A DNA stretch of 64,000 nt from Bacteroidota bacterium (GTDB lineage: Bacteria; Bacteroidota; Bacteroidia; Chitinophagales; Chitinophagaceae). The stretch lies in assembly GCA_016183765.1 (NCBI GenBank), contig JACPEA010000002.1:237832-301831 (forward strand), read 5' to 3'. The notes beneath the pieces are model-generated. The model did not search any database. It saw only the letters and a list, made by a program, of their open reading frames with translations, and had not been told where the DNA came from. Positions 1 through 64,000 of the stretch are shown piece by piece (within the stretch, counting starts at the first letter, position 1; each line of letters begins with the position of its first letter). The translations under genes were made by a program, and so were the position numbers.

Positions 1-2
1 CC

Positions 3-1058
3 TATGTGAAAGTGGTGCGCGATTTTTTCAAAAAAGACTATGAGGCATCCGATATCCGCACCAGTATTGTTGCCGCCATTTCGGTGCGGGTGCAGGAGCC
101 GGTGTTTGAGAGTCAGACCAAGACCAAACTGGGCTCACAGAATGTGTACGAGGGTGGACCGAGCATGAAGAATTTTGTGCTGGATTTCCTGGCGCGCGAG
201 CTGGATAACTTTCTGCACAGGAACCCCACTGTGGCCGATGCCCTGAAAAAAAGGATCGAACAGAATGAAAGGGAACGTAAAGAGCTGGCGGGCATTAAAA
301 AGCTGGCCAACGAACGCGCTAAAAAAGCCAACCTGCACAATAAAAAGCTGCGCGATTGCCGCGTGCATCTGAATGATGATATGCCGGCTAAGAACAAAGA
401 AGAGTTCATTGCTTTGCAGAACAGCTCGACCATATTTATTACCGAGGGGGATAGTGCGAGCGGAAGTATCACCAAATCGCGCAGCGTGGATTCACAGGCA
501 GTGTTCAGCCTGCGGGGTAAACCATTGAATTCATACGGACTCACCAAAAAAGTGGTGTACGAGAACGAAGAGTTCAACCTGTTGCAGCATGCCTTGAATA
601 TTGAGGATGGACTGGAAGGTTTGCGTTACAACAATATCGTGATCGCCACTGACGCCGATGTGGATGGGATGCACATTCGTTTATTGATGATGACCTTTTT
701 CCTCCAGTTTTTCCCCGACCTCGTGAAACGCGGCCATGTATACATACTGGAAACCCCGCTGTTCCGTGTGCGGAACAAACAGGAGACCATTTACTGTTAC
801 GATGAGAATGAAAAACAGGCGGCGGTGAAGAAACTGGGCGGCAAGCCGGAGATCACCCGGTTCAAAGGTCTGGGAGAGATCTCGCCGGAAGAATTCGGCC
901 GCTTTATTGGCCAGGACATCCGCTTACAACCCGTGATACTGGAGCAGGGCGATCACATACAGCAACTGCTCGAATATTATATGGGCAAGAATACCATGGA
1001 ACGCCAGGAATTCATCATCAATAACCTGAAGTTCGAACTGGACCTGGTGGAGAATTAA
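3..1058 (+). CDS. parE: DNA topoisomerase IV (type IIA topoisomerase) subunit B, C-terminal part; truncated by window edge
   Basis: Reading frame open at the window edge; GDSASG and [12 protein letters not shown] toprim motifs, [11 protein letters not shown]; parC-like gene downstream. Confidence 0.9.
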
Positions 1059-1115
1059 AAAGTTAAAAGTGAAAACTTGTTGAGGTGATTGATGGCTCAT
1101 TAGTCTTGCTTGAAA

Positions 1116-1150
1116 ATTATTAATTCCTAATTACTAACTTCTAATTAACA
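1116..1150. repeat. degenerate AT-rich heptad repeat (ATTATTA ATTCCTA ATTACTA ACTTCTA ATTAACA)
   Basis: Five consecutive 7-bp units between parE and the DUF1835 gene. Confidence 0.7.
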
Positions 1151-1152
1151 CA

Positions 1153-1995
1153 ATGCTTCATATTGTATTTGAACAAGCCAATGTAGATGCCCTGCAAAAG
1201 GCGATGGAACTGGATGAGAGCTTGCAGGGAATGATCGTTGAGATCAAGGATGATTTTGCCGTGGGGCCGTTGGGCGATATCTACGGTGCGGAAGGTTACC
1301 AGGAAAGACGCGACTGGTGGAAAACCCTGCTCGAATATTCGTCTTATACCGAGCAGCTGAATATTGTGGACGATAAACTGACCGTACATAACCTCCTGAA
1401 AAAAATGGACGAAGAAACGGAAGAACAGGTGTGGATCTGGATGGGGCAGAATGCGCATGATGTGTGCGGTTATTACTGGCTCATGAGCCAGCTGAAGGAG
1501 TACCAGGGACGGGTACAGGTATTGTACCTGAATAACCTTCCTTTTATCAATGAGAAAGGAAATATTTTCTACCCCACCAATCTCTGGGAGATACAACCCA
1601 AAGAGTTCCTGAAAGCAAAGAAATTGGCCAGGCCCATTACCTTGAGCGAATTTGAAGTGGACCCGGATGAGTGGAAGAAGATCTGCCAGGAGAATAGCCT
1701 GGTGCGTTTCCTGGAAGGCGGGAAAAAACTGGTGGGTAAGGACGTGGATTTTTATGATAAGGATATCCTTGTTCATGTTACCAAAGAATCGCAGAAACTG
1801 AATAAAGTGCTGGGCAATACCCTGAACAAGATGAAAGTGAAGACCGGCGATGTATTCCTGGTATGGCGCATGCGTGAAATGGCCACGGCAGGAAAACTGG
1901 AACTGGCCGGCGATTGGAACAAGGGATGGAAAGAGATCACCATAATGTTGCCCGGAGGAACGGCCACTGCAGAAACAGCCGCAACAGAAGCCTGA
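1153..1995 (+). CDS. DUF1835-type domain protein
   Basis: 280 aa ORF starting MLHIVFEQANVDAL, with DFAVGPLGDI typical of DUF1835/DUF3658 proteins. Confidence 0.75.
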   Translation: MLHIVFEQANVDALQKAMELDESLQGMIVEIKDDFAVGPLGDIYGAEGYQERRDWWKTLLEYSSYTEQLNIVDDKLTVHNLLKKMDEETEEQVWIWMGQNAHDVCGYYWLMSQLKEYQGRVQVLYLNNLPFINEKGNIFYPTNLWEIQPKEFLKAKKLARPITLSEFEVDPDEWKKICQENSLVRFLEGGKKLVGKDVDFYDKDILVHVTKESQKLNKVLGNTLNKMKVKTGDVFLVWRMREMATAGKLELAGDWNKGWKEITIMLPGGTATAETAATEA

Positions 1996-2390
1996 TGATG
2001 CAGCTTCACGCCATACACCATGTAGCTATGCTTACCAGTACGGAATTGTATGAGGAGTGTAAACGGTTTTATACAGAAGTATTGGGTTTTACGGTGCTGG
2101 CAGAACAGTACAGGGAGGAAAGGAACTCGTACAAACTGGACCTTGCCCTGAACGGGAAATACCAGGTAGAACTGTTCTCTTTCCCCGATTACCGGGAGCG
2201 GGCTTCTTTTCCGGAAGCAAAAGGGTTGCGGCACCTGGCATTTGCCGTGAATAATGTGGAGGAAGGATTTGCCTGGCTGACAAAAAATGCAGTGCGAGTG
2301 GAAGAGATCCGGATGGATGAACATTCTGGGAAACGTTTTTTATTTTTTTATGATCCCAACGGGCAGTCGCTGGAACTGTATGAGTTATAA
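1995..2390 (+). CDS. VOC (glyoxalase/bleomycin-resistance) family protein, YaeR/GloA2-like
   Basis: ATG at 1995 overlaps the previous stop (TGATG); HHVAMLTSTELYEECKRFYTEVLGF and YDPNGQSLELYEL typical of VOC fold. Confidence 0.85.
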   Translation: MMQLHAIHHVAMLTSTELYEECKRFYTEVLGFTVLAEQYREERNSYKLDLALNGKYQVELFSFPDYRERASFPEAKGLRHLAFAVNNVEEGFAWLTKNAVRVEEIRMDEHSGKRFLFFYDPNGQSLELYEL

Positions 2391-2400
2391 TTTTTGAACT

Positions 2401-2796
2401 ATGATCGAGATCAGACCCTTACCCAAAGTGGCAGAGGACGAACGCGGGCCTACCCATTATTTTGATACGGACAGAACAGGACAGTTCGTATGCGGATTCA
2501 GGAAAGCAGGCTCAGTTAGTGCCAAACATTACCATAAAGGATTGTCCGTAGGCAAGAATCCCGAAGTGCTGGTACTGTTCCAGGGTGAACTCACCATCAA
2601 CTGGTTCGATGTGCGCAACCCTGATATCCGGGGTACGGAAAAAGTAAAAGCCCCGGCGCTGGTAACCGTGTACCCGTATGCCTGGCATGAAGTGATCGCG
2701 GATACAGACATGATTTTTTTAGAACAGAATACATTGGAGGACGGTAAGACAGACACTTACCGGCTGGAAGAAACAGTGACCCAAGGGCAGAAATAG
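2401..2796 (+). CDS. cupin-like protein of unknown function
   Basis: 131 aa ORF; small beta-rich cupin-like sequence (KHYHKG, GELTINW, AWHEV). Confidence 0.6.
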   Translation: MIEIRPLPKVAEDERGPTHYFDTDRTGQFVCGFRKAGSVSAKHYHKGLSVGKNPEVLVLFQGELTINWFDVRNPDIRGTEKVKAPALVTVYPYAWHEVIADTDMIFLEQNTLEDGKTDTYRLEETVTQGQK

Positions 2797-2802
2797 TTTA
2801 CT

Positions 2803-5319
2803 ATGGCGAAAGAAAAAAAAGAGAACAGGGTATTTGAGAACGAGACCGGTGTGCAGGGCCAGTACAAGAACTGGTTCCTGGATTATGCATCGTACGTAAT
2901 ACTGGAACGTGCCGTGCCAGCCATTGAAGATGGATTGAAACCGGTACAGCGCCGTATCCTTCATGCCATGAAGGATATGGATGATGGCCGTTTTAACAAA
3001 GTGGCCAATATCATCGGGCAGAGTATGCAGTACCACCCGCACGGTGATGCCAGCATCGGGGACGCATTGGTGAACCTGGGACAGAAAGATCTTTTGATTG
3101 AAACCCAGGGTAACTGGGGTGATGTAAGAACCGGCGATGAAGCAGCGGCATCGCGATACATTGAAGCGCGTTTGTCTAAGTTTGCACTGGAAGTGGCGTT
3201 CAACCATAAGACCACCGAATGGCAGCTGAGTTACGACGGACGAAAGAACGAACCGGTAACCCTGCCTATGAAATTTCCTTTACTGCTGGCACAGGGTGCT
3301 GATGGTATTGCGGTGGGTTTGTCCACCAAGATATTACCTCATAATTTCTGTGAACTGATCGAGGCGTCGATCAAATGCCTGCGCGGAAAGAAATTTGAAC
3401 TCTATCCCGATTTCCAGACCGCAGGAATGGTCGATATATCCAATTACAACGATGGTAAACGGGGTGGTAAAGTACGGGTGCGCGCCCATGTGGAGGAACT
3501 GGACAAGAAAACACTGGTGATCCGCGATGTGCCCTATGGTGTTACCACCACGCAATTGATGGAAAGTATCACCAAAGCCAATGACCAGGGCAAGATCAAG
3601 ATCAAAAAAGTAACAGATGTAACGGCGGCGGATGTAGAGATCCAGATAGACCTGGCGCCGGGCATTTCACCCGATATTACGATCGATGCCTTGTATGCAT
3701 TCACCGATTGCGAGATCAGCATATCGCCCAATGCCTGCGTGATCGTAAACAACAAACCCCATTTCCTTACGGCGCATGAATTGCTGCTGGTCTCTACCGA
3801 GAATACCAAAGCATTGCTGAAGAAAGAACTGGAGATCAAACTGGCTGAGCTGGAAGATAAATGGCATTATACATCGCTGGAAAAGATCTTCTTCGAGGAA
3901 AAGATATACAAGGAACTGGAGCAGAAACACGCTACCTGGGATGCAGTGATAGAAGCTATCGATAAAGCATTTACACCCTTCAAGAAAAAACTGAAAAGGC
4001 CCATAGAAAGGGAAGATATCCTGAAACTGACCGAGAAACCGGTTCGAAGGATCTACCGGCTTGATATCAATGAACTGAACGAGCAGATCAAATCCATCGA
4101 AGCGGAGATCAAACAAGTAAAATTTGACCTGGATAACCTCACCGATTTTTCCGTGGCTTATTTTGAGATGCTGCTGAAGAAATACGGAAAAGGACGAGAA
4201 CGTAAAACAGAGATCAGGGAATTCGATACCATCCAGGTAAAACAGGTGGCCATCGCCAATACTAAATTATACCTGAACCGTTCCGAAGGTTTTATCGGGA
4301 CCGGTTTGAAAAAAGATGAGTTCCTCTGCGAATGTTCTGATTATGATGATATCATCGCGTTTACCCGGTCTGGTATCATGAAAGTGGTGAAGGTTTCCGA
4401 TAAAGTATTTATCGGTAAGGATATCATCTATGCCGCCGTGTTCCAGAAGAACGATGAGCGTACCACCTATAACATGATCTACCTTGATGGTAAATCGGGC
4501 GTTAGTTATGCCAAACGGTTTAACGTAACCGGCGTAACCCGCGATAAGGAGTACGATTTGACCAAGGGATCTGAAAAAAGCAAAGTACATTATTTCACGG
4601 CCAACCTGAATGGTGAGGCGGAAGTGGTGAAACTGATCCTGAGTCCGAACTGTACCGCACGTATCAAGGAATTCGATTTCTTTTTTGAGGAACTGGAGAT
4701 CAAGGGACGTGGCAGTATGGGTAACCAGGTTACCAAGTATCCCGTCAAGAATGTCAAGTTCAAGGAAGCGGGAAGAAGTACCCTGGCTGGAAGAAAACTG
4801 TGGTTTGATGATAAGTTCGGTCGCTTGAATACAGAGGAGAAAGGCCAGTACCTGGGAAGTTTTGAAGACGAGAAAGTGATCGTGTTCTATCACGATGGGT
4901 CGTATGAACTGACAGATACGGAGATGACCCAGCGTTTTGAGCCGGACAAGATCGCATTGATCGAGAAATTCGATCCTGAAAAAGTGATCACTGCGGTATA
5001 CCTGGATACGGACAAACAGCAATACAATATCAAACGCTTCAAGATAGAGACTACTACGATGAAGACCCAGTTCACTTTCATTAAGGAAGGAGAGGGTAAC
5101 CGCCTGGAAGCAGTGACCACCGATCCGGAACCGATACTGGAAGTGCAGAGCGGTCGTGGTCAAACCATCCGTAAGGCCAAATTCAAAGTGGCCAAAATGG
5201 TGGAAGTGATGGGCTGGAAAGCGGTGGGAGCCAAACTGACCGATTACAACAAGACCATAGAAATGCAGTGGGAGCAGAGACACCGGGAAGACAACGCACA
5301 ACCCGAACTGTTCGGGTAA
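2803..5319 (+). CDS. parC: DNA topoisomerase IV (type IIA topoisomerase) subunit A
   Basis: 838 aa; GLKPVQRRILHAM, YHPHGDASIGDALVNLGQ, AASRYIEARL catalytic Tyr region. Confidence 0.92.
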   Translation: MAKEKKENRVFENETGVQGQYKNWFLDYASYVILERAVPAIEDGLKPVQRRILHAMKDMDDGRFNKVANIIGQSMQYHPHGDASIGDALVNLGQKDLLIETQGNWGDVRTGDEAAASRYIEARLSKFALEVAFNHKTTEWQLSYDGRKNEPVTLPMKFPLLLAQGADGIAVGLSTKILPHNFCELIEASIKCLRGKKFELYPDFQTAGMVDISNYNDGKRGGKVRVRAHVEELDKKTLVIRDVPYGVTTTQLMESITKANDQGKIKIKKVTDVTAADVEIQIDLAPGISPDITIDALYAFTDCEISISPNACVIVNNKPHFLTAHELLLVSTENTKALLKKELEIKLAELEDKWHYTSLEKIFFEEKIYKELEQKHATWDAVIEAIDKAFTPFKKKLKRPIEREDILKLTEKPVRRIYRLDINELNEQIKSIEAEIKQVKFDLDNLTDFSVAYFEMLLKKYGKGRERKTEIREFDTIQVKQVAIANTKLYLNRSEGFIGTGLKKDEFLCECSDYDDIIAFTRSGIMKVVKVSDKVFIGKDIIYAAVFQKNDERTTYNMIYLDGKSGVSYAKRFNVTGVTRDKEYDLTKGSEKSKVHYFTANLNGEAEVVKLILSPNCTARIKEFDFFFEELEIKGRGSMGNQVTKYPVKNVKFKEAGRSTLAGRKLWFDDKFGRLNTEEKGQYLGSFEDEKVIVFYHDGSYELTDTEMTQRFEPDKIALIEKFDPEKVITAVYLDTDKQQYNIKRFKIETTTMKTQFTFIKEGEGNRLEAVTTDPEPILEVQSGRGQTIRKAKFKVAKMVEVMGWKAVGAKLTDYNKTIEMQWEQRHREDNAQPELFG

Positions 5320-5347
5320 ACCCTGGCCCGTAGTTTGCCGTATAGCA

Positions 5348-5833
5348 ATGGAATATGTGGCTACACAATATGTTTTCACTACCCGCTGGCAGATCAAAGC
5401 GCCCTTACCCCAGGTATGGAACGCCATTGAGGATTCACTCAACTGGCCCAACTGGTGGAAGGGCGTTATTGCTGTCAACGAGCTGGAGAAAGGAGATATG
5501 CAAGGTGTAGGCGGCGTTCGCAGTTATACCTGGCGTAGTATATTACCTTACCGCCTGGCTTTTTACATGCAGCTGACCGAATTGGAAAAATACAAACGTC
5601 TCAAAGGAATCGCTTCCGGAGAACTGGAAGGAGAGGGCGAGTGGCTGTTCGAAGAACAGAACGGCATTACCCATATCCATTACCATTGGACCGTATTCAC
5701 CAATAAATCATGGATGAACCATTGGGCTTTCCTGCTAAAACCCATGTTCAGTTATAACCACGATGTGGTTATGCGCTGGGGCGCCAAAGGACTGGCCCGG
5801 CAACTGCAGGCAGAACTGGTGAGTTATCAATAA
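5348..5833 (+). CDS. SRPBCC/polyketide cyclase-like protein
   Basis: 161 aa START-like fold sequence (ITTRWQIKAPLPQVWNAIEDSLNWPNWWKGV-type N-terminus). Confidence 0.7.
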   Translation: MEYVATQYVFTTRWQIKAPLPQVWNAIEDSLNWPNWWKGVIAVNELEKGDMQGVGGVRSYTWRSILPYRLAFYMQLTELEKYKRLKGIASGELEGEGEWLFEEQNGITHIHYHWTVFTNKSWMNHWAFLLKPMFSYNHDVVMRWGAKGLARQLQAELVSYQ

Positions 5834-5857
5834 GAGGGGCATATTTGCAGGGTGTCC

Positions 5858-6751
5858 TTATTGTTTCTTCTTCAGTTTCAGTGTGGCGCTTTTACTGAGG
5901 TCACTGCTCAACAGGGTCTCATAACGCTTTGTGCCATCGTACAGGATCAATGCGGCGGTGTTGGGTGGTTTGGTGCCCAGGTTCTCGGCAAACATACTCA
6001 GCTCATTGAACGGCAGCGAAGGATCCAACGCTACCGTAAGACGGATGGCCCTGTGTGTCAGCGATACATTGGGTAACACCAGTTTATTGTTCAGGTACAA
6101 CGATACCATATCGCCATCGATCTCGCCATTGTCATAGATCTCTATCCGGACAGTATTGTTTTCCAGTTCCAGTTCCTTGGTATATACTTTGGTTCTTTTG
6201 GCAAATTCGTTTGCAGGCGTTTCCTGAATGGCCGGGGTTGTTGGCGTGGCAACTACCGTATCGGTCTTTACGGGTATTTCTTCGGCCACTATCAGGTCAG
6301 TGGTATCGTTCGAAAGCGTAAACCGGTAGTTGATCTCGGGAACGGTATACCTGTGATCGTTATCCGGGGCCAGGCTGCCTGTTAATACGGAGCCTGTTTT
6401 CGATACCAGCAGGTTGAAATTTCCCGACATGTTCACATCAATACTGTTCCTGGCGCTCTGCGACAGGTAATAGATCATGGAAAAAGGCTGAAGACTGAGT
6501 TTACGGCTGCCGGCGTCAAAACTACCTTTCACCGCAACTTTTACCAGGCTGTCCCTGAAATAATAATCCAGTTCACCCCATACCTGTTTTCCCTTCTGCC
6601 GGAGGATGAGTTCTGAGAGATAGTTGTGGTACTCACGGGTGTTCTGCATTTTGCCGATACCAAACCAATGACCGTTTACCTGCTGTGCAAACAAGGGACT
6701 GATGACTGATATACAGCCCAGTAACAGTAAAATCCTGAATTTCGCTACCAT
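5858..6751 (-). CDS. secreted hypothetical protein
   Basis: 297 aa ORF with N-terminal signal peptide (MVAKFRILLLLGCISVISPLFAQQ). Confidence 0.75.
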   Translation of the reverse strand: MVAKFRILLLLGCISVISPLFAQQVNGHWFGIGKMQNTREYHNYLSELILRQKGKQVWGELDYYFRDSLVKVAVKGSFDAGSRKLSLQPFSMIYYLSQSARNSIDVNMSGNFNLLVSKTGSVLTGSLAPDNDHRYTVPEINYRFTLSNDTTDLIVAEEIPVKTDTVVATPTTPAIQETPANEFAKRTKVYTKELELENNTVRIEIYDNGEIDGDMVSLYLNNKLVLPNVSLTHRAIRLTVALDPSLPFNELSMFAENLGTKPPNTAALILYDGTKRYETLLSSDLSKSATLKLKKKQ

Positions 6752-6858
6752 ATTGGGCGCAAAATATCGAATGACGGCATTGTGTTGGTTTGAAAGTTGC
6801 TAACATCTGAAAAAAACAGGTGAAATTCCCTTGAAAAAGGGGTTGGCGCAAATAAGCG

Positions 6859-6866
6859 TACCTTTG
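6859..6866 (+). promoter_or_regulatory. Bacteroidetes-type -7 element TACCTTTG
   Basis: Exact match to TAnnTTTG, 25 nt upstream of the ATG at 6891. Confidence 0.6.
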
Positions 6867-6890
6867 CAGCACGGAATAACCTTTTTATCT

Positions 6891-7736
6891 ATGCAACCGG
6901 TACAAGTTGGTCAATACAATACCCTCAAAGTAAGTCGGAAAGTTGATTTTGGATATTACCTCGAAGATGGAGGTGAGGGCATATTGCTGCCCAAACGTTT
7001 TGCGCCCCGAACCCTTCGGGTGGGCGATGAGCTGGAGGTATTTGTGTACCACGATTCAGACAACCGTTTGATCGCCACCACCCAAAAAGCCAAAGCCGTA
7101 GTGGGTGAGATCGCCAGAATGAAATGTGTATCAGTGACCGGACAGGGCGCTTTTCTCGACTGGGGACTGATGAAAGACCTGTTCGTACCCAAGACCAAAC
7201 AACTGGGCGGCATGCGCGAAGGCGCCGAGTACCTCGTGAAACTGTATATCGATGAGCAGACCGGCAGGGTGGCTGCTACAGAAAAAATAGAGGCATTGCT
7301 CAGTAATGATGAACTTACCATCAGGGAAATGGATCTGGTAGATCTGCTGGTATACCGCCAGTCGGAACTGGGTTATGTAATGATTGTGAATAACCGGCAC
7401 ATAGCTATCCTGCACAGCAATGAAGTGTTCACCAACCTGCATATCGGCGATAAAATGAAAGGTTTTGTGAAGACCATCCGCCCCGATCATAAGATGGATG
7501 TGGTATTGGGTAAACCCGGATTTCAGAAAGTGGAAGATGAAGCAGGAAAGATATTGCGGTTGCTGCAGGAGCATAACGGTTACCTGCCTTATCATGACAA
7601 ATCCGATCCGCAGGAGGTCTACGATTTCTTCGGGATGAGTAAGAAGACCTTTAAAATGACCACCGGTAATCTCTATAAACAACACAAGATCGCATTCACC
7701 CAAACCGGTATACAACTGCTGAATGATGGGGAATAA
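6891..7736 (+). CDS. CvfB-like S1 RNA-binding domain protein
   Basis: Start trimmed to ATG at 6891 (MQPVQVGQYNTLKVSRKVDFGYYLEDGGEGILLPKRF); repeated S1-like segments and C-terminal winged-helix-like segment. Confidence 0.85.
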   Translation: MQPVQVGQYNTLKVSRKVDFGYYLEDGGEGILLPKRFAPRTLRVGDELEVFVYHDSDNRLIATTQKAKAVVGEIARMKCVSVTGQGAFLDWGLMKDLFVPKTKQLGGMREGAEYLVKLYIDEQTGRVAATEKIEALLSNDELTIREMDLVDLLVYRQSELGYVMIVNNRHIAILHSNEVFTNLHIGDKMKGFVKTIRPDHKMDVVLGKPGFQKVEDEAGKILRLLQEHNGYLPYHDKSDPQEVYDFFGMSKKTFKMTTGNLYKQHKIAFTQTGIQLLNDGE

Positions 7737-7751
7737 GCCTATTTGCCATTT

Positions 7752-7767
7752 ACTAACAATTGGTAGT
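7752..7767. promoter_or_regulatory. near-palindromic candidate operator ACTAACAATTGGTAGT
   Basis: ACTA-n-CAATTG-n-TAGT dyad 39 bp upstream of the thiolase ATG. Confidence 0.35.
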
Positions 7768-7805
7768 GTTATTTCGTAACTTAGCGCAAATTAAAGTTTA
7801 CAGTA

Positions 7806-8978
7806 ATGGTCTATATCGTTTCAGCCGTACGTACGCCCATCGGTAGTTTCGGTGGCAGTTTAAAAGATTTCAGTGCGCCGCAACTGGGCGCCATCGCCAT
7901 TAAAGCGGCCGTTGAACGTGCCGGAATACAGCCAGCTGATGTGCAGGAAGTGTTGATGGGTTGTGTGATCCAGGCCAATACCGGACAGGCGCCTGCCCGG
8001 CAGGCAGCAAAATTCGCCGGTTTACCCGATCAGGTCATCTGCACCACGGTAAACAAAGTTTGTGCAAGCGGTATGAAAGCGATCACCCAGGGAGCACAAA
8101 GCATTTTACTGGGAGATGCGGATATTGTAGTGGCAGGAGGTATGGAGAGTATGAGCAATGTTCCGTACTATAGTCCCAATCTCCGTTGGGGAAATAAATA
8201 CGGTAATGTGTCTATGATCGACGGACTGGCAAAAGATGGCCTCACCGATGTGTACCACAACTATGCCATGGGCAATGCAGCCGAACTCTGCGCCAAAGAA
8301 TGCGGCGTATCGCGCGAAGCGCAGGATGCTTTTGCCATAGAAAGTTACCAGCGCAGCCAGGCAGCCTGGGCCAAGGGAGCATTTGATGCAGAGATCGTTC
8401 CAGTACCCATTCCGCAGCGTAAGGGAGACCCCATCCTGTTTGCCAAAGATGAAGAAGCGTTCAATGTAAAATTTGATAAGATACCAGAACTCAAACCCGC
8501 ATTTACCAAAGACGGTACAGTCACCGCAGCCAATGCTTCCACCATGAACGATGGTGCGGCGGCAGTGGTACTGATGAGTAAGGCAAAAGCCGACGCCATG
8601 GGTATCAAACCCATCGCCATCATCCGCAGTTATGCCGATGCGGAACAGGCGCCAGAATGGTTTACCACAACCCCCTCGCTTGCCGTGCCCAAAGCCGTTG
8701 CCAAAGCCGGTCTCCAAATGAGTGATATCGATTTTACCGAACTGAACGAAGCTTTCTCTGTGGTAGGTATCGTAAATTCTCAAAAAATGCAGTTAGACCC
8801 GGCCAAAGTGAACGTACACGGCGGAGCGGTATCGCTGGGGCACCCATTGGGTTGCAGCGGCGCACGTATCATTGTTACCCTGATAAATGTGCTGAAACAG
8901 CATGGCGGAAAGATCGGTGCAGCAGGTATCTGTAATGGCGGAGGCGGTGCGAGTGCGGTGGTGGTGGAACTGGTTTAA
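7806..8978 (+). CDS. acetyl-CoA C-acetyltransferase / thiolase
   Basis: 390 aa; NKVCASGMKA active-site Cys, NVHGGAVSLGHPLGCSGARI, CNGGGGASA. Confidence 0.93.
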   Translation: MVYIVSAVRTPIGSFGGSLKDFSAPQLGAIAIKAAVERAGIQPADVQEVLMGCVIQANTGQAPARQAAKFAGLPDQVICTTVNKVCASGMKAITQGAQSILLGDADIVVAGGMESMSNVPYYSPNLRWGNKYGNVSMIDGLAKDGLTDVYHNYAMGNAAELCAKECGVSREAQDAFAIESYQRSQAAWAKGAFDAEIVPVPIPQRKGDPILFAKDEEAFNVKFDKIPELKPAFTKDGTVTAANASTMNDGAAAVVLMSKAKADAMGIKPIAIIRSYADAEQAPEWFTTTPSLAVPKAVAKAGLQMSDIDFTELNEAFSVVGIVNSQKMQLDPAKVNVHGGAVSLGHPLGCSGARIIVTLINVLKQHGGKIGAAGICNGGGGASAVVVELV

Positions 8979-8979
8979 A

Positions 8980-9007
8980 TAATTAATAATTAGGAATTAG
9001 TAATTGA
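8980..9007. repeat. degenerate AT-rich heptad repeat (TAATTAA TAATTAG GAATTAG TAATTGA)
   Basis: Four consecutive 7-bp units read directly. Confidence 0.7.
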
Positions 9008-9091
9008 TATCATAAACATTTCTTTTGGTAATGCCGCTTTGTTGAAACACTACCCACAAGTTAAAATCCTGTCATTACACTTTCACATTTT

Positions 9092-9436
9092 CTAAAAATA
9101 GAGTATTAACGCCTGAGCAGTAGTACCATCACTTAAATCAATTTGATGAATATTGTAATATTTTAGGAAAAGTAAATTATACGTGGAAAGCAAACCATAG
9201 TTCACTTGAATAAATCCATTCGAAAATGTCCATTGAGTACCTGTCTCCGGCCTGAAAAAATTTGGAAAAACATCGTTGTATTTAACGGGATAGACTCTTT
9301 TCAACTGCCTTTCAGAAATCACTCTCTGCAGTTCTGAAGTAATTTGGTCTCCGCTTGTTTTCGAATCCAATGTTTTAGTGCAGGAAGAAGATATCGCCAA
9401 TAACACTATGCATAATAATCTCAGCATGTTTTTCAT
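9092..9436 (-). CDS. hypothetical lipoprotein
   Basis: 114 aa; MKNMLRLLCIVLLAISSSCTK lipobox. Confidence 0.65.
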   Translation of the reverse strand: MKNMLRLLCIVLLAISSSCTKTLDSKTSGDQITSELQRVISERQLKRVYPVKYNDVFPNFFRPETGTQWTFSNGFIQVNYGLLSTYNLLFLKYYNIHQIDLSDGTTAQALILYF

Positions 9437-9473
9437 AGTATATTTTTTCTAAATTTAATCAAAATATTCATTT

Positions 9474-10028
9474 ATGAAACTGTTTCTGGTAACAGCGCTA
9501 CTATTCATCCAAAGTGAACTTGGCGCCCAAAATATCATTCCAATACATAATGGAACATACGGGTATCACGAGGTTATAAAAGCCGACTCCATCAGTACAA
9601 AAGATGCTTTATTTTCAAAAGCACAACTATATATAAAGAGAACCAACAGCCTACCTGAGGAAATCGTATTATCAGAAGATAAGGATCTAGGAAGGATAAT
9701 CAGCAAGGGATTGCTAACTATCCAGGACAATTATAACAATCTGGACTATTCCATTTTATACAGATGGGAAGTATACTATACAAAGGAAATATTCGTCCAG
9801 AATGGACAATACGAAATCACTTTATCTAATTTCGCAATCAAACAGTTCTCAAAATCAAGTACTCAAAATAATTATTTGCAATCTAATTTAGATCTAGACC
9901 AGGCCATTCAGGCAAGCCAAAAAGGTTCGGCAAAGAAATTATATTCCCGATTTCTAACAAAACTATCATCTACACTACTCAATGAGATGAAATCTATGCG
10001 ATCCGGGATTAGTATAACAAATGAATGA
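9474..10028 (+). CDS. secreted hypothetical protein, DUF4468-like
   Basis: 184 aa; signal peptide; KADSISTKDALFSKAQLYIKR resembles DUF4468-type domains. Confidence 0.6.
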   Translation: MKLFLVTALLFIQSELGAQNIIPIHNGTYGYHEVIKADSISTKDALFSKAQLYIKRTNSLPEEIVLSEDKDLGRIISKGLLTIQDNYNNLDYSILYRWEVYYTKEIFVQNGQYEITLSNFAIKQFSKSSTQNNYLQSNLDLDQAIQASQKGSAKKLYSRFLTKLSSTLLNEMKSMRSGISITNE

Positions 10029-10093
10029 TCAAACCCTTTGGCAGAGCTGATTTTAAGAAAGACGGGACAAAAGATGGTGTGAAGTTGTCTAAG

Positions 10094-10121
10094 TAATTAG
10101 CCGTTAATAATTACTAATTAA
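10094..10121. repeat. degenerate AT-rich heptad repeat (TAATTAG CCGTTAA TAATTAC TAATTAA)
   Basis: Four consecutive 7-bp units read directly. Confidence 0.6.
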
Positions 10122-10150
10122 TATTCTGTTTTCCGCAGTAATTTTTTTGT

Positions 10151-10666
10151 ATGATCCAGATCAAATCATTTGAGCCGTCAGACGCAGAACTGATCGCAGG
10201 CATCAGCCGGGAAACTTTTTACGACACGTTTGCCGTTCACAATACCCGGTCAGATATGGATAAGTTCCTTGCTGAACAGTTCAACAAGGAACAACTGATG
10301 AAAGAAGTTTCGGAACCGGGGAATCTATTTTTCCTGGCCTATGCAGATGAGGTTCCTGCCGGTTATCTTTTTCTCAAAGACCGTTCACATCATTTGCTCG
10401 CTTCTTCCGCAGCGGTAGAAATTTCCCGGTTGTATGTACGGAAACCTTTTATTGGCCAAGGGGTGGGAAAACTGCTGATGCAGCAGGCGATCGGTCATGC
10501 CGGCCATTTACAGAAAGATACGGTCTGGCTCGGCGTATGGGAGCACAACCATCCGGCAATAAGGTTCTACACTTCTTTCGGTTACCAGAAATTCGGAGAA
10601 CACGATTTTATCCTGGGAGATGATGTGCAGCGCGACTGGCTGATGCAGCGGCCGGTGAACTTATAA
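10151..10666 (+). CDS. GNAT family N-acetyltransferase
   Basis: 171 aa; EISRLYVRKPFIGQGVGKLLMQQAI acetyl-CoA binding motif. Confidence 0.9.
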   Translation: MIQIKSFEPSDAELIAGISRETFYDTFAVHNTRSDMDKFLAEQFNKEQLMKEVSEPGNLFFLAYADEVPAGYLFLKDRSHHLLASSAAVEISRLYVRKPFIGQGVGKLLMQQAIGHAGHLQKDTVWLGVWEHNHPAIRFYTSFGYQKFGEHDFILGDDVQRDWLMQRPVNL

Positions 10667-11620
10667 GCCGGTGGGCATGACTTTCCAGGGACCGAATTTG
10701 TGCTGTTGTTCACTGATACTATCCGCATAAGGACCAAAGGGATGATCGAAGGGTTTGGTGCTGATATCGGGCCAGTCGTTACGGGTATCTTTTACGGGCC
10801 TGGGTTGCGAGTTCACAAAAGCCGCCACATCCCATGCCTGTTCATCGGTTAACAGGGGCTGGTGATAGTTACATGGATGCGGCATATTATTCTTCACAAA
10901 TCCCGCAAACCTCGACAACCGGAATAAACCCGCTCCCGTATTATAACTGTTCGGCCCCCATAATGGCGGATATTCATAACCTGCCTGTTTGTTGTTCAAC
11001 TGTCCTTCTCCATTGCTGCCATGACAGCGTTGACAGGTGGTAATATACACCACAGACCCTTTTGCCGGATCGGCTGCCCTTGCCAGGAATGGAACTTGCA
11101 TAATGCCAGCCCCCTTTGGACTGGTACCCTTGGGCACATCCTTGCCCAGCCATTGCAGGTAGGCAACAAAAGCCCGTATTTCCCGGCTGCTGCTGTCGAG
11201 AGGCTGTCCGTTCAGACTTCTTTCTATACAATCGTTCACCCTTTTCTCGATGCTTTCTATCTGTCCCGACCTGTCGCGGTATTTGGGATAATTGGCAGCT
11301 ACGGCGCCATAATTGTTGCCCCAGGGTTTGGTGCCTGCATCCAGGTGACAGTTCTGGCAGTTCATGCCATTGCTGATCTGTGTTACACTGCCCTTCGGTC
11401 CCAGGTACTGTGCCGTATTCACGATCAGTTCCCTTCCATAGCGGATGAGAGAATCTTCCGCATCTACCGGTAACTGGTTGGCACCGGCGCCGGTCCAGCA
11501 ATCTGCTTTTCTGGTCATCCTTGTGGCTGGATCAGGTTGGGGCGTCTTCCACCATACGGCCATCATCACAGCTGTGACTATGACTGTAAGAAGCAAGAAC
11601 CATTTATAACGCTGCAACAT
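10661..11620 (-). CDS. diheme c-type cytochrome, thiosulfate dehydrogenase (TsdA)-like
   Basis: Two CXXCH motifs (CQNCH, CQRCH); GRELIVNTAQYLGPKGSV...SNGMNCQNCHLDAGT is TsdA-like. Confidence 0.8.
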   Translation of the reverse strand: MLQRYKWFLLLTVIVTAVMMAVWWKTPQPDPATRMTRKADCWTGAGANQLPVDAEDSLIRYGRELIVNTAQYLGPKGSVTQISNGMNCQNCHLDAGTKPWGNNYGAVAANYPKYRDRSGQIESIEKRVNDCIERSLNGQPLDSSSREIRAFVAYLQWLGKDVPKGTSPKGAGIMQVPFLARAADPAKGSVVYITTCQRCHGSNGEGQLNNKQAGYEYPPLWGPNSYNTGAGLFRLSRFAGFVKNNMPHPCNYHQPLLTDEQAWDVAAFVNSQPRPVKDTRNDWPDISTKPFDHPFGPYADSISEQQHKFGPWKVMPTGL

Positions 11621-11621
11621 C

Positions 11622-12125
11622 TTAATGGGGCAATTTTTCTCTCACCAATCCATACACCCAGGTTCCGGCGATGGCGCTGAACAGTGTGGCCACCACCACT
11701 GTAGCACCTGTTCCGATCTGTGCGAACAGTGGGCCAGGACAAGCTCCCGTCATTGCCCAGCCAAATCCGAACATGAGTCCGCCGATGATCTGGCCTTTGT
11801 TAAAAGGGCGGTCATGCAGGTCGATCTTTTCACCGTAAATGGTTCTGATATCAAATTTCTTGATGATATAAACAGAGAATGCGCCAACGGCCACCGCAGA
11901 ACCGATCACACCGAACATATGAAAACTTTGCAGGCGGAACATTTCCTGTATCCGGAACCAGGAGATCACTTCGGCTTTGGTGAGGATGATGCCGAACAGC
12001 AATCCGGTGGCCAGGTATTTGAGGTTAAACCACCAGGGATGTACCAGTTCACTGCTGTTCACACAGACCGCATCGAGTGAACGGGTTTCAAAATCGGTAT
12101 TGGTCTCATGTATCGGGTTACTCAT
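11622..12125 (-). CDS. YeeE/YedE-like membrane protein, second half (DUF6691-type)
   Basis: 167 aa multi-TM; GFGWAMTGACPGPLFAQIG motif. Confidence 0.8.
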   Translation of the reverse strand: MSNPIHETNTDFETRSLDAVCVNSSELVHPWWFNLKYLATGLLFGIILTKAEVISWFRIQEMFRLQSFHMFGVIGSAVAVGAFSVYIIKKFDIRTIYGEKIDLHDRPFNKGQIIGGLMFGFGWAMTGACPGPLFAQIGTGATVVVATLFSAIAGTWVYGLVREKLPH

Positions 12126-12733
12126 AATTGCAGGATAAAGGGTAAAATAAGATTGGCCATGATAAAACCTCCGGTCATGAAACAGATCGTTGCCACCAGG
12201 GATCCCAACTGCAGGTTGCTCAGTCCCATAATGGAATGACCGGATGTACAGCCACCCGCATACCTCGTTCCAAAACCCACCAGGAAACCACCCACGATCA
12301 TCAGGATGAAACCTTTGAGGGTTGCCAGTGCGGGCCAGTTAAAAAGTTCCATCGGCATCAGGTTGCTGTGGTCGGTGATGCCATATCCCTGTAATTCGGT
12401 CAGCAGTTTTTCATGCACCACGATTGGTTCAGGATTACCCAGGAAAGTAGCGGCCAGGAAACCGCCTCCCAGTACGCCGGTCACGAAGAACAGGTTCCAG
12501 CTTTCTTTTTTCCAGTCGTAATGGAAGAAAGGGATTTTTGCCGGTAAACAGGCTGCACAAAAATGTCTGAGTGACGAGGAAATCCCCAGTGTTTTATTAC
12601 CGATGAGTAACAGGAAAGGTACCATCAGTCCGATCAGGGGGCCTGCCACATACCAGGGCCAGGGCTTTTGTAACCATTCGGGCATAAAGACTATTTGTAA
12701 ATGAGGGTGATTGCGAAGCTGTAATTTATGCAA
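12122..12733 (-). CDS. YeeE/YedE family (thiosulfate/sulfur transporter-like) membrane protein
   Basis: 203 aa multi-TM; GFGTRYAGGCTSGHSIMGLSNLQLGSL motif; overlaps the downstream gene by 4 nt. Confidence 0.85.
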   Translation of the reverse strand: MHKLQLRNHPHLQIVFMPEWLQKPWPWYVAGPLIGLMVPFLLLIGNKTLGISSSLRHFCAACLPAKIPFFHYDWKKESWNLFFVTGVLGGGFLAATFLGNPEPIVVHEKLLTELQGYGITDHSNLMPMELFNWPALATLKGFILMIVGGFLVGFGTRYAGGCTSGHSIMGLSNLQLGSLVATICFMTGGFIMANLILPFILQL

Positions 12734-12800
12734 AAAATTCCGGGTGGCCTTGTATCGTTACTGAACCTGCAGGGCAACGCATCTGATTTTTTTTGGAGCA

Positions 12801-12846
12801 GTCGCTCGGCTCCGCCGAGTGACGCCTATTCCCGGGCTTCCAGCCG
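12801..12846. repeat. REP-like palindromic element (two adjacent hairpins)
   Basis: GTCGCTCGGC-TCC-GCCGAGTGAC stem (10 bp, one G-T) followed by GGGCTTCCAGCC. Confidence 0.55.
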
Positions 12847-13061
12847 AAAAGTCTCGAAGCTACCATAACAGTTACCTACAGGACAAACACATCTACATTA
12901 TTTCTGCATTCTGAAAGGCATACCCAGTGAAAATCTGAAAAAAATCTTTTACCGTATGGAAAGCAGGATTCATTTCAATCAATCATCTATGGTTAAATAG
13001 CAAAAAATGTTCGGGAAGTTCAGACGCGCTTGCCCTGACTGCTACTGTGCGCAGAAACCTG

Positions 13062-13856
13062 TTATTTCAGTACAAGTTCATGCAGGAAGATATAGATCCC
13101 CATGACCAGTACGAACCAGCCGAACCATTTTTTCAGTTTTTCACCCGGAAGGTCCTGGCCCAGTCTGCGCCCGATAAAAGTGCCGGTGATGGCAATGGCG
13201 GTAATGGGTAAGAGTAACCGCCAGTCGAATACCTGGTGAAACAGATCGCCGGCAAAACCGAATAAGGAATTCATGGCGATGATCAGCAGGGAAGTGCCGA
13301 TGGCTTCTTTCATGGACAGATGGAAAGAGAAGATCAGAACCGGTATGATGATAAAACCACCGCCCGCGCCCAGTAAGCCCGTCAGTATACCCACCTGCAC
13401 ACCTTTGATCAGTGCTTTGGGCAGATGAATGGGCTGGTTCTTTTCTTCATCCGACAGTACCGGTTGTTTCCGGATCATGTTCAAAGCGGCAATGATCATG
13501 ATCACCGCGAACAGCAACATGGTGGCCAGGGATTTGGTGAGGGTGATGAAACCCATATCCAGCAGGTGTTCGGGAATCACCGGTATCAGGAATTTCCGGA
13601 TCAGTACCACTGTCAGGATGGATGTGATACCGAAATAAAAAGCGGCCCGGGTATTGATATTTCCCCTGCGATAATTCTTATAGGCGCCGGCCAGGCTGCT
13701 GCAGCCTACAATGAACAGCGAATATCCGGTAGCAAGGGTGGGCGGGATCTGGAACAGGTAAACCAGTACGGGAATCGTAAGAATAGAACCACCACCACCA
13801 ATCAATCCAAGAGACAGGCCTATCAGCAAAGCGGCCAGGTAGCCTGCAATTTCCAT
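13062..13856 (-). CDS. TauE/SafE family sulfite exporter-like permease
   Basis: Multi-TM; LIGLSLGLIGGGGSILTIPVLVYL and GLLGAGGGFIIIPVL repeats; start taken at MEIAGYL, the ORF extends upstream to 13901. Confidence 0.85.
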   Translation of the reverse strand: MEIAGYLAALLIGLSLGLIGGGGSILTIPVLVYLFQIPPTLATGYSLFIVGCSSLAGAYKNYRRGNINTRAAFYFGITSILTVVLIRKFLIPVIPEHLLDMGFITLTKSLATMLLFAVIMIIAALNMIRKQPVLSDEEKNQPIHLPKALIKGVQVGILTGLLGAGGGFIIIPVLIFSFHLSMKEAIGTSLLIIAMNSLFGFAGDLFHQVFDWRLLLPITAIAITGTFIGRRLGQDLPGEKLKKWFGWFVLVMGIYIFLHELVLK

Positions 13857-13930
13857 GTACTTGTTATTAAGCAGCAAAGATGCTGAATATTCATCCAGCA
13901 ACGGTGGATGAAAGAAAATTTATTGAGTGG

Positions 13931-14263
13931 TTATGCAGTGACCTGTTCCGCCAGTTCATCCATGGTAATGGCCATATGACTTTCATCGTACAAACATTCC
14001 CCATTCCGGATCACCAATGCCTGCGGCGATTCGTGGTGTACGTGAAACAGTTCAGCGACCTGGTTCGAAAGCGACCGGTATGCCAACAGGTCCAGGTAAT
14101 AGAAATCCGTATTGGCAGGTGCTTCAGACCGCTCCAGGCGGTTCAACACCATACTGCTGGTACTACAACGGGTACTGTGTTTGAAAATGACCTGTGGGGT
14201 AGTAAACGATTTTTCCTTGATCAGCTGTAGCTGGTCTTCTGAGGTTAGCGGGATCCAGTTCAT
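13931..14263 (-). CDS. YtxJ-like (bacillithiol system redox-active) protein
   Basis: 110 aa; FKHSTRCSTSSMVLNRLE and ESPQALVIRNGECLYDESH typical of the YtxJ/DUF2847 family. Confidence 0.85.
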   Translation of the reverse strand: MNWIPLTSEDQLQLIKEKSFTTPQVIFKHSTRCSTSSMVLNRLERSEAPANTDFYYLDLLAYRSLSNQVAELFHVHHESPQALVIRNGECLYDESHMAITMDELAEQVTA

Positions 14264-14309
14264 GTAATTGCTTTCGGGTATAACAACAAAGGGGTATCAA
14301 ATGTTCAGC

Positions 14310-14429
14310 CTACCATTGCCTGAAATACTTGGGATTGGTTGTTGGACAACCTTTGCGGCTGGGTGCGCAGGAGCTGAAGATGACCGCAGCCACTAAAAAG
14401 GTGAGACAGACAAGTACAATCTTTTTCAT
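14310..14429 (-). CDS. small 39-aa lipoprotein, not in the supplied ORF track
   Basis: MKKIVLVCLTFLVAAVIFSSCAPSRKGCPTTNPKYFRQW*; signal peptide plus lipobox SSC. Confidence 0.65.
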   Translation of the reverse strand: MKKIVLVCLTFLVAAVIFSSCAPSRKGCPTTNPKYFRQW

Positions 14430-14557
14430 GCTTGGTATTTAAATAAGAGTTTAGGCTGTATTTTGCAATCAGGTCAAAGATAAACTTTCAGATGTAAACG
14501 TTGCTTATATCGCGTTCTCATTTTGTTAATTTACCAACCGGAACTAAATAATAACGT

Positions 14558-15916
14558 ATGCGGGTTCATTTTATTTCAATAGGGGGTAGCGTCATGCACC
14601 AATTGGCCATTGCTTTACACAGAAAAGGCTACCAGGTAACAGGAACAGACGATGAGATCTTCGAGCCTGCAAAGGGTAACTTGGCCGCAGAGGGTTTGTT
14701 GCCTGCACTGGTTGGCTGGCAACCTGCATTGATTACCAAGGATATAGATGCGGTGATCCTGGGCATGCATGCCAAAAGTGACAATCCGGAACTGGCCCGG
14801 GCACAGGAACTCGGACTGAAGATCTATTCCTTCCCCGAATATATTTACCACGAAAGCCGCCGGAAAAAGCGCGTGGTAGTGGGAGGCAGCCATGGCAAAA
14901 CCACCACCACCAGCATGATCATGCACGTACTGAAGCAGCTGGGGCAGGATTTTGACTACCTGGTAGGGGCCAGGCTGAAAGGCTTCGACCAGTCGGTCAG
15001 CATTACCGATGCACCGGTCATCGTTTGCGAGGGAGACGAATATCCCGCCAGCACCCTGGAAAAAAAGCCCAAGTTCCATTTCCTGTATCCACATGTGGCC
15101 ATCCTCACGGGTATTGCCTGGGACCATATCAATGTATTTCCCACTTTTGAATTTTACCTGGAGCAGTTCGTGATCTTTATCCGCAAGATCGAGGAAGGCG
15201 GTCTGCTCATCTACAACGAATCCGATCCCGTATTGCGGAAACTGGTGGAAGAGAACCGCAGGGAAGATATCCGTTACCAGCCTTACGCGGTTCCGGAACA
15301 TACTATTGTCAAGGGGCAGACATCCGTTACCATAGAAGCTGTTACCGGTACCCTGAAAGTATTTGGTGACCATAACCTCATGAACTTGGCCGCTGCTTAT
15401 TACGCCTGCCGGGAACTGGGCATAACGGCTGGTGCCTTTGTACAGGCGATCTCCGGTTTTACCGGTGCCTCCAAACGCCTGGAATTGCTGGCATATAGTC
15501 CCACCACGAATGTGTACCGCGATTTTGCGCATGCACCCAGTAAGGTAAAAGCCACCATCGAAGCGGTTAAACAGCAGTATCCTGACCGCAAACTGGTGGC
15601 TGTGCTGGAACTGCATACTTACAGCAGCCTGAACGAGCAGTTCATGCAGGAGTACCAAGGCGCTATGGACAAGGCCGATGAAGCTGTGGTATTCTATTCA
15701 CAGCATGCACTGGAACTGAAACGTATGCCCCACCTGCCCGCCGAAAAAGTGATCGCCGGTTTTGGCAAAAAAGGCCTGCTGGTGATGACCCATAGGGAAG
15801 AACTGCAGGATTGGCTTCAGAAACAGACATTTGAGAACAGCAACCTTGTTTTAATGAGTAGTGGTAATTATGATGGCATAGATATGCTTACTTTTGCCCG
15901 GCAGATCACCCAATAA
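14558..15916 (+). CDS. mpl: UDP-N-acetylmuramate:L-alanyl-gamma-D-glutamyl-meso-diaminopimelate ligase
   Basis: 452 aa Mur ligase; GGSHGKTTTTSM P-loop, GTDDEIFEPAKGNL, RDFAHAPSKVKATIEAV. Confidence 0.9.
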   Translation: MRVHFISIGGSVMHQLAIALHRKGYQVTGTDDEIFEPAKGNLAAEGLLPALVGWQPALITKDIDAVILGMHAKSDNPELARAQELGLKIYSFPEYIYHESRRKKRVVVGGSHGKTTTTSMIMHVLKQLGQDFDYLVGARLKGFDQSVSITDAPVIVCEGDEYPASTLEKKPKFHFLYPHVAILTGIAWDHINVFPTFEFYLEQFVIFIRKIEEGGLLIYNESDPVLRKLVEENRREDIRYQPYAVPEHTIVKGQTSVTIEAVTGTLKVFGDHNLMNLAAAYYACRELGITAGAFVQAISGFTGASKRLELLAYSPTTNVYRDFAHAPSKVKATIEAVKQQYPDRKLVAVLELHTYSSLNEQFMQEYQGAMDKADEAVVFYSQHALELKRMPHLPAEKVIAGFGKKGLLVMTHREELQDWLQKQTFENSNLVLMSSGNYDGIDMLTFARQITQ

Positions 15917-15934
15917 AAGAACTGTACCCTGCTA

Positions 15935-16705
15935 ATGAAATTGCAATTAACCCGCCCGATCGCTTTTGTTGATCTGGAAACCACCGGTGTCAACATCAGT
16001 ACCGACCGTATCGTAGAGATCGCGATTGTCAAGATCTTACCCGATGGCAGCCGCCAGGTAAAGCGTAAACTGATCAATCCTGAAATGCCGATCCCACAGG
16101 CATCAAGCGATATACATGGTATTACGGATGAGATGGTGAAAGACGCGCCCACATTCAAACAGGCAGCCAATGAATTGAAACAGTTCATTGAGAGTTGCGA
16201 CCTGGGCGGGTATAACAGCAACCGTTTCGACATTCCCATGCTGATCGAGGAGTTCCTGCGTATCGGGATGGATTTTAATATCGATGGCCGTAAGCTGGTG
16301 GATGTGCAGAAAGTATTTCACATGATGGAACAGCGCACTTTGAGCGCCGCCTATAAGTTCTATTGCCAGAAAAACCTCGACGGCGCCCACAGTGCCGAAG
16401 TGGATGCAGTAGCTACCTGGGAAGTGCTGGAAGCGCAGGTGGAGCGTTATCCCCAGATCGGTAATACCGTGGAAAGTATCGTGAAGTTCACCGGTGAAGA
16501 TGATATCGTTGATTTTGCCCGCAGGTTCATCAAAGACAAGGGCGTGGAAATATTCAATTTCGGAAAACACAAGGGCAAACCCGTGGTGCAGGTGTTGAAG
16601 GAAGAACCCCAGTATTACGACTGGATGATGAAGGGTGACTTTGCCATGAACACCAAGCAGAAACTCACTGAAATACTGAACCGTACCCTGCTTAAGAAAC
16701 CCTGA
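15935..16705 (+). CDS. 3'-5' exonuclease, DnaQ/PolIII epsilon-like
   Basis: FVDLETTGVNISTDRIVEIAI ExoI motif; HSAEVDAVATWEV ExoIII; C-terminal KHKGKPV segment. Confidence 0.9.
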   Translation: MKLQLTRPIAFVDLETTGVNISTDRIVEIAIVKILPDGSRQVKRKLINPEMPIPQASSDIHGITDEMVKDAPTFKQAANELKQFIESCDLGGYNSNRFDIPMLIEEFLRIGMDFNIDGRKLVDVQKVFHMMEQRTLSAAYKFYCQKNLDGAHSAEVDAVATWEVLEAQVERYPQIGNTVESIVKFTGEDDIVDFARRFIKDKGVEIFNFGKHKGKPVVQVLKEEPQYYDWMMKGDFAMNTKQKLTEILNRTLLKKP

Positions 16706-16789
16706 TAAAAAATAGCAATTTCTTATAATATTTTTCTTACCTGAAAACGATCTTAATTGTAATTTAGCCTTTCACCCATACCCCCCTAC

Positions 16790-17536
16790 CTGGAAAAAAT
16801 TGTAATCATACCTACGTATAATGAGAAGGAGAATATTTCCGCTATCATAACGGCCGTTTTCAATCTTGGCCAGGGGTATCATGTTTTGGTGATTGACGAC
16901 GGTTCTCCTGATGGTACGGCCAACATAGTACGTGATCTGATGAGCAGCTATCCCGGTCAGTTGTTCCTGGAGGAAAGAAAGGGCAAGCTGGGTTTGGGTA
17001 CTGCTTATATCCATGGATTCAAGTGGAGCCTCGCCCGGGGGTATACCTATATTTTTGAGATGGATGCCGATTTTTCGCACAATCCAGCCGACCTGGAAAG
17101 GCTTTATCATGCCTGCAAACAGGAGGGGGCCGATCTCGCTGTTGGCAGTCGCTATGTGCCTGGTGGTAAAACGGAGAACTGGCCCTGGGACAGGCAACTG
17201 TATTCACGCGGCGGCGCTTTGTACACCAGGATCCTGACCTGGATGCCGGTAAATGATCCTACGGCCGGTTTTGTGTGTTACTCGAGAAAAGTACTGGAAG
17301 CGATCAATTTTGATATGATCCAGTTTGTAGGATATGCTTTCCAGATCGAGATGAAATTTGCCGCCTGGAAACTGGGCTTCAAAATTAAGGAAGTGCCCAT
17401 CACATTTGTTGACCGTAAGATCGGTGTCAGCAAAATGAGTAAAGGCATCATCAAAGAAGGGGTATTGGGTGTACTCCGCATCCAGTTGAAAAGTCTCTTC
17501 AGCAGTAATTACCGCAAGCAACTGAAGAACGCATAG
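16790..17536 (+). CDS. polyprenol-phosphate mannosyltransferase-like GT2 (Dpm1-like)
   Basis: Homologous frame begins LEKIVIIPTYNEKENIS at CTG 16790; VIDDGSPDGT, EMDADFSHNP. The track start at 16886 (TTG) would remove the GT-A N-terminus. Confidence 0.85.
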   Translation: MEKIVIIPTYNEKENISAIITAVFNLGQGYHVLVIDDGSPDGTANIVRDLMSSYPGQLFLEERKGKLGLGTAYIHGFKWSLARGYTYIFEMDADFSHNPADLERLYHACKQEGADLAVGSRYVPGGKTENWPWDRQLYSRGGALYTRILTWMPVNDPTAGFVCYSRKVLEAINFDMIQFVGYAFQIEMKFAAWKLGFKIKEVPITFVDRKIGVSKMSKGIIKEGVLGVLRIQLKSLFSSNYRKQLKNA

Positions 17537-17633
17537 TCGTATTTCCTGTTCTCACTCTTGTTCCCCGATAATTTATGGACAGTGATCCTTAGGGGTTGTG
17601 TTTCTGTCCGCGAATATTTGTTTTCTTTGACCT

Positions 17634-18518
17634 ATGAAGCAGGCGCTGATCAAATTACACCTGGCCGTATTCCTGGCAGGCTTTACCGGTATTCTTGGTA
17701 AACTGATAGGTTTGAATGAGGGCCTGCTGGTCTGGTACCGGATCGCCATCACCGTAATTACTTTGTATGCCTGGCTTAGGTACAGGAAACAATTGGGTAC
17801 GGTTTCTCCCGGAGCCGTTTGGCGTTTGATGGGGGTAGGAAGCCTGATCGCGTTACACTGGGTATTTTTTTACGGCAGCATCAAAATGGCCAATGTATCC
17901 ATCGGGCTGGTCTGTTTTGCGTCTGTCGGTTTTTTCACTGCTTTGCTGGAGCCCCTATTCACCACCAAAAAGATCAGCCGGGCTGAGATAGGGTTGGGTT
18001 TATTGAGCTTGCTGGGTATCTACCTGATCTTTCATTTTGATATGCGTTACCGCACGGGCATATTGGTAGGACTGGTATCGGCCATCCTTGCCGCTTTATT
18101 CTCGGTGCTGAATAAACGTTATGTGACCGTTACCGATTCCAAAACCATGATGCTGTATGAACTGAGTGGCGGGTTACTGCTACTTACCCTGGGCATGCCA
18201 CTGTACCTACTTTATTTTCCACCTGCCTATATACTTCCCACGGCCGGTGACTGGCTCTGGCTCCTGATCCTTAGCTGGCTTTGTACCGTGCTGGCGATGG
18301 ACCTGATGCTGCAATCCCTCAAAAAAGTATCCGCCTTCACCCAGAACCTCAGCCTGAACCTGGAGCCTGTGTATGGTATCCTGATGGCTTTCTTTTTATT
18401 CCACGAAAATGCATCCCTGTCGCCCTCTTTTTATCCCGGCGTGGCACTGATTGCCCTGTCGGTGGTGCTGCAAATGCTGCGGGTGGTGAGGAAATGGGGC
18501 GTGAATCGTGAATCGTGA
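17634..18518 (+). CDS. EamA/DMT family transporter
   Basis: 294 aa, ~10 TM helices, duplicated EamA architecture. Confidence 0.88.
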   Translation: MKQALIKLHLAVFLAGFTGILGKLIGLNEGLLVWYRIAITVITLYAWLRYRKQLGTVSPGAVWRLMGVGSLIALHWVFFYGSIKMANVSIGLVCFASVGFFTALLEPLFTTKKISRAEIGLGLLSLLGIYLIFHFDMRYRTGILVGLVSAILAALFSVLNKRYVTVTDSKTMMLYELSGGLLLLTLGMPLYLLYFPPAYILPTAGDWLWLLILSWLCTVLAMDLMLQSLKKVSAFTQNLSLNLEPVYGILMAFFLFHENASLSPSFYPGVALIALSVVLQMLRVVRKWGVNRES

Positions 18519-18646
18519 GTAGTGAGTGGTGAGTAGGGAGTGGTGAATGGTCAATAGGACATAACCCGCAGGCCGCTGCCCATACAACACATTTCACTCC
18601 CTACTCCCTACTCACCACTCACTACTCACCATTCACCATTTCACCG
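18501..18646. repeat. heptad-repeat inverted element (long hairpin)
   Basis: GTGAGTAGTGAGTGGTGAGTAGGGAGT (18515-18541) is perfectly complementary to 18603-18629; 7-bp period units on both arms. Confidence 0.85.
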
Positions 18647-18724
18647 GTTCCCATCCCTGTTCATCCAAATCTCCCCGTTCGTTTCCATTGTTTGGTTATC
18701 TTCGGAACTATACAAAACACTGAT

Positions 18725-21649
18725 ATGAAAAAGAGTCTCTTGTTTTTCTTTTCCTTTCTTTCTGTGGCCGCTTTTGCGCAGAAGAAACCCCTGGATCATT
18801 CTGTTTACGATGCCTGGCAAAGTATTGGCGAACGACTGATCAGTGCCGATGGTAAATACCTGGCTTATTCGGTGACGCCGCAGGAAGGGGATGCAATCCT
18901 TTATGTGCAATCCACCGATGGTCTTTATAAAAAACAGATCGCCCGCGGTTATGCGGCGGTTATAACAGATGACAGCCGTTTCCTGGTATGCCGGATCAAA
19001 CCCGCTTTCAGGGATACGCGTGATGCCAGGATCAAAAAGAAGAAAACAGATGAGATGCCCAAAGACAGTCTGGCCATTGTGGAACTGGGTAAGGAGGACC
19101 TCACCAAAGTCCCACGGATCAGGAGTTTCAAAATGCCCGATGATGCTGGTAACTGGCTGGCGTACCTGCTGGAAAAACCACTGGCGGAACCGGAAAAAAA
19201 AGCCGAGCAGGATTCACTTGCCCGGTTAACCGCCATGCTGAACATAGCCGATAGCCTGGCCCGCGTGGCCGATAGCATCCGGAATAAAGCCAACGAGGCC
19301 AAACAGAATGGATTATCTGTTTTGCGCGGACCCAGAGGCAGTGCATCGGCGCCCAGAGTCCCCGAAGAACCTTTCGAGGAAGGTACAGAGCTGGTACTAA
19401 GAAACCTGGTAACCGGTGAGCAGAAGACCTATCCACTGGTAAGCGAATATCTCTTCAATAAAAAAGGTACGGTGCTGGTGATAGAAACCACCCGCAAGAC
19501 AGGTGATGCCCGATCACAGGCGGCAGTTAGCCGGATAGACCTGGCCAGCGGTGACAGTAAAACTTTGTTCAAAAAATTCAATGATGCCAAAGCATACCGT
19601 TTGGATGAGGAGGGTGCACAACTGGCATTTGTGGCTGAGCGCGACAGCAGCAGTAAATCATTGCAGAAATTTTATAAACTGTATTATTACAAACAGGGTA
19701 TGGACAGCGCCGTACTGCTGGCCGACAGGAACAGCAAAGGTCTGGCCGCTAACTGGACCGTTAGTGAGAATGCTGCTATCAGCTTCAGTAAAAGCGGGAA
19801 ACGCCTGTTTGCCGGTACTGCCGCTATCTTACCGGTGAAAGATACCAGCCTGCCCGATTTTGATCGGGTAAGTGTAGATGTATGGCATTACAATGATGAT
19901 TATGTACAGCCGGTGCAGTTGAAGAATCTGGAAAATGATTTGCGTAAAAATTATCCTGCCCGCATCGATATGGAAAGCAAAGAACTGGTGCAGCTGATCG
20001 ATAACAGATTCCGTGGTTTGTTGCAGACAAAAGAAGGGGATGGTGATGTGTTCTATGCCTCTTCGGATGATGGTAAAAAAGTAGCCAGTCAATGGCAGGG
20101 TTTTGTGTACAATGATATCTATAGAATAAATCCTGAGACAGGCGCTTCTGAGCTGATAGAAAAGAATTTCAAGGGCAACCTGTTGCAGGCTTCTTATTCC
20201 GGAAAATACCTGTTGTACTATGATGAACGTAAAGCAGGCTATTTCGTGTACAACGCTGATACCCGCAAAACACATCCTATCGCCAAAGACATCAAAACTT
20301 CTCTGAGTGATGAAGAAAATGATGTGCCGGATGATCCGAACGCTTACGGCGTAGCCAGGTGGATGGAAGATGAGAAACATGTGCTGATCTATGACCGTTA
20401 CGATATCTGGCGGGTGGATATAGCTGGTGTGGAGCCTTCTGTATCTCTCACCAATGGCAGAAAAGATAAAATATCCTACCGGTACGTAAGTTCCGACCCG
20501 GATGAGAAATTCCTCAAAGCCGATCAGAAATTGCTGCTGCGCTTGTTTGATGAAAAGGACAAGTCGGCCGGTCTGGCTTTCCTGGACCTGGGCAGGAACC
20601 ATGCGCTCTCAGTGCTGTTTAAAGAGCCAGTAAACATGGGATTCGCTATACAGAAAGCCAAGAATGCGGATGTATTGCTCTACAGTAAGGAAACATTCAC
20701 CAGGTCAACCAATATGTATGTGCACTCCGTGGGAAGCGCTGCGGTACAGTTATCCCATACCAACCCGCAACAGGCAGACTATAACTGGGGAACAGCAGAA
20801 CTGTTCAAGTGGAAAGCCTATACCGGTAAGGAAGCGGAAGGTATCCTGTATAAACCCGAAGGTTTTGATCCCAAAAAGAAATACCCGATGATCGTGTATT
20901 TCTATGAGCGTAACAACAATACACTGCATAATTACCTGGCACCCGCGCCAACGCCATCGCGTTTGAATATCCCGTTTTTTGTGAGCAGGGGATATGTAGT
21001 GCTGGTTCCGGATATCTGGTATAAAACAGGTTATCCGGGCCAGGGGGCTTACGATTATATCGTCAGCGGAACCAGGGCCGTGGTGAAACAGGGTTATGTG
21101 GACAGCGCCAGGATCGGTTTGCAGGGACAAAGCTGGGGCGGGTTCCAGATCGTGTACCTGATCACCAGGACCAACCTGTATGCTGCAGCCTGGGCGGGTG
21201 CGCCTGTTGCCAATATGACCAGTGCTTATGGCGGAATCCGTTGGGGTACCGGTCTGCTGCGCCAGTTCCAGTATGAAAAAACACAGAGCCGTATCGGTGG
21301 AACCTTATGGGACAAAACCAACCTGTATCTCCAGAACTCGGCATTGTTCTCACTTCCCAAAGTGACCACACCGCTGGTGATCATGCACAACGATGCGGAT
21401 GATGCTGTACCCTGGTACCAGGGAATTGAAATGTATGCGGGCATGCGCAGGCTGGGTAAAAAAGTATGGCTGCTGAACTACAACGGTGAAGCGCATAACC
21501 TGGTTGAACGTAAGAACCGGAAAGATATCCAGGTACGTGAACAGCAATTCTTCGACTACCTGTTAAAAGGAGAGAAACCTGCCAAATGGATCTCAGAAGG
21601 TGTTCCCGCCGTTTTAAAAGGAAGGGACCTGGGTTTGGGAACCAACTAA
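18725..21649 (+). CDS. S9 family (prolyl oligopeptidase) peptidase, secreted
   Basis: Start trimmed to MKKSLLFFFSFLSVAAFAQ; GQSWGG serine motif, NDADDAVPW, EAHNL. Confidence 0.9.
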   Translation: MKKSLLFFFSFLSVAAFAQKKPLDHSVYDAWQSIGERLISADGKYLAYSVTPQEGDAILYVQSTDGLYKKQIARGYAAVITDDSRFLVCRIKPAFRDTRDARIKKKKTDEMPKDSLAIVELGKEDLTKVPRIRSFKMPDDAGNWLAYLLEKPLAEPEKKAEQDSLARLTAMLNIADSLARVADSIRNKANEAKQNGLSVLRGPRGSASAPRVPEEPFEEGTELVLRNLVTGEQKTYPLVSEYLFNKKGTVLVIETTRKTGDARSQAAVSRIDLASGDSKTLFKKFNDAKAYRLDEEGAQLAFVAERDSSSKSLQKFYKLYYYKQGMDSAVLLADRNSKGLAANWTVSENAAISFSKSGKRLFAGTAAILPVKDTSLPDFDRVSVDVWHYNDDYVQPVQLKNLENDLRKNYPARIDMESKELVQLIDNRFRGLLQTKEGDGDVFYASSDDGKKVASQWQGFVYNDIYRINPETGASELIEKNFKGNLLQASYSGKYLLYYDERKAGYFVYNADTRKTHPIAKDIKTSLSDEENDVPDDPNAYGVARWMEDEKHVLIYDRYDIWRVDIAGVEPSVSLTNGRKDKISYRYVSSDPDEKFLKADQKLLLRLFDEKDKSAGLAFLDLGRNHALSVLFKEPVNMGFAIQKAKNADVLLYSKETFTRSTNMYVHSVGSAAVQLSHTNPQQADYNWGTAELFKWKAYTGKEAEGILYKPEGFDPKKKYPMIVYFYERNNNTLHNYLAPAPTPSRLNIPFFVSRGYVVLVPDIWYKTGYPGQGAYDYIVSGTRAVVKQGYVDSARIGLQGQSWGGFQIVYLITRTNLYAAAWAGAPVANMTSAYGGIRWGTGLLRQFQYEKTQSRIGGTLWDKTNLYLQNSALFSLPKVTTPLVIMHNDADDAVPWYQGIEMYAGMRRLGKKVWLLNYNGEAHNLVERKNRKDIQVREQQFFDYLLKGEKPAKWISEGVPAVLKGRDLGLGTN

Positions 21650-21672
21650 GCAGTTTGCAGATATCGTTTACA

Positions 21673-21704
21673 AAGAGGCGCTCGCATAGGAGTGCCTCTT
21701 TTTT
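21673..21704 (+). terminator. rho-independent terminator
   Basis: AAGAGGCGCT-cgcatagg-AGTGCCTCTT followed by T-run. Confidence 0.75.
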
Positions 21705-21738
21705 GGTGTATATTAGAACACAGATTTAATCCACGCTT

Positions 21739-22290
21739 ATGTATCTGCTTCAGCTCAGCGGGTCTTTCCTGCATCTTCCGTATGTGGGCGTCGCCATCCG
21801 GTCATTGGCGGTGTACCTTTTTATCATTGTGGCCATCCGGATATTTGGCAAAAAAGAACTGGCACAATTGTCCGTGATCGACCTGGTATTCATCCTGCTG
21901 ATCAGTAATGCCGTTCAGAATGCCATGGTCGGACCAGATACCTCGCTGGAAGGAGGACTGGTGGCAGCAGCTGCCTTATTTGCTGCCAACTTCACGTTAA
22001 AGAAACTGCTGTACCGCAACCGTTTCCTCAGCAGCCTGATGCAGGGGGATGCCATATTACTGATCTATAAAGGAAAAGTGAACCACGCACATTGCCGCGA
22101 AGCAGAGATCACACTGGAAGAACTGACCGCAGCGGTCCGTGAACATGGCGCCGCCGGTATTTCGGATGTGGATATTGCCATGCTGGAAGTGGATGGTAAT
22201 ATCAGCGTGGTAAGCAATGGATTCCAGCGAAAATCGCAGGTAGTGCATCCGCGACTGCATAAAATGAAAGGCAGGTTCAGTAAACGGTAA
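21739..22290 (+). CDS. DUF421/YetF-like membrane protein
   Basis: 183 aa; RIFGKKELAQLSVIDLVFILLISNAVQNAM typical. Confidence 0.9.
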   Translation: MYLLQLSGSFLHLPYVGVAIRSLAVYLFIIVAIRIFGKKELAQLSVIDLVFILLISNAVQNAMVGPDTSLEGGLVAAAALFAANFTLKKLLYRNRFLSSLMQGDAILLIYKGKVNHAHCREAEITLEELTAAVREHGAAGISDVDIAMLEVDGNISVVSNGFQRKSQVVHPRLHKMKGRFSKR

Positions 22291-22366
22291 GGATGTTTGT
22301 CTGGCGATACTACTATTTAACATGTTGTATTAAAACCTCTGCGTAAACTCCCTGTTCTCATGTTCT

Positions 22367-22464
22367 GCGGTGAATAAATGGTATAATTGCTGCAATTATA
22401 CGGCGAATATCCTTGACAATGCGGTGAATAAGTACTATATTTACCGCATAAAAGCGGTGAATAA
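22367..22464. promoter_or_regulatory. operator-dense promoter of fic gene
   Basis: Three exact GCGGTGAATAA copies (22367, 22421, 22454), one degenerate copy (22401) and a 10+1+10 palindrome GTATAATTGC-T-GCAATTATAC (22381-22401). Confidence 0.75.
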
Positions 22465-23570
22465 TGTATATTCATGAACATAAGGACTGGCCAAAATTCA
22501 CCTGGAACAGTGAGAAACTGGCGGGTTTATTGGCGGAAGTCCGGCATAGACAGGGTAAAATGCTCGGAATGATGGAAGCATTAGGCTTTTCAATTCGTGC
22601 TGAAGCTGCTTTGGATAACTTGACACTGGAAGTCGTTAAGTCGAGTGAGATTGAAGGAGAGACCCTTGATGTTGATCAGGTACGCTCTTCTATTGCCTGT
22701 AGATTAGGTATGGAGATCAGTGGCCTGGTTCCTTCAGACCGAAACGTGGATGGCGTAGTTGAAATGATGTTAGATGCTACCCAGGCCTATGGTCAACCGC
22801 TTACTGAGAAACGTTTATATGGCTGGCAGGCGGCCTTGTTTCCGACCGGTCGTAGCGGCCTTCACAAAATTACTGTAGGTGCATGGCGAACGGGGAAAAA
22901 TGGGCCTATGCAAGTAGTGTCCGGGGCTATGGGAAGAGAAAAAGTGCATTTTGAAGCACCGGAAGCATCAAAGTTATCCAAGGAAATGGCAGACTTTCTC
23001 GACTGGTTCAATACGGAAAGTAATCTTGATCCCGTTCTCAAATCCGCTATAGCACACTTATGGTTTGTGACCATTCACCCTTTTGAAGATGGTAATGGAC
23101 GTATCGCCAGAGCGATCGCTGATATGCAGCTAACCCGTGCAGATAAAACACCACAAAGATTTTATAGTATGTCTGCGCAAATCCGGATTGAGCGCAACGA
23201 CTATTATAATATGCTTGAGAAAATCCAAAAAAGTTCCCTTGATATTACTGAATGGCTGGAATGGTTTCTAAGTTGCTTGGGGCGATCATTTGATAATGTT
23301 GAGAGTGCCTTGCAGCATGTTAACCGTAAAACAGATTTCTGGGATGCTGTTGGGGACGCTGAAATCAATAATCGTCAGCGATTGCTGTTAAATAAACTGC
23401 TTGACGGGTTTGATGGAAAACTGAACACGTCTAAATGGGCTAAGATTGCAAAATGCTCTACAGATACAGCATTGCGTGATATTCAGGATTTAATGAACAA
23501 AGGGATACTTGTAAAAGAAGGTGCTGGTGGTAGGAGTACAAGCTATGTTTTTAATAAGGCGTTTGGCTAA
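22464..23570 (+). CDS. Fic family protein (class II inhibitory helix, C-terminal wHTH)
   Basis: HPFEDGNGRIAR Fic motif; N-terminal SSEIEG inhibitory motif; C-terminal WAKIAKCSTDTALRDIQDLMNKGILVKEGAGGRSTSYVF winged-helix-like. Confidence 0.93.
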   Translation: MYIHEHKDWPKFTWNSEKLAGLLAEVRHRQGKMLGMMEALGFSIRAEAALDNLTLEVVKSSEIEGETLDVDQVRSSIACRLGMEISGLVPSDRNVDGVVEMMLDATQAYGQPLTEKRLYGWQAALFPTGRSGLHKITVGAWRTGKNGPMQVVSGAMGREKVHFEAPEASKLSKEMADFLDWFNTESNLDPVLKSAIAHLWFVTIHPFEDGNGRIARAIADMQLTRADKTPQRFYSMSAQIRIERNDYYNMLEKIQKSSLDITEWLEWFLSCLGRSFDNVESALQHVNRKTDFWDAVGDAEINNRQRLLLNKLLDGFDGKLNTSKWAKIAKCSTDTALRDIQDLMNKGILVKEGAGGRSTSYVFNKAFG

Positions 23571-23661
23571 ACAAAGTAAAAAAGCATAGCGAGGTTCTGT
23601 TCGGCTTCACGTTTAGTTAAACTGTTGCCTGAAAAGAAAAAAGTAGGTTTTCAGAGCCTAA

Positions 23662-23862
23662 AGGCTATATACTCTCGCGTATGTTGTTCCACCCTATACG
23701 CTCAATTGTAAGGTGGTGAATTTTGACCATTTTAAAATCTTGGCTGGTTTGCCCGGTTTTGTTCTAAATGTTTCAGAATGGATTGATCAGAGCAATGCGA
23801 ATAGAATAGCTGCCAGAAAAGGCAAGTACGATATTACGTTAGTCTATAAAGTTGCTTTGTGA
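23662..23862 (+). pseudogene. possible truncated gene remnant
   Basis: 67-codon open frame without ATG: ...YVVPPYTLNCKVVNFDHFKILAGLPGFVLNVSEWIDQSNANRIAARKGKYDITLVYKVAL*. Confidence 0.3.
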
Positions 23863-23912
23863 AATAGTTGTGTTGAAGCCCACAATACTCCCATGCAATA
23901 TTTTCCCAGCGA

Positions 23913-25547
23913 TTAATTGGCAAGAATATCAAATTTGCTTTTCGGCCTGATCGCGTCCAGCCACCTGAACCCGCGAATTTTGAGTTCATCGTGATTGATC
24001 TCACGCATGGGGTAGGAGGTCCCGTCGAAACTCCGGATAAAGGAAACCCGTTTGGGTTTCTTGTCTTCGAACAGCATATCGATCACATCCGATGTGGAAC
24101 GGCTCACGCCGATAAAACGGTTCTGTTCATCCTGCCCGTAATACACGTTCTCAGCATTGCCTTTGGCCCGCATATAGTAGATATTGCCGTCTTCGAACAG
24201 GGCATTGATGGTGGTGCTTTTCAACTGGTTGAAATATTGGGTGCTGTCTACCCGGCTGATGGCCATGGCATTCTCGAACACATACATCCGTTCGGGTTTC
24301 TTATTCTTGACGTAGAGATAAATGGTATCGCCCGTAATCTGGTTTTCCTTGGCCCAGATCACCGGGTTGCGGAACAAACGGAAAACAGAATCCTGCAGCG
24401 AATAGAACAGGCTGTCGCCCACCGCCTGCAGCGAATCTGAGAAGATGCGCACATTGAAATAGGCTTCAAAATATTTGTTGTTGCTGCTGTCTGATTTGTT
24501 GGTTGAATCCAATACGGGCTTCACGGACAGGGAGTCACGGATCACAGGCACATTCCGGGTTTTCATCAGGTCCGATAGTCTTGCCGTATACAAAGTATCG
24601 GCAGATATGTAAATGGAATCGCTGCCCTGTTTGATCAGCAATATCGGCTTTTCTGTAGCCAGCAGGATGTCTTTTTTGCGGTCGGTCTTGATGTTGTTGG
24701 CGATCATATCAAAACCCTGTGCCGTATCTTTTCCCCGGTACACCGCATTACCCCTGAACTCGCTGAGTTTGGTAGAGTCATCCACCGCCATATCGTCTGC
24801 CGTAAAGGTATAGGTACTGTCTTCCACCACGGAACGTTTGTTCAGGATGCCCCGTTTGTTCTTCATGTCAAAATATCCCTGCCGGGTCTTGATCACCCTG
24901 CGGCCACTGTCGCTGTAAATGATAGTGGGAGAAGTGAAAGTAGCGATCTCGGTGCCGGTATTGTATTGCAGCGTATCAGTCACTACCTTGTATTCAGGAT
25001 CCACCAGCACTACTTTTTTCTTGAAGATCACATCCTTGGTATCTCCGTAATAATAACCTTCCGTACTGGTCAGGGTGGTTTTCTTGTTCACCAGTTTACC
25101 GCCTTTCAGGTAAGTGCCGATCTTGAGGGTCACATCATACACCAATGTATCTGTGGTCAGTATTCCTTTGCCATCGGTGAGCCTTACTTTTTTACTCAGG
25201 AACGCTTTTTTTTCTTTGCCGAGGTATTTCAGGTACTGTGCGTAGGTATGCACACTGTCTGCATCGTTGATATGGATATTGCCAAAAGCCTCCAGTGAAT
25301 TGTCGATCTCGTTCAGTACGGCGCTGTCCGCATAAAAATCGGTCTTCTCCTGTTTCACATGCGCTTTACCCACGAGTGAAACATATTTATGCATCGAATC
25401 CACCACCAGCATATTCAGCCGGTCGGCATAGATGATCTGTAATAATTTTCCTTCTGTTTTGCCGGTATCCTGGGCAGGACGTTGCGCCATGCCCATTTGT
25501 GCCAATAACAGGAGGAGCCAGGTGTATATAGATCTCTTTCTCAGCAT
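23913..25547 (-). CDS. OstA/LptA-like periplasmic LPS transport protein
   Basis: 544 aa; signal peptide; repeated OstA beta-jellyroll strands (KTDFYADSAVLNEIDNSLEAFGNIHI...). Confidence 0.85.
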   Translation of the reverse strand: MLRKRSIYTWLLLLLAQMGMAQRPAQDTGKTEGKLLQIIYADRLNMLVVDSMHKYVSLVGKAHVKQEKTDFYADSAVLNEIDNSLEAFGNIHINDADSVHTYAQYLKYLGKEKKAFLSKKVRLTDGKGILTTDTLVYDVTLKIGTYLKGGKLVNKKTTLTSTEGYYYGDTKDVIFKKKVVLVDPEYKVVTDTLQYNTGTEIATFTSPTIIYSDSGRRVIKTRQGYFDMKNKRGILNKRSVVEDSTYTFTADDMAVDDSTKLSEFRGNAVYRGKDTAQGFDMIANNIKTDRKKDILLATEKPILLIKQGSDSIYISADTLYTARLSDLMKTRNVPVIRDSLSVKPVLDSTNKSDSSNNKYFEAYFNVRIFSDSLQAVGDSLFYSLQDSVFRLFRNPVIWAKENQITGDTIYLYVKNKKPERMYVFENAMAISRVDSTQYFNQLKSTTINALFEDGNIYYMRAKGNAENVYYGQDEQNRFIGVSRSTSDVIDMLFEDKKPKRVSFIRSFDGTSYPMREINHDELKIRGFRWLDAIRPKSKFDILAN

Positions 25548-25551
25548 CAGG

Positions 25552-26556
25552 CTATTTCTTCTGCAGGGTATCGTTCAGCGGAGCGGTTAACGGAATGCTT
25601 TTGTCTTTTCTGCCAAACACAGAAACGTTGATATACCGTTTGGGATGTACCCGTAGGTCATCCAGCAGTATATTGGCACTGCGAACGGAATTGGTCAGGT
25701 TATCGTAAAGGGCTTTGTCGTTCATCAGTTTCCCCATCGATCCCTCGGTAGAATTCATTTTCTGCAGTACGGTATTCAGGCTGGCAACCGTGGTCTTGAG
25801 TTTGTCGATGGTTCCGGCAAGGTCCGCTTTGGCCAGGTTATCGGTGGTCTTCTCCACATTGCCCAGCATTTTGGTCACTTTATCGTTGTTATCAGCCAGG
25901 TTCTTGGTAAAGCTGGCCACATGGCTCATGGACTGGGCAATGGTACCGGTTTGCTGGTTCAGCATGGCCTGCAATGAAACAGACGATACCGCCAGGCTGG
26001 CCGTGGTCTTGTTGATATTGGCAATCACCTGCTGCAGGTTGTTCTTGGTAGTGGGATCAAAAATAGTATTGATATTCTTCAGCACGCTGTCCAGCGATTG
26101 TACCGTGGTCTTGAGCTGGTCGCCCACGGGCCCCAGTTGTTTCATCAGGTTGCCCATCAGGCCATCGGCATTGCCGGTGACCAGGGTATCGCCCACATGC
26201 AGGTATTGTTTCGAATTTCCCAGGGCAATGGTGATACTGGCCGGACCCAGCGGGTTCTCCTTGATGGTGGCCACGGAATTAACAGGGATATTATAGCTGC
26301 TCTTTAATTTGATGGTGACCACGATACTGCTCAGGCTCTCGTCAAGGTTCTCGATATCGTCTACCGCACCCACCTGGTAACCGTTGATGTAAACGGGGTT
26401 GGAGACCATGATGCCCTTGGTGTTCTCGTATTTGGCATGCAGGTAGTTGCCCGTTTTGAAGAGGGTTTTTCCTTTCAGGAAGTTAAAGCCCAGTATCATC
26501 AGCGTAATGGCAATGGCGGTCAGTGCCCCCACCTTTGTTTCGTTCGAAATTTTCAT
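25552..26556 (-). CDS. MlaD/MCE family protein
   Basis: Single N-terminal TM, YENTKGIMVSNPVYINGYQVGAVDDI MCE core, long helical C-terminus. Confidence 0.9.
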   Translation of the reverse strand: MKISNETKVGALTAIAITLMILGFNFLKGKTLFKTGNYLHAKYENTKGIMVSNPVYINGYQVGAVDDIENLDESLSSIVVTIKLKSSYNIPVNSVATIKENPLGPASITIALGNSKQYLHVGDTLVTGNADGLMGNLMKQLGPVGDQLKTTVQSLDSVLKNINTIFDPTTKNNLQQVIANINKTTASLAVSSVSLQAMLNQQTGTIAQSMSHVASFTKNLADNNDKVTKMLGNVEKTTDNLAKADLAGTIDKLKTTVASLNTVLQKMNSTEGSMGKLMNDKALYDNLTNSVRSANILLDDLRVHPKRYINVSVFGRKDKSIPLTAPLNDTLQKK

Positions 26557-26622
26557 AATACAAATCTACGGTTTCTTGGCCTGACGTAATAATGGAAGGC
26601 TGTTTAAATGAAGAGTGGTCGC

Positions 26623-27564
26623 TTACCTGCTGCCGGTATTCATCAATTGTTTTTCCAGTGAATATTTGTAACGTTTCAATGCCCGTACCAACACTTCACA
26701 GATCTGGCGCTGGCCTTCTTCGCTGTTCAGGTAAGCTTCTTCTTCGGGGTTGGAGATGAAACCGGTCTCTACCAGTACGGCCGGCATGGCAACGGCCTGT
26801 AATACCCAGATCCCTTTCTGTCTTTGTTTGGCTTCGCGACTGATACGCCCCACTTTCTGAAACTCTTCTTCAATGGTGAGGGCCAGGTTGGCGCTGCGCG
26901 AGAAATAGGTCTGCGTTTTCATGTTGATGATCATCATCTTAGCCGGGTCTGTTGGATTAAAATCTTTCAGTTCCCTGGCCGAAATGCTGTCCATATACAT
27001 GTCTTCATTCGCACGCAAAGCCGCTTTGGCATCGTTGCTTTTATCCACCCCATAAATAAAGGTCTCTGTTCCTTTGGCCGGATTGGGGGTGGTCCAGGTT
27101 CGGTAATCTTTTACTTTTACGGTATAGGCTTTTCTTTTTTTGCCCTTGCCCCGGTAACGGGTCTCTTCCTTGTAGCCGATGAATTCGCGGTGCCGTATGG
27201 GGCCACCGCCTTCGTTCACATGGATGCAGACGAAGAGGTCGCCTTTTTCGCGGTTGGCGATCTGGGCCTTGCGGGTCACGGGGTCAAAAACATCCGTAGT
27301 GCGGGTGAGATAGGTTTCCACATCGGGGATCTCGGCCCGGATCATTTCGTCCAGTTTCAGTGAAATGGCCAGGGCAATATCTTTTTCGTGTGAAAATTCA
27401 CCGGAAGCACCAAAATCACTTCCGCCATGCCCCGGATCGATGATGATCCTTCGGAGGGGTTGTTTCTGGAAAGGCACACCAGGACCGGATTTCAGGGTGA
27501 AGGAAGAAAAGCCAATAAAAACCAGACTTAACAAAATCAATGCAGCGAATTGTCTTCTCATCAT
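26623..27564 (-). CDS. N-acetylmuramoyl-L-alanine amidase (AmiC-like)
   Basis: RRIIIDPGHGGSDFGASG, HVNEGGG, VLVETGFISNPEEEAYL. Confidence 0.92.
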   Translation of the reverse strand: MMRRQFAALILLSLVFIGFSSFTLKSGPGVPFQKQPLRRIIIDPGHGGSDFGASGEFSHEKDIALAISLKLDEMIRAEIPDVETYLTRTTDVFDPVTRKAQIANREKGDLFVCIHVNEGGGPIRHREFIGYKEETRYRGKGKKRKAYTVKVKDYRTWTTPNPAKGTETFIYGVDKSNDAKAALRANEDMYMDSISARELKDFNPTDPAKMMIINMKTQTYFSRSANLALTIEEEFQKVGRISREAKQRQKGIWVLQAVAMPAVLVETGFISNPEEEAYLNSEEGQRQICEVLVRALKRYKYSLEKQLMNTGSR

Positions 27565-27616
27565 ATCATTTCGTTAAAGGATTTTGCCAGGAATAGCTTT
27601 TACACCGGCAAGACCC

Positions 27617-27624
27617 TATTTTTG
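27617..27624 (+). promoter_or_regulatory. Bacteroidetes-type -7 element TATTTTTG
   Basis: Exact TAnnTTTG match 12 nt before ATG 27636. Confidence 0.55.
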
Positions 27625-27635
27625 CCCTTGTAAAC

Positions 27636-30353
27636 ATGAGCCAGCTTCGCAAATTTACTACAAAATCAGCCCCCGCTATGGCAGTTGCCGGCTGTTTGCT
27701 CATATTAACATTTTGTGTGCGGGCGGCGGTGCACCAGGTACCCGGGCGTGATTACGGCGTATTCAGGGCCACAGATACCGTTCCGGTGAAAAAAAGCAAG
27801 GACAGTACCCCGGTTTCCCGGCTTTCTTCCGTAACCACAGATACGGTGGGGGGAAAACAGGTTCCGGATTCGGTGGTGCGGGTAGACAGTATCCGTATGT
27901 CGAAAGACTCGGTCGACGCCATTATCAAGTACCATGCGGATGATTCAGGTGTATTGATCATCGCCACCAAGGACCTGTTCCTGTACGGCAAGGCCAAAAC
28001 CGATTATAAAGACCTGAAACTGGAAGCGGCCACCATACAGTATGAGCAGAAAACGCAAACGGTAAAAGCCTATGGCGCCACCGATACTACCGGGGATATT
28101 TCGAGCAAACCCCAGTTTACCCAGGGCGAGCTGAAAACCATCAGCGATTCTATCTTTTATAACCTGGGTACACAGAAAGCTTATACCAAGAATACCTTTT
28201 TCCAGGAAGGGGAAGTGTTCGTGAATGCGCGGTTCCTGAAAAAGATCAGTGCGGACGAAGTATTTGCCCGCGACGCCCGTTTCACCACCTGTAACCTAGA
28301 TACCCCGCATTTTGCTTTCCGGTCAAGGAAAATGAAGATCATCAACAACAAACTGGGGGTTACCGGCAGGGTATATCCCGAGATAGAATCGGTGCCCATA
28401 CCCATGGTGTTTCTGCCTTTTGGCCTGTTTCCGTTGAACCGGGCCCGGCATTCGGGGGTATTGTTCCCTTCGTTCACTTCCAGTGAGGATTTTGGGTTGG
28501 GACTGGAAGGATTGGGTTATTACAAAACCTTCGGTGAACATGTGGATGTGACCACCCGTGCCAACCTCTATTCTTATGGTGGCTGGAACCTGAACGTGAG
28601 TTCCAAATACCTGATGCGTTACAAATACACCGGAAGCCTGAATGTTACTTTCCAGAATACCAAAACCCTGAACCGGAGCGGTTTTTCGCAGGAGGAGTTC
28701 ACCAATTCAAAATCGTACATGATCAACTGGAGCCATAGCCGCGATAGCAGGGCCCGGCCCGGTACCAATTTTTCTGCCAATGTGAATTTCGGTAGCACGC
28801 GGTTTAACCGCTCGCTGCTGAACAATCCCTACCAGAATTTCCAGAACCAGATCAGTTCTTCCGTCAGTTATTCCAAAGACTGGCGGGGTAAGTATAACCT
28901 GTCGCTGAACCTGAACCATAACCAGAACAGTGTATCGCGTTTGGTGAACCTGAACCTGCCCACGGCTACATTTAATGTGGTTACCTTTTACCCTTTCCAG
29001 AAAAAAGAATCCATTGGTACGGGCAAATGGTATGAGAAGATCGGTATCGGCTATAACGGTAGTTTGCAGAACCAGGCATCTTTCTATGATAGTGCTTTCA
29101 GTTTCAAGCGCCTGATCGATACGGTGCAGTGGGGCGCCACGCATAATATCCCCATCACATTAAGCCTGCCATCGCTGGGACCGATCACTTTGTCGCCCAG
29201 CATCTCTTATGAAGAACGTTGGTATGGCCAGCGTAATTTCAAGAAATGGAACCCGCTTACGTCCAAAGTGGATACCACGGTTGAAAAAGGACTGTATACC
29301 GCACGCCAGATGTCGTTTGGCATGGGCATCAACACCCGGATATTCGGTATGTATAAATTCTCTCCCAAAAGCAATATCATCGCCATCCGGCACGAGATCA
29401 GGCCTACTATTTCTGTCAGTTATCATCCTGATTTTGCATCCAAATACCATTATACCACAAAAGTGGATACCAGCGGCCGCACACAGCGTTTTTCGCAATA
29501 CGATGGAGGCATCATCGGCTCTTTTTCCGAAGGCGCATTCGGAGGTATCGGCTTCGGTATCGATAATATCCTGGAAATGCGGGTGAAAGATAAAAGCGAT
29601 ACCTCGCTGAAGGGCAGAACCGTTGGTAAGAAGGTGAAACTGATCGAAGGTTTTGGTTTCAACTCTTCCTATAACCTGATGGCCGATAGTTTTGCACTGG
29701 GTAATTTCTCTATTTATGCAAGAAGCACCCTGTTCGAAAAACTGAACATCACGGCATCTGCCAGCCTGGACCCTTATGAAAGGGACAGCAAAGGTTTCCG
29801 GGTCAATAAGATCGCGTTCGATCCGCGCCGTTTCAAGTTTGGAATGATCACCGCAGGTAATATTGCCATGTCTACTTCTTTTTCCAGTAAATCCAAAGAT
29901 GGCAAGGATAAGAATAAGGAATTGCCTGTGGATCCTTTTATGACGCCCGACGAACAGCAGCGACAACTGCAGTTTGCCCGTGCCAACCCTGCGGAGTTCA
30001 CAGATTTCAATATTCCCTGGACCCTGAGTTTTTCCTATTCGCTCAATTTTTCGCGGGTGATGAAGCCAGATTACAGTGGCTACCAGACATTGACCAATTC
30101 CAGTTTGAATTTTAACGGGGATTTCAGCCTGACACCCAAATGGAAAGTAGGGGCTACCGGTTATTACGATGTATCCAACCGCTCATTACAGCAGCTGAGT
30201 ACTTTTATTACCCGCGAAATGCATTGCTGGCAGTTATCGATCAATGTTACGCCGATTGGCCTGTACCGTTCATTCAATATAATGTTCAGCCCTAAATCAG
30301 GCATCCTGCGCGATCTGAAGATCAACCGTAGCAGGACATTCTCCAGTTACTGA
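27636..30353 (+). CDS. LPS-assembly protein LptD homolog
   Basis: 905 aa; OstA-like N-terminus and large beta-barrel (VPIPMVFLPFGLFPLNRARHSGVLFPSF). Confidence 0.88.
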   Translation: MSQLRKFTTKSAPAMAVAGCLLILTFCVRAAVHQVPGRDYGVFRATDTVPVKKSKDSTPVSRLSSVTTDTVGGKQVPDSVVRVDSIRMSKDSVDAIIKYHADDSGVLIIATKDLFLYGKAKTDYKDLKLEAATIQYEQKTQTVKAYGATDTTGDISSKPQFTQGELKTISDSIFYNLGTQKAYTKNTFFQEGEVFVNARFLKKISADEVFARDARFTTCNLDTPHFAFRSRKMKIINNKLGVTGRVYPEIESVPIPMVFLPFGLFPLNRARHSGVLFPSFTSSEDFGLGLEGLGYYKTFGEHVDVTTRANLYSYGGWNLNVSSKYLMRYKYTGSLNVTFQNTKTLNRSGFSQEEFTNSKSYMINWSHSRDSRARPGTNFSANVNFGSTRFNRSLLNNPYQNFQNQISSSVSYSKDWRGKYNLSLNLNHNQNSVSRLVNLNLPTATFNVVTFYPFQKKESIGTGKWYEKIGIGYNGSLQNQASFYDSAFSFKRLIDTVQWGATHNIPITLSLPSLGPITLSPSISYEERWYGQRNFKKWNPLTSKVDTTVEKGLYTARQMSFGMGINTRIFGMYKFSPKSNIIAIRHEIRPTISVSYHPDFASKYHYTTKVDTSGRTQRFSQYDGGIIGSFSEGAFGGIGFGIDNILEMRVKDKSDTSLKGRTVGKKVKLIEGFGFNSSYNLMADSFALGNFSIYARSTLFEKLNITASASLDPYERDSKGFRVNKIAFDPRRFKFGMITAGNIAMSTSFSSKSKDGKDKNKELPVDPFMTPDEQQRQLQFARANPAEFTDFNIPWTLSFSYSLNFSRVMKPDYSGYQTLTNSSLNFNGDFSLTPKWKVGATGYYDVSNRSLQQLSTFITREMHCWQLSINVTPIGLYRSFNIMFSPKSGILRDLKINRSRTFSSY

Positions 30354-31171
30354 TGATCATTGGTGAGGTAGTAATCCCACATCATCCGGAATATTTTCTC
30401 TTTCAGTTCATCGCTGGATAAACCGGCGGAAGACACTGCGGGCAGAAAATGCATTTCCAGCCTGTGGGGAAACAGGTAAAAGAATTTGTTCGGCGGCAAT
30501 ACTTTTTTGGTGTGAAAGAGAATGGCGGGCAAAACCGGTTTGCCTGTATCTGTGGCCAGCCGGAAGGCGCCGTCATAAAAACTCTTCAGTGGATTGCCTG
30601 TGCGGTTGCGGGTGCCTTCGGGATAGATGAGCATATCCAGGCCAATGGCGAGAATGTTTTTCATGTCCTCGATACTTTTTCGCCGGCTGGCATCATTTTT
30701 CCGGTCAACCAGCACACTTCCGAACTGATAGATCCATCCGAACAGGGGTATTTTGGCAAAACTTTTTTTGGCGATGGTCTTATTGGCCCTTGGCATGAAC
30801 GGGGTGCTGACCGGAACATCCATCAGGCTGTTGTGGTTGCAGACGATCACGTAGTTCTGTCCCTTCTTAAAATGTTCTTTGCCCCTGATGCGCAGCGGGC
30901 AACCGATCAGGTTCAGGTAAATGAACATCCATACCCTGGATACATGCCTGTGCCAGCGGGCTTTGTAAGGCTCTTTCAGTAAAAAACAGGGCAGGTAAAA
31001 AAAAATGGCAATGACCAGTGAGGCAAGGAATAAAACCAGGGCCCAGCCTGCCCAGAGCCTGGCAAACAGGTTGACTATCCTATTTTCTTTGTCAGTTGTT
31101 GTTGTGGATGGCTGCATATGCTTTTTTTCTGCGTCTGATGGTATGTGTTTATCCCGCGGGGTTCCAGTCAA
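30347..31171 (-). CDS. 1-acyl-sn-glycerol-3-phosphate acyltransferase (PlsC family)
   Basis: CNHNSLMDVPV and YPEGTRNRTG motifs; alternative start MQPSTTTT at 31117. Confidence 0.9.
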   Translation of the reverse strand: MTGTPRDKHIPSDAEKKHMQPSTTTTDKENRIVNLFARLWAGWALVLFLASLVIAIFFYLPCFLLKEPYKARWHRHVSRVWMFIYLNLIGCPLRIRGKEHFKKGQNYVIVCNHNSLMDVPVSTPFMPRANKTIAKKSFAKIPLFGWIYQFGSVLVDRKNDASRRKSIEDMKNILAIGLDMLIYPEGTRNRTGNPLKSFYDGAFRLATDTGKPVLPAILFHTKKVLPPNKFFYLFPHRLEMHFLPAVSSAGLSSDELKEKIFRMMWDYYLTNDHQ

Positions 31172-31826
31172 TGGCTTCCAGTCCCTGTTTCATCAAAGCC
31201 TCATTGGCCCTGCTGAAATGGCGGCAGCCAAAAAATCCTTTGTCGGCACTGAAGGGAGAGGGGTGTGCGGCTTTTAAAACGGTATGTTTGGTTTCGTCGA
31301 TCAGCACCTGTTTCTCCTGTGCAAATTTTCCCCATAATAAGAATACCAGTCCCGTTTTTTCGGTAGATAGTTTCCGGATCACCGCATCGGTAAAATCCAT
31401 CCAGCCGATCTTGGAATGACTGGCCGGTTCATTGGCCCTTACGGTAAGGATGGCATTCAACAGAAACACGCCCTGCTTTGTCCACCGGGTAAGGTTGCCT
31501 GTTTTGGGAATGGGCATACCGGTATCAGTATGCAACTCCTTGTAAATATTTACCAGTGAAGGTGGCGGAGGCACGCCGTCGGGTACCGAAAAACTCAAAC
31601 CATGTGCCTGGCCGGGATTGTGGTAGGGGTCCTGTCCCAGGATCACCACTTTCACTTCGCTGAAAGGGGTGCAGTTGAAGGCATTAAAGATCAGGGTGCC
31701 GGGAGGATATACCACGGCACCGGTAGCTTTCTCTGTTTTCAGATGGGTGACCACCTGCAGAAAATAAGGTTTGCTGAATTCCTGTTTCAGCACATTTTTC
31801 CAACTGGCTTCAATTTTTACATCCAT
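31149..31826 (-). CDS. ung: uracil-DNA glycosylase
   Basis: GQDPYHNPGQAHGLSFSV, LLNAILTVR, AAHPSPFSADKGFFGC. Confidence 0.96.
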   Translation of the reverse strand: MDVKIEASWKNVLKQEFSKPYFLQVVTHLKTEKATGAVVYPPGTLIFNAFNCTPFSEVKVVILGQDPYHNPGQAHGLSFSVPDGVPPPPSLVNIYKELHTDTGMPIPKTGNLTRWTKQGVFLLNAILTVRANEPASHSKIGWMDFTDAVIRKLSTEKTGLVFLLWGKFAQEKQVLIDETKHTVLKAAHPSPFSADKGFFGCRHFSRANEALMKQGLEAIDWNPAG

Positions 31827-32026
31827 CTGTTCTGGTTGGGTACAAATTTTCGTGCCGAAGATACTGAAAGCAGGCTTACCGCAAAGGGGCCCTGCTGGTT
31901 AGTGAAGCAGGGTGACGCTGCCTGTGATCTGCACTTTACAGGATCGGGCGGCATTACAGCCAAACAGATCGGTGACCTCGAATACAGGTATCTGGATACC
32001 GAAACCGGTCTTACCGGTATCTTCCG

Positions 32027-33715
32027 CTATCGCAGAATGGTAACACTTCCCCCAACAGCGGGTAATTCAGCCGAAGGTTTGATGACATAATAGTAAGTAG
32101 CAACGGGTTGGTCAATGCCCTTGTATTTGCCATCCCAGGGTTTGGTATAGCCCACAGACCTGAACAGCAATTGCCCCAGCCGGTTGTAGATACTTACCAT
32201 ACAATCGGGATACATATCTGTCAGCAATGGGATATTCCAGTAATCGTGCACGCCATCGCCGTTGGGCGAAAATGCATTGGGTGGAATCAATGGGGGATCA
32301 TTCACCTGAACCTCCACAGCAGCCAGGATGGAACAACCACCTTCGTTCACCCCTTTGATATAATAGATACCCGATCGGTTGATGTTTTTCGGATCGGTTA
32401 CCGGGGTAGTTGCCTGCGCATCTTTCCAGAAACTGAATTGTACCCCGTCGGTATTGCCACTGATGGCCTTATTCAGGTCTACCAGTACGGGTCTTATAGT
32501 GGCATTCGGATTGGTAATGATCACAGCCGGTGTTGTGAACATATGCAGCACCACCGGTTTGGTACTGGTACAACCCGCACTGTTGGTAGCCCGGATATAA
32601 TACGTGCCGCTACCCGTGACTTTTTTGGGGATCACCACGTATTGTGTATGCGCGGGGTCTGTGAAATATTCAAAGTTCAATCCCGGGGTACTACCGGTTG
32701 TGATCAGCGGCGCTGTCAGGTCTACACCATTGTTAACGCAACCGGCAATAGGCGCTAAGGGCGTATTCAGCCGGATGATAGCTGAAGATTTTTCGATGGT
32801 GGTATACACGGTGTCCACACAACCCTGGTCCGGATAGGGTGTTACTTCTACTGCGAATATTGTATTGGGTGCAGGTGGCGGACTGAAACTGAGTGTACCC
32901 GATGTGCCCAGTAATTTAGAGAAATCGCTGGTGAACCAACGGTAAGCCGCAAAACCAAAAGGTGCGGTCAATACCTGTGTGCTGTCCGAAATGCATTGTA
33001 CATTACCCGATACGGGAGAAGAGCAGTTCTCATTCACATCCACATAGGCATACCCGAAATGTCCGCCGCGCGTACAGTCGTTGGTGGTGAACTCGATACG
33101 GATGGTGCGGCCCGCATAACCGGATAATTTAATGGTTACCGGTGTCCAGGTTTTATAGAAGACGCTGTCTTTGTACGGTGATTGTTTAAAGCCCGGCAGA
33201 CCGGAAGCGGCAGCATACGAAAAAGAACTGCAACCGATATAATCGCCCTTGGTCACATCAAATACATTGGCGGTGAATTTAGGCTGTTCCCAGTCTGCAT
33301 GGCCGGGATTCTGGAACACCACGGCATAATTGTAAATGATGCTGTAGTTATTCTGGTTGGGCGGTATGGTAAAAGTATAACTGACCTGTTCTGCCTGGCG
33401 CCCTGTTCCCGAGTTACCCAGTTGGATGGAATAACCGCTGCCGTTGGGACAACTCATCGGGAAACCGCCATAAGTGTCCAGCAGGGTAGGGTCGCCGCTT
33501 TTGATAATGGTATGTCTGCCGTCGGTAGGGGCGGAAGATTGTAAAGAGATCTTACCATCGATCTGGCCGATGGAGCCGCGGCTGCATTCCCAGTTGGTGA
33601 AATCACCGGATTCAAAACCAATATTGGCGGGACATTGTGCGTAAACCTTTGCGGCCAGTAGCAGACAGGCCTGAATCAACAGCAGTTGTATAACCCTAAA
33701 AAAACGTTGATTCAT
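32027..33715 (-). CDS. secreted protein with gliding-motility-associated/T9SS C-terminal domain
   Basis: Start trimmed to MNQRFFRV; IPNAFSPNGDGVHDYWNI-type motif (PPNAFSPNGDGVHDYWNIPLL) and C-terminal beta strands ending GSVTILR. Confidence 0.88.
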   Translation of the reverse strand: MNQRFFRVIQLLLIQACLLLAAKVYAQCPANIGFESGDFTNWECSRGSIGQIDGKISLQSSAPTDGRHTIIKSGDPTLLDTYGGFPMSCPNGSGYSIQLGNSGTGRQAEQVSYTFTIPPNQNNYSIIYNYAVVFQNPGHADWEQPKFTANVFDVTKGDYIGCSSFSYAAASGLPGFKQSPYKDSVFYKTWTPVTIKLSGYAGRTIRIEFTTNDCTRGGHFGYAYVDVNENCSSPVSGNVQCISDSTQVLTAPFGFAAYRWFTSDFSKLLGTSGTLSFSPPPAPNTIFAVEVTPYPDQGCVDTVYTTIEKSSAIIRLNTPLAPIAGCVNNGVDLTAPLITTGSTPGLNFEYFTDPAHTQYVVIPKKVTGSGTYYIRATNSAGCTSTKPVVLHMFTTPAVIITNPNATIRPVLVDLNKAISGNTDGVQFSFWKDAQATTPVTDPKNINRSGIYYIKGVNEGGCSILAAVEVQVNDPPLIPPNAFSPNGDGVHDYWNIPLLTDMYPDCMVSIYNRLGQLLFRSVGYTKPWDGKYKGIDQPVATYYYVIKPSAELPAVGGSVTILR

Positions 33716-33811
33716 ACAGAGCCGGGTAAACATTCGAACGGGATAACAAGATACAAAATAACCCCTTAAGAAATTTCACAGAAAGTATGACCGGCAGATA
33801 AACAGGATTAA

Positions 33812-34228
33812 TCACTGTCTAAGGCCATTAAACCAGGTGATGATGGAGATCCAGTCGTTTTCCGTGGTCAGCGTAAGGTGGTTCTCTTCGATGTATTTAT
33901 TCAGTAAGGGCCAGCGCGAAGCCAGGTCGGAAGTGGTTTTGGTGAATACGGAGTCGAAGGACTGACGGGACAGGGATACCTGAACCGGTTTGCGGTTATT
34001 AAAGCCGGCATCGTTCTTCTGCAGGCTGTATACCGGCACAAAATCTTTGCCGCCATCGATCTGTTTGAAAGATTTGTTCAGCGTCAGTGTTCCCTGCACC
34101 AGCGAGGCCTCAAAACCACTGGGCGTAACCGTTGCCTGGTTCCTGGTAACGGGGGTAGTGGTTTTGGTTTGTGCGTAACCGGACAGGGTCAAAAAACAGC
34201 AAACGGCCGGAAGGAGGAATGATCTCAT
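33812..34228 (-). CDS. secreted hypothetical protein
   Basis: MRSFLLPAVCCFLTLSGYAQ signal peptide. Confidence 0.7.
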   Translation of the reverse strand: MRSFLLPAVCCFLTLSGYAQTKTTTPVTRNQATVTPSGFEASLVQGTLTLNKSFKQIDGGKDFVPVYSLQKNDAGFNNRKPVQVSLSRQSFDSVFTKTTSDLASRWPLLNKYIEENHLTLTTENDWISIITWFNGLRQ

Positions 34229-34332
34229 AAATTGACTGGGTTGATCGTTTTGCAAATATCAGCTTATGCGCGGGGAACGGATCATAAATTTAGTGAAAAC
34301 TGCCCGTATCTGTTACGCAGGGTGCAACCGTA

Positions 34333-35313
34333 TCACCGGTATATTGTATCAGCTAACTGCAGGTAAAGGTGATCACCCACGGAAAGCTGGTTCAAATCCA
34401 TGGTTTTGATGGTGATGCTGTTACCAGCCACTGCTGCCTTTATTTCGAAGAACGCACCCCAGAAACCCACCTGCTCAATCACGGCTTTTACCGCACCTGC
34501 CTGTTCGGGAACGATCCTGAACTGTTCGGGGCGTACCAGGTAATGCTGATTCATGACGGGCCATGACCTGTTTTTAGTAAAAAGGGATAATACTGCTTCG
34601 GGAAGCAATACATAAGAACCCAGTAAACCCGCCACGTATTCGTTTACCGGCTGGTAGTACAGTTGTTGGGGAGAGCCTTTCTGTACCAGTTGTCCGCCCC
34701 GCATTACCAGCAGCTCATCTGCCCAGGAGAGTGTATCCTGTGGGTCGTGCGAAGTCAGGATGCAGGAGATCCGTAGCCGGTTGCCAATAGCATCCAGCAC
34801 CTGTTTCAGGATCTGTTTGTGAATGGGGTCGAGATTGGAGAATGGTTCATCCAGTAACAATAATTCCGGCGCGCCGATCAGTAACCTGCACAGGGCGATC
34901 CGTTGTTTTTCGCCGCCCGATAACTGGTCGGTCTTACGGTTGAGCAGGTGGTCAATCCGGCAGATCCTGAACAAAGCATCCGCGTCAGCCTGCGGTAAGC
35001 GGTTGGACATGTCCAGCCATTCCTCCACCCGGTAATTATTCCTGAGTTCGTAATGCTGGGAGAGGTAGGCGATGCCCGGGTGACCGGGAATCAGTTGGAA
35101 CAGGGGGCCCAATACTTTCTGTTCTTTGAAGAAGATCTGACCCGCATCCGGTTGCTCCAGCCCGGCAATCATTTTCAGTAAAGTGCTTTTGCCCGAACCG
35201 GTCTCGCCGGCAATGGCCAGTTTCTGAAAACGGGGCTGCGAAAAGCTGATATCATTCACCACGGTGTTCTGCTGCAGTTGCCTGGAAATGCCGGAAACGT
35301 CTAAGAAACCCAT
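34333..35313 (-). CDS. ABC transporter ATP-binding protein (no adjacent permease)
   Basis: GETGSGKSTLL Walker A, LSGGEKQRIALCRLL signature, LLLLDEPFSNLD Walker B. Confidence 0.92.
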   Translation of the reverse strand: MGFLDVSGISRQLQQNTVVNDISFSQPRFQKLAIAGETGSGKSTLLKMIAGLEQPDAGQIFFKEQKVLGPLFQLIPGHPGIAYLSQHYELRNNYRVEEWLDMSNRLPQADADALFRICRIDHLLNRKTDQLSGGEKQRIALCRLLIGAPELLLLDEPFSNLDPIHKQILKQVLDAIGNRLRISCILTSHDPQDTLSWADELLVMRGGQLVQKGSPQQLYYQPVNEYVAGLLGSYVLLPEAVLSLFTKNRSWPVMNQHYLVRPEQFRIVPEQAGAVKAVIEQVGFWGAFFEIKAAVAGNSITIKTMDLNQLSVGDHLYLQLADTIYR

Positions 35314-35582
35314 GTACAGTTTGCAGGATTTGTGAAGTGTGAAGGTACTGTATAAACAGGATCAACTCTTTTGGGGCTGCGAAAAAAGTCTAACCAAACA
35401 GGGGCGTTTACTTAAACCAGTTCCATCCCTGTTTTCTTTTTACATGTATGCAGTGTCATATATGATAATACAGCAGGCCATGTAAAAGGATCTGCTACTG
35501 AACCAGCTAAGGCAGATAAGAATAATTCACGGTGCGCGCTGTTATGATGTTTCCGCATCAGAAATTATGTAATTTTACATAT

Positions 35583-35897
35583 ATGGAATATAAGGTTGCC
35601 AACAGGATCGAGCTCATGAAAAAGATGGGAGCACATGCAGCGGAAATTCGTTCGTTCGGCATTGATCGCATCAGTGTGTTTGGATCCTTTGCCCGGAACG
35701 AACACATAAAACCTAATAGTGATATTGACCTTATTCTTGATTTTGCGCCAGGAAAGAAGAGCTTTGATAACCTGGTGGATTTGGGTGATTTCCTGGAAAA
35801 ATTACTTGGCAGAAAGGTAGAATTACTTACCCGCGAATCGTTGAAATCAGCTACCGGAAAACACATACTCTCCACAGCAAAAGAGATCGTTCTGTAA
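35583..35897 (+). CDS. MntA-like nucleotidyltransferase (antitoxin of MNT-HEPN module)
   Basis: VFGSFARNEHIKPNSDIDLILDF MNT motif; start trimmed to ATG 35583. Confidence 0.88.
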   Translation: MEYKVANRIELMKKMGAHAAEIRSFGIDRISVFGSFARNEHIKPNSDIDLILDFAPGKKSFDNLVDLGDFLEKLLGRKVELLTRESLKSATGKHILSTAKEIVL

Positions 35898-35915
35898 TCC
35901 TCAATACCGTTATAC

Positions 35916-36305
35916 ATGCCACAATCTGACCAGGAATCTGTTCAAGCCATTCTTGTTGAAATTGATAACATGGCTAAGATCATGAAAGGCAAAACCCAAA
36001 AGGAACTAGCCGGAGATCTGACTCTCGAAAGAGCTGTGTCAATGACGCTGGGACTGATCGGTGAAAAAGCAAATAAAATTTCAGCTCATTTTAAGACCAG
36101 TCATCCGGAAGTTGAATGGCGAAAGATAATAGCATTGCGTAACCGGATTGTTCATAGTTATGAAGATCTGGATTTTGATATCATTTATGATACCATAACG
36201 ATTAAATTACCGGAATTAAAAAAGCAATTAGAAGGTCTAAGGACTGTTACACCGAAAACGGATCTTTCACCAAAGAAAAAAAGCAGGCATTCCAAAAAGC
36301 AGTAA
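35916..36305 (+). CDS. HepT-like HEPN ribonuclease toxin (DUF86)
   Basis: RNRIVHSYEDLD matches the RX4HXY HEPN motif; 18 nt after mntA-like gene. Confidence 0.87.
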   Translation: MPQSDQESVQAILVEIDNMAKIMKGKTQKELAGDLTLERAVSMTLGLIGEKANKISAHFKTSHPEVEWRKIIALRNRIVHSYEDLDFDIIYDTITIKLPELKKQLEGLRTVTPKTDLSPKKKSRHSKKQ

Positions 36306-36356
36306 CGATAAACCTGTAGCCGGTTTTGATTATCTTAGGAATTCAATCCCAGGCTC

Positions 36357-37652
36357 ATGAGAAAATGTATCCTCGCATCAGGTATATTGGTTGGTACGTT
36401 GATGGCATTTGTTGATCCTCCCAAAACCGCCCGCCCTTTGTTTACCATCACACCGGCGGATCCTGTGTATTTCAAATCCTTTGTTGACTGCAATATGGCC
36501 GAAGCCTGGGTGGGTGATACCTTCCGTATTTTTCCCGGTAAATATGGGGAAGATCCCTTATGGGGCAATGCGCGCGACCTGAAATATGCCGACGGAAAAA
36601 ATGCCAAAGAAGCTTTTAACCGCCGGTTCGAAGCGTTCACAGAACCGGTACTGCCGCCCAATGTGGCTCCGGATCAGGAGGGACTGCATGGCGCCGTATG
36701 GTTTGAGACCGTATACCAGGACCCCAACGATGCCAGCGGGAAGACCTTATATGCGCTTTACCATAACGAAAACTATCCCAACACCTATCCTTACCGGACA
36801 AAAACAGGGAAAGGGTATATTGACAAGGACTGGCCGCAGGGATTGACCGGTGCAAAAACACCCGCAGCGGTCTGCCGTATCGGCATCATGAAATCGACCA
36901 ATGGCGGACACAGCTGGGAGAACAAGGGCATCGTGCTGGAAGATGACCAGCCGCGTATGATCCTGAAACCGCACAACAGTTCCGTTACGTTCGCCGGTGG
37001 TGTGGGCGATCCATCGGCAATTGCGAACGATGGCTATCTCTATATTTTTTATGGCGAATACGGATATCCCGGAAATTACCGTTCCGCTGCGTATGATCCC
37101 ATTAAGGAATATTCCGGTCAGTGTATCAGTATGGCGCGGATCGCGCTGGCAGACCTGGATAACCCCGCAGGTAAAACCCGGCGTTGGGATGGGAAGGCAT
37201 TTACCGTTGCGTATGATGGAGTAGGGCAACCCATCCGTTCACTGCAGATACCGGTGGCGGAAGGTGGCGGACCCGGCTCTTCCCCGAACAGCAAATATTA
37301 CTGGGGACCCTCCGTTAGCTGGAATACCTGGCTCAAGGCCTGGGTTATGCTGATGGCCCGCTCTGAAGGGCCATCCTGGAAAGGGTCTAACGTATACATT
37401 TCATTCAATACAAACCCATCTTTAGCGGGAGCCGCCGGGCAGGATTGGAGCAAACCACAACTGCTGGCGAGCAAACCGGGGCATACTATCTGGTACCCAT
37501 CCCTGCAGCCGATCGGTGTTGGAAATGAAGCGGGTAACAGGAACACCAGCCTGAAACTGGGGCAGACGGCCCGCCTGTTTTATAAGGATAATGCCCCTGA
37601 TACGGCCGTATACCTGTCTGAATACGAGATCCGCTTCGAGCGAAACCGGTAA
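36357..37652 (+). CDS. secreted beta-propeller (DUF4185-like / glycosidase-like) protein
   Basis: 431 aa; N-terminal signal; STNGGHSWENKGIVLE, VGDPSAIANDGYLYIFYGEYG propeller blade motifs. Confidence 0.65.
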   Translation: MRKCILASGILVGTLMAFVDPPKTARPLFTITPADPVYFKSFVDCNMAEAWVGDTFRIFPGKYGEDPLWGNARDLKYADGKNAKEAFNRRFEAFTEPVLPPNVAPDQEGLHGAVWFETVYQDPNDASGKTLYALYHNENYPNTYPYRTKTGKGYIDKDWPQGLTGAKTPAAVCRIGIMKSTNGGHSWENKGIVLEDDQPRMILKPHNSSVTFAGGVGDPSAIANDGYLYIFYGEYGYPGNYRSAAYDPIKEYSGQCISMARIALADLDNPAGKTRRWDGKAFTVAYDGVGQPIRSLQIPVAEGGGPGSSPNSKYYWGPSVSWNTWLKAWVMLMARSEGPSWKGSNVYISFNTNPSLAGAAGQDWSKPQLLASKPGHTIWYPSLQPIGVGNEAGNRNTSLKLGQTARLFYKDNAPDTAVYLSEYEIRFERNR

Positions 37653-37995
37653 CAGGCTATACCGGGTCATGTAAAGATGACAGCACTGTTCGATGGGGTG
37701 GTTGCAGAATGTAAGGTACATCCCCGGGTGCTGGTAAACACCAAAGCCAAAGACAACCCGGTGTTTGCACGGAAACGGTTAGCCTGCCTTCGCTCACAGG
37801 TTAGTATGCCGGTAACTGTTGTCGCCGATATCCCGAAGAGGAATGACGTTTCTTCTTTTTAGGTCAGTGCACTGCAAGGCAACTGGATGACTGTGTTTAT
37901 CGGTTGATTTCGGCAACCTGCCATGAGATATTTGATCAAATCAACTGGTTTTCTGTTAACTTGTCCGGAGATTTATAAAAGGAGCAGGCAATTTT

Positions 37996-38577
37996 ATGAA
38001 AGAAGATATCATTATACAGATCAGTAACCGCCTTCGTGATCTGCGGAAAGAAAAGAATATCACTTTACAGGAACTGGCAGAAGCTGCCGGGGTTTCGAAA
38101 GGAATGCTGAGCCAGGTTGAGAACAGCCGGGCCATCCCTTCCTTGCCGGTGCTGCTGAACCTGATCAGCTCCCTGCACGTTGATTTTAATGATTTTTTCA
38201 AAGATATCAACCTGCTTACCCCCGATAGTAAAGTGATCTTCCGGAAAAAGAACGAGTACCAGCCTTTTGAGAAAGAAAATGCAGAAGGATTCTTCTACCA
38301 ACGTCTTTTTTCCACTACAGTGCATGATTATCATGTGGACTTTGTATTATTACGATTAACCCAAAATGCCCAGCGTTCACCCGTAAGTACCGATGCTTTT
38401 GAGTTCAAATACCTGATCAAAGGCAAAGTCCGTTACCAGATTGGAGAAACTTCTTATGATATGGAAGAGGGAGACTCCCTTTTTTTTGATGCAAGGGAAA
38501 CCCATAACCCCATCAATATCGGCGATACCGATGCCATACTGCTGGTGGTGTACCTGTTTCATGAACGGGTGATCTGA
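37996..38577 (+). CDS. XRE-family HTH regulator with C-terminal cupin sensor
   Basis: LRDLRKEKNITLQELAEAAGVSKGMLSQVENSRAIPSLPVLLNL HTH; cupin C-terminus (YDMEEGDSLFFDARETHNPIN). Confidence 0.93.
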   Translation: MKEDIIIQISNRLRDLRKEKNITLQELAEAAGVSKGMLSQVENSRAIPSLPVLLNLISSLHVDFNDFFKDINLLTPDSKVIFRKKNEYQPFEKENAEGFFYQRLFSTTVHDYHVDFVLLRLTQNAQRSPVSTDAFEFKYLIKGKVRYQIGETSYDMEEGDSLFFDARETHNPINIGDTDAILLVVYLFHERVI

Positions 38578-38605
38578 TAGCTTGTTTACTTAACGAATTG
38601 TTCAC

Positions 38606-38661
38606 AAAAGTTTAATATTAGTCAAAAAAATACCGATAAAACTTGTAAAAGTTTAATATTA
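38606..38661. promoter_or_regulatory. 15-bp direct repeat AAAAGTTTAATATTA (two copies)
   Basis: Exact copies at 38606-38620 and 38647-38661. Confidence 0.6.
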
Positions 38662-38662
38662 C

Positions 38663-38718
38663 TTTACTTTTCCTTAACATAAACAACATTTTTCCTTAAC
38701 ACTGTCCGGATAGTTTTG
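38663..38718 (+). promoter_or_regulatory. Pho-box-like 11-bp-period repeats and -7 element TAGTTTTG upstream of susC
   Basis: TTTACT 38663, TTAACA 38674, TTAACA 38696 (phase 11/22), then TAGTTTTG 38711-38718. Confidence 0.5.
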
Positions 38719-38746
38719 CCTTCATCAAACAACTAAAACCTTGTTT

Positions 38747-41700
38747 ATGAAGCTGAAACACATCCATTACCTGAAACGTTTATTACCACTTGCGGTAATA
38801 CTGTTTCTATCAGGTATACTGCAAGCCCAGTCTTTTCCGGTAAAGGGAAGAGTGATCGATGCGGTTAGTAAAAAACCCATTGAAGGTGCCAGTATCAACC
38901 TTTCGAATGCAAAAACCGCTACCAGTACCGATGCAGACGGACAATTCACGATCAGTGCTGCAAAGAGCAGCCAGCTGTTGATCAGTTCCGTTGGTTTTCA
39001 GACCAAAAAAGTGACTGTGTCCGCTGATGTTTTGACCATCAGCCTGGAAGCTTCAGTGAAACAACTCGATGAAGTAGTGATCACGGCATTGGGTATTAAA
39101 AAAGAAAAGAAGCTGGTAAGTTATGCCACCCAGGAGATCAAGGGAGCAGACCTGATCAAAGCGAGGGAACCCAATCCCATTAACTCGCTGGTAGGTAAAG
39201 TAGCAGGCTTGTCTGTAGGTGCTTCTGCTGAACTGCTGGGTCGCCCGCAGGTATTGCTGCGTGGTTCCAATATTGATTTGTATGTAATCGATGGTATTCC
39301 TATCAACTCGGATACCTGGAACGTTTCTCCTGACGATATCGAAAACATTACCGTACTGAAGGGACCCGTGGCATCTGCTTTATACGGATACCGTGGTCAG
39401 CGTGGTGCTATTATCATTACCACCAAAAAAGGTTCTAAAGACAAACGTGGTTATGCTATTGAGTTTAACAGCAGTACTATGATTGATAAGGGATTCATCG
39501 CCCTGCCCAGAACACAGGACCTTTACGGACCTGGCGACCATGGCAAATATTTATTTGTAGATGGTAAAGGAGGCGGTTTGAACGATGGAGACTACGATAT
39601 CTGGGGCCCTAAATTTGAAGGACAGCTGATACCTCAGTACGATAGCCCGGTGGATCCTGTTACAGGCGTACGTAAGGGAACTCCCTGGGTTGCCAGGGGA
39701 AAAGATAACCTGAAGCGTTATATCCGTACAGGTATACTTACCACCAACAACCTGTCGGTTTCGTCCAGCAATGATAAATATGATATCCGTTTCTCGCTGT
39801 CGCACTCTTACCAGAAAGGTATTGTGCCTAACACACAGCTGAACATCACCAATTTCAACATCAATACCGGTTATCGCTTTAACGATAAACTGAAACTGGA
39901 TGCACAGTTGAATTATAACCGCCAGTACACACCCAATTTCCCGGATGTGAACTATGGTCCCAACAGTATCATCTATAACATGACCCTTTGGGGTGGTGCC
40001 GACTGGAACGTAGATGATATGCGTAACTACTGGCAGCCGGGTAAAGAAGGTGTACAGAGCATTTATGCGGAGTACCAGCGTTACCACAATCCATATTTCA
40101 TGGCATATGAGTGGCTGCGCGGACATTATAAAACCGATGTGTACGGATACGTATCCTTAACACAAAAAATCGGAAATAACACAGAACTGGTAGCCAGAAC
40201 AGCAGTGACCACTTATGACGTTCTGCGTACAGAAAAAATGCCTTTCTCTGCTCACCCTTACGGAAGAGAAGAAGGACGTGGTGATTACCGTGAAGATAAA
40301 CGTAACCTGTTCGAAAACAATACTGAGCTGATGGCCAAGTACAATAACCGTTTTGGACAGATCAGCGTGAACGGTTTTGTGGGTGGTAACGTACGGAATT
40401 TTGCATACAAGTCCAGCTTTGTTACAACCGATTATCTGAATGTGCCAGGTGTGTATTCTTTTGCCAATAGCCGCAATCCTGTTAGAGCGTATAACTTTGG
40501 AAGCGATATGCGTGTGATGAGTGCTTATTACTCGTTTGATGTGTCACTGAGTAAATACTTTAACCTGAATACAACCGGAAGGGTAGATAAACTGTCAACC
40601 CTGAATGAGTCTTACTTCTATCCATCTGTTTCCGGTAATACCATCCTTTCTGATTACCTGGAAATGCCCAAAGCGATCTCTTTTCTGAAAGCCCGTGCAT
40701 CCTATGCTAATGTAAAAAGCGGTGGATCCAGTGTAACTTCCTATATCGGGGCTACTCCTAATGCGGGTTATCCGATGGGTTATGGCGCAGAATATACTTC
40801 TTCGTATGATGGACCTACCTATGGCCTGGCTACTCCGTACAATACTGCCCTTGGATATAACAACCAGCCATATGCTACCTATCCCAATAACCTGATCGAT
40901 CCGGCTATCAGTCCCGACAGCCGTACCACGGTGGAATTGGGTCTGGATATCAAGTTCCTGAAAAACCGTCTGGGCCTGGATATTGCCTATTACACCAATA
41001 TAGACGGTCCGCAGATCTATAACAAACCATTATCCCAGACCACCGGCTACAATTCTTTCATCACCAATGCGGTGAAGAACAAAACAACCGGTATTGAGAT
41101 TTCTATCAGTGGGCAGGCCATCAAGAACAAGGATTTCTCATGGGATGTGTTGCTGAACCTGAGCAAGTATCGCAGAACATTGGCCGAATTGCCTGCAGGT
41201 GTAAATGTATTGAATACGTTTTATGCAAAAGGCGACAGGCTGGATAAAGTATACGGAAGAGGTTTTGTAAGAACTGCCGATGGGCAGCTGATCAATGACG
41301 CAGGTGGCCGACCCATTGTGAATTCAGTAAGCCAGTTCCTGGGATATGCGGATCCGGACCTGGTATGGGGACTGAACAACCGCTTCTCTTACAAAAGCTT
41401 TACGTTTTCTTTCCAGTTCGATGGCCGTATTGGAGGTGTTATGGAAGATTATGTACGTAAACAGTCATTCCGTGGCGGACGTCATATCGAAACCACTGAA
41501 GGAGCAATGGGTGAAGCCCGTTACCAGGATTACCTGGGTGTGAAATCCTATGTAGGTGAAGGTGTTGCAGTGTCTAATGGAGTAGCTATCAAATATGATC
41601 CTGCCACAGGCGCGGTGACCAATTACGGTGATCTTAAGTACGCAACAAATACCACTAAGACCTTCCTGCAGGATTATATCAGCCGTTACTACAATACTTC

Positions 41701-41965
41701 AGAAGGAAATATGATCAGCAAAACCTACCTGAAACTCCGTGAAGTAGTGATTTCCTACAATATCCCTGCGGATATATTTGGTAAAAAAGGAGTTTTCAAA
41801 GCGGCTACAGTTTCGCTGGTGGGACGCAACCTGCTTTACATCATGAAAGATGGTAATCGTTACAAAGATGTGGATATAGACCAGTATGCAGGCGGACAAA
41901 CTTCCTCTAATCTGCAAACGCCTACTACCCGTCGTTATGGTTTCAACTTAAACTTAACTTTCTGA
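38747..41965 (+). CDS. SusC/RagA family TonB-linked outer membrane protein
   Basis: CarboxypepD_reg N-domain, plug domain GRPQVLLRGSNIDLYVIDGIPI, C-terminal GFNLNLTF. Confidence 0.96.
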   Translation: MKLKHIHYLKRLLPLAVILFLSGILQAQSFPVKGRVIDAVSKKPIEGASINLSNAKTATSTDADGQFTISAAKSSQLLISSVGFQTKKVTVSADVLTISLEASVKQLDEVVITALGIKKEKKLVSYATQEIKGADLIKAREPNPINSLVGKVAGLSVGASAELLGRPQVLLRGSNIDLYVIDGIPINSDTWNVSPDDIENITVLKGPVASALYGYRGQRGAIIITTKKGSKDKRGYAIEFNSSTMIDKGFIALPRTQDLYGPGDHGKYLFVDGKGGGLNDGDYDIWGPKFEGQLIPQYDSPVDPVTGVRKGTPWVARGKDNLKRYIRTGILTTNNLSVSSSNDKYDIRFSLSHSYQKGIVPNTQLNITNFNINTGYRFNDKLKLDAQLNYNRQYTPNFPDVNYGPNSIIYNMTLWGGADWNVDDMRNYWQPGKEGVQSIYAEYQRYHNPYFMAYEWLRGHYKTDVYGYVSLTQKIGNNTELVARTAVTTYDVLRTEKMPFSAHPYGREEGRGDYREDKRNLFENNTELMAKYNNRFGQISVNGFVGGNVRNFAYKSSFVTTDYLNVPGVYSFANSRNPVRAYNFGSDMRVMSAYYSFDVSLSKYFNLNTTGRVDKLSTLNESYFYPSVSGNTILSDYLEMPKAISFLKARASYANVKSGGSSVTSYIGATPNAGYPMGYGAEYTSSYDGPTYGLATPYNTALGYNNQPYATYPNNLIDPAISPDSRTTVELGLDIKFLKNRLGLDIAYYTNIDGPQIYNKPLSQTTGYNSFITNAVKNKTTGIEISISGQAIKNKDFSWDVLLNLSKYRRTLAELPAGVNVLNTFYAKGDRLDKVYGRGFVRTADGQLINDAGGRPIVNSVSQFLGYADPDLVWGLNNRFSYKSFTFSFQFDGRIGGVMEDYVRKQSFRGGRHIETTEGAMGEARYQDYLGVKSYVGEGVAVSNGVAIKYDPATGAVTNYGDLKYATNTTKTFLQDYISRYYNTSEGNMISKTYLKLREVVISYNIPADIFGKKGVFKAATVSLVGRNLLYIMKDGNRYKDVDIDQYAGGQTSSNLQTPTTRRYGFNLNLTF

Positions 41966-41984
41966 TCTATTCAAATAAAACAGT

Positions 41985-43544
41985 ATGAAAAAGATAATAA
42001 TCTGTTCATTAATGGCAGCGGTTGCTTTTACTACCGGCTGTACCAAGAAATTTGATGAGCTGAAGATAGATACCAACCGGCCTGAGAGTGTGCCGCCATC
42101 ACTGGTGCTGAGTGGGGTAGAGAATGACTTTACCCAGGGCGCCTGGACACAGACACACCGATGGAACCAGTTCAGCAACTGTAATTACAACTATTATGGC
42201 AACCAGGAATATAACTGGACCAATACATCGTTTAACCCGTACAATACACTGAAGAACATTCTGAAAATGGAGCAGGAAGCTGCCAAGATTGCTGCTGCAC
42301 AGAATCCGTATTCAGCATTGGGTAAATTTTTCCGTGCATTCTTTTATTACGACCTCACCATGCGTGTGGGCGATCTGCCGATGAACGAGGCGGTAAAAGG
42401 CCTGGAAATGAGCACGCCCAAATACAATACCCAAAAGGAAGTGTTCATCCAGGTACTGAAATGGCTGGAAGAGGCCAATGCTGATATGGCTGTATTGATA
42501 ACCGCCGGCGACAGAACCCTGGCTGGTGATTATTACTACAATAATGATCTGAAAAAATGGCAAAAAGCGATAAACGTCTTCAAATTACGCGTGCTGATCG
42601 CTTTAAGCAAAAAAGAGGCTGATACAGACCTGGCCATCAAGCAAAAATTTGCAGCAACCCTGGCTGATGCCGCAAAGTATCCTTTATTTGCCTCTATGTC
42701 AGATAACCTGCAGTATGTGTATAACAGTACATTTAACAAGTATCCTACCAGTCCGGATAATTTTGGTTTCGACGCTACCCGTTATAATACCAGCGCTACT
42801 TACCTGAATAACCTGGTGGCATTGCAGGATCCCCGTACATTCGTTACTGCGGAACCTGCTGCCAAAAGAGTGGCCGGTGGGGCAGCGCCTAATTCATTCG
42901 GCGCATTCCTGGGTGCCAGCAGTGGAGAAGACCTGGCAGATATGAGTTCAAAAGCAAACAATGGAGAGTATTCTTTTATCAACCGTAAACGTTATTACAG
43001 CACGTATACGGCAGAACCCAATATGCAGATCGGCTATCCTGAAATGTGCTTCAATATTGCCGAAGCCATTAACCGCGGATGGATTACCGGTGACGCAGAA
43101 AGCTGGTATAAGAAAGGACTTACGGCTTCCATTGCCTTTTACGGTATCGTAAACGGAAACAATACCGTGTATTTTCAAAAACCAGGCGGTACATTGAACG
43201 ATTACAACACGTACGTGATCAATTACGATGAAAACGCTTATTACAACCAGGCAACGGTGAAATATGCGGGTAATACGGCTGCAGGTCTCAACCAGATCCT
43301 GTTACAGAAATACCTGGCTTATTTCCAGAACAGTGGCTGGGAAGCTTATTATAACTGGAGAAGGACCGGTGTGCCTACTTTCCTTATAGGTCCAGGTACC
43401 GGAAACAGTCAGCGTATCGCCAAACGTTTCCTGTATCCCACATCAGAAAACGCTACCAACAAAACCAACCTGCAGGAAGCGCTGCAACGTCAGTTTACGG
43501 GTGGTGTTGATGATATCAATGCAGATATGTGGGTCATCAAGTAA
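41985..43544 (+). CDS. SusD/RagB family outer-membrane lipoprotein
   Basis: Lipobox MAAVAFTTGCTKKF; immediately after susC; SusD-like TPR fold sequence and YNWRRTGVPTF. Confidence 0.93.
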   Translation: MKKIIICSLMAAVAFTTGCTKKFDELKIDTNRPESVPPSLVLSGVENDFTQGAWTQTHRWNQFSNCNYNYYGNQEYNWTNTSFNPYNTLKNILKMEQEAAKIAAAQNPYSALGKFFRAFFYYDLTMRVGDLPMNEAVKGLEMSTPKYNTQKEVFIQVLKWLEEANADMAVLITAGDRTLAGDYYYNNDLKKWQKAINVFKLRVLIALSKKEADTDLAIKQKFAATLADAAKYPLFASMSDNLQYVYNSTFNKYPTSPDNFGFDATRYNTSATYLNNLVALQDPRTFVTAEPAAKRVAGGAAPNSFGAFLGASSGEDLADMSSKANNGEYSFINRKRYYSTYTAEPNMQIGYPEMCFNIAEAINRGWITGDAESWYKKGLTASIAFYGIVNGNNTVYFQKPGGTLNDYNTYVINYDENAYYNQATVKYAGNTAAGLNQILLQKYLAYFQNSGWEAYYNWRRTGVPTFLIGPGTGNSQRIAKRFLYPTSENATNKTNLQEALQRQFTGGVDDINADMWVIK

Positions 43545-43562
43545 TAGTTGAATTAGCATAGG

Positions 43563-43641
43563 TGCAGTTTTCAAAAGCGGGGCCCTCCGGGGCTTCGCTT
43601 ACCTTATTTCATAAATAGCTGTAGTAAAACCGAAAACTGCA
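43563..43641 (+). promoter_or_regulatory. structured intergenic RNA / attenuator candidate
   Basis: GCGGGGCCC-TCCG-GGGCTTCGC hairpin (43577-43598) nested inside a perfect 10-bp inverted repeat TGCAGTTTTC/GAAAACTGCA. Confidence 0.5.
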
Positions 43642-43690
43642 TGCCTGCTGTTTGTATATTGGCCGGATAAAAGCATTCTTTATACGTTAT

Positions 43691-45721
43691 ATGAAACTGT
43701 TGTCTTTTTTTCTCGTTCCCCTGCTTGCTGCAGGGCAGGATCTTTCTGCACCGGAAAAAGATACCACCGGTTCACTGGTGCCTGTAGTGGTTACCGCAAC
43801 GCGTAAACTGACTGATGGATACCTGCTTCCATATTCGTATGTTGTTATCGACTCACAAACGATCCATCGATCTGGTGCCAGAACCACGCCGGAGTTATTG
43901 ATGGGTACAACAGGTGTGTTTGTGCAAAAGACCAATCATGGTGGCGGCTCGGCATTTGTAAGAGGGCTTACCGGCAACCAGGCATTGATCATGCTCGATG
44001 GGATCCGGTTCAACAATGCCACTTTTCGTTATGGCCCCAATCAATACCTCAACACCATTGACCTGTATACGATCGATAAAATAGAAGTGGTAAAAGGCGC
44101 CGGTTCCGTGCAATATGGATCCGATGCACTGGGTGGCGTGATACAGTTGTTCAGCCGCGACCTGTCTTTCGGTAAAAGATCCTTTCATGCCAAAACCTTT
44201 GCCAAAGCGGTCTCTGCCGATATGGAATATACAGGCAGGGGAGAACTTTCTTACCAGTCGAACGGGTTTGCTTTTTCTGCCGGTTATACCCAGCGCAAGT
44301 TCGGTGACCTGGTTGGAGGTGATACCACCGGCCGGCAAACGCCTTCCGGATACACAGAGCGTGCTTTTGATGCGAAGATGAAGTTCCGCCTGGGGGAGAA
44401 TACTTCTTTGTCGTTTTCTCACCAGTACGTGCGCCAGGAAGATGTGCCCCTGTATCACCGCGTCAAACTGGAGAACTATGCGTATTATTTTTTTGCGCCC
44501 CAGCAACGTTCTCTGACTTACCTGAAACTGGAAACCAAAACAAACCATCGCTGGATGGACCGGGTACACCTGATCCTGTCGGCACAGCAAAGTTTAGAAC
44601 GGAGAAACTACCTGCGTAATGGAAGTGCCAGCCGTTTTTCAGAGGAAGACAAAGTGCGTACACTGGGAGCCAGTCTTGATATAGCTTCTGTATGGAGTAA
44701 ACGATGGTATAGCAACAGCGGTATTGAATATTACCGCGATGCAGTGAATAGTGTCAAGTTTCAGCAACCTCTGGCAGGTACTGCTGTACAAACCCTGCGT
44801 GGCCTGTATCCTGATGGTTCCAGTAACCAGAGCTTTTCCCTGTACAGCCTGCACCACCTGCAGGCCGGTAGGTTCAATATGGAAGGTGGCATTCGCTACA
44901 ATACACTCGCTATCCGTATAACAGATACCAGTAAAACAACGGGTAGTCTGGGAAAAATAACCATACAACCCGCTTCCCTGGTGGTGAATATGGCATTGGG
45001 CTACCAGCTTACCCCAACCTCGCGTTTATATACCGCTTTCAGTACCGGTTACCGGGCACCTAATATCGACGATATGGGAAGTCTGGGGTTGGTTGATTTT
45101 CGTTATGAGGTGCCAGCCTACGGCTTAAGGCCGGAAAAAAGTTACCATACAGAGGTCGGATACCGGTTCAGGAATGAACGGCTATCGGCGTCCGCCGCTG
45201 TTTTTTATATGCACCTTTCAGATCTGATCACACGTGTACAGGTTCCGGGACAACAAGTGAACGGATACAATGTGTACACCAAACAGAACAGCCAGGAATC
45301 TTACCTGAAAGGAGCCGAATTTGAATTCAGATACCTGTTAACAGCTAAACTTACCTGCGAAATGGGGGGCACTTACCTGTTCAGCCAGAACCTGTCGGCC
45401 AACGAACCCATGCGGCGTATCCCGCCCGTGAATGGAAGAGTTATCCTGCGCTACCAGCGCCAGCAATGGTTCGTAGCGGTTGAAAACCTGGCTGCAGGTG
45501 CACAAACAAGACTGGCGCAGGGTGATAAAGACGATAACCGTATTCCGGCAGGAGGAACACCGGGATGGAACCTGGTGAATATGCATGCCGGATATTCTGT
45601 GAAACAGTTGAGGATACAGGCCGGCTTGCAGAATATCGCAAATGTTGATTACCGTACCCACGGAAGTGGTATTAACGGAGCGGGCAGAAATGCCTGGCTC
45701 TCTTTGCAATTCATGTTATAA
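43691..45721 (+). CDS. TonB-dependent receptor
   Basis: Start trimmed to MKLLSFFLVPLLAAGQ; plug GGGSAFVRGLTGNQALIMLDGIRFNNATFRYGPNQYLNTID; C-terminal LSLQFML. Confidence 0.95.
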   Translation: MKLLSFFLVPLLAAGQDLSAPEKDTTGSLVPVVVTATRKLTDGYLLPYSYVVIDSQTIHRSGARTTPELLMGTTGVFVQKTNHGGGSAFVRGLTGNQALIMLDGIRFNNATFRYGPNQYLNTIDLYTIDKIEVVKGAGSVQYGSDALGGVIQLFSRDLSFGKRSFHAKTFAKAVSADMEYTGRGELSYQSNGFAFSAGYTQRKFGDLVGGDTTGRQTPSGYTERAFDAKMKFRLGENTSLSFSHQYVRQEDVPLYHRVKLENYAYYFFAPQQRSLTYLKLETKTNHRWMDRVHLILSAQQSLERRNYLRNGSASRFSEEDKVRTLGASLDIASVWSKRWYSNSGIEYYRDAVNSVKFQQPLAGTAVQTLRGLYPDGSSNQSFSLYSLHHLQAGRFNMEGGIRYNTLAIRITDTSKTTGSLGKITIQPASLVVNMALGYQLTPTSRLYTAFSTGYRAPNIDDMGSLGLVDFRYEVPAYGLRPEKSYHTEVGYRFRNERLSASAAVFYMHLSDLITRVQVPGQQVNGYNVYTKQNSQESYLKGAEFEFRYLLTAKLTCEMGGTYLFSQNLSANEPMRRIPPVNGRVILRYQRQQWFVAVENLAAGAQTRLAQGDKDDNRIPAGGTPGWNLVNMHAGYSVKQLRIQAGLQNIANVDYRTHGSGINGAGRNAWLSLQFML

Positions 45722-45730
45722 ACCTGAACT

Positions 45731-46330
45731 ATGACAATACCTGATCAAGGGATCGATTCTATCGTGGATGAAGTGATTTCACTTTACGAAAGATTTGGCG
45801 GGGAGGATTATATCGGCGAGCCCGTTTCCCAGATAGAACATATGTGCCAGTGCGCGCAGCTGGCAGAAAAGGAAGGGTACGATACGGAAGTGATCCTGGC
45901 TGCTTTTTTTCACGATATTGGTCACTTGTGTGAGCATATCACTGAAGTGGAACTCATGGATGGTTACGGTGTGGTGGATCATGAGAAACTGGGAGCGGAT
46001 TACCTGCAAAAAAAAGGTTTTTCAGAAAAGATCGCCAAACTGGTAGCTTCTCATGTAGCAGCCAAAAGATACCTGACCCGACGGTATCCTGATTATTATG
46101 AACAATTATCACCCGCAAGTAAAGAAACCCTTGTATTCCAGGGTGGGGTGATGACAGAAGAAGAAGCCATCACTTTTGAGTCTGACCCACTGGCAGAATT
46201 GTATATACGGCTGCGCAGATGGGATGAGCAGGCCAAACAAGAACATATCCCGCTACCATCACTTGCACATTACCGGGCATTGATGCAGCAACATTTAACC
46301 GAACAAAGTAAAACGATCGAAAACAGATGA
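45731..46330 (+). CDS. HD-domain protein of phosphonate-degradation type (PhnZ / Phn-HD-like)
   Basis: DYIGEPVSQIEHMCQCAQLAE ... AAFFHDIGHLCEH; YxxE plus HD ligands as in PhnZ-like mixed-valent diiron oxygenases. Confidence 0.82.
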   Translation: MTIPDQGIDSIVDEVISLYERFGGEDYIGEPVSQIEHMCQCAQLAEKEGYDTEVILAAFFHDIGHLCEHITEVELMDGYGVVDHEKLGADYLQKKGFSEKIAKLVASHVAAKRYLTRRYPDYYEQLSPASKETLVFQGGVMTEEEAITFESDPLAELYIRLRRWDEQAKQEHIPLPSLAHYRALMQQHLTEQSKTIENR

Positions 46331-47013
46331 GAACAGCATTAGTTGTATTTGATATTGCAGGAACCACCGTATCCGACAAGGGCAATGTAAACCAGGCGTT
46401 CCGCAATGCACTGGCCGAAGAAAATATCCAGGTCGCAATTGAAGAAGTGAATACCCTGATGGGATACAGAAAAATAGACGCCATTATGCGAATGGTGGTA
46501 AAACATGCACCGCAGCTGACCGGTTCCGGGCAGGAAGAACGGATAAATGCGATCCATAACAGGTTTAACAGCATTATGGTTGATTTTTACCGGAATGATG
46601 CAGCCCTTGAACCACTTCCTTTTGCAGAAGAACTGTTTGCATTGTTACAGGAAAAAGGCATTAAAGTGGCTTTGAATACTGGTTTTACCCGCGTCATTAC
46701 AGACGCCATCCTGCAAAAACTGGGATGGGATAAAGCTGCCTTCATCAACACGGTGATCTGCAGTGATGAAGTTCCCGAAGGCAGGCCACACCCCTATATG
46801 ATCCAATCCATTATGCAACAGCTCGGTATTTCGGATGCCGCTAAAGTGGTAAAAGTGGGCGATACGGAAGTAGATGTGAACGAAGGAAGAAATGCCGGTT
46901 GTGGTTTGGTAGTAGCTGTTACCACCGGTGCCTACACGCGTGAACAGCTTTCTCCCTACCACCCTGATGCGATCATTGATTCATTGCAGGAATTACCTGC
47001 ACTAATTCAATAA
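46327..47013 (+). CDS. phosphonatase-like HAD hydrolase
   Basis: VFDIAGTTVSDKGNVNQAF, MGYRKIDAIM, VGDTEVDVNEGRNAGC; ATGA overlap with the HD gene. Confidence 0.88.
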   Translation: MRTALVVFDIAGTTVSDKGNVNQAFRNALAEENIQVAIEEVNTLMGYRKIDAIMRMVVKHAPQLTGSGQEERINAIHNRFNSIMVDFYRNDAALEPLPFAEELFALLQEKGIKVALNTGFTRVITDAILQKLGWDKAAFINTVICSDEVPEGRPHPYMIQSIMQQLGISDAAKVVKVGDTEVDVNEGRNAGCGLVVAVTTGAYTREQLSPYHPDAIIDSLQELPALIQ

Positions 47014-47016
47014 AAT

Positions 47017-48309
47017 ATGTTTCGTCTTCCTGGAAAAACCGGTGCTGTTTGGCAGAAAGATACCCTTGTGGCATTGTATGCCGCATTGATAACCTTTCTT
47101 ACGTATGCCACTGTATATGCATTTCGCAAACCATTTACAGTAGCTGGTTTTGAGCAGGAGCCCATGGTTTTTGGGATCCATTACAAAGATGCACTGGTGA
47201 TCAGCCAGGTGTTGGGTTACATGATGAGTAAGTTTTACGGTATCCGTTTCATTTCGGAGCTTAAAAAAATAGGTAGGGGAAAGGTCATACTGTTACTGGT
47301 GGCTGTTTCCTGGCTGGCTTTGTTGTTGTTTGCCTGGGTGCCGGCACCCAGGAATGTCGTATTCCTTTTTATCAACGGGTTCCCGCTGGGAATGATCTGG
47401 GGCGTTATCTTTTCTTATGTGGAAGGAAGGAAAGCCACCGACTTCATAGGAGCGGCACTGGCGGTAAGTTTTATCTTTTCTTCCGGTTTCGTAAAATCGG
47501 TGGCCAAATGGCTGCTGATCGACTTCTCTATAACGGACCAGTGGCTGCCTTTTGCTACCGGGCTGGTATTCCTCATCCCGCTCTTGCTGTTCGTGTTTCT
47601 GCTGGAGCGTATTCCGCCGCCGTCGGAGTCGGATATACAATTGAGGGTTTCCCGGGAACCCATGAACCGGCTTGAAAGAAAACAGTTTTTCAGGAAGTTC
47701 AGTACGGGTATTGTATTGCTGATACTGATCTATGTGTTCCTTACCCTGTTCAGGGATATCCGCGATAACTATGCCGCTGATATGTGGAAAGAACTGGGTT
47801 ATGGAAGTCAGCCTTCCGTATTCACCGCAACTGAGATACCCATCACCATTGCCGTGCTGGCCCTGATCAGTAGCATGATGCTGATCAGGAATAACAGAAA
47901 GGCTTTTGTTGTTACACACTGGATCATTGTGGCCGGATTCCTGGTAGCAGGGGTAAGCTCCCTGTTATTTGTATCAGGGATATTACCCCCTTTTGCGTGG
48001 ATGACATGGGTAGGGATGGGGTTATATATGGGGTATATCCCTTTTAACTGTATCCTCTTCGACAGGATGATCGCCACTTTCCGGCAAAGCGGCAACGTGG
48101 GCTTCCTGATGTACCTGGCCGATTCTTTCGGCTACCTGGCCAGTGTGGCAGTCATCGTTTCTAAAACCATTTTCAATCCCAGTTTGTCCTGGACAACTGT
48201 TTACAGCAACGGCGTTATCCTGCTCTCTGTTGCAGGTATTGCTGCCACTTTTTTTGCATTGGGTTATTTCAATAAAAAATATGCTCTCTTATTTAATCAG
48301 CAACTATGA
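47017..48309 (+). CDS. DUF5690 family MFS-like membrane protein
   Basis: 430 aa, ~12 TM; TYATVYAFRKPFTVAGFE, GFPLGMIWGVIFSYVEGRKATDFIGAALAVSF. Confidence 0.88.
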   Translation: MFRLPGKTGAVWQKDTLVALYAALITFLTYATVYAFRKPFTVAGFEQEPMVFGIHYKDALVISQVLGYMMSKFYGIRFISELKKIGRGKVILLLVAVSWLALLLFAWVPAPRNVVFLFINGFPLGMIWGVIFSYVEGRKATDFIGAALAVSFIFSSGFVKSVAKWLLIDFSITDQWLPFATGLVFLIPLLLFVFLLERIPPPSESDIQLRVSREPMNRLERKQFFRKFSTGIVLLILIYVFLTLFRDIRDNYAADMWKELGYGSQPSVFTATEIPITIAVLALISSMMLIRNNRKAFVVTHWIIVAGFLVAGVSSLLFVSGILPPFAWMTWVGMGLYMGYIPFNCILFDRMIATFRQSGNVGFLMYLADSFGYLASVAVIVSKTIFNPSLSWTTVYSNGVILLSVAGIAATFFALGYFNKKYALLFNQQL

Positions 48310-49433
48310 AGCAGCAATCAGCCATCGTGATCGGGGCCGGTATTGTGGGATTGGCCACAGCCAGGGCACTTGCCTTACAGGGATATGGTGTAACCGTGAT
48401 CGAACGAACAGAAAAAGCCATTGGGGCGTCTATCCGAAATTTTGGTATGGTATGGCCCATTGGGCAACCCGATGGAAAATTATACAACCGTGCTTTGCGA
48501 AGCCGGCAGATATGGAAGGAGATCGCAGACAGCATCGGCCTTTGGTACGAAGAAGCTGGTAGCCTGCACGTAGCCACCGAAACAGATGAATGGCAGGTAT
48601 TGCAGGAGTTGCACCATCATTTCTCCGGTAATGGAAGAAATACGCAACTGTTATCGACGGAGCAGATCAGCCAAAAATTTTCCGGCATACAGACACAGAG
48701 ATTGCTGGGCGGTTTGTACAGCGATACCGAACTGATTGTAGACCCCCGCGAAGCCATCTCGTCTATACCCGCTTACCTGGAAGAATATTTAGACGTAACT
48801 TTTCTCTGGCAAAAACAGGTGAACCGGGTAGAAACCGACCGGGTATACCTTGGGCAGCAGGTACTGCAGGCAGACCTCATATGCATTTGCAGCGGCGCCG
48901 ATTTTGAGACCCTGTATCCTGAAATATTCGCAAACACAGACATTACCAGGTGTAAACTGCAGATGTTGCGTTATCTTTCGGATAAGGCAGATCAACGTAT
49001 CGGCACTTCGGTATGTGGTGGTTTGTCGCTGATCCATTATCATAGTTTTCAGTCGGCACCCTCATTACCCGCACTGAAAAAAAGATATGAAACAGAAATG
49101 ACCGAATACCTGAAATGGGGTATCCATGTCATGGTTTCGCAAAACAGCGGGGGAGAACTGACCGTTGGTGACTCACATGAATATGGACACACGCTGGATC
49201 CATTTGACCGGGCAGAAATCAATCGGCTGATCATGGATTATTTGGACCGATTTATGATCACTGAGGACTGGAAACTGGTACAGTCATGGAATGGCATCTA
49301 CCCCAAAATGACAAATGGACAAACAGAAGTACTGCTGAATCCCGAGCCGGGAGTATATATCCTGAATGGTTTGGGTGGGGCAGGTATGACACTTTCTTTC
49401 GGATTGGCAGAAGAGTTTGCTGCCGGTCTCTGA
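48306..49433 (+). CDS. FAD-dependent oxidoreductase, TIGR03364-like (phosphonate cluster associated)
   Basis: AIVIGAGIVGLATARALALQGYGVTVIERTEKAIGASIRNFGMVWPIGQPDG; NGLGGAGMTLSFGLAEE; ATGA overlap with DUF5690 gene. Confidence 0.9.
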   Translation: MKQQSAIVIGAGIVGLATARALALQGYGVTVIERTEKAIGASIRNFGMVWPIGQPDGKLYNRALRSRQIWKEIADSIGLWYEEAGSLHVATETDEWQVLQELHHHFSGNGRNTQLLSTEQISQKFSGIQTQRLLGGLYSDTELIVDPREAISSIPAYLEEYLDVTFLWQKQVNRVETDRVYLGQQVLQADLICICSGADFETLYPEIFANTDITRCKLQMLRYLSDKADQRIGTSVCGGLSLIHYHSFQSAPSLPALKKRYETEMTEYLKWGIHVMVSQNSGGELTVGDSHEYGHTLDPFDRAEINRLIMDYLDRFMITEDWKLVQSWNGIYPKMTNGQTEVLLNPEPGVYILNGLGGAGMTLSFGLAEEFAAGL

Positions 49434-49460
49434 TTAATGGATCATTTTATAATCCCGAAT

Positions 49461-51896
49461 ATGAAAAAAATAAGTTTTGTTGTAATGGTCTGTTGTTTTG
49501 CAGTTATCCGTCTGCATGCACAAAGTCTTGCCTCTTTGGAGGCAAAGAGGATCGGTCTTCCCAATGGCTGGAGCCTGACACCGGTAGGCAAGTCGTTACC
49601 GTTGGGTGACCTGCCGTTGAACATGGCCGTTTCGCCTTCCCAAAAATTACTGGCCGTAACCAATAACGGGCAAAGTAAACACAGTCTGCAATTGATCGAT
49701 GTGGTTACTGAAAAAGTACTGGACCATCTGGAACTGCCCAAAGCCTGGGTAGGACTGGAGTTCAGTTTGGATAACAGGTTCCTGTACGTATCTGGCGGCA
49801 ATGATAACCGTATCTGGAAATATGCAGTCGGTAACCGGAAGTTTTTGCTGGCAGACAGTATTGTGTTAGGCAAAGCCTGGCCTGAAAAGATTTCACCTAC
49901 CGGGCTGACCATCGATCAAGATAAACAAGTCATGTATGTGGTTACCAAAGACAATAACCGTTTGTACGTGATCGACCTGGTAACCAAACAGGTCAAAAAA
50001 GAACTGGCATTGCCCGGTGAAGCGTACACCTGCCGCCTCTCGCCTGATAAAAAGGAGTTGTACATCTCTTGCTGGGGCTGCTCCAGGATATTGATATATG
50101 GCGTAACAGAGCATATGATCCTGTCGGAGATTGCGGTGGGCAGTAATCCCAACGATTTCTGCATTACCGCCAACGGGCGTTGGTTGTATGTGGCTAATGC
50201 CAACGATAATTCCGTATCGGTGATCGATACCAAACAGCGTAAAGTGGCGGAAACACTCAATGCGGCCCTGTATCCTGATGCGCCTACGGGTTCCACTACC
50301 AATGGCGTGGCCCTGAGCAGTGATGAAAAAACGCTGTACATCGCCAATGCCGATAATAACTGCCTGGCGGTATATGATGTGAGTCAGAAAGGAAGCAGTG
50401 TGTCGAAAGGATATATTCCTGTGGGTTGGTATCCTACTGCCGTAAAGACCATCGGCTCTAAAATATATGTGACAAACGGAAAGGGTTTTACCTCGCAGGC
50501 CAACCCGTTTGGTCCTAATCCCATCAGTAAGAAGATTCAGCTTGGTTTTCAGAAAGGAGATACTTCCAAACCCAGGGAAGTGCAATACATCGGCGGCCTG
50601 TTTAAAGGAACCCTGAGCATATTGCCAGTTCCTTCGGCCAGCCAGTTGAGCGTGTATTCGCAGGCGGTTTACCGGAATTCACCTTACAGTAAAACCAGGG
50701 AACTGGTGTCGCATGATGCTATCGGCAACCCCATCCCCCGGAAAGTGGGAGATTCTTCTCCCATTAAATATGTGTTTTACATCATCAAGGAAAACCGTAC
50801 CTACGACCAGGTATTGGGCGATATGCCCGAAGGCAACGGGGATAGTTCGCTTTGTTTGTTCGGAAGAAAAATAACTCCCAACCAGCATGCATTGGCCAAA
50901 GAGTTTGTATTGCTGGATAATTTCTATGTTGACGGAGAGGTCAGCGCCGATGGCCATAACTGGAGCATGGGCGCTTACGCTACGGATTACCTGGAAAAAA
51001 CCTGGGTGACCAGTTATGGTGGCCGCGGAGGTAATTATGATGCGGAAGGTAACCGCGCCATCGCCAACAACAAAAATGGTTTTATCTGGGATCATTGCAA
51101 ACGGGCCGGTGTAAGTTACCGGACCTACGGTGAGTTCGCCGATGATTACAAGCCCAATATCCCGGTATTACAGGATCATTTTTGCCCGTATTACACCAGC
51201 TGGGATGAAAGCGTACGCGATACAACCCGCGTAGGTCAATGGAAAAGGGATTTTGATTCATTGCTTGCCAACAATGCCTTGCCCAGGTTAAGCACCCTGC
51301 GCCTGATCAACGATCATACCGAGGGACTGCGTTTGGGAAGACCAACACCTTTTGCCCATGTGGCGGATAACGACCTGTCGGTTGGTATGTTTGTAGAATA
51401 CCTGAGCAAAAGCCCTATCTGGAAAGAAAGCGTGGTATTCATCCTGGAAGATGATGCACAGGATGGCCCCGATCATGTAGATGCACACAGGAGTCCGGCT
51501 TATGTGGCAGGAGGTCTGGTGAAAAGGGGATTTGTGGATCATACCATGTATTCCACTTCGTCCATGCTGCGAACCATTGAACTGATACTGGGTATCCCAC
51601 CCATGAGCCAGTACGATGCGGCAGCCACACCCATGTGGCGCTGTTTTACCAATGAAGTGAACCTGACACCATTTACAGCAAGACCAGCAGGAGTGGACCT
51701 GAACGAAAAAAATACCGGAATGAATGAATGGCAGCGGAAAAGTGAAGCTTTTGATTTTTCAAAAGAAGACCGTATTCCGGACCGCGCATTTACAGAAGTG
51801 ATCTGGAAAGCGGTAAAAGGATTGGATGCGGTTGTGCCTGCACCTAAAAGAGCCGCTTTTGTAAAACTGAATACGAAAGACAGGGATGGAGATTAA
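49461..51896 (+). CDS. bifunctional YncE-like beta-propeller / alkaline phosphatase superfamily protein
   Basis: N-terminal 7-bladed propeller repeats (LYVANANDNSVSVIDTKQRKVAETL) and C-terminal phosphoesterase (IKENRTYDQVLGDMPEGNGDS, FILEDDAQDGPDHVDAHRSPAYV). Confidence 0.9.
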   Translation: MKKISFVVMVCCFAVIRLHAQSLASLEAKRIGLPNGWSLTPVGKSLPLGDLPLNMAVSPSQKLLAVTNNGQSKHSLQLIDVVTEKVLDHLELPKAWVGLEFSLDNRFLYVSGGNDNRIWKYAVGNRKFLLADSIVLGKAWPEKISPTGLTIDQDKQVMYVVTKDNNRLYVIDLVTKQVKKELALPGEAYTCRLSPDKKELYISCWGCSRILIYGVTEHMILSEIAVGSNPNDFCITANGRWLYVANANDNSVSVIDTKQRKVAETLNAALYPDAPTGSTTNGVALSSDEKTLYIANADNNCLAVYDVSQKGSSVSKGYIPVGWYPTAVKTIGSKIYVTNGKGFTSQANPFGPNPISKKIQLGFQKGDTSKPREVQYIGGLFKGTLSILPVPSASQLSVYSQAVYRNSPYSKTRELVSHDAIGNPIPRKVGDSSPIKYVFYIIKENRTYDQVLGDMPEGNGDSSLCLFGRKITPNQHALAKEFVLLDNFYVDGEVSADGHNWSMGAYATDYLEKTWVTSYGGRGGNYDAEGNRAIANNKNGFIWDHCKRAGVSYRTYGEFADDYKPNIPVLQDHFCPYYTSWDESVRDTTRVGQWKRDFDSLLANNALPRLSTLRLINDHTEGLRLGRPTPFAHVADNDLSVGMFVEYLSKSPIWKESVVFILEDDAQDGPDHVDAHRSPAYVAGGLVKRGFVDHTMYSTSSMLRTIELILGIPPMSQYDAAATPMWRCFTNEVNLTPFTARPAGVDLNEKNTGMNEWQRKSEAFDFSKEDRIPDRAFTEVIWKAVKGLDAVVPAPKRAAFVKLNTKDRDGD

Positions 51897-51934
51897 CTGA
51901 AACCTGTTGGTGTCGGCTCAAATAGTCATTATAA

Positions 51935-51975
51935 AAGAGGGGGCGCATTTACAGATGCGCCCCCCTCTTCTTTTT
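51935..51975 (+). terminator. strong (bidirectional-looking) intrinsic terminator
   Basis: AAGAGGGGGCGCAT-ttacag-ATGCGCCCCCCTCTT followed by T-rich tract, 38 nt after the stop. Confidence 0.85.
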
Positions 51976-52017
51976 CTTTAGGTCTAACACAGGATCTAAT
52001 TATTTGTATACAACCTG

Positions 52018-52794
52018 TTACCGTGGGTGACTGGTTTCAGTGGTGGTCAGGATATTATTTTTCCGCCAGATCAGGTTCCAGAAACAATCCTGGTATTTTT
52101 TATTCACTTCCCAGAAACCGTTGGCCTGGTAACGGCGTGATGAGGATGGCTGTACCAGTGAAGGCAGGTAGGCAATTGTTCCGAATTGGGTTAATTGTTT
52201 GCCCAGATCAATGTCATCGCCATAAAAGGTTAAATCAGTATTGTAACCACCGGCTTTTTCCAGAACCGAAGCGTGCACAAATGCATTACCACCAATCAGG
52301 ATGGCGGCTCTGCCGGCAATTTGTGCCAGATTACTGATCAATGGATAGGTTAGCTGTTGCGAAAGCAGCGAGAAAAAACGCATTTGCGGGTTGCCATCAA
52401 AATAATCATAAGGGCCTGTCACGGCAACGCGATGGGGATGCTGCAATAATGCCCTTACCCCTTTGCGCAACCAGCTCGAAGCAGGAACACAATCAGCATC
52501 CAGCTGCGCAATGATGTCACCCGTAGCCAGCTTTCGTGCAGCTTCCCTGGCAAAATTCGTTCCCTTTTGTTCCTCGCAGACCATTCGGATGGGTGGAATA
52601 CCTGTTGCCGGCTGCCTGTCGATCAACTGTTGTATCAGTAATGCAGTCTGGTCGGTAGAAGCATTGTTGGCTACAATAACTTCATAATCAGGATAATCCT
52701 GCGCAAGTATCGCTGTCAGTGTGCGATAGATGTATTTTTCTTCATTGTAAGCAGGTATCAACACCGATACTTTGGGAAGGCTGGCTTTTTTCAT
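52018..52794 (-). CDS. glycosyltransferase family 2
   Basis: VSVLIPAYNEEKYIYRTLTAILAQDYPDYEVIVANNASTDQT; QLDADCVP. Confidence 0.92.
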   Translation of the reverse strand: MKKASLPKVSVLIPAYNEEKYIYRTLTAILAQDYPDYEVIVANNASTDQTALLIQQLIDRQPATGIPPIRMVCEEQKGTNFAREAARKLATGDIIAQLDADCVPASSWLRKGVRALLQHPHRVAVTGPYDYFDGNPQMRFFSLLSQQLTYPLISNLAQIAGRAAILIGGNAFVHASVLEKAGGYNTDLTFYGDDIDLGKQLTQFGTIAYLPSLVQPSSSRRYQANGFWEVNKKYQDCFWNLIWRKNNILTTTETSHPR

Positions 52795-52856
52795 AAATGA
52801 TCATTCTGGTATGAAATAACTAATCGTATGTTACCTGGGTATATCCTTTTGTTAAG

Positions 52857-52906
52857 TTCATAGTAGCTTAACCTTTCGATAACTTTTGCTTAACCCGTTG
52901 TTCATG
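52857..52906. promoter_or_regulatory. Pho-box-like 11-bp-period direct repeats in divergent GT2 / phosphatase intergenic region
   Basis: TTCATA 52857, TTAACC 52868, ATAACT 52879, TTAACC 52890, TTCATG 52901: five units in exact 11-bp phase. Confidence 0.5.
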
Positions 52907-52948
52907 TTGCGGATATAGTGACAGGGTTTCTTTGTAAAACCCTTTGGC

Positions 52949-54073
52949 ATGAAACCCGTTATCGTAGTCTTATTTTGTCTTTTGGGTGTACGCTCCGTTG
53001 CCCAGTCTGCTGCTCCCCGTAATGTCTTTATCATTACCACCGATGGTTTCCGCTGGCAGGAAGTATTCCGGGGAGCCGATTCATTACTGATCAGGGATAC
53101 GGCCTGTGTAAAAGACACAACCCTGCTCTGTCAGCAGTTCTGGAGCGACGATCCGGAAGAGAGAAAACGTAAGTTGCTTCCCTTTTTCTGGAATGTGATA
53201 GCACAGAAAGGCAGGTTATCAGGTAACCGCAGTTATGGCAGCGAAGTAAATGTGGCCAACCTGTACAAAATATCATATCCGGGATACAATGAAATACTTA
53301 CGGGGTATGCCGATACACGTTTCATTCCCAATCTTACCGTTCGCAACCGAAATACCAATATCCTGGAGTACCTGAATACTACGGAAATATATGCCGGTAA
53401 AGTAGTCGCATTCAGTTCCTGGAACCTGATGCCTTATATCCTGGCAGAGAACAGGAGTGGTTTACCGGTGAACAGTGGCTACGAAATGCTGGAAGAGGGA
53501 GATGACACATTGAATATTCTGATTAACGAAGTGCAGAAAAATGTAGTGCATAAGGGCAATACCCGCCAGGACCTGCTAACCTATGCCAGTGCCAAAAATT
53601 ACATTGAGCAGCAACATCCCAAAGTGGTTTTTCTGGGTTTGGGCGAAACGGATGAATATGCGCACAAAGGGCATTACGACCAGTACCTGCAAAAAGCCCA
53701 CCAGGTAGACAGAATGCTGGCTGAACTGTGGTACTATGTTCAAACAGATCCTTTTTATAAAGACAATACGGTGTTCCTGATCACGACCGACCACGGAAGG
53801 GGCAGCAAAAGAAACAAGTGGAGACAGCATGGTTTCTGGGTGAAAGGCTCAGGCGAGGCCTGGATGGCCATGATTGGTGCGGGCATTGCTTCTGAAGGTG
53901 AAATAAAAACAGAAGAGCGTTTGTACCAGAAGCAGATCGCTTCTACCGTTTCGTTGTTGTTGAATGAGAAGTTCGAAGCACCCGATCATACGGTGGCCGA
54001 ACCACTGAAACTAATCACGAACGCGGTAGCGGCTGGGCAACAGCATTCCAAAACTGTTTCAGTAAATAAATAA
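52949..54073 (+). CDS. secreted alkaline phosphatase superfamily (phosphoglyceromutase/sulfatase-like) protein
   Basis: Signal peptide; NVFIITTDGFRWQEVFRGAD, LGETDEYAHKGHYDQYLQ, FLITTDHGRG metal-binding motifs. Confidence 0.9.
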   Translation: MKPVIVVLFCLLGVRSVAQSAAPRNVFIITTDGFRWQEVFRGADSLLIRDTACVKDTTLLCQQFWSDDPEERKRKLLPFFWNVIAQKGRLSGNRSYGSEVNVANLYKISYPGYNEILTGYADTRFIPNLTVRNRNTNILEYLNTTEIYAGKVVAFSSWNLMPYILAENRSGLPVNSGYEMLEEGDDTLNILINEVQKNVVHKGNTRQDLLTYASAKNYIEQQHPKVVFLGLGETDEYAHKGHYDQYLQKAHQVDRMLAELWYYVQTDPFYKDNTVFLITTDHGRGSKRNKWRQHGFWVKGSGEAWMAMIGAGIASEGEIKTEERLYQKQIASTVSLLLNEKFEAPDHTVAEPLKLITNAVAAGQQHSKTVSVNK

Positions 54074-54075
54074 TC

Positions 54076-54561
54076 ATGGAGGAAATACTCGTCAACTATT
54101 TTGTCGTGTATGGCTACCTGGCCGTTTTTGCCGTGGTATTACTGCAGGAACTGGGTATGCCGGGGCTTCCTAATGAATTGGTGCTATTGTATTTTGGTCA
54201 CCTGAGCCGTCAGGCGGGGCTTTCGTATCCACTGGTAATTGCGCTGGTGGTAGTGGCCGATATGCTGGGTTCTGTCATTCTTTATTTACTGTTTTATTAT
54301 GGACGCACCTGGTTGGTGCAGATAAAACCGAGGTGGGTGAAGTTGCCGGAGAAAAAAGTCTTTTCCCTCAAGCAAAAAATGGCATCGGGCAGGGGGCGGC
54401 CCATTTTTATTGCCAAGCTCACTCCTTTTGTACGCAGTTATATTCCGGTAGTGGCGGGTTTGTTACAGGTAGAGCCTGCTTTATATGGCCGTATCATCGT
54501 GGTTACCGCTATCATCTGGAGTGGGGGATGGGTTACCGCCGGCTGGTTGCTGTATTTTTAA
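54076..54561 (+). CDS. DedA/VTT family membrane protein
   Basis: 161 aa; LQELGMPGLPNELVLL, KLTPFVRSYIPVVAGLLQ. Confidence 0.9.
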   Translation: MEEILVNYFVVYGYLAVFAVVLLQELGMPGLPNELVLLYFGHLSRQAGLSYPLVIALVVVADMLGSVILYLLFYYGRTWLVQIKPRWVKLPEKKVFSLKQKMASGRGRPIFIAKLTPFVRSYIPVVAGLLQVEPALYGRIIVVTAIIWSGGWVTAGWLLYF

Positions 54562-54582
54562 CCGGTCAGTACCGGCAGCAAA

Positions 54583-54605
54583 AAAGCCATTCGGGGAATG
54601 GCTTT
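54583..54605. terminator. convergent intrinsic terminator hairpin
   Basis: AAAGCCATT-cgggg-AATGGCTTT between converging dedA-like and E2 genes. Confidence 0.65.
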
Positions 54606-54637
54606 GTAAAATCAATTTTCCTGCAGGGAGTTCCGTG

Positions 54638-56116
54638 TTACAGGTACTGGAACCATTGTTTGTTCAGGTCCCATTTTTCAAATTCCTGCGCCACTTCTGA
54701 TAAGAATTTGGCACCAATACTTCCATCCACGATACGGTGATCATAACTCATGGAGAGATACATCATGTGACGGACGCCAATGGTATCACCTTCCGGCGAT
54801 TCTATCACCATCGGGCGTTTTTTGATCGCGCCAACGGCCATGATGGCTACCTGTGGCTGGTTGATGATAGGAGTGCCCATCAGGCTGCCGAAAGTGCCTA
54901 CATTGGTGAGGGTGAAAGTACCTCCCTGTGTGTCTTCGGGTTTCAGTTTGTTGTTACGGGCTGCATCGGCCATATTGTTAACGGCTTTGCTTAATCCAAC
55001 AATATTCAGTTGGTCGGCCCCTTTGATCACGGGTACGATCAGGTTACCGGTCGGTAATGCCGTAGCCATGCCGATATTGATATCCTTTTTAAGGATGATA
55101 TTATCACCTTCCAGTGAGCAGTTGATCAGCGGAAAACGTTTGATCACATTGGCAATACACTCGATGAACATCGGTGTGAACGTGAGTTTGGTCCCTTCGC
55201 GACGTTCAAATTCATCCTTTACTTTCTGGCGCCATAATACCATATGGGTTACATCAGCTTCGGCAAAACTGGTTACGTGCGGACTGGTCTGTTTGCTGTT
55301 CACCATGTGTTTGGCGATCAGTTTCCGCATCCTGTCCATTTCCACGATCTCCGTAGCACCGGATACTACCACCATTGCGGGATCGGATAATTTGCCGGAA
55401 CTGACCGGTGTGAAACTGCCCGTGACAACAGGCTCAGTAACGAAAGCTACTGCAGGTGTAACATTGATCTGACCAACAGCAGGAACGGAAACAACCGCAT
55501 CTGTGGCAGGTGTATAGACCGGCAGTTTTCCGGCTTTTTTATCAGCAACATATTGAAGGATGTCTTTTTTGGTCACCCTTCCCTCATTACCACTGCCCGG
55601 AATTCTTTCCAGTTCGCTAAGAGCAATGCTTTCACTATTGGCAATGTTAAGTACCAGCGGAGAATAAAAACGATTAACAGCAGCTTTGGCCGGTTCTGCT
55701 ACCGCAGCCGGGGTAAAAGGTACTTCCGGTGCAGCATAAAAGGCCTCGGCAATTTCAGTGGCAGCCGGGACAATGGCAGCTTCGGTCACAGGTTCTTCCG
55801 CAGCCGGAGCTGTTTCGGTTACAGTGATAGGTGTTGCAGTTGTCCCCTGCGATGTACCATTCTCACTGGCTTCCTGGCCGGTACGTATGCGGGCGATCAC
55901 GGTTCCGATGGGCACTACATCATTGATGTTGAACAAGATCTCGGTAATCACACCTTCGGCGGTAGAGGGCACTTCACTGTCCACTTTATCGGTAGCTATA
56001 TCCAATACGGTCTCGTCCTGTTTTACAGTGTCGCCAACCTGTTTGTGCCATTTCAGGATCGTGGCTTCCATAATGCTCTCGCCCAGTTTGGGCATAACCA
56101 ATTCAGCAATTGCCAT
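54638..56116 (-). CDS. 2-oxo acid dehydrogenase E2 component (dihydrolipoamide acyltransferase)
   Basis: Lipoyl domain (ETVLDIATDKVDSEVPS), PSBD (RIPGSGNEGRVTKKDIL), YDHRIVDGSIGAKFL catalytic motif. Confidence 0.94.
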   Translation of the reverse strand: MAIAELVMPKLGESIMEATILKWHKQVGDTVKQDETVLDIATDKVDSEVPSTAEGVITEILFNINDVVPIGTVIARIRTGQEASENGTSQGTTATPITVTETAPAAEEPVTEAAIVPAATEIAEAFYAAPEVPFTPAAVAEPAKAAVNRFYSPLVLNIANSESIALSELERIPGSGNEGRVTKKDILQYVADKKAGKLPVYTPATDAVVSVPAVGQINVTPAVAFVTEPVVTGSFTPVSSGKLSDPAMVVVSGATEIVEMDRMRKLIAKHMVNSKQTSPHVTSFAEADVTHMVLWRQKVKDEFERREGTKLTFTPMFIECIANVIKRFPLINCSLEGDNIILKKDINIGMATALPTGNLIVPVIKGADQLNIVGLSKAVNNMADAARNNKLKPEDTQGGTFTLTNVGTFGSLMGTPIINQPQVAIMAVGAIKKRPMVIESPEGDTIGVRHMMYLSMSYDHRIVDGSIGAKFLSEVAQEFEKWDLNKQWFQYL

Positions 56117-56248
56117 ACTGTCGTGCTGTTTTAATTCGGATAGGTCTCTATACGCTGTTGATCCGTTTTTCTTTCAATACACCGGTAAAATACACACAGA
56201 AAAACGAAAGTGCAAATGTATCGTTTGCCAGGCAAATACGAACACCTG

Positions 56249-57505
56249 TTAGCGGTTTTCATTGATAAAGATACGCAAAAGGTTGAGCGCATTGGCAGCG
56301 GTCATCTCAATGTTCCGTTTCCTGTCGTACCGGAAATGAAATAACCGGGTTTCCGTCCTGTTCTCCCCGGCCACGGCCACCCAAACCATACCCACAGGTT
56401 TTTCAGGAGTGCCTCCATCCGGACCCATAATGCCGCTCACGGCAATGGCATAGTCTGTTTGCATGATCTCCCTTACCGATGCGACCATCTGCCTCACGGT
56501 AGCTTCGCTTATGGCTCCCACGGTCTGCAGTGTCTCATCACTCACATGTAATACCTTTTGTTTGATGCGGTTATCGTAACTCACCACGCTGCCCGTAAAA
56601 TAGGCGGAAGAACCTGCGTAACTGGTGAGTACATGGGCAATATAACCTCCTGTACAACTTTCGGCGGTACTCAGGGTCCGGCCTTTTTCTTTCAGCATAC
56701 GCGCCACTACCTGTTCTATGGTCTGGTCCTCGGCTACTACCAGGTACTCTTTTACTCTTTCCTGGAACCGGTTAAAATGGTCTGTGATTTCTCCGGTCAA
56801 TTCGGTTTTATTGAACCCGAATGCCGTTAAACGCAATCTCACCATGCCATAATTGGGCAGGTAGGCCAGTTTGATGTGCGCTGGTAATGCTTCTTCCAGG
56901 TCCTGTATCAGGTTGGCCAGGAAAGATTCACCAATGCCGGCTGTCAGCAGGGTGCGGTGTTCAATAAAGCCGGTTTGAAACAGTTCCGGTATCCGGGGCA
57001 GCACTTCGTTGGTCATCAGCCATTTCATCTCATGCGGTACACCCGGAAGAGAAACGAATACGGTGTCTTCTTTGGTAAAGAGCATACCGGGCGCAGTACC
57101 CTGTTGGTTCAGCAATACGGTACACACATCCGGTACTTCGGCCTGTTTGGCATTTCGCTCGATCATCGGCCGTTTGAGCAGATTTTCAAATATATGGGTG
57201 ATATGATCCAGTGTGGGCTGGTGCACCACCATCTTTCCTCCAAAATAATCGCAGAGCAGGGGTTTGGTAATATCGTCTGCCGTAGGGCCCAGTCCGCCGG
57301 TGATGATCACCAGCTTTACCTGCCGGCTTTCCTCATCAAGCGCCTGCCAGATATCTTCCCGTACATCGCCCACAGCTACCCGGTGCTTGAGTAAAATCCC
57401 CATTTTGTTCAATTCCCGGGCTATCCAGGCGCTGTTGGTATCGATTACCTGTCCAATCAATAATTCATCTCCAATGGTAATGATCGAGGCAAAAACTTTT
57501 TCCAT
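56249..57505 (-). CDS. cinA: CinA family nicotinamide-nucleotide amidohydrolase / competence-damage protein
   Basis: SIITIGDELLIGQVIDTNSAWIARELN; TAESCTGGYIAHVLTSYAGSSAYFTGSVVSYDNRIK; VSGIMGPDGGTPEKPVGMVWVAV. Confidence 0.95.
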   Translation of the reverse strand: MEKVFASIITIGDELLIGQVIDTNSAWIARELNKMGILLKHRVAVGDVREDIWQALDEESRQVKLVIITGGLGPTADDITKPLLCDYFGGKMVVHQPTLDHITHIFENLLKRPMIERNAKQAEVPDVCTVLLNQQGTAPGMLFTKEDTVFVSLPGVPHEMKWLMTNEVLPRIPELFQTGFIEHRTLLTAGIGESFLANLIQDLEEALPAHIKLAYLPNYGMVRLRLTAFGFNKTELTGEITDHFNRFQERVKEYLVVAEDQTIEQVVARMLKEKGRTLSTAESCTGGYIAHVLTSYAGSSAYFTGSVVSYDNRIKQKVLHVSDETLQTVGAISEATVRQMVASVREIMQTDYAIAVSGIMGPDGGTPEKPVGMVWVAVAGENRTETRLFHFRYDRKRNIEMTAANALNLLRIFINENR

Positions 57506-57547
57506 AGTCTGCTTACGCTTAATTTTAGTGCAAGGTAAAGGGCAAAT

Positions 57548-58939
57548 ATGAAAACAGCTTATTGGTTAGTGGGTTTATTGGTCTGTTCATTTTCTGTGAC
57601 AGCGCAACCGGTACAGGAGCGCCTGGCCAGGGCAGTAGAAAAACTGCAGGCCGATGCACAGATGAAACATGCCCTGCTGGGCTTACGCGTGGTGAATGCG
57701 AAAACGGGAGAAAAAATATTTGAGGTAAATGCGCAAACAGGTTTAGCACCAGCCAGTTGTCAGAAAATTATTACCAGTGCAGCTGCCCTGGAATTACTCG
57801 GTCCGGCCTATCGTTACGAAACGGTGCTGGGTTATACCGGCCGCATTACCCGTAATAAGCTGCATGGCGATCTGTACCTGCAGGGTAGTGGCGACCCCAG
57901 CCTGGGTAGCTGGCGGTACGAGAATACCAAAGAAAACCGCCAATTGCAGCAGGTACTGGCGCTGCTGCAGCAAAAAGATATCCGGAAAATGGAGGGTGGT
58001 CTGGTAGGACTGGCAGGTAAATGGGAGCAGGAGACCCTGCCCGGTGGATGGATCTGGGACGATATCGGTAACTACTACGGAGCCGGTTCTGCAGCTTTGA
58101 ACTGGCGTGAGAACCAGTACGACCTGGTATTACGATCAGGCAGTACCATCGGCGATACAGTTGAGGTGGTGGATGCCAGGCCCGCTCCGGTGGGCGTAAC
58201 CCTGCAAAGCCAGGCGCTAGCTGCGGCTAAAGGCACGGGCGATAATGCCTATATCTATCTTCCCCCGTTTGCAAACCTGGGTTTTGTGCGTGGTACGATA
58301 CCGGTTGAAGAGAAATCTTTCGTAATAGCAGGGTCATTTCCCGATCCCGCACTGCAGATGCTGTCAACCGTGAGCGATTTTCTGGGCAAGGTTGGTATTA
58401 CAGCTGCCGGTTATAGGGTATTATACGACAAAACCATTCCCGGTGGACAGGAGCTGGGAAAAATATATTCTCCGCCGCTGGACAGCCTGAATTACTGGTT
58501 CCTGCGAAAGAGCATCAATTTGTATGGAGAAGCTTTCCTGAAAACGATCGCTTTTGAAAAAACAGGTAAGGGCGCAACGGATAAAGGGGTTGAGCTGGTT
58601 AAAAAATTCTGGAAAGAGCGGGGCATTGAGTCTTCGGCTTTACGCATCATCGATGGCAGCGGCCTTTCTCCGCAGAACCGGGTTACGGCCGATGCGTTGG
58701 TGGATGTGTTGCAATATGCCCGGGGCCGCAACTGGTTCCCTGTTTTTTATGAGGCGTTGCCCCTGTTCAACCAGATGAAACTGAAAAGCGGAACCATTGG
58801 CGGGGCAAAAAGTTTTGCCGGATACCATACCGCAAAGGATGGCACTACCTATACCGTGGCCATCATTGTCAATAATTATGATGGTTCGGCGGGAGAGATG
58901 GTCCGGAAAATGTTCCAGGTACTGGATGAACTGAAATAA
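57548..58939 (+). CDS. dacB: D-alanyl-D-alanine carboxypeptidase/endopeptidase (PBP4 family)
   Basis: SxxK in APASCQKIITSA, SxN in RKSINLYGE, KSGTIGG. Confidence 0.9.
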   Translation: MKTAYWLVGLLVCSFSVTAQPVQERLARAVEKLQADAQMKHALLGLRVVNAKTGEKIFEVNAQTGLAPASCQKIITSAAALELLGPAYRYETVLGYTGRITRNKLHGDLYLQGSGDPSLGSWRYENTKENRQLQQVLALLQQKDIRKMEGGLVGLAGKWEQETLPGGWIWDDIGNYYGAGSAALNWRENQYDLVLRSGSTIGDTVEVVDARPAPVGVTLQSQALAAAKGTGDNAYIYLPPFANLGFVRGTIPVEEKSFVIAGSFPDPALQMLSTVSDFLGKVGITAAGYRVLYDKTIPGGQELGKIYSPPLDSLNYWFLRKSINLYGEAFLKTIAFEKTGKGATDKGVELVKKFWKERGIESSALRIIDGSGLSPQNRVTADALVDVLQYARGRNWFPVFYEALPLFNQMKLKSGTIGGAKSFAGYHTAKDGTTYTVAIIVNNYDGSAGEMVRKMFQVLDELK

Positions 58940-59007
58940 ACAGGTATTGCCTGCAGCGGCAACGTCCCGACGGAAAAGAAAAATCTAAACCAAACAAGTA
59001 TATCCCC

Positions 59008-59436
59008 ATGAAAGAACAAAACTACCGTAATCACACACGTTATGTGCCCGGGTTTCATTTTGTAACCTCCGTTGCCATGCTGGCTTTGCTGATCGGTTCC
59101 TTTATCAACCTGGCCCATTCTGCCAAGGAGAACCTGTATTCGGCTTCCCTGATCTGTCTTGTCAGTGTGATCTTCTGTTTCCTGTTCTGGTATACCCGTT
59201 CTTTTGCGTTAAGGGCGCAGGACAGGGCCATCCGGGCTGAAGAGAATTTCCGGCATTTTATCCTTACGGGTAAACCCCTGCCTGCAGGTATCCGCATGAG
59301 TCAGACCATTGCACTGCGTTTTGCCAGCGATGCGGAATTGCCTGCACTGGCGGAAAGAGCTGTGAAGGAAAACTTAAAAAACAGTGAGATCAAACAGGCC
59401 ATCGTTAATTGGCGGGCTGATCATCACAGGGTCTGA
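59008..59436 (+). CDS. DUF6526-like membrane protein
   Basis: 142 aa, two TM segments, FALRAQDRAIRAEENFRHFILTGKPL. Confidence 0.8.
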   Translation: MKEQNYRNHTRYVPGFHFVTSVAMLALLIGSFINLAHSAKENLYSASLICLVSVIFCFLFWYTRSFALRAQDRAIRAEENFRHFILTGKPLPAGIRMSQTIALRFASDAELPALAERAVKENLKNSEIKQAIVNWRADHHRV

Positions 59437-59846
59437 TCTGTAAAAAAAGAGGCTAATTTTTGCTTCAGGTCCTCTGGCATAACACTTCGTTTGCCGGTGT
59501 GGCTGTCTATAAAGAAAAGAACTACTTTCCCTGTGGTGAGTAGTTTTTTTCTTTCATTGTATACCTCGTGGTGAAACTCTATCTCATGTTGGGCTGGCAG
59601 GGTTCTCAGTTGCGTTTTAATGGTAATCAGCTCATCGTAATGCGCTGGCCGTAAAAACTTTGCTTCCATGGACACCACAGGCATCCGTACTCCCATCTCT
59701 TCCATTTTTTTATAGGTAAAACCCAGTTCCCGGATGCATTCTGCACGCCCCACTTCAAAATACTGCGCATAGTTGCCGTAATACACAATATCCATCTGGT
59801 CTGTTTCGGCATAACGTACCCTTACCGTGGTGCTATGTTCGTACAT
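59424..59846 (-). CDS. acyl-CoA thioesterase (hotdog fold, YbgC/4HBT-like)
   Basis: VRYAETDQMDIVYYGNYAQYFEVGRAECIRELG. Confidence 0.92.
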   Translation of the reverse strand: MYEHSTTVRVRYAETDQMDIVYYGNYAQYFEVGRAECIRELGFTYKKMEEMGVRMPVVSMEAKFLRPAHYDELITIKTQLRTLPAQHEIEFHHEVYNERKKLLTTGKVVLFFIDSHTGKRSVMPEDLKQKLASFFTDQTL

Positions 59847-60080
59847 GGGATCTTAATTTGTTGACAAACTTACGCCGCTTATCTGTTTTTCCACAAATCA
59901 TGGAATGATGTTTGCTTACAAACCCCGAATACTACCTTTAAAACAGGTTTTCGCTTTTCATTAAGAAACTAACTGAAATCTTTGCCAGGCCGTTATCGTT
60001 TTAATGGTCATGAAAGCTGGCAAAGACCGTATGAGACGGGTCACCGTTACTATTTAACAGATGTAAACCTTCCTTGCTCT

Positions 60081-63000
60081 ATGAAGAAAACTTTTCACAT
60101 ATTTCTCCTGGTACTGGTTTCCGGGTTCAGTGCGCAACTGTCTGCGCAATTCACCAAAGTTCACCTGGATGCGGATGCGGAGTTCAAAAATGCCAAAGAA
60201 CTATACCAGAAAGAACAGTTCAGCCTGGCTTATCCCGTGTTCAAGAAACTGTACAGCAATGGAACGGGACAGGGACTGTTATCCGAAATGATCCGGCTGG
60301 AGTGCAGGTACTATTATATTATCTGTGGTCTGCAGTTGAACGATAGTACGGCAGTACCGATGGCCCTGGATTTTATGGAACAGGAGAACCATCCTGCCCG
60401 GTTACAGATGATGCGTTTTCATCTGGGCGAATATTATTTCCGAAAACAGGATTTTGCGAGTGCGCAGGCGCAATATGCGGCCTCTAATATTGCCAACCTG
60501 AGTAACCATGAGATCGCGGACATGAAATTTCACCAGGCTTATGGTTATTTCATCACGCAGCAGTTCGATAAGGCCAAACCCCTGTTCAATGCCATCAGAC
60601 AGTTGCCGAAAGACCCGAATTATATCGATGCGAACTATTATTTCGGATTTATCTGCTTCAATGATAAGAACTATGCTTTGGCGCTGGAAAGTTTTCAGAT
60701 AGCAGAAAAACTTCCCGAATACCAGCCGGTAGTTCCTTTTTATATTGCCGAGATCTATTATTTCAAAGGCGAGCGCGAAAAAGCGCTGGAATACGGATTG
60801 GCGGCCTTACAGAAGAAAGGGTCTTTTTACGACCTGCAGTTAAAACAGCTGGTGGGACATCTCTTGTTCGAGAAGCGTGAATTTGCGCGTGCTCTTCCTT
60901 ATCTGCAGGAATATGTTTCTGCCAACCAGAAAGTAAGAAGGGAAGACCTGTATGAACTTTCTTACTGTTATTATGAGGCCAAACAATGGTCGCGTTCGAT
61001 AGATGGTTTCAAGCAATTGGGTGGTGCACAGGATTCACTGGCGCAGAACAGTATGTACCTGCTGGCCGATGCCTACCTGAAAACCAATGATAAAGCCAAT
61101 GCACGTACTGCCTTCCAGTTCTGTGCCGCCAATAACAGCAATGCGGTGCAGAAAGAGGTATCGGCCTATCACTACGGCAAACTTTCCTATGAACTGGGTT
61201 ATATGGACGCGGCTTTGCAATCTTTCCGTTCTTTTATCGCAGCATATCCTAAGTCAAATTATATCCAGGAAGCCAGGGAACTGCTGGTGAATACCCTGGC
61301 CAATACCAGTAATTACAAGGCCGCTCTGCAGCTTTATGAAAGCCTGGGTACGAAGAGTGACCAGGTGATCAAACTGTATCCAAGATTATTGTATGGCAGT
61401 GCGGTGGAACTGATCAATGACCAGCAGATAGACCAGGCAGATGCCCTGCTTACCCGCGTGCTGCAGGCGCCTTATAACAATGCACAATTGCCGTTGACTT
61501 ATTTCTGGAAAGGAGAGATCGCTTACCGGAAAGGACAGACAGAAGCTTCCATCGCTTTTTTCCAGAACTACCTGAAGAACCCGGTGATCAACGGCGAAGT
61601 GAACCTGGTGAATGCCAAATACAGCCTGGCATACGGCTATATGAAAAATGAACAGTACGCCATGGCACGAGACTATTTTGAGCAGATCACCAGAACGGTC
61701 TCTGCTGCTTCAACGGCTATTGAGCAGGATGCATATCTGCGTACTGCAGATTGTTATTTTATGGGGAAAGATTTTAAACAGTCCCTGAAAATGTATGAGC
61801 AGGTGCTGGCGCAGCAATTACCTTCAGCCGATTATGCCCTGTACCAGAAAGGGATCATTGCAGGCGCCACCAATAAGAACCCCGAAAAGATCAGCCTGTT
61901 GCAATCGCTGGAAAGGGTCTATCCGAATTCAGCGCTGGTGCCCGATGCCAACCTGGAAATTGCCAATACTTATCTTGCCGATGAGAACTTTCAACAGGCG
62001 ATCGTACCGTTACAGAAACTGGTTAAAGATCCCAAAGCCGCTAATATGGGTCCACAGGCTTACCTGAAACTGGGTGTGGCGTATTTCAATATGGATAAGA
62101 ACGAGGAATCGCTCGCCAGTTTTCAGAAACTGGTGACCAGTTATCCTGACACACAGGAGAGTAATGATGCCATTGATTATATCCGTAACATTTTTGTAGA
62201 GAAACAGCAACCGGGCGAGTTTGCTGCATTCATGAAACAGAACGGCAAACCGATCACGCATTTGGAAGAAGATTCGCTTACATTCCGCTCCTCCATGCTC
62301 AGGTATGAAGCCCGTGATTTTGCTGCCGCTCGAACCGGCTTTGCCGATTACCTCAACAGGTTCCCCGATGGCAGGTATTCACTTGAAGCCAATTATTTTA
62401 CAGCGGAAATACAGGTGGTCAATAAAATGAATACAGAAGCCTTGCCCTTCTATAAGGCAGTTGCGGATAGGGGACAGAGCAAATATGCGGAACGTAGTGC
62501 CCTGCAGGCGGCTCGCATCTATTATTTTGACCTGAAGGATTATGCCAATGCAGCCCGGTATTTCACCCAGCTGAAATCAATAGCAGCGCAGCAGGAAAAC
62601 AGGCTCGAAGCCATGCGTGGTTTGTTGCGTTGCCAGTTCAAGGCACAGCAATGGAAAGAAGCGGCGACGAATGCATCTGAACTGTTGCAGGAAAAAGGTA
62701 TTGCTACCGATGATCGTATGATGGCCAGTATGGTAGTGGCCAAGAACCACCAGCTGAGTAACGAATCAGATGCAGCCATCTCTGCCTATAAACAGGTGAT
62801 CGCTGCCGGCAAATCAGAATATGCCGCAGAAGCCCAGTTCCGGATCGCAGAGATACAACTGCAGCAGAACAAGCTGGCCGATGCGGAAAAATCAGCATTC
62901 GAAGTGATCAAAAAAATGGGATCCTACGAGTTCTGGGTGACCAGGAGTTACATACTGCTGGGGGATTTGTTTGTACAGCAGAAGGACTGGTTCAATGCGG

Positions 63001-63122
63001 AAGCCACGTTCAAAAGTATTGTAGAGAATGCCACTATTGCAGAACTGAAAACAGAAGCACAGCAACGTCTGGACAAAGTGCTGACAGAGAAGAACAAAAC
63101 CAATCAAGTTGAACAACAGTAA
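60081..63122 (+). CDS. large secreted tetratricopeptide-repeat protein
   Basis: Start trimmed to MKKTFHIFLLVLVSGFSAQLSAQ; many TPR-like units. Confidence 0.9.
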   Translation: MKKTFHIFLLVLVSGFSAQLSAQFTKVHLDADAEFKNAKELYQKEQFSLAYPVFKKLYSNGTGQGLLSEMIRLECRYYYIICGLQLNDSTAVPMALDFMEQENHPARLQMMRFHLGEYYFRKQDFASAQAQYAASNIANLSNHEIADMKFHQAYGYFITQQFDKAKPLFNAIRQLPKDPNYIDANYYFGFICFNDKNYALALESFQIAEKLPEYQPVVPFYIAEIYYFKGEREKALEYGLAALQKKGSFYDLQLKQLVGHLLFEKREFARALPYLQEYVSANQKVRREDLYELSYCYYEAKQWSRSIDGFKQLGGAQDSLAQNSMYLLADAYLKTNDKANARTAFQFCAANNSNAVQKEVSAYHYGKLSYELGYMDAALQSFRSFIAAYPKSNYIQEARELLVNTLANTSNYKAALQLYESLGTKSDQVIKLYPRLLYGSAVELINDQQIDQADALLTRVLQAPYNNAQLPLTYFWKGEIAYRKGQTEASIAFFQNYLKNPVINGEVNLVNAKYSLAYGYMKNEQYAMARDYFEQITRTVSAASTAIEQDAYLRTADCYFMGKDFKQSLKMYEQVLAQQLPSADYALYQKGIIAGATNKNPEKISLLQSLERVYPNSALVPDANLEIANTYLADENFQQAIVPLQKLVKDPKAANMGPQAYLKLGVAYFNMDKNEESLASFQKLVTSYPDTQESNDAIDYIRNIFVEKQQPGEFAAFMKQNGKPITHLEEDSLTFRSSMLRYEARDFAAARTGFADYLNRFPDGRYSLEANYFTAEIQVVNKMNTEALPFYKAVADRGQSKYAERSALQAARIYYFDLKDYANAARYFTQLKSIAAQQENRLEAMRGLLRCQFKAQQWKEAATNASELLQEKGIATDDRMMASMVVAKNHQLSNESDAAISAYKQVIAAGKSEYAAEAQFRIAEIQLQQNKLADAEKSAFEVIKKMGSYEFWVTRSYILLGDLFVQQKDWFNAEATFKSIVENATIAELKTEAQQRLDKVLTEKNKTNQVEQQ

Positions 63123-63135
63123 AGCGGATCCATAC

Positions 63136-64000
63136 ATGAAATACATCATCAGAACCTTGCTGATCTTTTTCCTGGTAGCTGTTGCTGCCGGCTCTGTGCA
63201 GGCACAGAAGAAAAAGAACCGCAAGAAGGCAAAAACGCAGCAAACGGCTTCCCGGCAAAAAAAGAAACTGAGTGGCAAGACCACTACGGTAAAAACAGCT
63301 GCCGCAAAAACGACAAAGACATCGATCCATAAGCCGCTGTCGCAGGAAACCGCATCCGATAAAGGGAAGGTATTACCTGGCCTGGGTGATACCGCTTCGC
63401 CCAAAATGGTCACCATTACTTCAGCCTTCAAACCTTACCTGAAGAATGCGGCCAAAGTGAATTTTACAGCGGCAACACCGGTGATCGATTCATCCCGTAT
63501 GTCCGTTAGTTATACGATCCCGTCACAGAACCTGTTCTTTTCTTATCAACCGGTACCCATCAAACCCTTAGCATTGGCGGTGGACTCGGGATATCTGTGG
63601 GAGAACAACCAATACCTGAAAGTAGGCGCCGGTAATTTCAGCTCCTACCTGGCTGAAGCAGGCCTGTCGTTCGGCGATGGTAAGACCAATATCACCACCA
63701 TCCGCGGAAATTTTCTTACGTCCACCGGCCATTTATTTGCGCAGCAGACAGCCAAATGGGGACTGGACCTGGTATCCATCCTGAATACCCGTACCGATCA
63801 TGAATGGACCACACATGCCTACTACCAAAGCAGCACTCAATACCAATATGGATATGAACCTGCAACCCTGAACTTCAATAAGGAAGACCTGCTGGAGCGA
63901 TATTCTGCCATCGGTATAGACCTGGGCATGCAGTCCAAGAAAGCCAATGTATTCGGGATCACCTATCATCCGCAACTGAAAGTGTACCGTTTCTTTGATA
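63136..64000 (+). CDS. outer-membrane/beta-barrel-like hypothetical protein, truncated by window end; not in the supplied ORF track
   Basis: MKYIIRTLLIFFLVAVAAGSVQAQKKKNRKKAKTQQ..., open to the window edge, 13 nt after the TPR gene. Confidence 0.75.
   Translation, partial: MKYIIRTLLIFFLVAVAAGSVQAQKKKNRKKAKTQQTASRQKKKLSGKTTTVKTAAAKTTKTSIHKPLSQETASDKGKVLPGLGDTASPKMVTITSAFKPYLKNAAKVNFTAATPVIDSSRMSVSYTIPSQNLFFSYQPVPIKPLALAVDSGYLWENNQYLKVGAGNFSSYLAEAGLSFGDGKTNITTIRGNFLTSTGHLFAQQTAKWGLDLVSILNTRTDHEWTTHAYYQSSTQYQYGYEPATLNFNKEDLLERYSAIGIDLGMQSKKANVFGITYHPQLKVYRFFD

Follow-up and report, generated by a model that had tools for sequence, protein, structure and literature searches.

The direct repeats of 11-bp period upstream of the susC-like gene in this window (the whole 64,000-nucleotide stretch analysed here) very probably form a true "Pho box," a switch thrown by phosphate starvation, since relatives carry the same repeats, equally far from the promoter, at their phosphate-transport genes. 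A second regulator, an XRE-cupin protein, very probably shares this promoter with Pho control. We have good confidence in the explanation as a whole: a PhoB-bound Pho box driving a phosphonate operon, with the XRE-cupin protein as a second control. Coordinates below are those of the window unless a locus or contig is named, and all of its genes, boxes and promoters described here are on the + strand.

The predicted proximal Pho box (38652..38706) has units at 38652 (TTTAAT), 38663 (TTTACT), 38674 (TTAACA), 38685 and 38696 (TTAACA), and thus holds at least two direct repeats at an 11-bp period. An earlier note on this DNA had described the last four as an 11-bp grid, and we found its elements where it had placed them: the three clear hexamers, the degenerate unit at 38685 (AACATT), the 12-mer TTTTCCTTAACA repeated exactly at 38668 and 38690, and TAGTTTTG at 38711-38718, 9 nt past the end of the last hexamer. 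The fifth unit, at 38652, was absent from that note and reads GTAAC or TTAAC in several orthologues. Read from the sequence, TAGTTTTG is a -7 element of the Bacteroidota TAnnTTTG type; it starts 15 bp after the start of unit 38696 and lies in a conserved column block of the orthologue alignment.

Of the exact direct repeats in the 168-bp intergenic region, it is not the 12-mer but the 15-bp AAAAGTTTAATATTA, at 38606 and 38647, that is longest. When the region was resampled (order-1), exact repeats of at least 12 bp arose in 1.3% of resamples and of at least 15 bp in 0.1%; long exact repeats are by themselves uncommon and only moderately improbable; the weight comes from conservation and from an independent matrix. 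Phylogenetic footprinting of the intergenic region in about 20 orthologous loci, the nearest named relatives being Sediminibacterium and other Chitinophagaceae (rows L024-L026 of the alignment were disregarded), showed the grid to be gap-free up to the -7 element across genera. Its units there are, in order, [CG]TTTAC, [CG]TTAA[CT], a weaker unit mostly ending in AAC (the one that is degenerate in the window lineage) and nTTAAC or nTAACA. The region is A/T-rich, which together with the 1.3% of resamples favors the idea that promoter DNA of this composition looks repetitive by chance; conservation across genera, and the first rank given to the site by the independent matrix described below, make that idea extremely improbable.

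The earlier note had proposed a literal search for TTAACA-N5-TTAACA near pst/pho genes of the same genome, and this failed: there is not one exact match in that genome. Nor could its own pst genes serve as a test, since the Na/Pi cotransporter, PhoU and OprO/P porin families were all absent from it; without PhoU there is probably no pst operon there to check. Because PhoU was in fact missing from all 41 genomes of the genus that we searched, the present one included (13 of 14 control genomes were positive), we turned to the pst operons of other genera. The training set comprised 18 promoters of porin-pstSCAB-phoU operons in Chitinophagaceae, all from genera other than that of the window, with the register of the sites set by eye.

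These promoters carry tandem units of consensus TTAACATT at an 11-bp period (for example TTAACATTAAA, TTAATATGGGC, GTAACATAGCC and GTAATATCTGG), with 15 or 26 (15+11) bp between the last clear unit and the -7 element; the TTAACA unit, the period and the fixed distance to the core promoter are common to them and to the susC promoter. The motif thus lies upstream of pst operons of the lineage in 18 of the 19 promoters inspected in other genera. The remaining one (L113) had no clear box, and the box of L106 is weak, with its octamer out of register. No box was found directly upstream of pstS, since the porin gene precedes pstS and the promoter sits before the porin. A three-unit matrix derived from the pst promoters alone ranked 38674 (+ strand) first of 127,936 window positions, at 15.6 bits with the next site at 8.0; no maximum as high arose in 60 simulated windows of 64 kb, while 0.1% of 5000 simulations of promoter composition reached it. 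Both the motif with its phasing in other genera and this ranking support the Pho-box reading.

With a matrix made of one pooled unit repeated three times, the top five sites of the window fell at just two promoters: 38590 and 38674 at susC, and 52857, 52868 and 52879 further downstream, with 38674 in fourth place after 38590, 52857 and 52868. The first of these (rank 1, 14.9 bits) marks a predicted distal Pho box (38590..38622; TTAACG at 38590, TTCACA at 38601, TTAATA at 38612), a three-unit array that the earlier note did not have; 11-bp units of the distal box also occur in L004, L005, L007, L008, L012, L016, L024 and L025. The second promoter (predicted box 52857..52911) has units at 52857, 52868, 52879, 52890 and 52901 and is also a match to the pattern used on the whole genome. 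A -7-like TTTCTTTG at 52927, 26 bp from the start of its last unit, is in phase (promoter region 52857-52934), and a metalloenzyme/alkaline-phosphatase superfamily protein (52949..54073; PF01676, PF01663) is encoded 3' of it.

Across the whole genome, the Pho-box pattern was found 9 times against 6 for a reversed-pattern control, a modest excess. In a matrix scan of 156.5 kb, every site of at least 7 bits lay at one of six promoter regions, a regulon-like set: susC, the gene at 52949, a plcP-glycosyltransferase pair, two TonB receptors and the phoB intergenic region. The plcP and TonB-receptor regions had entered the scan because of their pattern matches and so are not independent evidence, while the phoB region was included on account of its regulator. 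PlcP and its glycosyltransferase carry out a known lipid remodelling under phosphate starvation. The box of this pair (L190 5933-7839, G000:C15), which points to phosphate-starvation lipid remodelling in Sediminibacterium, is kept in two relatives, and in three relatives the pair directly follows pst-phoU. PlcP is also in the low-phosphate list of Flavobacterium (PMC8115612).

The genome encodes six OmpR-type regulators, a family that commonly binds tandem repeats of about 11 bp, so the repeats might instead be bound by a member unrelated to phosphate; the Riemerella anatipestifer regulator with a TTTAACA core was itself compared to ArcA by its authors (PMC9603813). Among the six regulator regions scanned, however, a Pho-box match was present only at the PhoB-like gene and in none of the other five; the susC motif and spacing are identical to those of pst promoters, and boxes stand at plcP and at the phosphatase-superfamily gene, all of which makes another OmpR-type regulator very unlikely. 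The PhoB-like regulator (G000:C1:95113-95799) has PhoB as its best NCBIfam match (227 bits against a cut-off of 296, scored over the full length). The kinase downstream of it matches PnpS/PhoR best, likewise below the equivalog cut-off, and shares 61-63% identity with the kinases that adjoin pst-phoU in two relatives. This PhoB/PhoR-type two-component pair, together with the boxes at other genes of phosphate-starvation type, again supports the Pho-box reading.

Canonical Pho signalling through PstSCAB-PhoU is not what we found, since PhoU is absent, and in a genus without PhoU the signal cannot take the textbook Pst/PhoU route. PhoBR nevertheless appears to work here. The phoB-phoR-like genes adjoin genes for a DUF47 (PhoU_div) protein and a Pit transporter (L124 1860-5799, G000:C1), and phosphate may perhaps be read via this Pit-DUF47 pair.

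What the susC promoter would control makes phosphate regulation sensible: the colinear genes downstream of it are, by their domain content, a phosphonate-utilisation operon, and phosphonate catabolism in the operon is a further support for the Pho box. The susC-like TonB-linked outer membrane protein (38747..41965; TIGR04056, 456 bits, cut-off 368) is followed by a susD-like lipoprotein (41985..43544; PF12771), a TonB-dependent receptor (43652..45721; PF00593, PF07715), a phosphonate-degradation HD-domain oxygenase of PhnZ/TmpB type (45731..46330; TIGR03276, 227.5 bits, above the cut-off of 214.6) and a PhnX-like HAD hydrolase (46327..47013; TIGR03351, 207.9 bits, just below the cut-off of 218.9). 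Then come a DUF5690 membrane protein (47017..48309; PF18943), a candidate inner-membrane transporter, an FAD oxidoreductase of the HpnW type associated with phosphonatase-like genes (48306..49433; TIGR03364, 427 bits, above the cut-off) and a beta-propeller and phosphoesterase-family protein (49437..51896; PF10282, PF04185). The ORF caller begins susC itself with the TTG at 38741; a likelier start is the ATG at 38747, which stands in the conserved context TTTATGAAG. With TIGR03276, TIGR03351-like, TIGR03364 and phosphoesterase proteins clustered around a SusCD pair, the locus has the make-up of "PusCD-type" clusters. In Flavobacterium, such SusCD-like pairs are induced on phosphate depletion, and some of their clusters, like this one, include phosphonate-degrading enzymes; Flavobacterium belongs to a different family, and promoter, Pho box and XRE-cupin regulator are not mentioned in the text (PMC8115612).

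The gene upstream of the repeats encodes the XRE-cupin transcriptional regulator (37996..38577; Pfam HTH_3 and Cupin_2), a candidate pathway-specific regulator that adjoins phosphonate genes across Chitinophagaceae; our literature searches found nothing on XRE-cupin regulators with phosphonate. Its predicted operator is a 17-bp inverted repeat, GTTTA-N7-TAAAC (here GTTTAATATTAGTCAAA, 38610..38626), which is conserved in orthologues and overlaps the last unit of the distal Pho box. Of 42 XRE-cupin loci, 15, among them loci with other downstream genes, have the exact repeat, against 0.09 in shuffles, and it is likely to be the operator of the adjacent regulator. The repeat starts about 101 bp from the -7 element in Sediminibacterium-type loci; elsewhere the distance is about 90 bp, shorter by one 11-bp unit, with L011 (130 bp) as the exception. 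With one mismatch allowed, we saw no genome-wide enrichment of the repeat (103 against 126 in the control). We also considered 38651-38667 as a second XRE-cupin operator and dropped it, as the alignment fits Pho units 38652 and 38663 better.

The letters of this operator raise a further alternative, in which it is the neighboring XRE-cupin regulator, and not PhoB, that uses the 11-bp units as half sites: the right half of GTTTA-N7-TAAAC is similar to TWWAC units, the regulator gene adjoins the grid, and operator-like matches (up to two mismatches) also lie inside it. Yet pst operons that do not adjoin this regulator have identical 11-bp units in the same phase with the -7 element, such units also precede plcP and lie beside phoB in the genome of the window, and several relatives (for example L048) keep the 17-bp repeat without an evident grid. 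We regard half sites of the XRE-cupin regulator as unlikely, and PhoB as the probable ligand of the grid.

Exact GTTTA-N7-TAAAC matches number only six in the genome; two of them (L189 6126-6142 and 9993-10009, G000:C10) each precede the Pho box of a TonB-receptor gene by about 28 bp, and G297 (L132) retains one of these two. The two receptor genes may also be targets of the XRE-cupin regulator. Distant homologues of the regulator (about 50-53% identity) adjoin other phosphonate- or phosphatase-type genes (L041, L045, L047, L048 and similar loci). In several of these loci GTTTA..TAAAC-like repeats overlap a TAnnTTTG-like promoter or lie just downstream of it, a placement that suggests repression by the homologues there.

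Combined, these elements would work as follows. On phosphate starvation, the PhoR-like kinase would phosphorylate the PhoB-like OmpR-family regulator, encoded elsewhere in the genome, which would then bind head-to-tail on the TTAACA-type half sites, 11 bp apart, just 5' of the TAnnTTTG -7 element. Bound PhoB would recruit RNA polymerase to the susC promoter, whose -33 region is weak, and so switch on an operon for phosphonate uptake and degradation: SusC, SusD, the TonB receptor, the PhnZ-type oxygenase, the PhnX-like hydrolase, the HpnW oxidoreductase and others. The XRE-cupin protein would supply a second, substrate control, probably sensing phosphonate and acting at GTTTA-N7-TAAAC about 101 bp upstream of the -7 element. 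We infer from sequence the binding of PhoB, the response to phosphate, activation, and the ligand and sign of action of the XRE-cupin regulator. Since the two operator distances differ by one 11-bp unit and the operator overlaps the distal Pho box, we tentatively propose, as a possibility we consider doubtful, a phase-locked "AND gate" at the susC promoter: bound to one helical face, PhoB (for low phosphate) and the XRE-cupin protein (for phosphonate) would act together, under a PhoBR that works without Pst/PhoU, perhaps via Pit-DUF47.

The direct repeats that make up a Pho box are 11 nt long, with a consensus that differs from species to species (PMC4415409). Like those of E. coli PhoB and B. 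subtilis PhoP, also OmpR-family regulators as is the PhoB-like candidate here, the susC box consists of head-to-tail 11-bp direct repeats 5' of a predicted phosphate-starvation promoter; it differs in its unit (TTAACATT, not CTGTCAT) and in an array of 3 to 5 units phased to a TAnnTTTG -7 element and not to a sigma-70 -10. Cyanobacterial SphR binds at least three tandem CTTAACCT units with 3-bp linkers, nearly the unit and period seen here, in a different phylum, promoter type and set of target genes (PMC1906773). Closer by phylum is the PhoB/PhoP-type PhoP of Riemerella anatipestifer (Bacteroidota), whose DAP-seq motif core TTTAACA is nearly that of the susC units; its context is virulence, and the available part of the paper states neither a tandem array nor a link to phosphonate genes (PMC9603813). 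Text searches of the literature found no described Bacteroidota Pho box, which is not proof that there is none.

What emerges is a testable Pho-box model for a large Bacteroidota family: tandem TTAACATT units at an 11-bp period, 15 bp from TAnnTTTG. It links a cis-element to phosphate-regulated SusCD systems that were previously known from proteomics, and it offers a bacterium in which PhoBR appears functional without PhoU, as well as a promoter at which a general control by phosphate appears to join one specific to phosphonate.

Follow-up and report, generated by a model that had tools for sequence, protein, structure and literature searches.

The repeat array and its gene neighbourhood

The window (the whole 64-kb stretch of DNA analysed) belongs to a genome placed in a Chitinophagaceae genus that includes a contig of Sediminibacterium magnilacihabitans (L069), and carries on its forward strand, at 52855-52909, an array of five 11-bp units that we read as a putative Pho box. 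The TMAY cores of the array are TCAT at 52858, TAAC at 52869, 52880 and 52891, and TCAT at 52902, and the exact 11-bp phase claimed in the earlier note, with TTCATA, TTAACC, ATAACT, TTAACC and TTCATG starting respectively at 52857, 52868, 52879, 52890 and 52901, was confirmed. Downstream lies the presumed controlled gene, encoding a secreted enzyme of the alkaline phosphatase superfamily (374 aa; 52949-54073, forward strand), followed after 2 bp by a presumably co-transcribed gene for a DedA/VTT-domain membrane protein (54076-54561, forward strand). A GT2 glycosyltransferase gene (52018-52794, reverse strand) is divergent, and the array does not point towards it.

The phosphatase has no close relative in the PDB by sequence; its structural model (pLDDT 85) matches the folds of LtaS, YejM, NPP, PafA and sulfatases with E-values of about 1e-8 to 1e-10, and all the metal ligands are present and invariant (T31, D32, D235, H239, D281, H282, and H294). 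By modelled fold and metal-ligand motifs the product is a member of the alkaline phosphatase superfamily, with a predicted phosphomonoesterase activity. In several relatives (L097-L100, L109-L122) the phosphatase gene is part of the phosphonate operon or adjoins it. In G106, the nearest neighbour, a phosphonate operon 85-95% identical to that of the window is kept, while the best phosphatase match reaches only 44%, and the phosphatase unit therefore appears to be an optional or mobile module; the corresponding stretch of G106 (L319, contig C29) contains no match to the GT2, phosphatase or DedA genes. A phosphatase of Chitinophagaceae type, 57% identical, was also found on a contig labelled Beijerinckiaceae (L077), a label that is probably a binning error.

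The second promoter of interest precedes susC, the first gene of a transcription unit that spans 38747-51896 on the forward strand, no gap between its genes exceeding 107 bp. The unit opens with a SusC-SusD-type outer membrane pair (38747-43544) and a TonB-dependent receptor (43652-45721), and continues with a PhnZ-type HD oxygenase (45731-46330; TIGR03276 over cut-off; PDB 4n71, E 9e-51), a PhnX-like HAD hydrolase (46327-47013; TIGR03351 at 207.9 bits, just under the 218.9 cut-off), an MFS-like transporter (DUF5690; 47017-48309), a PbfD-type member of the FAD-dependent aminophosphonate oxidase family (48306-49433; TIGR03364 over cut-off) and a protein with beta-propeller and phosphoesterase domains (49437-51896). 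PbfD1, another TIGR03364 member, oxidises both N-methyl-AEP and AEP (PMC10590968). As predicted from its gene content, the susC operon is a phosphonate-scavenging system; no PhnW was noted among its genes. A bidirectional terminator-like hairpin (51938-51965) separates it from the GT2 gene, and directly upstream of susC an HTH-cupin regulator is encoded (37996-38577), a possible local phosphonate sensor whose gene adjoins susC also in L099, L319 and L320.

The putative Pho box of the susC promoter (38661-38704, forward strand) comprises about four 11-bp units, with cores TTAC at 38664, TAAC at 38675, ACAT at 38686 and TAAC at 38697. The 22-bp spacing between CTTAAC motifs, which the earlier note had described as identical at the two promoters, is indeed the same (52867/52889 and 38673/38695). 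Further upstream of susC stands a second array of three units, TTAAC/TTCAC/TTAAT (38588-38620, forward strand), whose phase does not match that of the -7 element; the relative G083 has a similar array.

Within the window, scanning for TMAY arrays with periods of 7-15 returned the array at 52857 as the only five-unit array on the forward strand, and one five-unit run, of period 7, on the reverse strand. CTTAAC-N16-CTTAAC without mismatch occurs at two sites in the 3.67-Mb genome, i.e., the phosphatase and susC promoters, against about 0.08 expected genome-wide from the CTTAAC frequency of the window. With one mismatch allowed the pattern is at background (11 genome sites vs. 18 for the reversed control), and the true unit is therefore the 11-bp repeat rather than the 22-bp pair. 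The four-unit TMAY pattern gave 15 matches in the whole genome vs. 1 for the reversed control; once overlaps are joined these form nine sites, at least two of which are simple tandem repeats (C11:213.9k, C16:358.1k).

Similarity to pst promoters, conservation and geometry

A family search of the host genome returned neither Pst (PstB) nor PhoU over curated cut-offs, and the pst operons serving as an independent yardstick were therefore taken from other genera of Chitinophagaceae, using the region upstream of the porin-pstS start. Three- to five-unit arrays such as GTTAACATTAAGGTAACATTCCGGTAACATTGGGGTCAT were found at 22 pst loci in the forward orientation and at 1 in the reverse. The position matrix, built from 79 units of 20 pst loci and including none from the genus of the window, identified 52855-52909 as the best five-unit site in the window (29.9 bits; maximum 6.9 bits in 40 Markov-simulated copies of the window). 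When four units were used, the phosphatase array scored 23.3 and 23.1 bits; next came the susC promoter with 16.9 (null mean 3.5, maximum 15.1 bits). Only two of the 28 intergenic regions tested in the window exceeded 6 bits, those upstream of the phosphatase (20.2) and of susC (17.5). The suggestion that the array is shared with the divergent GT2 gene was not supported: the score is 20.2 toward the phosphatase and 3.8 toward GT2, and an adjacent GT2 orthologue occurs in two related loci only (L062, L066). With a score of only 3.8, the GT2 gene was rejected as a target. A scan for sigma-70 promoters gave matches near chance only.

Conservation of the repeats in relatives, the check proposed with the original observation, was borne out. 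In the regions preceding 39 phosphatase homologues (mostly from Chitinophagaceae, at 45-79% identity) we counted 46 TAAY pairs at 11 bp (1.8 expected) and 19 at 22 bp (1.9 expected), as compared to 1 and 1 on the reverse strand, and the matrix score was higher than 10 in the forward orientation at 32 of the 39 loci and in the reverse at 4. The L106 and L107 phosphatase loci (45-50% identity) keep the box, and the culturable relative Sediminibacterium magnilacihabitans DSM 22423 (L069) also has it before its phosphatase gene. The box precedes susC in 16 of the 17 genus members examined, 13 of them at shuffle p < 0.01, and outside the genus it was found, with at least 16.7 bits, at nine of ten phosphonate-locus susC orthologues belonging to Terrimonas, Emticicia and other Cytophagaceae, the exception being Arcicella rosea (L114, 7.7 bits); more distant SusC homologues gave mixed matrix results. 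Of 30 genus members, 29 likewise have the box before a PlcP-like metallophosphatase gene, and none has it there in the reverse orientation. Among distant relatives of the phosphatase (40-46% identity; Flavobacterium, Arcicella, and others) the pst matrix detected no box in most, and three Flavobacterium PhoX promoters showed no array. Conservation thus tracks the orthologue group and is not something that AT-rich promoters have in general.

The position of the units relative to the promoter is also constrained. We assigned the presumed -7 elements from the published Bacteroidota consensus (TAnnTTTG type) and from conservation: GTTTCTTTG for the phosphatase (52926-52934, with TTTG at 52931-52934 and 14 bases between its end and the ATG) and TAGTTTTG for susC (38711-38718, following the last TAAC core at a distance of 18 bp), both on the forward strand. 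In the pst promoters, TAAY/TCAY cores precede the TTTG of a -7 element of the same type by 18, 29, 40, and 51 bp, and one of the 11 phases holds 64 of the 86 cores within range in pst promoters and 93 of 132 in phosphatase orthologues. Both window promoters fall in this majority phase, with TAAC cores 18+11k bases upstream of TTTG: counted from TTTG at 38715, susC has TAAC at -18 and -40 and TTAC at -51, and counted from TTTG at 52931, the phosphatase has TCAT at -29, TAAC at -40, -51, and -62, and TCAT at -73. The nearest unit of susC occupies the standard -18, whereas in the phosphatase promoter this position is degenerate (ATAT, 52913-52916, forward strand, 18 bp upstream of TTTG); many orthologues have TTAC, TTAT or ATAC there. 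The 29 orthologous phosphatase promoters with a TTTG-nnAA-nC anchor align to the window without gaps, their cores standing in columns. TTTG-nnAAACC is kept in the phosphatase orthologues, in most of which it ends about 10-15 bases before the ATG, a short distance that probably reflects a very short leader.

A candidate PhoB regulon and its rivals

The genome encodes six regulators of the OmpR family, one of which, on contig C1 at about 95 kb, is of PhoB type: PhoB is its best NCBIfam match, although at 227.5 bits it is formally below the equivalog cut-off of 296.2. Among the six, the recognition-helix sequence DRTIDVHIRKVR occurs in this protein alone; the helix is presumably PhoB-like, as judged by the contact residues of the E. 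coli PhoB-DNA structure. A gene for a PhoR/PnpS-like kinase follows, and in the run at about 91.9-95.8 kb (L251) phoB-phoR precedes genes for a PhoU-related DUF47 protein and for a PiT phosphate transporter; with Pst and PhoU missing from the genome over cut-offs, PhoR would signal without Pst.

Other genes of the genome carry the same box. A seven-unit array precedes a PlcP-like metallophosphatase gene that is paired with a glycosyltransferase gene (contig C15, about 157 kb; L245 2933-4940), the kind of PlcP-glycosyltransferase arrangement described for phosphorus starvation (PMC4796936). The original observation had suggested that GT2, DedA and the phosphatase would fit phosphate-saving envelope or lipid remodelling. 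As the theme of this locus it is not supported, since the phosphatase of relatives is placed within phosphonate operons or next to them, and the PlcP-like/glycosyltransferase pair stands elsewhere, on C15 with its own box; a PlcP-type phospholipase with a lipid glycosyltransferase under a box was not found within the window. Because of the box before that pair, envelope remodelling is nevertheless probably under the same control, outside the window. Boxes also stand before a PhyH-family dioxygenase gene (contig C16, about 514.9 kb; L247 5418-6292), two outer-membrane receptor (SusC/TonB) genes on C10 and a SusC gene on C15. The dioxygenase is a possible PhnY partner for the PhnZ encoded in the window; examined as PhnY, it gave weak structural relatives only (MysH). 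An additional five-unit array on C15 (about 295.6 kb; L246 4076-4130) has no downstream same-strand gene of at least 90 aa, and is possibly linked to a small RNA or a short gene, or else an unused box.

Same-strand direct repeats of 11 bp, their occurrence before pst and plcP genes, conservation in orthologues, the match to pst promoters, the geometry to the -7 element and the presence of PhoB and PhoR in the genome all point to the single PhoB-like regulator that had been suggested for the promoters of 52949 and susC. It is very probable that the array is a Pho box and that PhoB activates both the phosphatase-DedA unit and the susC operon within one scavenging regulon; co-control of the two promoters by PhoB is very likely. 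We infer the following course. Phosphate starvation would lead to phosphorylated PhoB, dimers of which would bind head-to-tail on successive 11-bp units along one DNA face, at a constant helical phase relative to the -7 element of Bacteroidota, and bring RNA polymerase to the promoter of the phosphatase-DedA unit. The like arrangement upstream of susC would turn on the operon for phosphonate import and breakdown, and together the two units would form one regulon for scavenging phosphonate and organic phosphorus, the presumed substrates.

That the repeats arose by chance has practically no likelihood left: single motif units are common and the one-mismatch CTTAAC pattern is at background, but conservation refutes this explanation, as do the matrix scores, the phase and the gap-free promoter alignment. 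The array is also AT-rich and helically phased, as would be expected of A/T tracts acting through DNA curvature or in the manner of an UP element with no specific regulator; we consider this very improbable, as the TAAY/TCAY cores are base-specific, confined to one strand (46 pairs vs. 1 in reverse) and common to unrelated genes. A phased operator might, on the other hand, be real and yet serve another OmpR-family member or a local factor such as the HTH-cupin protein, responding to phosphonate and not to phosphate. The six OmpR-family regulators and the HTH-cupin gene next to susC, here and in three other loci, offer candidates for such a role; the same box, however, stands before pst operons and the PlcP-like gene without any phosphonate context, the PhoB-type recognition helix is found in one regulator only, and the explanation appears improbable.

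A looser regulon would result if PhoB activated the phosphatase gene but merely modulated susC, the main control of which would then belong to a phosphonate-sensing HTH-cupin protein. The susC box is indeed the weaker one (16.9 vs. 23.3 bits over four units), and a second, out-of-phase array lies upstream of it. Against this, the susC box shares the phase and is kept in Emticicia, and its closest unit, unlike that of the phosphatase box, occupies the standard -18, which makes such a division of control possible but rather unlikely. Joint activation of both units by PhoB is the reading we retain.

A wider generalisation can be offered tentatively, at somewhat less than even chances: Chitinophagia and Cytophagia may use a Pho-box code of three to seven TAAC/TCAC units, spaced by 11 bp and placed at -18-11k from the -7 element, and in this genome, without Pst and PhoU over cut-offs, the DUF47 protein and the PiT transporter next to PhoBR would assume the signalling of phosphate and drive a regulon built around SusCD-type capture of phosphonates. 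Since distant phosphatases and Flavobacterium PhoX genes show no such box, the code may not hold phylum-wide. It would be readable for a large part of Bacteroidota, so that genes under phosphate control whose function is unknown (SusCD pairs, TonB receptors, lipoproteins) could be listed from sequence alone. For freshwater and soil bacteria it would also connect SusCD-type capture with a PhoB-controlled use of phosphonates, and it raises the question of how phosphate is sensed by PhoR in a genome without Pst and PhoU.

Relation to known Pho boxes and phosphonate systems

The array is best described as a predicted variant of the known Pho box; in the open-access literature we found no published Pho-box sequence for Bacteroidota. 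The E. coli Pho box consists of 11-bp direct repeats (PMC3978041), and as in that system the repeats of the window are arranged head-to-tail upstream of the promoter and accompanied by a regulator of PhoB class. The E. coli box has, however, a TGTCA-type core in two units and is joined to a sigma-70 -10, whereas here three to seven units with a TAAC/TCAC core are combined with the Bacteroidota TAnnTTTG -7 element. The cyanobacterial SphR box, CTTAACCT plus a 3-bp linker in three repeats (PMC1906773), is nearly the unit of the window, which reads CTTAACCT-ttc-GATAACTT-ttg-CTTAACCC; it differs in phylum and promoter element, and the array described here has more units and the fixed -18-11k phase. 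Within the same phylum, PhoB of Bacteroides fragilis binds its own pst promoter (PMC3547664); we found no box sequence defined for this PhoRB system.

In Flavobacterium, low phosphate induces SusCD-type loci with phosphonate genes (PusCD) as well as the pf01676 phosphatase Fjoh_2225 (PMC8115612). The SusCD pair of the window is similarly co-located with a phosphatase and phosphonate enzymes, and its induction is predicted from the box. The text of the PusCD paper mentions no Pho box or promoter, and in the promoters of Flavobacterium PhoX and phosphatase genes, unlike those of the window, the box is undetected by the present matrix. The enzymes of the operon also recall the clusters for AEP and N-methyl-AEP (PbfD, PhnX) and the oxidative PhnZ route (PMC10590968), with PhnZ, a PhnX-like hydrolase and a PbfD-family oxidase encoded in one operon, which, in contrast to those clusters, is headed by a SusCD pair and a TonB receptor.
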